From: Chloroflexota bacterium
Lineage (GTDB): Bacteria; Chloroflexota; Anaerolineae; Caldilineales; Caldilineaceae
Assembly: GCA_003577005.1 (NCBI GenBank)
Contig: QEUW01000141.1
Span: 1,416 to 26,258 of the forward strand
Direction: 5' to 3'
Length of the DNA: 24,843 bases
Shown here: positions 1-24,843 of the stretch, piece by piece
Layout: each line of letters opens with the position of its first letter
Numbering within the stretch: position 1 is the first letter of the stretch
Notes under the pieces: generated by a model
The model's input: the letters and a program-made list of their open reading frames with translations, nothing else
The model's database searches: none
What the model was told of the DNA's origin: nothing
Translations under genes and position numbers: made by a program

Positions 1-16
1 ACGTATCACGTATCAC
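1..16. repeat. Heptamer tandem repeat at the window edge
   Basis: ACGTATC occurs twice in a row (1-7 and 8-14), just past the stop codon of the PLP enzyme. The array may continue beyond the window. It resembles the ACGTAGA heptads at 16151-16180. Confidence 0.5.
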
Positions 17-1059
17 TTCACCTTCCCCCGTCCCGCCACCGGCCAGACCACCTCGATCTGTTCGCCGCGGTAGCCGACCAGTTCATCGTGCAGATTGAGG
101 GCCATCTCCTGGTGCAAGGGGATCCAGGTCAGCCGTTCGCCCACCTTGAACTGGTGCGACGAGGCGCTGGCGTCCACGTGACCGTGTTCGACCGACATGG
201 CATAGATTTTGAGTTCGGGGTGTTCAACGCAGAAGCCGTAGGGAGTCGGCGGGTAGCTGCAAAAGGTCTTCATGCCGCCGTCGATGATGATGCGCCCCGG
301 CGCCGGGGTGCTAACCACTGTGCAGATGATGCGCAGCGGGCAGCGCTCACCGCTCAGGTCGGCGCTGCTGCGGATGCGGTCGAGCCCTTCCCACAAGTAC
401 GACCCGGCGCGATGTTCGGTGGCGCCCAACGCTTTGGAAAGCGCCTCGACGCCCGTTCCGCCCAGGCTGACCGTGTCGATCGGTAGACCGTCCTGCCGGA
501 AGAGCGCCACTGTTTCATCCAGAAACGCTTTGGCCTCCAGACGGCTGGGATAGGTCATGACGCCCTGAAGGTCGATCCCCGGCAATCCGACGATCTGCCG
601 GGCAAGGTCGCGAGCGGCCTGCGGCGATTGCACGCCACAGCGTTTAGAGCCGGTGTCGAGTTCGATCAGCACCCGGACGGCACCCCCCATCCGTCGGGCC
701 GTGTCGCTAATGCCCTGTGCGGTCTCCAACGAATCGACCGCCACAGTAATCGTCGCGCCCCGGCGGGCCAGGCGCAACAAGCGGTCGGTCTTGGTCGAGC
801 CGACGATATTATACGGCAGCAGAATATCGTGAATACCGGCGGCTGCCATCACCTCGGCCTCGCCCACCTTCTGGCAGCAGATGCCCGCCGAGCCGGCTGC
901 AAGCTGCATGTGGGCGATCTCTGGGATCTTGTTGGATTTGGTATGGCTGCGTAACGGGATGCCGATCGCGCGGCAGCGGTCGTGCATCTCGCGGATATTA
1001 CGATCTAGCTTGTCGAGATCGCAGATAACGGCAGGTGTGTCGAGGTCGTGGATGAGCAT
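13..1059 (-). CDS. D-threonine aldolase / D-serine dehydratase-like PLP enzyme (alanine racemase N-terminal fold)
   Basis: The 348-residue product matches the DSD1/D-threonine aldolase family: a PLP-binding TIM barrel followed by a beta domain that carries a metal site. The barrel opens with HDLDTPAVICDLDKLDRN, and K41 in SHTKSNK is the expected Schiff-base lysine. YNIVGSTK, ELDTGSKRCG and SLGGTG are family-like barrel segments. The C-terminal metal motif reads H-Q-E (about H316/E318), where D-serine dehydratases usually have H-x-C and D-threonine aldolases H-x-D, so the exact substrate is open. I chose the ATG at 1059 because homologues begin at MLIHDLDTPA; a 28-residue upstream extension in the same frame runs into the preceding hepT remnant and looks spurious. 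It is last in a minus-strand series after pyruvate kinase and the mntA/hepT pair, 28 bp beyond hepT. Likely a cytosolic enzyme of D-amino acid or beta-hydroxy amino acid breakdown. Confidence 0.8.
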   Translation of the reverse strand: MLIHDLDTPAVICDLDKLDRNIREMHDRCRAIGIPLRSHTKSNKIPEIAHMQLAAGSAGICCQKVGEAEVMAAAGIHDILLPYNIVGSTKTDRLLRLARRGATITVAVDSLETAQGISDTARRMGGAVRVLIELDTGSKRCGVQSPQAARDLARQIVGLPGIDLQGVMTYPSRLEAKAFLDETVALFRQDGLPIDTVSLGGTGVEALSKALGATEHRAGSYLWEGLDRIRSSADLSGERCPLRIICTVVSTPAPGRIIIDGGMKTFCSYPPTPYGFCVEHPELKIYAMSVEHGHVDASASSHQFKVGERLTWIPLHQEMALNLHDELVGYRGEQIEVVWPVAGRGKVK

Positions 1060-1087
1060 GGGCGTTCTCTTGGCGTTTGAGTGCAAG

Positions 1088-1267
1088 TTATGGTTGTTTG
1101 ATTTCTTCAAGATAGCGTTTGACAGCCCCGGCAAACGTCTCAAAGTCCGTCAGTCGCCGCTTAAGAATACCGTAGACTATCGCATCGTCAATCCGCACGT
1201 AATCGTGGACGAAGTAGCTCTCGAGCAGTGTCAACCGCTGACGGATGACGGTCTCGTCGATGGCCAA
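1088..1267 (-). pseudogene. HepT-like (DUF86/HEPN) toxin remnant with large internal deletion
   Basis: HepT is the HEPN RNase toxin paired with the MntA nucleotidyltransferase antitoxin and is usually about 130-145 residues. Only 59 codons remain. Residues 1-18 (MAIDETVIRQRLTLLESY) look like the normal N-terminal helix, and from residue 20 (VHDYVRIDDAIVYGIL) to the end the sequence looks like the normal C-terminal helix. The roughly 80 residues between them are missing, in frame. The catalytic R-x4-H-x-Y motif keeps H and Y (HDY) but has E at the arginine position, so RNase activity should be lost. The start is TTG at 1267, chosen because AAGGAGG lies 6 nt upstream and the family N-terminus begins there. 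It overlaps the end of mntA by 80 bp, more than usual for this pair. A short but functional variant cannot be excluded. Confidence 0.65.
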
Positions 1268-1703
1268 AGCGCCCCTCCTTGATTCGTCGTTCAACCGCAC
1301 GATTGAGCAGGTCTAATGTTGGCTTAAAATCAAAGTAGATGGACAGCGTACGTACATAGAAGTCAACACGCTCGGCGCGGCTACGTTCATACAGCAGGAT
1401 GCCGTACTTGACTACTTGATAGGCCAGCAGCGGCGTCGCCCGGTTAAGCACTGTCACCTGCACCTCGCGGTCGGCAAACTGTTCCAGATCGCCCATCAAC
1501 TGCAACTGGCGTTCGACCGACTCTTCCAGCCCCACTTCCGGCGCAAAGAGGACGGCGACATCCACATCGCTCAGCTTGTGGGCGCGGCCGCGCGCCACCG
1601 ACCCGAAAAGGTAGGCAACGACAATATCCAGTTGCCGGGCAAAATATTGCTTCATACCCTCCAGGTCGATGGTGGGCGCTGGGGGTTGATCGGTTGGGTT
1701 CAT
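1188..1703 (-). CDS. MntA-like minimal nucleotidyltransferase antitoxin
   Basis: This 171-residue protein has the minimal nucleotidyltransferase signature G-S-x10-D-x-D: GSVARGRAHKLSDVDVAV at about residues 34-51, with both metal-binding aspartates present. In known MntA-HepT systems the antitoxin AMPylates the tyrosine of the HepT R-x4-H-x-Y motif. Family members usually stop shortly after a segment like ERRIKEGRFGH. Here the frame continues about 23 residues into the hepT region, so the normal stop may have been lost. It begins 27 bp after the pyruvate kinase stop and is probably co-transcribed with it. The ribosome-binding site is weak (GAGG about 12 nt upstream). Its partner toxin is internally deleted, so the protein may be an orphan antitoxin. 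Confidence 0.8.
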   Translation of the reverse strand: MNPTDQPPAPTIDLEGMKQYFARQLDIVVAYLFGSVARGRAHKLSDVDVAVLFAPEVGLEESVERQLQLMGDLEQFADREVQVTVLNRATPLLAYQVVKYGILLYERSRAERVDFYVRTLSIYFDFKPTLDLLNRAVERRIKEGRFGHRRDRHPSAVDTARELLRPRLRAD

Positions 1704-1730
1704 GACAGACGCATCCTCACGATCCGCTGC

Positions 1731-3500
1731 CTACACCGAATTGAGCGCCGTTGAGCGCTTCCATTCGCTCACCTCGCCGTTGATGGCGTCGAGGACCACG
1801 CAGGCGCCGTCGGTCAACTCCTCGTAATTCCCTTCGGCGCCGATGACCGTCGGGATGCCCATCTCCATGGCAACGATGGCGCCCAGGCTGTCCAGCCCAC
1901 CTTCGCGCGTGATGAGACCCCCGGCTCGTTGAACCAGGCTGAGACAACTGCGGTCGATCCGCTCGCTGACGACAATGTCCTGGGGGCCGACCAGGGGTTG
2001 GTCACCGTTGATCGGGGGTTCGATGCGCACAACGCGCCCGGCTACCTCGCGCTGCCCCAACCCGGTGCCCCGTACGAGCACCCGTTCGATGGTGCGCACC
2101 ATCATCAGGCTGGTGGTGTTGTGGATATTCCCGACCGTGCCGGCGGTTAGCACAATTGTCTCCCCTTCGTTGACCAACCCTTTGCTCTGCGCCACCTTGA
2201 TGGCATCGACCACCACCTCATCGGTGGTGTTGAGTCGGCGTGTCAACAGGGGGATCACCCCCCAGTGGAGACAGAGCTGGCGTTGCACCATCGGGCTGGG
2301 CGTCACGCCAATGATCGGCACGGTGGGGCGATAGGCGGCCACGAGTTTGGCCGTCGAGCCGCTGATGGTGGGTGCGATGATGGCTGCCGCGCCCACTTCC
2401 TCGGCGGTCTGCATGGCGGCGTGGCAGATGGCGCCGGTGGCGCTCATTAGAGCCGGCTTTTCGTAGACCATGCGGGCGCGTCCCAGATAACGCTCGGCTT
2501 CCTCGGCGATCTTGGCCATAGTCTGGACGGCGAGCACCGGATAGGCGCCATTGGCCGTCTCACCAGAGAGCATGATAGCGTCGCTGCCGTCGAGCACGGC
2601 GTTGGCTACATCGCTGGCCTCGGCGCGTGTGGGCCGCGGGTTGCGGATCATCGAGTCGAGCATCTGCGTGGCGGTGATGACCGGCTTGGCCGCGGCATGG
2701 CACTTGGTGATGAGCATCTTCTGGATCATGGGCACCGATTCGGGGTTGACCTCGATGCCCAGGTCCCCGCGCGCCACCATGATGGCGTCCGAGGCGGCGA
2801 TGATGGCGTCGATGTTGCGCACGGCCTCCGGTTTTTCGATCTTCGAGACGACAGGCACGACCCGGCCAAAGGTGGAATCGCGCTGGATGATCGTCTTGAG
2901 TTCCTCCACATCGGCGGCGGTGCGCACAAAGCTGAGCGCCAGCCAATCTACCTGCCGCCCCAGGATAAACTTGACATCTTCGCGGTCTTTGTCGGTCAGC
3001 GCGGGGATGTCGAGCGACGCGTTGGGCAGGTTCATCCCTTTGTTATCATGGAGAATCCCACCGATGACGACGCGTGTGCGGATCTCGAACTCGGTCGAGT
3101 CGAGCACCTGCAATTCGAGCAGCCCATCATCGAGCAAAATACGTTCGCCCGGGCGCACACGACCGGGCAGTTCCTTGTATTGAATGGGGATGCGACCGGG
3201 TACGCCGATCATCTCTTCTGTAGTCAGGAGTAGCTCCTCGCCTTCCTGAATAGGCACGCCGCCCTCTTGCATCCTGCCGATGCGTAGTTTGGGCCCTTGC
3301 AGGTCGGCCAGGATGGCGACGGGTTTTTGTAATTGTTCCGCGATAGTGCGGATCCGGTCGATAGATTCGGCATGGTACTCTTGGGTGCCGTGGCTAAAAT
3401 TGAGCCGGGCCACATTCATCCCAGCCTGGATCATTTGCGTCAGTATGGCGGTATCGTGGCTCGCTGGGCCAAGCGTGCAGAGGATTTTGACGCGGAGCAT
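1731..3500 (-). CDS. pyk: Pyruvate kinase with C-terminal PEP-utilizer swivel-like domain
   Basis: Converts phosphoenolpyruvate and ADP to pyruvate and ATP in glycolysis. The 589-residue product starts with RVKILCTLGPAS and the ARLNFSHG loop. It carries the active-site segment VVSKIEKPEAV with the catalytic lysine, ARGDLGIEV, and the long ATQMLDSM...RPTRAEASDVANAV stretch. Domains A, B and C fill about residues 1-475. An extra domain (about 480-589) resembles the phosphohistidine swivel domain of PEP-utilizing enzymes. Its usual GGLTSHAAI motif reads GGLDSLGAI, with leucine 539 replacing the phosphorylatable histidine, so it is probably structural or regulatory here. The start is ATG 3500 with a GGGGAGGG ribosome-binding site; 31 more in-frame residues upstream are not family-like. 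A 7-bp inverted repeat (3521-3527/3536-3542) lies in the leader. Confidence 0.95.
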   Translation of the reverse strand: MLRVKILCTLGPASHDTAILTQMIQAGMNVARLNFSHGTQEYHAESIDRIRTIAEQLQKPVAILADLQGPKLRIGRMQEGGVPIQEGEELLLTTEEMIGVPGRIPIQYKELPGRVRPGERILLDDGLLELQVLDSTEFEIRTRVVIGGILHDNKGMNLPNASLDIPALTDKDREDVKFILGRQVDWLALSFVRTAADVEELKTIIQRDSTFGRVVPVVSKIEKPEAVRNIDAIIAASDAIMVARGDLGIEVNPESVPMIQKMLITKCHAAAKPVITATQMLDSMIRNPRPTRAEASDVANAVLDGSDAIMLSGETANGAYPVLAVQTMAKIAEEAERYLGRARMVYEKPALMSATGAICHAAMQTAEEVGAAAIIAPTISGSTAKLVAAYRPTVPIIGVTPSPMVQRQLCLHWGVIPLLTRRLNTTDEVVVDAIKVAQSKGLVNEGETIVLTAGTVGNIHNTTSLMMVRTIERVLVRGTGLGQREVAGRVVRIEPPINGDQPLVGPQDIVVSERIDRSCLSLVQRAGGLITREGGLDSLGAIVAMEMGIPTVIGAEGNYEELTDGACVVLDAINGEVSEWKRSTALNSV

Positions 3501-3640
3501 AAGCCCTCCCCAAAATTTCGCTGAAAACAAATCTCTTTTCAGCCTATCGTACCACAGGTAAGGGCGTACAATGAAGTTTTGCCAGACGGCCACTGGAGAA
3601 ATCCGGTGCCGGGTTTGTAGCTATGGCAACAGCCGGGCAT

Positions 3641-4249
3641 CTAGTCTTGCAGCACCAGAGGAAGATAGAGCCCATAGACCAGATCGACATCCCGGCACCA
3701 CTCAAAGCGGTCGGTAACGGCTTCACCTTCTCGCGTTTCCGCGACACCGCAAACTTGAGCGGGTTCAGCTACGAATCGCACGTCGGTCGTAGCCACGGCA
3801 GTGCTGCTCCACAATTGAAGAACGCCGGTACACACCTCCTGCGTCTGCCCAGTCGCAACGGCAGCGGTTGAGGTCTGCATGAGCGTCACCTGGACTGTCA
3901 CTTGCTGGTCTTCGGTGCAGCCGCCGTGCCCGGCGACGAGGATGCTCTGGCCCATGTCGTGCAGCATCAGTGGAGTCGTAATCCCGAAGGGGATCGAGAT
4001 CCGGCTAGTCGATTCGATTCCTCGTCCAGCTGTAGCTGACCGTTGATACGACGGGGGCTGAAATTGGTCCTGACGCAAAACGGAAGGGGGAGGTTCCACT
4101 GCCTTTACGGTGCGCAGCAGACGAAGCTGGCGTGCTTTGTGTTGGCTGGCGCTCTCTGAGATTTCGCCGGCAGCGATGGCTAGCCCTCCACTTGCCACTA
4201 ACACCATGGCGATTCCCACAATAAACGCTACACCTGATCTTTTCCTCAT
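3641..4249 (-). CDS. Secreted hypothetical protein with C-terminal YLPLV-type tail
   Basis: I do not recognise a functional family. The 202-residue product begins with a clear signal peptide (MRKRSG, then a hydrophobic stretch VAFIVGIAMVLVASGGLAIAA) with a likely cut after AIAA. The mature part is Ser/Thr/Val rich, with four cysteines (in GGCTED, EVCTG, QVCGV and EWCRD) that could form two disulfides outside the cell. It ends in LYLPLVLQD; from memory, a YLPLV/YLPLI terminus is common on exported Chloroflexota proteins. ATG 4249 was preferred to the adjacent GTG 4252 because GGAGG sits 6 nt upstream of the ATG. It stands alone between the ParB-like gene and pyk. Confidence 0.7.
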   Translation of the reverse strand: MRKRSGVAFIVGIAMVLVASGGLAIAAGEISESASQHKARQLRLLRTVKAVEPPPSVLRQDQFQPPSYQRSATAGRGIESTSRISIPFGITTPLMLHDMGQSILVAGHGGCTEDQQVTVQVTLMQTSTAAVATGQTQEVCTGVLQLWSSTAVATTDVRFVAEPAQVCGVAETREGEAVTDRFEWCRDVDLVYGLYLPLVLQD

Positions 4250-4321
4250 CACTTACCTCCAAAGGTCACTACATCTTCCGTCAACACGCGCCTCACCTTA
4301 CCATAGTTTACAACTGTTGCA

Positions 4322-4366
4322 CGGGAACGTTCCCAGCATTTTTGAAAAATGCTGGGAACGTTCCCG
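4322..4366. repeat. 45-nt perfect palindrome with nested GGGAACGTTCCC sites
   Basis: Two perfectly complementary 22-nt arms flank one central G (4344). Each arm contains GGGAACGTTCCC, itself a 12-bp palindrome, followed by AGCATTTTT. It lies about 130 bp past the ParB-like gene's stop and about 75 bp upstream of the secreted protein's start, both on the minus strand. It could be a terminator-like hairpin, a double operator, or a REP/MITE-type repeat. Nothing else recognisable was seen in the rest of the 4250-4496 gap. Confidence 0.75.
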
Positions 4367-4496
4367 ACCGGCGCGAGCCAGGCCACATGAGTCAGCAGGG
4401 GCACGCTCGGCCAAGGGTTCTAGACCGTGTGACGAATCTACGTCGAAGATGTGCGGTTGTAGCACGAAACACAGAAGGTGTGCGATAGAGAGGGAC

Positions 4497-5603
4497 CTAG
4501 TGGACGAGGAGAGCTTCCTCCTCCCCCTCCGGTGTAGCAGCGGCGGAGGAGAGGGCACGATCTGTGGGGTCAGGTTTGTGGCAAACGGCCTCGGCTTCTG
4601 AGATGGACAGTTCACCGGCGTCGTGGCGAGCGCGCAGTTCTTCGAACTCTTCTTCGCTCATGCCCAGCGGGATTTCATCAACAAAGAGGCGATGAAAGCT
4701 GCGCATTAGCCCCTTCCAGGTGCGCGCCAGCAGATTGTCGTCGTGGAGCGAGGCAAAGGTCTGCACAGCGGTGTCAGGGTCGAGCGGGGCCAGGTCATAC
4801 TCGCGCGCCAGCCGCTCGCGGTGATAGGCGATCCAGAGATAAAGATCGGCCTCGGTACGGTGCGGAAAGTCGGTGAGCAGATCATAGCGGCGGATCGCCT
4901 CGATCACCGGCATGTAAACCCAATCGTACCAACTGCAAACCGCCTCTTCCCAGGTAAGGGGTGGTTGACCGCTGCGGGCCAGTTCCTGGTCGCGTAGATA
5001 GCGATGCACCTCGATGTGGTGCAACATGATCTCGTAGCGACCTGGTTCGGTGACCTGGATGTCGCTCTCTGGCCGCAGTTCGTCGAGCCGGGTGCGGGCC
5101 ATGAAATCAGCGCGCTCGGCCTTGATGAGCCACTGGTCACGCTCAAAGTCATCCACCGTAAGCGGGATGGGCGTCTTTACCTCGGTGACACGCGCTTCGA
5201 TGTGCGAGACACCGTTGGCGCGGGCGACGCTGACCCGGTGGTTGCCATCGCGCACAAAGTAGACATCGCCGATCTTAAAGAGTTCAACCGGCGGCACCGT
5301 CTCCAACGCATTGACCGCTGCATCGAGGCGGATCCATCGTTCCGGGTTGGCGCTGGCGCGCGGCAGAAAGGTACGGGTGAAGTCTCGATACCGTCCGACA
5401 CTGCCGACAATCTTGTTTAAGGGCACCATTTGGGTGCCGATTTCAACCTGTTGGCGCGCCTTGAGCTTACGTGCGACTTCTTCAAAACTAACGAGGTCCG
5501 TATTGCGCCCGGTAATGAGGCCCAGCATATCAGCAATCTGGGCGCGTTGGACATTGCGAGCATAATGCTCGCGGGCGGATACCTGCTGTTGTGGACTAGC
5601 CAT
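4497..5603 (-). CDS. ParB/sulfiredoxin-like fold protein (DUF4032-like), function unknown
   Basis: The 368-residue product has a ParB-like core. The segment VGSVGRYRDFTRTFLPR (about 66-82) precedes VELFKIGDVYFVRDGNHRVSVARANGVSHIEARVTEV (about 106-142), where DGNHRVSVA resembles the ParB/Srx signature G-x-x-R-x-x-A. A second conserved-looking block is HRTEADLYLWIAYHRERLA near residue 270. There is no obvious HTH as in chromosomal ParB and no parA next to it, so a chromosome-segregation role should not be assumed; the core fold can also bind or hydrolyse nucleotides. The C-terminus is acidic. The start is ATG 5603 with AAGGAG 5 nt upstream; a 22-residue in-frame extension is unlikely. It stands alone, flanked by gaps of about 250 and 450 bp. 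Confidence 0.65.
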   Translation of the reverse strand: MASPQQQVSAREHYARNVQRAQIADMLGLITGRNTDLVSFEEVARKLKARQQVEIGTQMVPLNKIVGSVGRYRDFTRTFLPRASANPERWIRLDAAVNALETVPPVELFKIGDVYFVRDGNHRVSVARANGVSHIEARVTEVKTPIPLTVDDFERDQWLIKAERADFMARTRLDELRPESDIQVTEPGRYEIMLHHIEVHRYLRDQELARSGQPPLTWEEAVCSWYDWVYMPVIEAIRRYDLLTDFPHRTEADLYLWIAYHRERLAREYDLAPLDPDTAVQTFASLHDDNLLARTWKGLMRSFHRLFVDEIPLGMSEEEFEELRARHDAGELSISEAEAVCHKPDPTDRALSSAAATPEGEEEALLVH

Positions 5604-6018
5604 GCACACTCCTTCATCATCGGTTTTTCGCGAGACAGCTTGAAACTTGCTCAACCGATTCGCCGCCATTGTAGCATGGTTCTTGGCGGCCAGGATCAGT
5701 CAAATACATGAAAATAGGCTGACAATCTTTGTAACTTGATCACATCGGATTCGCACCTGAGCAACCGGCACAGCAACGAGCTTACGATCCTGCTCATTAT
5801 ATGCACTACCGATGTGCATTGTCACCACGCCTGCCAGCCGAACATGGCAATGCAATCGTTTGCATTCGGATCTTAATAGAATGCCGTTGCTGTTCAGTTA
5901 CACATTGTGATATACGTAACAATCGGCTCTAAGGTTCCGCTGTGACAAGCACTGAAGAGGCCTGGCGTATCCAAGCCGGACGCCAGGGTGATGCAGCTAA
6001 ATTTCTAGCTGGCGCTGA
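5604..6018. other. Gene-free spacer with small hairpins
   Basis: No convincing coding region is visible. Small inverted repeats are present: AATGCAA/TTGCATT at 5849-5866, CCTGGCGT/ACGCCAGG at 5961-5987 and CAGCTA/TAGCTG at 5994-6011. The last two lie just beyond the GyrA-CTD-like gene's stop on its strand and may help end its transcript. Part of the spacer should hold the promoter of the ParB-like gene, but I could not pick a convincing one. Confidence 0.4.
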
Positions 6019-6049
6019 GGTGCATCGCACGCTACGCGTGCAACGCACC
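6019..6049. repeat. GGTGC-type hairpin repeat, copy 1
   Basis: GGTGCATCGCACGC pairs with GCGTGCAACGCACC around a 3-nt loop, with two mismatches. It lies 3 nt beyond the stop codon of the GyrA-CTD-like gene, a terminator-like position. Related arms occur at 12412, 16241, 21636 and 21695. Confidence 0.65.
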
Positions 6050-6052
6050 GGC

Positions 6053-7090
6053 TTAACCGCTCATGGACGCGGCCAGCGCCACACATTCATCGGCGCGCAG
6101 GGCCATACAGTTGACACCCTGGACGACGCCTTCTTTGGCAGGAACTTCGGCGCTTTGGAACCGAATGATCTTGCCCAACCGGGAAATGGCAAAGAGGTCA
6201 TGCGCTGGGGTCACTGCCACCGCGCCCACCAGATCATCGCTTCTCATGACCGTTTTCCCACCGGCGCCGGGTGATTTGTTGGCCGCAAAGCCGCTGAGCA
6301 GGCGTACTGTTCCTTTGCCGTCGGCCCCCAATAAGAAGACGCCGCCTGCTGCATCGGTAGCCGCAACGCCGGCCACGACGTCGTCTGGTTCAACACGCAT
6401 CCCTAGACAGCCGCGCACGGGCACCAGTCGCTCGGCAAAACGGATCCCCTGGCCGTGACGCGTGACGATCAGCAGTTCATCGTTCCCCCCTGTCCAACAG
6501 GCGGCTGCTGGAGGGCCGCCTTCTTTGATGTTGTAGAGGACCGTGCCGGGTTGTAGATTTCTGCCTACATATTGGCTGCCGATGCGCCGCACCTGGCCGC
6601 GAGTGGTGACGAGAGCAAGGTAGGCGCCACCCTGGTCGGCCACCGCCAGCGCCAGCTTCTCATCTGCCCGGAACGGGAAGAGTTCGGCCAGATTGCGGCC
6701 GCGGCTGCGGACAGGTGCTTCGGCCAACTCATTGACCGGCAAGCGAAACGCGCGCCCCTGGTCCGTCACCAGGATCACTCCAGCGCTTTCATCGGCGATG
6801 ACGAGAAATTTGGGCGGGTCGTCCTCGCCGGAATCGAGGTCAAAGACGCCCATGCCGCCACGCCGTTGGCGCCAGTAGTGGTGGCGCGGTGTGCGTTTTG
6901 CCATGCCCTGAGCGCTGATGGTGATGACATTCATCGTCGTTGGCGGTTCGCTTGGCTCCAACGGCGCTTCGTTGCGTGCGGTCGATTCGTCATCACGCTG
7001 GCGCAGCGCCTCGAGTTCGGCCTCCAGCGCTTCGATATAGGCGGCGACCGCAGGGGGAAGCGTGCTTAGATCGGGTCGTTCCAGGTTCAT
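6053..7090 (-). CDS. Stand-alone GyrA C-terminal beta-pinwheel-like protein
   Basis: The 345-residue product resembles only the C-terminal DNA-wrapping domain of DNA gyrase/topoisomerase IV subunit A. It has a short N-terminal coiled-coil-like segment (about 14-32, AAYIEALEAELEALRQR), an acidic linker, and then repeats typical of the pinwheel blades: GVILVTDQGRAFRLPV, LALVTTRGQVRRIG, ELLIVTRHGQGIRFAE, DLFAISRLGKIIRFQ. The GyrA box appears as QRRGGMG (residues 75-81) against the consensus QRRGGKG. The catalytic winged-helix and tower domains with the active-site tyrosine are absent, so it cannot be a gyrase subunit alone; DNA binding or wrapping is an inference. The start ATG 7090 has AAAGGAG 7 nt upstream. 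It follows the transglycosylase gene by 86 bp and may share its transcript. Confidence 0.75.
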   Translation of the reverse strand: MNLERPDLSTLPPAVAAYIEALEAELEALRQRDDESTARNEAPLEPSEPPTTMNVITISAQGMAKRTPRHHYWRQRRGGMGVFDLDSGEDDPPKFLVIADESAGVILVTDQGRAFRLPVNELAEAPVRSRGRNLAELFPFRADEKLALAVADQGGAYLALVTTRGQVRRIGSQYVGRNLQPGTVLYNIKEGGPPAAACWTGGNDELLIVTRHGQGIRFAERLVPVRGCLGMRVEPDDVVAGVAATDAAGGVFLLGADGKGTVRLLSGFAANKSPGAGGKTVMRSDDLVGAVAVTPAHDLFAISRLGKIIRFQSAEVPAKEGVVQGVNCMALRADECVALAASMSG

Positions 7091-7176
7091 CGCATAGCTC
7101 CTTTGGGCGCGCAGGCCGGCGCACGCACCGGGCGCGGCCTTGCTGCCGGTGATATGATGGGCGCCAGATTATCCAC

Positions 7177-9000
7177 TCAATCAAGCGGGATCGTTTGTGC
7201 GATGCGCAAAATGTCTTCGGCATACTGCCGGCTGGTCGCCGGCAGATCGTCCCAGGTACGGCCTGCCTCCAGGTGTTCGACAAGACGGTCGATACCCCAG
7301 TTGTAGGCCACGAGCATCCATTCGATCTGTGGGTGGCCGCGCTTGCCCAGTTCGCTACGCAGATGGTCGAGATAGACGGCGGCCACCAGGGCGCTGCTGT
7401 ACGCATCAAACGGGTCGTTGGCAGCGACCGCAGGCGCCCACTCGCGCCAGGTGCCGGGCAGGATCTGCATCAGCCCCATAGCGCCGCTGTTGCTAAGCGC
7501 CAGCGAATCAAAACCGCTTTCAAGATAGGCCTGGGCAGCAAGCACGCGCCAGTTGAGGTCATACTGGAGCGCGATCTCCTCGAACATCTGTTGGTAGGTA
7601 AAGGGCGCTTGTGATGAGCGCGGCTGGGTCTGCGTGTCGGCGGGCGGCGCAACAGGATGAAACGTAGACGCCCGGTAAGGTGTGCCGGGGGCAGTGACTT
7701 GTTCGGGGCGAACAATCGGCGCATCCGCATCGATCACCGGCAAGGGCAACACGGCGCTGCTTTCGGTGCGTCCGGCGCTTGGGGCGCCAACGGGCGCCGG
7801 CTGGGCCAGGTGAACGACAATAGTAATAATTTGTGGCGGCAGTGGAGTAGGTTGCGCCATTACCTGCGCCACCACCGGGGTTCTTTGGTCGCGCGAGGCC
7901 AGCATCGCTGTGGCCGTAGTCAACAAGAGCGCACCGGCTGCTACCAGCGTACAGAGCGCGCACAGAGCTGCCAGCAGCCACGGACCAATCACGGGCTGCG
8001 TGGTTATTACAGCCGTTGCCGGCAGTGGCGTATTCGCTGCTTTCAGATAGCCGACAGCCAATCCTACCTCTGCCGTCCGCGAGCGGAGGCCGATCAGGGG
8101 CGGAGCAGGAGGTGTGATGCGCAGCCCGATCTGTACTGTCTTACCTGGGGGTACTGTAAAGGTCGCCCGGCGCAGTTGCCAGCGCTCTGCCCCTGGTACG
8201 CGAAAAGAGACGTGGCATTGGCGGCGGGCGTCATGGCCTTGCACAAAGAGTTGGGCAGCCACGTTGCCCCGGTTGGTGACTGGCAGCACCAGGCGGGCAG
8301 TACGGCGCCGCCAGTTGGTCACTGGCTGGTGCTGTATAAGCTGGCCGAGCAACAGGCCAGTGTACGGCTGGATCGTCAAAAGAGCGCCGAGCCGGCACTG
8401 GCGCGCGCCATAATCAGCGGTGCGGATGACGACAGCAAAGGGGCGCTCCCCAGCAGTGCTGGATGGCGTCCGGGGTGGCGTAATGGCAATCGTGAGCAAA
8501 GCGCGTTCGGCAGGGTGTAACCACAGTTGGCGGCTGGGAGCGCCCAGTTCTTCTTGGTCGCTGTACGTGATGCGCACCCACTGTTCGTCGATCCAGCCTT
8601 CGACGTGGATCTGGAACTGCGCATGGCGGTCACCGTTGTTGAGCAAAGCAAGGCGCACAATCCCCGTCTCTCCGGCGGCGATGGCCAGCCGGAGCGTGTC
8701 TAAGCCGGCTGCGATCACCTCGTCGCGCTGGTCGGTGATAGTGGCTGGCACGGCCCTATCGGCTGCCGGATCACCCTGGAGGGTGGGCACTGGCGTTGCT
8801 TCCCCTTCGATTTCGACACCCGCAGCCGCAATCTCTCTGCTCTCGTCACCCATCATCTCGACTGCCTGGCTCTCGGGCGCGCGCCAGGAGCGCGTTTGAC
8901 CAGCCGGGCTAGCGAAAGCCGGAGAAAAGGAGGGATCGGTGGCTTGTCGAGGTGGCGGAGCCGCGGGAGGGGGCCGGCGGCGTCCCGTGCGCGCTTGCAT
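7177..9000 (-). CDS. Membrane-anchored Ig-like domains fused to a lytic transglycosylase (SLT) domain
   Basis: The 607-residue product has four parts. An N-terminal Pro/Ala-rich low-complexity segment (1-50) is followed by two Ig-like beta domains (about 95-210 and 220-335, of the COG1470 style, with VRLALLNNGD and LVLPVTNRGNVAAQL). One membrane helix follows (about 340-367, WLLAALCALCTLVAAGALLL), then a linker and a C-terminal SLT domain (about 465-607). The SLT domain has the catalytic glutamate in AYLESGF (about E494), GLMQILPGTW and AYNWG. SLT enzymes cleave peptidoglycan glycan strands outside the cell, so an N-in/C-out topology is expected, leaving the Ig-like part in the cytoplasm. The start ATG 9000 lacks a ribosome-binding site, but a promoter predicts an mRNA starting there; M49/M50 are alternatives. 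Confidence 0.8.
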   Translation of the reverse strand: MQARTGRRRPPPAAPPPRQATDPSFSPAFASPAGQTRSWRAPESQAVEMMGDESREIAAAGVEIEGEATPVPTLQGDPAADRAVPATITDQRDEVIAAGLDTLRLAIAAGETGIVRLALLNNGDRHAQFQIHVEGWIDEQWVRITYSDQEELGAPSRQLWLHPAERALLTIAITPPRTPSSTAGERPFAVVIRTADYGARQCRLGALLTIQPYTGLLLGQLIQHQPVTNWRRRTARLVLPVTNRGNVAAQLFVQGHDARRQCHVSFRVPGAERWQLRRATFTVPPGKTVQIGLRITPPAPPLIGLRSRTAEVGLAVGYLKAANTPLPATAVITTQPVIGPWLLAALCALCTLVAAGALLLTTATAMLASRDQRTPVVAQVMAQPTPLPPQIITIVVHLAQPAPVGAPSAGRTESSAVLPLPVIDADAPIVRPEQVTAPGTPYRASTFHPVAPPADTQTQPRSSQAPFTYQQMFEEIALQYDLNWRVLAAQAYLESGFDSLALSNSGAMGLMQILPGTWREWAPAVAANDPFDAYSSALVAAVYLDHLRSELGKRGHPQIEWMLVAYNWGIDRLVEHLEAGRTWDDLPATSRQYAEDILRIAQTIPLD

Positions 9001-9006
9001 GGGATA

Positions 9007-9035
9007 AGTATCAATTTTCTGGATGTGTCTGTCAA
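9007..9035 (-). promoter_or_regulatory. Sigma70-type promoter giving a leaderless mRNA
   Basis: On the minus strand TTGACA (9035-9030), a 17-nt spacer and GATACT (9012-9007) form a good promoter. The expected transcription start, about 7 nt after the -10, falls on the A of ATG 9000. This fits the missing ribosome-binding site of the SLT fusion gene. Confidence 0.55.
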
Positions 9036-9102
9036 GTTCATCCTTCTATCCGCCAAAATAGGGTAGCACACACCTTGCTGTTACAAGGCGCCGGCGATCT
9101 TG

Positions 9103-9132
9103 ATCTTGGTAGACGAAATCTTGGTAGACGAA
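9103..9132. repeat. 15-bp perfect tandem duplication
   Basis: ATCTTGGTAGACGAA occurs at 9103-9117 and again at 9118-9132, in the spacer between the divergent SLT-fusion and histidine kinase genes. It is non-coding, so there is no frame effect. Confidence 0.85.
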
Positions 9133-9209
9133 GACGCCTGTTAGCTGTGGCGGAAACACGGTATACGGGCCAGAGTTTGCTATTGTCCTACCTGCCAAAA
9201 AATACGCGG

Positions 9210-9237
9210 TTACAATCAGGCATACCTGTAGTATAAT
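9210..9237 (+). promoter_or_regulatory. Likely promoter of the histidine kinase gene
   Basis: A perfect -10 TATAAT (9232-9237) is preceded 16 nt earlier by a weak -35 TTACAA (9210-9215). Transcription would start near 9244, leaving a leader of about 56 nt before ATG 9300. Confidence 0.5.
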
Positions 9238-9260
9238 TTACAGAAAAGCGATCTATCAGG

Positions 9261-9281
9261 CCAGGTTCTTGTTGAACCTGG
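9261..9281 (+). promoter_or_regulatory. Leader hairpin next to the ribosome-binding site
   Basis: CCAGGTTC and GAACCTGG form a perfect 8-bp stem with a 5-nt loop. It ends 2 nt before GAGGAG (9284-9289), the presumed ribosome-binding site of the kinase. It could be an operator or affect translation; this is inference. Confidence 0.4.
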
Positions 9282-9299
9282 TTGAGGAGTCAACTCACA

Positions 9300-12257
9300 A
9301 TGGCGAACCCCCTGCGAGCGACTGTTCCCTCTTCACCCATGTATGTGCGGCATCGGTATAGCCTGCGTTGGCGGTTACTTATCTTGTTAGGCCTCTTATT
9401 TCTGACCGCATTTTTGCTGGTGGGGGCTGGTATCGACCGCTTTGTGGAGAACGCAGAGGAGCAGTTATGGGAGGAGCGGCAAGGGGAAGCTTCGCGCTAT
9501 GTAGCGGAGACGGTTGTCCAGTTTTTGGGCCACTTGCGCCTGTCGCTTGCGTTACTTGGTGGGTTAGACGCTAAAGAGATACATATCGACTCGCCGGCGG
9601 TTCAATCGCTGCTAGTGAGTGCGCCGGCGCTGCTTGAGGTAGCCTTGCTCGGCCCGGATGGTCAGGTCGTAGCCGCGGCTCATCTGGACAAGGCGCTGCT
9701 CGCTGCCCAACCCTGGCTGGGCGCTGCCCAACCGGCCCACAATACCATGGATATCTTCCTGGGCGGATTGGAGCAGACCCTGACCGCCCAACCCTATGTC
9801 GTCATCACGACACCAACTGAGACCGGAGGGCTGGCTGCTGCACGTCTTAGTGTGGCGGCATTGTCTGACCTCCTCGACCGGCTGCACAAGACGGATGTCG
9901 GCCATACCTACATTGTTGCCGACGATGGCCGGATCGTCGCCCACTCGGATCCCGATCTTGTTACAACCGCCTCCCGGATGACCGGGCGACCCGAGTGGGC
10001 CGCCATGTTGGCGGCACCGGATCGAATTTGGTACGGTCACTATGTCAATTTCCAGGGTCTCGAAGTCGTTGGGGGCACGGCGCCTGTGGCGGGCGCCGAC
10101 TGGCTGGTGGTGACAGAGGCGCCACAGGAACTCACCTATGTCATGCGCACCCGCGCACGGCAACTGGTGGTTGGCAGCACGATTTTGTTTGGTTTGATGG
10201 TGATGGTCGTTGGCGGTTTTTTTCTACACCGGATGCTCTTACTTCCCCTGACAAGCCTGCGCACCGGCGTTGAGCGCATCGGCCACGGTGACCTGGAGTA
10301 TCGTATCCCTACCGCCAGTTGGAACGAACTGGGCCAACTGGCGCTCGCCATCAACCAGATGGCCGCCCGGTTGGCCGACCGCGAACAGGCGTTGCGCAAG
10401 ACAAGCGACGAACTCGAAGTACGCGTCCACGAACGCACAGCCGCCCTGGCCGCTGCCAATGAGGACTTGCGCGCCGAGGTCGAGGTGCGGCGCGCGGCCG
10501 AGGAAGCGCTGCGCGAATCGGAACTGCGCTACCGCACGCTCTTTGAAACGGCCCCGGTTGGTATCTTCACCAAGACCCTCGATGGCCGCTATACAAGCGC
10601 CAACCCGGCTGATCAGCTCTACCTTCCACGCAACCCGCACGCTCGCGCAGACCATGCTGTGCTGACGCTTGAACAGGCCCTGATCGACGAAGAGACCGAC
10701 CGGCAGGTGCTTGAAAAAGGCGAATCAGTGGTCGTCGAACAGGAGCTGCCGACCGACAAGGGTCTCCGTACCGTTCTGACGTATAAAGCGTTACTCCACG
10801 ATACCAGCGGCAACGCAGCCGGTATCCTGGGGGTGGATCTGGACATTACTGAGTGGCGTCAGGCGGAACTAGCGCTGCGCGAGACGGAGATACGATACCG
10901 CACCCTTGTCGAACAACTGCCGGCTATCACCTACACAGCGGCGTTAGACCGCTTCGCCAGCATGATCTATGTGAGCCCGCAAATCAGCCGCTTGGGCTTT
11001 TCCGCAGCGGAATGGGTGGCGGATCCAGGGCTGTTTGCCCGGCAGTTGCACCCTGATGATCAAGAACGGGTAGTAGCTGCTATGGCTCAACTATGCGCCA
11101 CCGGCGAACCGCTCCAGATCGAATATCGCATCTACACGTGCGACCGGCGCCTGCTATGGATGAGTGACCAGGCGATTGTGATCTACAACCAAAGTGGCCG
11201 GCCCATCCAGATCCAGGGCATGATGTTCGACATTACCCAGCGGAAGGAGGCGGAGGAGGCGTTGCACGATAGCGTGCGGCGTATCCGTTTGATCGCTGAC
11301 AACGTACCGGCGCTGATCGCCTATATCGACGACCAGGAGATCTATCGCTTTGCCAACCGCAAATTCCAAGAGTGGTATGCAACCAACGACATTGTGGGCA
11401 AACATCTAAAGGAAATTGCGGGCGAACGCCAGTATCAGGCCATTCGTAACTATGTAGATACGGCGTTATCAGGTTCGCCGATCACCTTTGATTATACGCG
11501 CACCTACCCTGATGGGCGCCGGCGTTTTGTCGAAATCGCCTATATTCCCCACTTTGCAGCCGAGGGGCAGGTATTGGGCTTCTTTACGCTCGTACAAGAT
11601 TTGACCGAACGCAAAGTGGCGGAAGAGCAGATCAAGGCGTCACTGGAGGAGAAGGTGCTCTTGATCAAAGAGATCCACCACCGGGTAAAGAATAATCTGC
11701 AAGTCATCTCCAGCCTGCTCTATCTCCAGGCCGAACAGATCACCGACCCGCGCGTGCGTACGATCTTGCAGGATAGCCAGAACCGGGTCAAGTCGATGGC
11801 GCTGATTCACGAAAAGCTCTACCAGGCCAAGGACCAGGTGCGCGTTGATGTGGCGGAGTATATCCAAAATCTGACCGGCTACCTCTTTCGCTCTTATGCA
11901 GCCCAGGCGAGCGGCATCCAACTGTACGTCAAGGTGGACAATGTGCAACTGGGCATCGACACCGCCATGCCCTGCGGGTTAATCATCAATGAGCTGCTCT
12001 CCAATGCGCTGAAACATGCCTTTCCCGCTGGGCGCTGCGGGGAAATCCATGTCGGGTTGCGTTGCGAGCCGGAGGGCCACTATGTTCTGGTCGTGCGGGA
12101 TACCGGCGTCGGTATCCCACCGGAGGTTGACCTGCAAAAGAACGCATCTCTCGGGCTGCAATTGGTCCACACCCTGGTTAAACAACTGGATGCGAACATC
12201 GAGATCCATCGCGCCGCCGGTGCCGAGTTTCGCATCTGTTTTGCGGAGCCTCATTAG
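9300..12257 (+). CDS. Membrane sensor histidine kinase (dCache-HAMP-3xPAS-HisKA_2-HATPase)
   Basis: The 985-residue kinase has a first membrane helix (about 24-44), an extracellular dCache-like sensor (about 48-280) with HTYIVADDGRIVAHSDP, and a second helix (about 289-310). A HAMP domain (about 311-365) and coiled coil follow, then three PAS domains (about 403-525, 526-652, 655-778), each ending in a typical D-I/L-T-E/Q tail. The dimerization segment EIHHRVKNNLQVISSLLYLQA (791-811) marks the HisKA_2 type, with the phospho-accepting histidine at H793/H794. The ATPase domain has NELLSNALKHAF (897-908) and DTGVGI (935-940). ATG 9300 was chosen because GAGGAG is 10 nt upstream; an in-frame TTG at 9282 overlaps that site. 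The next plus-strand gene is a hybrid kinase starting with a receiver domain, a plausible partner. Confidence 0.92.
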   Translation: MANPLRATVPSSPMYVRHRYSLRWRLLILLGLLFLTAFLLVGAGIDRFVENAEEQLWEERQGEASRYVAETVVQFLGHLRLSLALLGGLDAKEIHIDSPAVQSLLVSAPALLEVALLGPDGQVVAAAHLDKALLAAQPWLGAAQPAHNTMDIFLGGLEQTLTAQPYVVITTPTETGGLAAARLSVAALSDLLDRLHKTDVGHTYIVADDGRIVAHSDPDLVTTASRMTGRPEWAAMLAAPDRIWYGHYVNFQGLEVVGGTAPVAGADWLVVTEAPQELTYVMRTRARQLVVGSTILFGLMVMVVGGFFLHRMLLLPLTSLRTGVERIGHGDLEYRIPTASWNELGQLALAINQMAARLADREQALRKTSDELEVRVHERTAALAAANEDLRAEVEVRRAAEEALRESELRYRTLFETAPVGIFTKTLDGRYTSANPADQLYLPRNPHARADHAVLTLEQALIDEETDRQVLEKGESVVVEQELPTDKGLRTVLTYKALLHDTSGNAAGILGVDLDITEWRQAELALRETEIRYRTLVEQLPAITYTAALDRFASMIYVSPQISRLGFSAAEWVADPGLFARQLHPDDQERVVAAMAQLCATGEPLQIEYRIYTCDRRLLWMSDQAIVIYNQSGRPIQIQGMMFDITQRKEAEEALHDSVRRIRLIADNVPALIAYIDDQEIYRFANRKFQEWYATNDIVGKHLKEIAGERQYQAIRNYVDTALSGSPITFDYTRTYPDGRRRFVEIAYIPHFAAEGQVLGFFTLVQDLTERKVAEEQIKASLEEKVLLIKEIHHRVKNNLQVISSLLYLQAEQITDPRVRTILQDSQNRVKSMALIHEKLYQAKDQVRVDVAEYIQNLTGYLFRSYAAQASGIQLYVKVDNVQLGIDTAMPCGLIINELLSNALKHAFPAGRCGEIHVGLRCEPEGHYVLVVRDTGVGIPPEVDLQKNASLGLQLVHTLVKQLDANIEIHRAAGAEFRICFAEPH

Positions 12258-12269
12258 TATTACGTATTG

Positions 12270-12323
12270 CAACGAGACTTTGACGACCACCTTCGCCAAG
12301 ACCTGTCACGCAAAGTCTCGTTG
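12270..12323. repeat. 13-bp inverted repeat after the kinase gene
   Basis: CAACGAGACTTTG (12270-12282) pairs perfectly with CAAAGTCTCGTTG (12311-12323) across a 28-nt spacer. It begins 12 nt after the kinase stop. There is no T-run, so it is either an imperfect terminator or part of a repeat element. Confidence 0.6.
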
Positions 12324-12330
12324 TCGTGAT

Positions 12331-12463
12331 AGAAGCTGTTTGAAAAGGGAGTTCCACGCTGGTGCGTGTACCTGCAAGGGGCGCGGCGCCTCATAAATGC
12401 CCGGCGGCCCAGGTGTATCGCACGCAAAGCGTGCGATACACCAACCCTTTTCAAACAGCCTCT
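12331..12463. mobile_element. MITE-like element of about 133 bp with 19-bp terminal inverted repeats
   Basis: The ends are AGAAGCTGTTTGAAAAGGG (12331-12349) and CCCTTTTCAAACAGCCTCT (12445-12463), inverted repeats with one mismatch. Inside, a perfect 14-bp hairpin (12412-12442) belongs to the GGTGC-type family. It encodes no transposase; small non-autonomous elements look like this. No target-site duplication could be established. Confidence 0.55.
12412..12442. repeat. GGTGC-type hairpin repeat, copy 2 (inside the MITE-like element)
   Basis: GGTGTATCGCACGC (12412-12425), loop AAA, GCGTGCGATACACC (12429-12442): a perfect 14-bp stem with a 3-nt loop. Confidence 0.75.
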
Positions 12464-12511
12464 TAGGTTGCATTGACATGCTGTTTATTGATTTACAAGT
12501 AGTATCATTTG

Positions 12512-12539
12512 TTTACCTCGTTGAGATTTTAGGTAGAAT
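12512..12539 (+). promoter_or_regulatory. Candidate promoter of the hybrid kinase gene
   Basis: TTTACC (12512-12517), a 16-nt spacer and TAGAAT (12534-12539) resemble a sigma70 promoter about 130 bp upstream of ATG 12668. The rest of the 12464-12667 spacer shows nothing else I recognise. Confidence 0.3.
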
Positions 12540-12667
12540 AGACTCACCTGTTCTTGGCTACTTGAGTCGCTTCATCGTTGTGCCTCACAGTGTCATCCAA
12601 AGTAGACGAGTGGTGCGATCATACTACCGGTCGAACACCGAGGATATGGTTTAAGAGGATGTCAGCT

Positions 12668-14593
12668 ATGACCGAGAGCCTGATATTAGTAGTTGAAGAT
12701 GAAGGCATCGTGGGCCTGGACATCCAACGCCGGCTGAACAACATGGGCTACGTGGCGCCTGAAGTGATCGCAACCGGCAGCGCAGCCATCCAACGGGCGC
12801 TGGAGTTGCGGCCTCAACTGGTGTTGATGGATATCCGCCTCAAAGGAGAGATGGATGGTATTACCGCGGCCGATCAGATCCGTCTGCTGTTAGACATCCC
12901 GGTCATTTTTCTTACAGCATACGCCGACGAAGATACATTGCGCCGCGCCAGGATAACCGAGCCACATGGCTATGTGCTCAAGCCGTTCGAGGAGCGCGAG
13001 TTGCACATTGCTATCGACATGGCGCTCTATAAACATCAAATGGATCGCAAGCTCAAGGAGAGTGAACGGTGGCTTGCGACAACAATCAGCAGTATTACCG
13101 ACGCCATCATTACTACCGACAAACAGGGGTATGTCACGCTGCTCAACCCGGCTGCGTGCGCGTTGACCGGCTGGAGCCGCGAAGAAGCGATTGGGCGGCA
13201 TCTCAGCGAGATCGTCTCCGTTGTTGATGAGAAAACGCGTGTCGCCAGCGAACTGTTGGACCCCTCAGCTCTGGTTCACGCAACCAACCACGCGGTCGAT
13301 CCGGTGGGCCTCTTGATCAGCCGGGTAGGGGATGAAATCCCAATCCGGTACCACGCATCGCCGATCCGCGGCTCCGATAATCTACTTTTGGGTACGGTGG
13401 TTATCTTTCGCGATGTGACCGAACAGCGACGGATCGAGCGAGAACTGTTGCGCGTAGAGAAATTGGAGGCGCTAGGCCTGATGGCTGGCGGCGTCGTCCA
13501 TGACTTTAACAACCTGTTTTCGGCCGTTGTCAACAATATCGCCTTGATCAAGACACGCCTGAACAATGGAGAAGAGATCCACCGCCGGCTGGACCTGTTG
13601 GAAAAGGCGCTCTGGCGAGGCGCTGAGTTGACCCAGCAACTGCTCACCTTTGCCAAAGGGGGCGCGCCGGTACGAAAACCCGTTCATGTCGCTACCCTCT
13701 TGCGTGAGGCCGCAGCGCTGGTGTTGGACGGCTCGTCCATCCAGCTTGACTATCAGATCGCGCCAGAACTGTGGCAGGCCGACATCGATGTCGGGCAGAT
13801 AGGTCATGCGCTCCATAATCTCTTTACCAACGCCAAAGAGGCTATGCCCACCGGTGGCTCACTCACCATCATCGCCGAGAATATGACGATATCCGATGAG
13901 CAACACCCTGCTCTAAAACCCGGCAACTATCTGCGGATTGCCTTGCGCGATACCGGGGCCGGGATCGCACCGGAAAATATTGCTCAGGTCTTCGACCCCT
14001 ATTTTACAACCAAACACCGGGGGAGCGGTCTGGGGCTGGCGACCGTTCACTCGATTGTCAAACGGCACGATGGCCATATCACCGTCGAATCTACACCGGG
14101 CGCCGGTACAACGTTCACCCTCTACCTTCCGGCTGTTGAAAGCCCCAGCGACGCGTGTGGCGAGCCGGCTGAGCCGGAGCCACAGCCCGCCGGAAAGGGC
14201 CGGGTGCTGATTATGGACGACGAGGAGATGATCCGCGAAGCCACCGGTGCGCTGCTCGAACATCTGGGCTACCGCTACGAGTCCGCCAAAGATGGCGTCG
14301 AAGCTATCGAACGGTATCAGGCGGCGCTGCAGAACAACGACCCCTTTGATGTCGTGATCCTCGACCTGACGGTGCCCGGCGGTATGGGCGGTCACGAGTC
14401 GCTGGCGCGCTTGCGTGAGATCGACCCGGATGTCAAGGCTATCGTTTCCAGCGGTTATTTTCACGACCCCATCGTCGCCAACCACCGCGCCCACGGCTTT
14501 CGTGGCGTCGTCTCCAAACCCTACACCATCGAAGAGATGAGTGAGACGTTACACCGGTTGATTCAGTTTGACGCCGGTGACAAAACAACATAA
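12668..14593 (+). CDS. Hybrid histidine kinase/response regulator (REC-PAS-HisKA-HATPase-REC)
   Basis: The 641-residue protein has no membrane segment, so it is cytosolic. The N-terminal receiver (about 4-120) has acidic residues E10/D11, phospho-acceptor D55 (VLMDIRLKG) and K105 (LKPF). A PAS domain (about 130-255) follows. The kinase core has H278 in AGGVVHDFNNLFSAV, FTNAKEAM (about 386-393), DTGAGI (428-433) and GSGLGLATV (452-460). A second receiver (about 511-630) has D566 (VILDLTVPGG) and K617 (SKPYT). The start ATG 12668 has AAGAGG 9 nt upstream; an in-frame ATG at 12659 abuts that site and is less likely. Both receivers and the kinase look active, so it may take phosphate from the upstream membrane kinase and pass it on. 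No output domain is present. Confidence 0.9.
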   Translation: MTESLILVVEDEGIVGLDIQRRLNNMGYVAPEVIATGSAAIQRALELRPQLVLMDIRLKGEMDGITAADQIRLLLDIPVIFLTAYADEDTLRRARITEPHGYVLKPFEERELHIAIDMALYKHQMDRKLKESERWLATTISSITDAIITTDKQGYVTLLNPAACALTGWSREEAIGRHLSEIVSVVDEKTRVASELLDPSALVHATNHAVDPVGLLISRVGDEIPIRYHASPIRGSDNLLLGTVVIFRDVTEQRRIERELLRVEKLEALGLMAGGVVHDFNNLFSAVVNNIALIKTRLNNGEEIHRRLDLLEKALWRGAELTQQLLTFAKGGAPVRKPVHVATLLREAAALVLDGSSIQLDYQIAPELWQADIDVGQIGHALHNLFTNAKEAMPTGGSLTIIAENMTISDEQHPALKPGNYLRIALRDTGAGIAPENIAQVFDPYFTTKHRGSGLGLATVHSIVKRHDGHITVESTPGAGTTFTLYLPAVESPSDACGEPAEPEPQPAGKGRVLIMDDEEMIREATGALLEHLGYRYESAKDGVEAIERYQAALQNNDPFDVVILDLTVPGGMGGHESLARLREIDPDVKAIVSSGYFHDPIVANHRAHGFRGVVSKPYTIEEMSETLHRLIQFDAGDKTT

Positions 14594-14664
14594 ACTTTTT
14601 GAAGTATGTTGTACTTCCGACGCGGAAGCCGCAATCAACCAAGCAAAAGGACCGGTTCCAGAAC

Positions 14665-15210
14665 ATGCGACTCATCCCACGTAAACTTTTCTTGACGCGT
14701 GGCGTCGGTATCCACCGCGAAAAGTTGACTAGCTTTGAAATGGCCCTGCGTGAGGCCGGTATTGCCCAATTCAACCTTGTGCGCGTCTCGTCCATCTTCC
14801 CGCCCGGCTGCAAGATCATCGAGCGCGAGGAGGGTCTGCCGCTGTTACAGGCCGGCGAGATCGTCTTTGCCGTCATGGCCGAAATGTCTACCAACGAGCC
14901 GGGCCGCCGCATTGCCTCCTCCATCGGCGTGGCGCGCCCGTCCGACCCGGATAAGTATGGCTATCTCTCTGAACACCACAGCTACGGCCAGACAGAACAA
15001 GAAGCCGGAGACTATGCCGAAGACCTCGCCGCTACCATGCTCGCCACTACGCTCGGCATCCCCTTTGACGCCGACAAGGATTACAATGCCCGCCGCGAAC
15101 AATATGGCATGGGTGGCGAGATTGTCGAAACAACCAGCATCACTATGGCCGTTACCGCCGCACCGGGCGGCGTCTGGACCACGACCATCGCCGCAGCCAT
15201 CCTGGTCTAA
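14665..15210 (+). CDS. Pyruvoyl-dependent arginine decarboxylase
   Basis: Converts arginine to agmatine, the first step of agmatine-route polyamine synthesis. The 181-residue proenzyme has the hallmark self-cleavage site in LVRVSSIFPPGC: family enzymes cut between the two serines (S42/S43 here), making the second the pyruvoyl cofactor. The region IVFAVMAEMSTNEPGRRIASSIGVA and the C-terminal segment with TSITMAV are also family-like. The start is ATG 14665 (MRLIPRKLFLTRG), matching where homologues begin; an in-frame TTG at 14599 would add 22 unlike residues. The ribosome-binding site is poor (AAAGGA about 13 nt upstream). It lies 71 bp after the hybrid kinase and 68 bp before agmatinase, which uses its product. 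An archaeal-type PvlArgDC rather than the SpeA type. Confidence 0.93.
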   Translation: MRLIPRKLFLTRGVGIHREKLTSFEMALREAGIAQFNLVRVSSIFPPGCKIIEREEGLPLLQAGEIVFAVMAEMSTNEPGRRIASSIGVARPSDPDKYGYLSEHHSYGQTEQEAGDYAEDLAATMLATTLGIPFDADKDYNARREQYGMGGEIVETTSITMAVTAAPGGVWTTTIAAAILV

Positions 15211-15217
15211 CGGTTAA

Positions 15218-15276
15218 TGGTTCATGGTTAACGGTCAACGGTTAACCATGAACCACTAACGGTTAACCATGAACCA
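15218..15276. repeat. Inverted plus tandem repeat between decarboxylase and agmatinase genes
   Basis: TGGTTCATGGTTAAC (15218-15232) and GTTAACCATGAACCA (15241-15255) form a perfect 15-bp stem with an 8-nt loop. AACGGTTAACCATGAACCA occurs at 15237-15255 and again at 15258-15276, a 21-bp tandem period. The second copy ends 2 nt before the agmatinase ATG and occupies the place of a ribosome-binding site; none is visible, so the repeat may influence agmatinase expression. Confidence 0.8.
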
Positions 15277-15278
15277 TT

Positions 15279-16163
15279 ATGACGCCCAACAACTTCCTTG
15301 GCCTTCCTTCCCCTTATAGCGACCTTGAGACTGCCCGCGTGTTGGTGCTTCCCATCCCCTTTGAGGCGACGGTGAGCTATGGGCAAGGAACAGCCGCTGG
15401 CCCGGCCGCTATCATCGCTGCCTCGCAACAGGTGGAGTTGTACGACCGCGAGTTCGACCGCGAACCAGCGCTCGACTATGGCGTTCACACGCTGCCGGCG
15501 CTATCCTTGCCCGCCGACCCTGCCGCTGCCATCAGCCAGATCGCCGATGCGGTGGCCGCCATCGCCCGGACCGGCAAACTGGTCGTGGGCCTGGGTGGCG
15601 AACACACGGTGAGCGTGGGTGTCGGCCGCGGCCTCCTGGCCGCTCTGGACGAACCCCTCACCGTCGTCCAGATCGACGCCCATAGCGACCTGCGCGACCA
15701 GTATGAAGAGAACCCCTACAGCCACGCCTGTATCGCTCGCCGTCTGCTCGAAGATGAGCGCATTGAGCAGGTGTTGCAACTGGGCATCCGCTCGGTCTGC
15801 ACCGAAGAGGTGGCTTTTGCGCGCGCCAACCCAGAACGGGTGCGCATCTGGTACGCCGAGGAGGTCCACGCCGGCGACTGGCAGGGCGAACTCATCGCCC
15901 GTCTCAGCGGTCGCCGTGTCTATCTTACCATCGATGTGGACAGCCTCGACCCGGCTATCGTCCCCGCCACCGGCACGCCCGAACCCGACGGGCTCACCTG
16001 GCGCGAGACGCTGGCGGCCATCCGCACCGTGGCCGAAGCCGGGCTGATCAGCGGGCTGGACTGTGTCGAACTCGCCCCCTACCCCGGCCAGCACGCCGCC
16101 GATTTTGCCGTGGCCAAGCTGGTCTACAAGACGATTACATACGCGATGGAACATAGAACGTAG
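15279..16163 (+). CDS. speB: Agmatinase (agmatine ureohydrolase, arginase family)
   Basis: Hydrolyses agmatine to putrescine and urea with a binuclear manganese centre. The 294-residue product keeps all arginase-family metal motifs: GLGGEHTVS (about 103-111), QIDAHSDLRD (about 130-139), and TIDVDSLDPAIVPATGTPEPDG (about 216-237). SHACIARR and the C-terminal ELAPYPGQHAADFAVAKLVYK are also typical. The ATG at 15279 begins MTPNNFLGLP. There is no clear ribosome-binding site because a tandem repeat fills the leader. It sits between the decarboxylase that makes its substrate and the deoxyhypusine-synthase-like gene, which plausibly uses its product. Confidence 0.93.
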   Translation: MTPNNFLGLPSPYSDLETARVLVLPIPFEATVSYGQGTAAGPAAIIAASQQVELYDREFDREPALDYGVHTLPALSLPADPAAAISQIADAVAAIARTGKLVVGLGGEHTVSVGVGRGLLAALDEPLTVVQIDAHSDLRDQYEENPYSHACIARRLLEDERIEQVLQLGIRSVCTEEVAFARANPERVRIWYAEEVHAGDWQGELIARLSGRRVYLTIDVDSLDPAIVPATGTPEPDGLTWRETLAAIRTVAEAGLISGLDCVELAPYPGQHAADFAVAKLVYKTITYAMEHRT

Positions 16164-16207
16164 AACGTAGAGCGTAGAACAGACATCCACCGTTCTACGT
16201 TCTACGT
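16151..16207. repeat. ACGTAGA heptad hairpin
   Basis: The left arm (16151-16168) has repeats of ACGTAGA-type heptads and pairs with the right arm CCGTTCTACGTTCTACGT (16190-16207) with one mismatch near each end. It overlaps the last codons of agmatinase (stop at 16163). Confidence 0.65.
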
Positions 16208-16240
16208 GTATTGACAAATCAAGTTGGGTAGCCGCCGGGA

Positions 16241-16272
16241 GGTGCAACGCACTTGACAAAGTGCGTCGCACC
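16241..16272. repeat. GGTGC-type hairpin repeat, copy 3
   Basis: GGTGCAACGCACTT (16241-16254) pairs with AAGTGCGTCGCACC (16259-16272) around a 4-nt loop with one mismatch. It lies 22 bp upstream of the deoxyhypusine-synthase-like start. Confidence 0.7.
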
Positions 16273-16294
16273 TGGATTGCATGACCTAAATCCA

Positions 16295-17275
16295 ATGCAA
16301 TATGCCAACGAGGTTAAGGCCTTTCTCAAGCATCATTATCGCCACTTCAATGCGGCGGCGGTGGTGGATGCGGCGGAAGGGTACCGCACGTTTGTCGAGA
16401 ACGGCGGCAAGATGCTGCTGGCGATGGCCGGGGCGATGAGCAGCGCCGAACTGGGATTGTCGCTGGCCGAGATGATCCGCCGGGAGAAGATCCACGCCAT
16501 CAGTTGCACCGGCGCCAATCTGGAAGAGGATGTCTACAATCTGGTGGCGCACGACCACTATGTGCGCATCCCCAACTGGCGCGACCTGACGCCTGAAGAC
16601 GAACACGAGTTGCTCGCGCGCCATCTCAATCGAGTCACCGACACCGCCATTCCCGAAGAAGAGGCGATCCGCCGGATCGAGGATGCGATCCTCGACGAGT
16701 GGACGCAGGCGGACCAGAAGGGCGAGCGCCACTTCCCCCACGAGTTTTTCTACCGGATTCTGCTGAGCGGCAAACTGGCCCACTACTACCAGATCGACCC
16801 CAAAGACAGCTGGCTGATGGCTGCGGCCGAGCGCAATCTCCCCCTCTTTGTTCCCGGTTGGGAGGACTCGACCAACGGCAACATTTACGCCTCACACTGT
16901 ATCAGCGGTGCGATCAAAAATGTCCACACCGTGCGGACGGGCATCGAATATATGATGGCGTTGTCCCACTGGTACACCGAAGAGGCGCCGCAACAGCCCA
17001 TTGGCTTTTTCCAGATCGGGGGCGGCATTGCCGGCGACTTCCCCATCTGCGTCGTCCCCATGCTGCGCCAGGACCTGGAGATGGATGAGATCCCGCTCTG
17101 GCGCTACTTCTGCCAGATCAGCGACTCGACCACCAGCTATGGCTCCTATTCAGGGGCGGTGCCCAACGAGAAGATCACCTGGGAGAAGCTCGCCATCGAC
17201 ACCCCCAAATATATGATCGAGTCCGACGCCACCATCGTCGCCCCGCTGGTCTTCGCCTACGTGCTGGCGGATTGA
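16295..17275 (+). CDS. Deoxyhypusine synthase-like protein (possible homospermidine synthase)
   Basis: The 326-residue product belongs to the deoxyhypusine synthase family, with a Rossmann-like NAD-binding fold. Visible blocks include HFNAAAVVDAAEGYRTFVENGGKMLLAMAGAMSSAELG near the N-terminus, GANLEEDVYN, IGGGIAGDFPICVVPML and the active-site region ITWEKLAIDTPKYMIESDATIVAPL, where K298 aligns with the catalytic lysine. In eukaryotes and archaea the enzyme transfers aminobutyl from spermidine to eIF5A, which bacteria lack. Bacterial homologues are thought to act on small amines instead, for example making homospermidine; the substrate here is inferred from the agmatinase next door. The start ATG 16295 (MQYANEVKAFLKHHYRHF) fits homologues; an in-frame TTG at 16253 lies inside the hairpin repeat. 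No ribosome-binding site is obvious. Confidence 0.85.
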   Translation: MQYANEVKAFLKHHYRHFNAAAVVDAAEGYRTFVENGGKMLLAMAGAMSSAELGLSLAEMIRREKIHAISCTGANLEEDVYNLVAHDHYVRIPNWRDLTPEDEHELLARHLNRVTDTAIPEEEAIRRIEDAILDEWTQADQKGERHFPHEFFYRILLSGKLAHYYQIDPKDSWLMAAAERNLPLFVPGWEDSTNGNIYASHCISGAIKNVHTVRTGIEYMMALSHWYTEEAPQQPIGFFQIGGGIAGDFPICVVPMLRQDLEMDEIPLWRYFCQISDSTTSYGSYSGAVPNEKITWEKLAIDTPKYMIESDATIVAPLVFAYVLAD

Positions 17276-17317
17276 GCAAACATCGATCGTACCCGCAAGC
17301 AGCATATCCAGGAACGT

Positions 17318-17345
17318 AGGTGCGGTTAGTAACCGCACCTTTTTG
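17318..17345 (+). terminator. Rho-independent terminator after the polyamine genes
   Basis: AGGTGCGGTTA (17318-17328) and TAACCGCACCT (17330-17340) form a perfect GC-rich stem followed by a T-run (17340-17344), 42 bp after the stop of the deoxyhypusine-synthase-like gene. Confidence 0.85.
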
Positions 17346-17635
17346 ATCCGCAACGCCTATCTCTCTCGCCACCGCCAGGCCGGACAGCACCCCACAACCC
17401 GCCCTGCACCCGACCACTTCCTTACAAAAAGCTGACAAAACTGGCTGCCATCTTCCTCACAGTTTGAGAATTTGGTATACTCTGTTCAACCAGAAGCTGC
17501 CGTCCGGCGGCGCATAGACCGGTCCATTCGCCCTACGTTTCCCAAACTGATAGCGCCCTTGTTGCGCAGTTCGCAACAACCCAATCATAGCGTACGTGGC
17601 ATGTCGCTACTCACACTTTGTGAAGGAGAGATGCC
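17346..17635 (+). promoter_or_regulatory. Spacer with an extended -10 promoter and leader hairpin before the small HTH gene
   Basis: TGG-TATACT (17473-17481) is an extended -10 without a clear -35. A hairpin TTGTTGCG/CGCAACAA (17559-17566/17572-17579, 5-nt loop) lies in the presumed 155-nt leader. No gene is seen in this stretch. Confidence 0.4.
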
Positions 17636-17842
17636 ATGGGACGCAAGCAAGACGATCGACGATTGGATGAGATTTTGGCTGCGATTTTGCGTCAATCCGA
17701 ACAGAAGGCAGGGTCAATTGCAACCCAGCTTGGTCTGGATGATAAAACCATTCAGCGAGCATTGGTGCAGCTCGAAGACCGCGGCGATCTGTTGTTCCAG
17801 GATGACAAGGGCCGGTTGAGTTGGTTTGGTCAACGCAAGTAA
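17636..17842 (+). CDS. Small winged-helix DNA-binding protein
   Basis: The 68-residue product looks like a complete small HTH/winged-helix domain. RRLDEILAAILRQSEQKAGSIATQLGLDDKTIQRALVQLEDRGDLLFQD has the helix-turn-helix in SIATQLGLDDKTIQRALVQLEDRG, followed by a wing (DLLFQDDKGRLSWFG). It has no other domain. The ribosome-binding site AAGGAG is 7-8 nt upstream of ATG 17636; a nearer ATG at 17631 is out of frame. It is followed after 24 bp by the operator-promoter module of wyl-cas3, so it is a candidate regulator of the cas genes, along with the WYL domain itself. It may equally be unrelated. The specific family is not recognised. Confidence 0.65.
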   Translation: MGRKQDDRRLDEILAAILRQSEQKAGSIATQLGLDDKTIQRALVQLEDRGDLLFQDDKGRLSWFGQRK

Positions 17843-17860
17843 GTTTGTGAGGGCGCCGAA

Positions 17861-17913
17861 AAAAGTGGCGTTATTTGGCAACTATATGTGCTATGCTGTT
17901 GCCAAATAACGCC
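17861..17913 (+). promoter_or_regulatory. Operator-promoter module upstream of wyl-cas3
   Basis: GGCGTTATTTGGCAAC (17867-17882) and GTTGCCAAATAACGCC (17898-17913) are perfect 16-bp inverted repeats separated by 15 nt. An extended -10 (TGC-TATGCT, 17889-17897) lies between the arms, so a bound protein would block transcription. A module with the same left arm and spacing lies at 21795-21839 before casA. Confidence 0.7.
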
Positions 17914-17938
17914 CAGCCCCCAATATAGGAGCAGAGCA

Positions 17939-18100
17939 ATGAGCCAGCGTACTGAAGAGTATCAGCGATATGAATTTATTTATGAGATGGAGCGCCTGTA
18001 TCTTCAAGCGGCCTTTAGTGATCGGCCTTTAGTGATGAAGAGATGGGAGAGCGATTGGGTACTGATCGCACCAATATCTGGCGCATTCGCAAGCTCATGA
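17939..18100 (+). pseudogene. Frameshifted 5' end of the wyl-cas3 gene (HTH N-terminus)
   Basis: This reading frame starts at ATG 17939 with AGGAG 7 nt upstream, the best start of the locus. It encodes MSQRTEEYQRYEFIYEMERL and on to LQAAFSD (28 residues), which is the first helix of a WYL-type HTH. It then enters a second copy of a 14-bp duplication, changes frame and stops at 18098-18100. With only one copy of the repeat it would run on as E-E-M-G-E-R-L-G-T-D-R-T into the long downstream frame, giving a 1225-residue protein. Confidence 0.8.
18009..18036. repeat. 14-bp perfect tandem duplication causing a frameshift
   Basis: CGGCCTTTAGTGAT occurs at 18009-18022 and again at 18023-18036. Fourteen is not a multiple of three, so the extra copy shifts the wyl-cas3 reading frame inside the HTH. 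Removing one copy restores the expected HTH sequence exactly. Confidence 0.95.
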
Positions 18101-21100
18101 TGGACAAGATGTACATCCCGATTGAGCAACATCCGACCGAGCGCGGCAAGTGGTATATCCACCCTGAGTATAGCATCACCCATATTGCTTTCAGCCGCGA
18201 GCAGATGGCTGCGCTCTACCTGGCCGGGCGGCGACTCCAACAGCAGACGCGCACCAGCCAGCAACACGTAGCAGATATGCTCCAAAAAGTCGCTCATGCG
18301 CTGCGCAAGCCGTTAGCGGAAAGCTTGGTGCAAGCGGCTGACCATGTGCTTGCCCAAGAGCAAGATGAACAACAGAAACAGGTCTTTGCAACCATCGTTC
18401 GCTGCTGGCTCGACCAAATCCCCGTCCGCATTGTCCACCGTAAGCTTCACGGCGAGCCTCGCAACTACGTGGTACATCCGTGGCAGATCGAACCTGCCGT
18501 CTGGGGTGATGGCAATTATCTGCTCGGCTATAGCGAATATCACGGCAAACTCGCCACCTTCAAGCTGGCCCGCATCGAAAAGGCAACCGAGTCGGTGGGA
18601 CGTTTCAGAGCCGCCCCCGGCGATTTTAACATCCACGATCTACTCAATTTTGCCTGGGGTATCTGGCACGCTGATGAAGAACCGGTCACCGTGCAATTGC
18701 GCTTCAACAAATGGGCAGTGCCCAGGCTGAGGGAGTCGATCTGGCACCCGCAAGCTCGTCTCTTTCCGCCTGATGAGGAAGGTAGTTGCGTATGGGAGGT
18801 GCGGGTTGCCGAATGGCGCGAGATGGAATCATGGGTGAAGGGCTGGGGCAGTAATGTAGAAGTGATCGAACCAATAGAGTTGCGCGAACGGCTTGTCGCA
18901 GAGGTTGGTCGCCTGGCAAGGACCTACGCCACCGAAACGCCGCCACCCGCACATCGCCTGCTCTGGGCCAAGACCGATGCAGCAGGACACACGCACCCGC
19001 TCTTTTGTCACTTGATCGATGTCGGGCAGGTGGCGTTGGCGCTGTGGAACGATGTGCTGACCAGCGGTTTTCAAGCACAAATTGCCGAAGCGCTTGGCAC
19101 TGACCCAGCCAGCGCGGGTCGGCTCTTCGCCTTCTGGAGTGGAACGCATGACATCGGCAAGGCCTCTCCTAATTTTCAGCGGAAGTTCGGTCCTGCGCAA
19201 TCACAATTACAACGCATCGGTTTCACATTCCCTCCTGTTTTTGGCAAAAATCAGTGCTACCACGCAACGATATCGGCCCTGATCCTGCCCGCACTACTCA
19301 CGGCGGAGACAGACCTGGATGCGGACCAGGCCAGAGAAGTGGCGCAAGCGCTGGGAGGCCATCACGGCTCCTGGCCCACCGCAGTGGTCCGCCGCCAGCA
19401 CGAAGCACAAATTGGTGATGAACGCTGGCAAGAGGCGCAGCGCACCCTCCTACGCGAACTGGTCGACCTCTTCAACCCGCCCACCATCCGCCAATTAGGG
19501 CGCGACGATACAGAACGAGGTGCGATTCTCGTCCTCCTGTCCGGCCTGGCTTCGGTGGCGGACTGGATGGGTTCGATGAGCGACTATTTTCAGTTTAGCA
19601 CGGCCCATGTTGCGCCGGAGCTCTATGTTCAGATCGCAGCGCGTCGCGCTGAACGCGTGCTCAAAAAACTGGGCTGGACCGACTGGCAACCGACGGCAAC
19701 AGAGCTATCCTTTGAAGCGTTGCATGGCTTTGGCCCGCGCCCGGCCCAACAAGCGGTGATCGATCTCGCGCCCGGCGAGCGTGAGCCAACCCTGATCATC
19801 GCCGAGGTGCCGACCGGCGCTGGCAAGACCGAACTGGCCCTTTACCTGGCGGATCGGTGGGCGGTGACACGCCGGCAACAGGGTCTCTATGTCGCCATGC
19901 CTACCCAGGCCACCAGCAACCAGATGTGGGAACGGGTCGGTAAATTTCTCCGCCGGCGCTATCCGCAGGAGAAGATCAACTTTCATCTGATCCACGGCAA
20001 TGCACAGTGGCGGGATGATCTACCTGATCTCGAATTCACTACGGGGGATGAGAGTGCTCAAGGCAATGTCGAGGCGCAGAGTTGGTTCCTGCCCCGCAAG
20101 CGCACGCTGTTAGCGCCTTTTGCGGTGGGGACAGTCGACCAGGCATTGTTGAGCACCTTACAAACACGCCACTTTTTTGTACGTCTGTTTGGCCTGAGCC
20201 GCAAGACGGTCATCTTTGACGAAGTCCACGCCTACGACACCTACATGAGTTCGCTCTTTCAACGGCTATTGGTCTGGTTGCGGGCGGTGGGTTCGTCTGT
20301 GATCGTCCTCTCGGCCACATTGCCAGCCTCTACCCGGCGTGAGCTAGTTGCGGCCTGGCGGGGTCGCACCGATGGCCTGGATACCCTCTCAGGGTGCTAT
20401 CCCGCGGTGACCGTTGCTGCGGCAAGTGAGCTTTACAGTCAGTCGCTGCCGGTGGACGACACACGCACCATCAACCTCGAATGGATTGGGCACAACCCAG
20501 AAGCTATCGTGGCTGAACTGCGCCCCCGCCTTCAAAACGGGGGATGCGTCGCCATCATCTGCAATCGCGTGCGACGAGCGCAGGAAATCTACTCGGTGCT
20601 CCAAGCCGCCCAACTCGTGCCAGATGACGACTTGATCCTCTTCCACGCCCGCACGCCTGGCATCTGGCGCAATGCCACGGAAAAGGATGTGTTGGACCGT
20701 TTTGGCAAGGAGGCGCAGGAACGCAGGCCGGCCATCGTGGTGGCGACGCAGGTGATCGAGCAAAGCCTGGACCTGGACTTTGACCTCATGGTCAGCGACC
20801 TTGCACCGGTTGACCTCATCTTGCAGCGCGCGGGTCGTCTGCACCGTCACGAACGTGACACTAGACCTCTGGGGTTGGAGCGTCCAACACTCCTGATCAC
20901 GACCCCAGCCAACAAGAACGATGGGGCGCCCGATTGGAGTGGGGATGAGTATGTCTACGAACCGTACGTCCTCTTCCGCTCGCTTCTCACCTTACGTGCG
21001 GCCGACGAGCAGCTAGTTCTCCCCGTGCAAACAGTGGACCTGATTGAATCCGTCTACGGGGAAGAAGCGAAGATGCCCGACCTGCCCTCAGAATGGACTG

Positions 21101-21630
21101 ACGGGTTCAACAAGGCGCGCCAGTCGATGGCAGCAAGGCAGCGTAAAGCAGAAATGGAAGCATACAACCGGCTGGTTGCCCTGCCCGCCTATGAAGAGTT
21201 GCTCTGGCTGCCCAACGATCTCTTGGCTGAAGAGGAGGCCGACGTACATCAATCGCTACAGGCGCTCACCCGCTTGATTGAGCCATCGGTGCGGCTGGTC
21301 TGTCTGCACCAAGAAGCCGATGGCCTGGCGCTCGACCCCGGCGGACCGCCCGCTGTCGATCTGAAAACCAAACCCTCGCATGAGCAGACCAAAGAACTGG
21401 CGCAGCGCGTCGTCACCGTCACGCATCGCGCCATCTACAACTATTTCACGCGGCAGAATACGCCATCCGGTTGGCGCGAACACACCTTGCTGCACACGCA
21501 TCGCGCCGCCATCTTTGTCGATGGCGAGTGTCGTCTGGAGGGGACCGATTATGTTTTGCGGCTGTCGCGTCGCCTGGGCCTGGAGATTGTCAAGATAGGG
21601 TCATCGGCATCACCCGACGCCGAAGATTGA
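18043..21630 (+). CDS. cas3: WYL-domain regulator fused to Cas3 nuclease-helicase (type I-E), 5' end frameshifted
   Basis: The open frame encodes 1195 residues (add 30 for the restored protein). Residues 1-50 are the rest of a WYL-family HTH (GERLGTDRTNIWRIRKLM, recognition helix). A WYL domain with GNYLLGYSEYHGKLATFKLARI covers about 125-185, and a C-terminal extension domain about 213-292. After a short linker (ATETPPPAH) comes a complete Cas3. Its HD nuclease has H323, H369-D370, H440, H441 and D507; its helicase has Walker A EVPTGAGK (588-595), DEVH (726-729), SAT (757-759) and QRAGRLHR (928-935). Cas3 degrades DNA marked by Cascade. No methionine lies between about residues 262 and 511 near the fusion point, so separate Cas3 translation would need a non-ATG start. 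ATG 18043 has no proper ribosome-binding site. Followed by casA. Confidence 0.88.
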   Translation: MGERLGTDRTNIWRIRKLMMDKMYIPIEQHPTERGKWYIHPEYSITHIAFSREQMAALYLAGRRLQQQTRTSQQHVADMLQKVAHALRKPLAESLVQAADHVLAQEQDEQQKQVFATIVRCWLDQIPVRIVHRKLHGEPRNYVVHPWQIEPAVWGDGNYLLGYSEYHGKLATFKLARIEKATESVGRFRAAPGDFNIHDLLNFAWGIWHADEEPVTVQLRFNKWAVPRLRESIWHPQARLFPPDEEGSCVWEVRVAEWREMESWVKGWGSNVEVIEPIELRERLVAEVGRLARTYATETPPPAHRLLWAKTDAAGHTHPLFCHLIDVGQVALALWNDVLTSGFQAQIAEALGTDPASAGRLFAFWSGTHDIGKASPNFQRKFGPAQSQLQRIGFTFPPVFGKNQCYHATISALILPALLTAETDLDADQAREVAQALGGHHGSWPTAVVRRQHEAQIGDERWQEAQRTLLRELVDLFNPPTIRQLGRDDTERGAILVLLSGLASVADWMGSMSDYFQFSTAHVAPELYVQIAARRAERVLKKLGWTDWQPTATELSFEALHGFGPRPAQQAVIDLAPGEREPTLIIAEVPTGAGKTELALYLADRWAVTRRQQGLYVAMPTQATSNQMWERVGKFLRRRYPQEKINFHLIHGNAQWRDDLPDLEFTTGDESAQGNVEAQSWFLPRKRTLLAPFAVGTVDQALLSTLQTRHFFVRLFGLSRKTVIFDEVHAYDTYMSSLFQRLLVWLRAVGSSVIVLSATLPASTRRELVAAWRGRTDGLDTLSGCYPAVTVAAASELYSQSLPVDDTRTINLEWIGHNPEAIVAELRPRLQNGGCVAIICNRVRRAQEIYSVLQAAQLVPDDDLILFHARTPGIWRNATEKDVLDRFGKEAQERRPAIVVATQVIEQSLDLDFDLMVSDLAPVDLILQRAGRLHRHERDTRPLGLERPTLLITTPANKNDGAPDWSGDEYVYEPYVLFRSLLTLRAADEQLVLPVQTVDLIESVYGEEAKMPDLPSEWTDGFNKARQSMAARQRKAEMEAYNRLVALPAYEELLWLPNDLLAEEEADVHQSLQALTRLIEPSVRLVCLHQEADGLALDPGGPPAVDLKTKPSHEQTKELAQRVVTVTHRAIYNYFTRQNTPSGWREHTLLHTHRAAIFVDGECRLEGTDYVLRLSRRLGLEIVKIGSSASPDAED

Positions 21631-21635
21631 TTGCA

Positions 21636-21670
21636 GAGGTGCGATGCACTTTTCAAGTGCGTTGCACCTC
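21636..21670. repeat. GGTGC-type hairpin repeat, copy 4
   Basis: GAGGTGCGATGCACTT (21636-21651) pairs with AAGTGCGTTGCACCTC (21655-21670): 16 bp with two G-T pairs and a 3-nt loop. It starts 5 bp after the cas3 stop and could act as a terminator-like structure. Confidence 0.7.
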
Positions 21671-21694
21671 TCGCAATGGGGGATGCCGGCGCAC

Positions 21695-21723
21695 GTGCAT
21701 CGCACCTTGCAGGTGCAACGCAC
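21695..21723. repeat. GGTGC-type hairpin repeat, copy 5 (inverted order)
   Basis: GTGCATCGCACCT (21695-21707) pairs with AGGTGCAACGCAC (21711-21723), 13 bp with two mismatches and a 3-nt loop. It sits 24 bp after copy 4, forming a pair of adjacent hairpins as in REP doublets. Confidence 0.6.
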
Positions 21724-21794
21724 AGTTACAGCCCTGGTCGAACCAGCCAGCGTTGTGCATGGGCAAACGGAACCTGGTTCAAATGAAGATCGGC

Positions 21795-21839
21795 AAAAGT
21801 GGCGTTATTTGACAACAACCTGTGGTATCTTGTTGCCAA
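21795..21839 (+). promoter_or_regulatory. Operator-promoter module upstream of casA
   Basis: The left half (21795-21816, with GGCGTTATTTGACAAC) matches the wyl-cas3 module at 21 of 22 positions. The right half keeps GTTGCCAA (21832-21839) at the same 15-nt distance but diverges beyond it. The extended -10 TGG-TATCTT (21823-21831) again lies between the halves. Confidence 0.7.
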
Positions 21840-21863
21840 CCACCCAATTCTCTTGGAGGAGCC

Positions 21864-23396
21864 ATGCAACCCACGTTCAATCTGATCGACCAACCCTGGA
21901 TCGGCGCAGTCGACCACGAGGGCCGGCTGCAAGAGTACAGCCTGCGCGACCTGTTGTTGCAGGCCCACGAACTGCGCAGTTTGCACGATGACTCACCGCT
22001 GGTGATCGCCGCCCTGCTGCGCGTGATCCTGGCCCTGCTGCACAGGGTCTACGACGGGCCGCGCAACCGCGGCGAATGGCAAAAAATCTGGCAGGCCGGG
22101 CGTTTTGATGCGGAGCGCATCGACCGCTATTTTGCTGAGTGGCGCGAACGATTTGAGCTTTTCGGCAGTGGTCACCGCTTCTACCAATCCCCAGAACCTC
22201 TTGAGGAAAAAGGGACAGCGCCACTCGTCGTATTGCTGTATGTGTTTGGGGCTGGTGGGAATGCAACATTATTTGACCATACAAGCGCTGACCCTGAGGT
22301 TGAACTCACCCCTGCTGTTGCTGCTCGCCTGTTACTGACAGTTCACCTTTACGGTTTCTGTGGACGTGTCAGTGGCCCCGCCTATTTCTCGGATGGTCCC
22401 AGCGTCCGCGATGTGCTTTTTTTCGCCGAAGGAGATTCATTGTTCGAGACACTGGTCTTGAATCTGCTCGAATACAATGCAGAGCGCCCCATCCACCAGA
22501 ACGGAGATGACCGCCCGGCTTGGGAAATGGACGATCCCTATCAACCCGCCCGTCAAGTTCCCTTTGGCTATCTCGACTACCTCACCTGGCAGGATCGGCG
22601 CATCCGGCTCATTGCCAAACCCACGCTGGCTGGTATCCGTGTAAGTGAAATGGTGCTATTGCCAGGGCTAAGTCTCGATACCGGATTTATCAATCAAGAC
22701 CCCATGAAGCATTTTCGAGTTGATGAGAAACGCGGGTACATCTCACTCCGTTTCCAGGAAAACCGTGCGCTCTGGCGTGACAGCGTCGCCCTTTTGAAAT
22801 TCAACTCAGAAAACTACCGCCCACCAGCGGTCTTTGCCTGGCTTGATCTACTTGTCGAACGTGGCATTCTTGACCGTTCGAAGACCTTGCGCTGCATGGC
22901 GCTGGGCATGGCGACAGAGGCAGGCAAACAATTCATCGATTTCTATCGGAGTGAATATCTGCCACTGCCGCTAGCCTATCTCGACAATCCAGACCTCGTC
23001 CCTACCCTCGAAACGGCATTAACGGCCGCCGAACATGTCGCCAGCGAGCTATGGAAAGCCACCGGCACGCTGGCGCGCTGGCTGCTGGTGCTGGACGAGG
23101 AAAGCGAGCGCCAACCCAATGCGGAGGATGTGCGTGATCTGCGCGCCACCATGGCCGCCGAGCGCCGCTACTGGGCCCGGTTAGAACCCCAGTTTCGCCA
23201 GACCATGCAGGCGATTCCACAAGATGCCGCAGCGGCCATGACTACCTGGTTTGACTGGCTGCGCCAGAGCGCCTGGGATGTTTTTAACCAGGTGTGTGAT
23301 GGCCTGGGGGACGATCCACGCGCGCTCAAAGCAGTTGTCCGCGGCCGGGAGCAGTTGGCGCGTGGTTTGGGTGCTGTATTGAAGATCGAACTATAA
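21864..23396 (+). CDS. casA: Type I-E Cascade large subunit Cse1/CasA (Cas8e)
   Basis: Cse1 is the single large subunit of type I-E Cascade; it recognises the PAM and recruits Cas3. The 510-residue product has the usual Cse1 opening, FNLIDQPWIGAVDHEGRLQEYSLRDLLLQAHELRSL. It also has an early helical part (ALLRVILALLHRVY), FELFGSGHRFYQSPEP, NATLFDHTSADPEVELTPAVAARLLLTVHLYGFCGRVSG, and a C-terminal helical bundle (about 370-510). Length is normal for the family. ATG 21864 was chosen for the GGAGG 4 nt upstream; a 14-residue in-frame extension reaches back into the operator. It has its own promoter module matching that of wyl-cas3 and leads a casA-casB-casC transcript. Confidence 0.93.
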   Translation: MQPTFNLIDQPWIGAVDHEGRLQEYSLRDLLLQAHELRSLHDDSPLVIAALLRVILALLHRVYDGPRNRGEWQKIWQAGRFDAERIDRYFAEWRERFELFGSGHRFYQSPEPLEEKGTAPLVVLLYVFGAGGNATLFDHTSADPEVELTPAVAARLLLTVHLYGFCGRVSGPAYFSDGPSVRDVLFFAEGDSLFETLVLNLLEYNAERPIHQNGDDRPAWEMDDPYQPARQVPFGYLDYLTWQDRRIRLIAKPTLAGIRVSEMVLLPGLSLDTGFINQDPMKHFRVDEKRGYISLRFQENRALWRDSVALLKFNSENYRPPAVFAWLDLLVERGILDRSKTLRCMALGMATEAGKQFIDFYRSEYLPLPLAYLDNPDLVPTLETALTAAEHVASELWKATGTLARWLLVLDEESERQPNAEDVRDLRATMAAERRYWARLEPQFRQTMQAIPQDAAAAMTTWFDWLRQSAWDVFNQVCDGLGDDPRALKAVVRGREQLARGLGAVLKIEL

Positions 23397-23431
23397 CAAT
23401 ACAACAATACTTCGTGTTGCCGGCCTACTCC

Positions 23432-23497
23432 GACCTCCGGGAGGTGACCACAGACTGTCTGGCAGATGATGCTGATTCTGGTCACCTCCCGGAGGTC
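23432..23497. repeat. 19-bp perfect inverted repeat between casA and casB
   Basis: GACCTCCGGGAGGTGACCA (23432-23450) and its exact complement (23479-23497) flank a 28-nt spacer that starts with CAGACTGTCTG, itself a small palindrome. CCTCCGGGAGG within each arm is also palindromic. It could be a repeat insertion or an RNA processing or attenuation site inside the Cascade operon. Confidence 0.8.
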
Positions 23498-23529
23498 TAG
23501 CCACTAAATCGTTCACGAAAGGAGCCAAG

Positions 23530-24060
23530 ATGAGTTCACCACGTAATGAATTTATCGAATACCTGGAGCAAATACGCGACGGGAGTGACCAATCTCGCGC
23601 CCGCGCCGTGCTCGCCACGCTACGGCGTGGGCTGGGCAAGGAGCCTGGCGAAGACGCCAACGTCATGCGCTACGTCGTGCCGCGGCTGCCCGCTGAAGCG
23701 CAGCCGTGGCGCGACCGCCCCTATTTCCTGATTGCCTCGCTCTTCGCCTTCCACCCCGACCCTGGCGGCGCCGGCGACATGGGCAAACACTTTGCCGCCA
23801 TCCGCCAGGCAACCCAGAGCGAAGAGGCGGTCGAACGCCGTTTTACCGCGTTGCTCGATACGCACGAGGACGACCTGGCCTATCACCTGCGCCAGGCAGT
23901 GAGTCTCTGCAAAGCCAATCATGTACCCATCGACTGGCATCAGCTCTTCCGCAATGTACAAGGTTGGAGCCATCCGAGTCGCTGGGTGCAACGGACCTGG
24001 GCGCGTTCCTTCTGGGGGCGCACTCAGGACGAGCAACAGCCTGCGTCTGAAAACAACTGA
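23530..24060 (+). CDS. casB: Type I-E Cascade small subunit Cse2/CasB
   Basis: Cse2 forms the dimeric belly of type I-E Cascade and steadies the displaced DNA strand. The 176-residue, mainly helical product has family-like segments: SRARAVLATLRRGLGKEPGEDANVMRYVVPRLP near the N-terminus, PYFLIASLFAFHP, EEAVERRFTALLDTHEDDLAYHLRQAVSLCKANHVPIDWHQLFRNVQGW, and the C-terminal VQRTWARSFWG. Basic residues in the first helices would contact nucleic acid. The start ATG 23530 has AAAGGAG 5 nt upstream. It lies 133 bp after casA, separated by a strong inverted repeat, and 44 bp before casC. Confidence 0.92.
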   Translation: MSSPRNEFIEYLEQIRDGSDQSRARAVLATLRRGLGKEPGEDANVMRYVVPRLPAEAQPWRDRPYFLIASLFAFHPDPGGAGDMGKHFAAIRQATQSEEAVERRFTALLDTHEDDLAYHLRQAVSLCKANHVPIDWHQLFRNVQGWSHPSRWVQRTWARSFWGRTQDEQQPASENN

Positions 24061-24104
24061 ACAACCGCACAAAGTCCTATTCAACAGACAGAAGGAGCCA
24101 ACCG

Positions 24105-24843
24105 ATGTTTATCGAACTACACCTGATCCAGAACTTTGTCCCTGCCAACCTCAACCGCGACGATACGGGGTCCCCCAAGGATTGCGAATTTGGCGGCCAC
24201 CGCCGCGCCCGCATCTCATCGCAATGTCTCAAACGCTCAATCCGCACTAACGAAGTCTTCGCCGAGACGACCAAGGTGCCAATTAGTCAGCGTACGCATT
24301 ATCTGGCAACCCTGCTGCAGAAAGCTCTCAAGGACAGCGGCAAGTCTAAAGATGCCATCAGCGAGATCACCATTGATCTGGCCCATACGTTCACCACCAA
24401 ACCAGGAAAAGCGGTTAAACAAGAGAAAGACGATCCACAGAAGACAGCCATTCTGGCATTTATCAGTGAATCAGAAGTTCAGGATATTGCACAGAAGCTT
24501 CTGGATCGCTGGGATGAGTTGATGGAGGATGAAAAGGCGCGCAAGAAGGCGCTCACAGAAATTGTGCAAGAGATGGTGAAAGCATACTATGGACGCGTCA
24601 GCGCTCCAGACATTGCATTGTTTGGCCGGATGTTGACAAGCCATCCTCAACTAGACCTCGAAGCCGCCTGCCAGGTGGCGCACGCTATTTCCACCCACCG
24701 GGTCAGCATGGAGATGGACTACTTCACCGCGGTGGACGATGTGCGCGAAGCCAACGAAGAGACCGGCGCCGGTCACATCAACACGCTGGGGTTCAACTCT
24801 TCCTGCTTCTACCACTACGCCCGTATCGACTGGCGGCAATTGT
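24105..24843 (+). CDS. casC: Type I-E Cascade backbone subunit Cas7e/CasC, partial (3' end outside window)
   Basis: Cas7e forms the six-copy backbone that holds the crRNA. About 246 codons are present and the frame is still open at the window edge; family members are about 350 residues. The start reads MFIELHLIQNFVPANLNRDD, followed by GSPKDCEFGGHRRARISSQCLKRSIR, the typical Cas7e N-terminal RRM and RNA-contacting region. Further on, DIALFGRML and HRVSMEMDYFTAVDDVREANEETGAGHINT are very characteristic of the family. The ATG at 24105 has AAGGAG 7-8 nt upstream. casD, casE, cas1 and cas2 and the CRISPR array would be expected beyond the window. Confidence 0.92.
   Translation, partial: MFIELHLIQNFVPANLNRDDTGSPKDCEFGGHRRARISSQCLKRSIRTNEVFAETTKVPISQRTHYLATLLQKALKDSGKSKDAISEITIDLAHTFTTKPGKAVKQEKDDPQKTAILAFISESEVQDIAQKLLDRWDELMEDEKARKKALTEIVQEMVKAYYGRVSAPDIALFGRMLTSHPQLDLEAACQVAHAISTHRVSMEMDYFTAVDDVREANEETGAGHINTLGFNSSCFYHYARIDWRQL

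What the first reader, a model, noticed from the sequence alone, without database searches (positions are those of the whole stretch)
18009..18036. 14-bp tandem duplication breaks wyl-cas3; removing one copy restores a 1225-residue protein
Seen: CGGCCTTTAGTGAT is exactly doubled inside the HTH coding region. The frame from the well-placed ATG 17939 dies at 18100; deleting one copy joins it exactly to the long frame (F-S-D-E-E-M-G-E-R-L-G). Such a slippable repeat could switch the defence system on and off (phase variation), be a recent loss of a costly nuclease, or be a sequencing or assembly error. Only Cas3 and the regulator would be affected; Cascade genes stay intact.
Basis: seen in the sequence. 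Interest (0 to 1): 0.85.

Follow-up and report, generated by a model that had tools for sequence, protein, structure and literature searches.

The report
Frameshifted Cas3 carrying built-in gene regulator
A short doubled stretch of DNA splits the gene of a CRISPR DNA-shredding enzyme that also carries its own gene-control head; the doubling looks like a one-off recent mutation (or sequencing artefact), but the regulated enzyme it exposes, with matching control sites before two parts of the defence system, is the more interesting find.

Summary
In detail: CGGCCTTTAGTGAT is exactly doubled at 18009-18036 and splits a type I-E HTH-WYL-Cas3 gene. Relatives show one copy: 76 of the 80 proteins that could be placed (90 examined) have exactly the single-copy spacing, and none of 42 distinct loci is split here. 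The rest of the gene shows no decay. So the two-copy form is private and recent, or an artefact; reads would decide. I found no sign of an evolved phase-variation locus.

The surroundings matter more. A perfect 16-nt inverted repeat with 15-nt spacer lies before cas3, and the motif recurs before cse1. The site also precedes the same HTH-WYL head fused to a type I-C Cas3 in two genomes and, with one mismatch, a stand-alone HTH-WYL gene beside cas3, but it is not family-wide. The head resembles DriD, solved bound to single-stranded DNA. Internal starts (TTG 18055; ATGA 18097-18100) could still yield headless WYL-Cas3. Whether the fused head or a small upstream HTH protein reads the site is open.

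The parts
17636..17842 (+). small winged-HTH-like gene (68 aa), recurring neighbour upstream of HTH-WYL genes; alternative candidate regulator
   Evidence: tblastn against the 121 loci then held: 12 rows at E<1e-4, 9 distinct loci; L109 79%, L120 69%, L121 60% identity; only weak HTH family matches, below cut-offs
17867..17913 (.). operator-like site 1: perfect 16-nt inverted repeat with 15-nt spacer upstream of cas3; TATGCT (-10-like, by eye) in the spacer
17939..18100 (+). 5' piece of HTH-WYL-cas3: 53-codon ORF encoding helix 1 of the winged HTH, then out of frame, stop TGA 18098-18100
18009..18022 (+). duplication copy 1
18023..18036 (+). duplication copy 2
18043..21630 (+). WYL + WCX + Cas3 (HD, helicase, C-terminal) frame, 1195 aa, no further break
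18055..18057 (+). in-frame TTG with a strong Shine-Dalgarno-like sequence (-7.3 kcal/mol; null quantiles 5% -6.3, 1% -8.4): possible internal start
18097..18100 (+). ATGA: stop of the 5' piece overlaps an in-frame ATG of the WYL-Cas3 frame (possible stop-restart; weak Shine-Dalgarno, -1.5)
21801..21839 (.). operator-like site 2 upstream of cse1: same left arm with one change, same 15-nt spacer, right arm matching over 8 nt only
21864..23396 (+). cse1/casA, type I-E, matches its family over nearly full length
23530..24060 (+). cse2/casB, type I-E
24105..24842 (+). cas7/casC, type I-E, runs off the window

Best explanation
A private, recent 14-bp tandem duplication (a spontaneous replication or repair error captured in the sequenced lineage) has split a type I-E HTH-WYL-Cas3 gene between helices 1 and 2 of its N-terminal winged HTH. 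Normally, I infer, this head is a DriD-like regulator that sits on a GGCAAC-N15-GTTGCC operator before cas3 and before cse1 and tunes both; its WYL domain could sense single-stranded DNA. In the two-copy allele the DNA-binding head is lost. Cas3 is lost too, or is made at a reduced level as headless WYL-Cas3 from TTG 18055 or by stop-restart at 18097. Cascade genes in the window are intact but their control is probably altered. Shown: duplication, frames, single-copy relatives, operator sequences, fold likeness. Inferred: who binds the operator, sign of regulation, internal starts, reality of the allele.
For: Relatives are single-copy at protein level (76 of 80 placed, of 90 examined) and DNA level (42 distinct loci in one frame; the window is the only split row of 75). 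No decay: the window keeps 83 of 83 columns conserved at 97% or more and 121 of 124 at 90-97%; its miss rate is ordinary among 61 relatives. In the AlphaFold model of the relative P0014 the HTH helices are 6-24, 29-36 and 40-52; the duplication follows the residue equivalent to 29. Operator; the stricter pattern hit 2 of 46 genomes of the order, both directly before HTH-WYL-Cas3; the same site stands before HTH-WYL joined to a type I-C Cas3 and, with one mismatch, before a stand-alone HTH-WYL gene followed by a Cas3 helicase gene. DriD is the best WYL-protein match of relatives' heads by sequence (P0007, E 1.6e-7) and fold (P0014 model, E 4e-14).
Against: No reads or second isolate, so an artefact is not excluded. 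A conserved small HTH protein just upstream could be the operator's reader instead. The site is not family-wide: of 41 loci scored, 4 beat local control windows at p<0.05 (about 2 expected) and 2 at p<0.01, one of these (L087) a lopsided match at an unusual distance. Of the 7 genomes of the order with a protein match only 2 carry the strict site. The shorter core pattern with one mismatch is unspecific (100 of 396 genomes; the backward-read control hit about 35 by my count of the table). The fold matches to DriD have modest TM-scores (0.28 by query, 0.56 by target). Searches for another two-copy allele or a same-species one-copy allele found none.
Confidence: 0.6

Rival explanations
1. Assembly or sequencing artefact: the duplication is a false join or false insertion and the organism has an ordinary single-copy gene.
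For: Exact two-copy repeat with no flanking extension (28 = 2 x 14); the gene is otherwise fully preserved; the window's protein is listed from a single public contig of 26,258 bases; a second exact duplication (15 x 2, 9103-9132) lies in the same window, against 14 (12 without double counts) in about 1.03 Mb of related loci.
Against: Exact tandem duplications of this size do occur in related loci. I noticed no other broken gene among the window proteins scanned, though several had no family match and so could not be judged. Short-read k-mers longer than 28 would resolve a 28-base repeat (general knowledge).
Confidence: 0.27
2. Evolved phase-variation locus: the repeat is a maintained slip site that switches Cas3 and its regulator on and off.
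For: Exact repeat, unit not a multiple of 3, in a defence gene; slippage could revert it (general knowledge).
Against: No relative examined shows a repeat at the site; two copies only. Searches for papers holding phase variation with cas3 and frameshift (4 listed) or CRISPR with phase variable and tandem duplication (1 listed) showed no such case in titles and abstract openings; a phase-variation review searched by word held neither CRISPR nor duplication.
Confidence: 0.07
3. Functional split: the duplication has been kept because it detaches the DNA-binding head and makes a headless WYL-Cas3 by internal starting.
For: TTG 18055 with strong Shine-Dalgarno and ATGA at 18097-18100; P0073, a 1198-aa relative, starts with Met-Met at the equivalent of 18097; WYL regulator and Cas3 are separate genes in some genomes.
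Against: The internal sites lie within conserved coding sequence and may be chance; P0073's upstream DNA was not seen and its start may be a gene-call or contig-edge effect.
Confidence: 0.06

Closest known systems
WYL domain fused to Cas3 in type I CRISPR-Cas (Makarova et al. 2014, PMC4012209, passages seen)
   Same: [quoted passage not shown] One search lists 90 relatives (the window's own included), each with the WYL domain PF13280.
   Different: Here an N-terminal winged HTH, a candidate operator before cas3 and before cse1, and the same head on type I-E and type I-C Cas3 are described; the passages seen do not mention these.
BrxR and relatives (PMC9122601, passages seen)
   Same: HTH-WYL regulator of a defence system; inverted repeats before its own gene and a poorer second site before a downstream operon.
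   Different: BrxR repeats are 11 bp with a 5-bp spacer, and BrxR is a stand-alone regulator; it is a weaker fold match here than DriD.
DriD of Caulobacter crescentus (PDB 8tp8, 9pfq, titles seen; papers not held)
   Same: Best WYL-protein match to relatives' heads by sequence (residues 26-322) and fold; solved bound to ssDNA and cognate DNA.
   Different: DriD is a stand-alone activator; ssDNA sensing by this Cas3-borne WYL is untested.
Sll7009 of Synechocystis (named in PMC9122601 passages)
   Same: HTH-WYL repressor of a CRISPR locus (type I-D).
   Different: Stand-alone protein; not compared by sequence here.

Membership tests
Type I-E Cas3 with N-terminal HTH-WYL | Cas3 HD, helicase and C-terminal domains | tested here: met
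   PF18019, PF22590, PF18395; TIGR01587 and TIGR01596 above their cut-offs; the full-length model NF007248 is below its own, 404 of 569 bits
Type I-E Cas3 with N-terminal HTH-WYL | type I-E Cascade genes adjacent | tested here: met
   (TIGR02547 cse1, TIGR02548 cse2, TIGR01869 cas7 above cut-off)
Type I-E Cas3 with N-terminal HTH-WYL | WYL and WCX domains in one frame with Cas3 | tested here: met
Type I-E Cas3 with N-terminal HTH-WYL | winged HTH in the same frame | tested here: not met
   broken by the duplication
Phase-variable (contingency) locus | repeat present at the site in relatives, with copy-number variation | tested here: not met
   no repeat-like insertion in 42 distinct loci or in 80 placed proteins (76 with the exact spacing; P0072 and P0076 +2 residues, P0087 -2, P0042 a poor placement). 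Same-species strains not available
Phase-variable (contingency) locus | mixed copy number within a population | not testable with these tools
   no reads
DriD-like HTH-WYL-WCX regulator | HTH-WYL-WCX architecture and fold | tested here: met
   on relatives P0014 and P0007 (62% and 73% identical to the window over residues 1-300 of the long frame), not on the window's own broken head
DriD-like HTH-WYL-WCX regulator | ssDNA binding by the WYL domain | not testable with these tools
   needs a binding assay
DriD-like HTH-WYL-WCX regulator | palindromic operator at controlled promoters | tested here: inconclusive
   site present and positioned, but its reader is unproven and it is not family-wide

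The most novel reading that the evidence does not exclude
A self-sensing Cas3: a DriD-like ssDNA-sensing transcription factor is built into the nuclease that makes single-stranded DNA, so that interference reports directly to an operator controlling cas3 and Cascade; the head with its operator is a portable cassette shared by type I-E and type I-C systems. The 14-bp duplication is a reversible detachment of the DNA-binding head that turns regulated Cas3 into headless, unregulated Cas3.
Probability: 0.12. Interest if true: 0.85.

Novelty: new variant of a known kind. Interest (0 to 1): 0.5.

Why it matters
WYL-Cas3 fusions were noted in 2014 (PMC4012209); in the passages and listings I saw, no target site is stated. 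A candidate operator before both cas3 and cse1, shared by a type I-E and two type I-C systems and by a stand-alone HTH-WYL version, makes the regulatory role directly testable by gel shift and reporter. If the WYL domain binds single-stranded DNA as DriD does, Cas3 would sense its own product, a direct feedback from interference to expression. The duplication itself, if real, is a natural mutant that separates head from nuclease.

Tried and rejected
Programmed -1 frameshift: no slippery heptamer in phase was found in the 5' piece, which includes the overlap zone 18022-18097; rejected. Compensating frame change in relatives: none seen. Old pseudogene: no decay. Other copies of the broken gene: a protein search with the 53-aa piece gave one hit, P0091, which continues in the normal single-copy frame; pattern scans of viral contigs for the two-copy and the one-copy DNA found nothing; the cap for metagenome contigs was 0. 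Genome contigs with the window protein alone gave 2 stretches, neither confirmed; with an alignment it gave 80 loci, 30-52% identical in the best segment. Family-wide operator: not supported (that call scored 41 loci, dropping duplicates, loci whose head match began after residue 30 and loci with under 140 nt upstream). Of the four exact matches listed there, one (G346) is the known cas3 site; the other three lie inside open frames of 469, 444 and 164 codons. Paper searches, 10 of 10 used. Papers seen as passages: PMC4012209, PMC10013973, PMC9122601, PMC11868660, PMC12669027; the others only as listings. Two DriD papers tried by DOIs recalled from memory are not held.

Full report
OBSERVATION. 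The 14-mer CGGCCTTTAGTGAT is exactly doubled at 18009-18036. The frame from ATG 17939 gives 53 codons and stops at TGA 18098-18100; the long frame is 18043-21630, 1195 aa, with WYL, WCX, Cas3 HD, helicase and Cas3 C-terminal domains. Downstream are type I-E cse1, cse2 and the start of cas7. In 300 dinucleotide-preserving shuffles no exact tandem duplication with a unit of 14-60 nt arose; the window has two. The second is 15 x 2 at 9103-9132, between genes.

ANCESTRAL STATE. A protein search with residues 1-300 of the long frame gave 90 proteins, the window's own included. The closest ones start MSQRNEEYQRYEFIYEMERxYL..xSDxEM and run straight through the site. I placed the two window pieces separately on 90 proteins (P0002-P0091): 80 matched both, and 76 of these have exactly the spacing of the single-copy form; P0072 and P0076 differ by +2 residues, P0087 by -2, and P0042, which lacks the HTH, was poorly placed. 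At DNA level the window is the only one of 75 rows whose head match falls in two frames. Of the others, 53 rows, 42 after removing duplicates, have one uninterrupted match across the site; these include stand-alone as well as fused HTH-WYL genes. So the two-copy form is derived and private as far as these data go. P0001, the window's own cluster, has two member sequences on one contig; the second member could not be read.

AGE AND REALITY. Among 61 relatives of at least 1150 aa, 83 columns are conserved at 97% or more and the window keeps all 83; of 126 columns at 90-97% it has 124 ungapped and keeps 121; 31 of the 61 relatives have a miss rate no higher than its own. So there is no decay: the break is very young, or Cas3 is still made, or the break is an artefact. 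Exact tandem duplications with units of 10-60 (low-complexity ones filtered out) occur 14 times in 1,026,830 bases of 109 related loci; two are double counts, since L007 and L105 overlap. Two in 24.8 kb is high, but on small numbers. Reads are needed. I put an artefact at 0.27.

WHAT THE BREAK DOES. An AlphaFold model of the relative P0014 (mean pLDDT 81.8) has HTH helices 6-24, 29-36 and 40-52. The duplication follows the residue equivalent to 29, so the second and third helices and the wing are out of frame with the first. Shine-Dalgarno energies on the window: ATG 17939 -6.5, ATG 18043 -1.5, TTG 18055 -7.3, ATG 18097 -1.5 (null quantiles: 5% -6.3, 1% -8.4, median -2.2). The stop of the 5' piece overlaps the ATG at 18097 as ATGA. 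No slippery heptamer in phase was found. A headless WYL-Cas3 is thus possible, not shown.

OPERATORS. A perfect 16-nt inverted repeat with 15-nt spacer, GGCGTTATTTGGCAAC-N15-GTTGCCAAATAACGCC, ends 25 nt before ATG 17939. The same left arm, one base changed, with the same 15-nt spacer and GTTGCCAA, ends 24 nt before the cse1 ATG 21864. The left-arm pattern with up to 3 mismatches has 4 matches in the window against 0.55 expected (none of 100 shuffles reached 4): both arms of site 1, site 2, and one 3-mismatch match inside cas7. Both spacers hold a -10-like TATGCT or TATCTT (read by eye; the promoter scan of 17250-18300 did not list one at site 1). In L109, whose head is 58% identical to that of P0007, the inner arms read TTGGTGAT and GTCACCAA: changed on both sides but still nearly palindromic.

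THE SITE FOLLOWS THE HEAD IN SOME RELATIVES. In L120 and L121 the same site (15 and 16 of 16 core positions) precedes an HTH-WYL head 61% and 60% identical to the window's. There the Cas3 part is very different (24% in the helicase, P0026), and the following genes are type I-C: cas5c and cas8c in both loci, and cas7, cas4 and cas1 in L125, the only one where they were tested. A search of 46 genomes of the order with the stricter pattern and one mismatch gave just these two places. A one-mismatch site (TTTGGCAAC-N15-GTTGCCAT) also lies 59 nt before a stand-alone HTH-WYL-WCX gene of 343 aa, which is followed by a Cas3 helicase gene (TIGR01587 above cut-off) and preceded by a small HTH-like gene (L156).

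AGAINST A GENERAL OPERATOR. Of the 7 genomes of the order with a protein match, only 2 carry the strict site; in 2 of the 7 (G141, G405) the match does not reach the start of the head, and G334 (L109) has the altered form. In 41 other loci the best site beat local control windows at p<0.05 in 4 (about 2 expected by chance) and at p<0.01 in 2 (L111, L087); the L087 match is lopsided and at -121. L111, L112 and L113 have the site at nearly the same distance, -62 to -64; L109 scored only 4 of 38 controls. The core pattern with one mismatch is common (100 of 396 genomes; the backward-read control hit about 35 by my count). The small HTH gene recurs beside the head (12 rows at E<1e-4, 9 distinct loci), so it remains a rival reader of the site. 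In L109 its recognition-helix region (assigned by eye) is nearly unchanged while the site's inner arms and the fused head's third helix differ, which leans, on one case, to the fused head.

LIKENESS. The head of P0007 matches DriD of Caulobacter crescentus by sequence (E 1.6e-7 over residues 26-322). In a fold search with the P0014 model the first matches are Cas3 structures, as expected from its HD part; the best WYL protein is DriD (E 4e-14; TM-score 0.28 by query, 0.56 by target), ahead of PafBC, CapW and BrxR. PDB titles describe DriD bound to ssDNA and cognate DNA. That Cas3 produces single-stranded DNA is established knowledge; that this WYL domain senses it is my inference. BrxR offers a precedent for two repeat sites, one before the regulator gene and a poorer one before the operon (PMC9122601, passages). 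WYL-Cas3 fusion as such was reported in 2014 (PMC4012209, passages).

VERDICT. The phase-variation reading is weak. Best reading: a recent private frameshift, or an artefact, in a Cas3 that carries its own DriD-like regulator with candidate operators before cas3 and Cascade. The regulator-operator cassette, found with type I-E and type I-C systems, is the part worth following.

Noticed in passing
window 9103-9132: A second exact tandem duplication (15 nt x 2) in the intergenic region between a transglycosylase-domain gene and a sensor-kinase gene.
   Followed up: partly
window 6018-6030, 16240-16273, 21637-21723: Dispersed palindromic element AGGTGCNNNGCAC: 7 matches against 0.06 expected, four of them in the cas3-cse1 gap.
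   Followed up: partly
window 15203-15277 and 16149-16207: Dense short repeats and inverted repeats flanking the arginase-family gene.
   Followed up: no
window 23432-23497: 21-nt near-perfect inverted repeat with 24-nt spacer between cse1 and cse2.
   Followed up: no
window 14599-17275: Pyruvoyl-dependent arginine decarboxylase, arginase-family and deoxyhypusine synthase genes in a row, a likely polyamine cluster beside the CRISPR genes.
   Followed up: no
L124, L125: Type I-C loci whose Cas3 bears the same kind of HTH-WYL head and operator as the window's type I-E Cas3: apparent head swap between subtypes.
   Followed up: yes
P0073: Relative of 1198 aa that begins with Met-Met at the equivalent of window 18097, lacking the HTH; upstream DNA not seen.
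   Followed up: no
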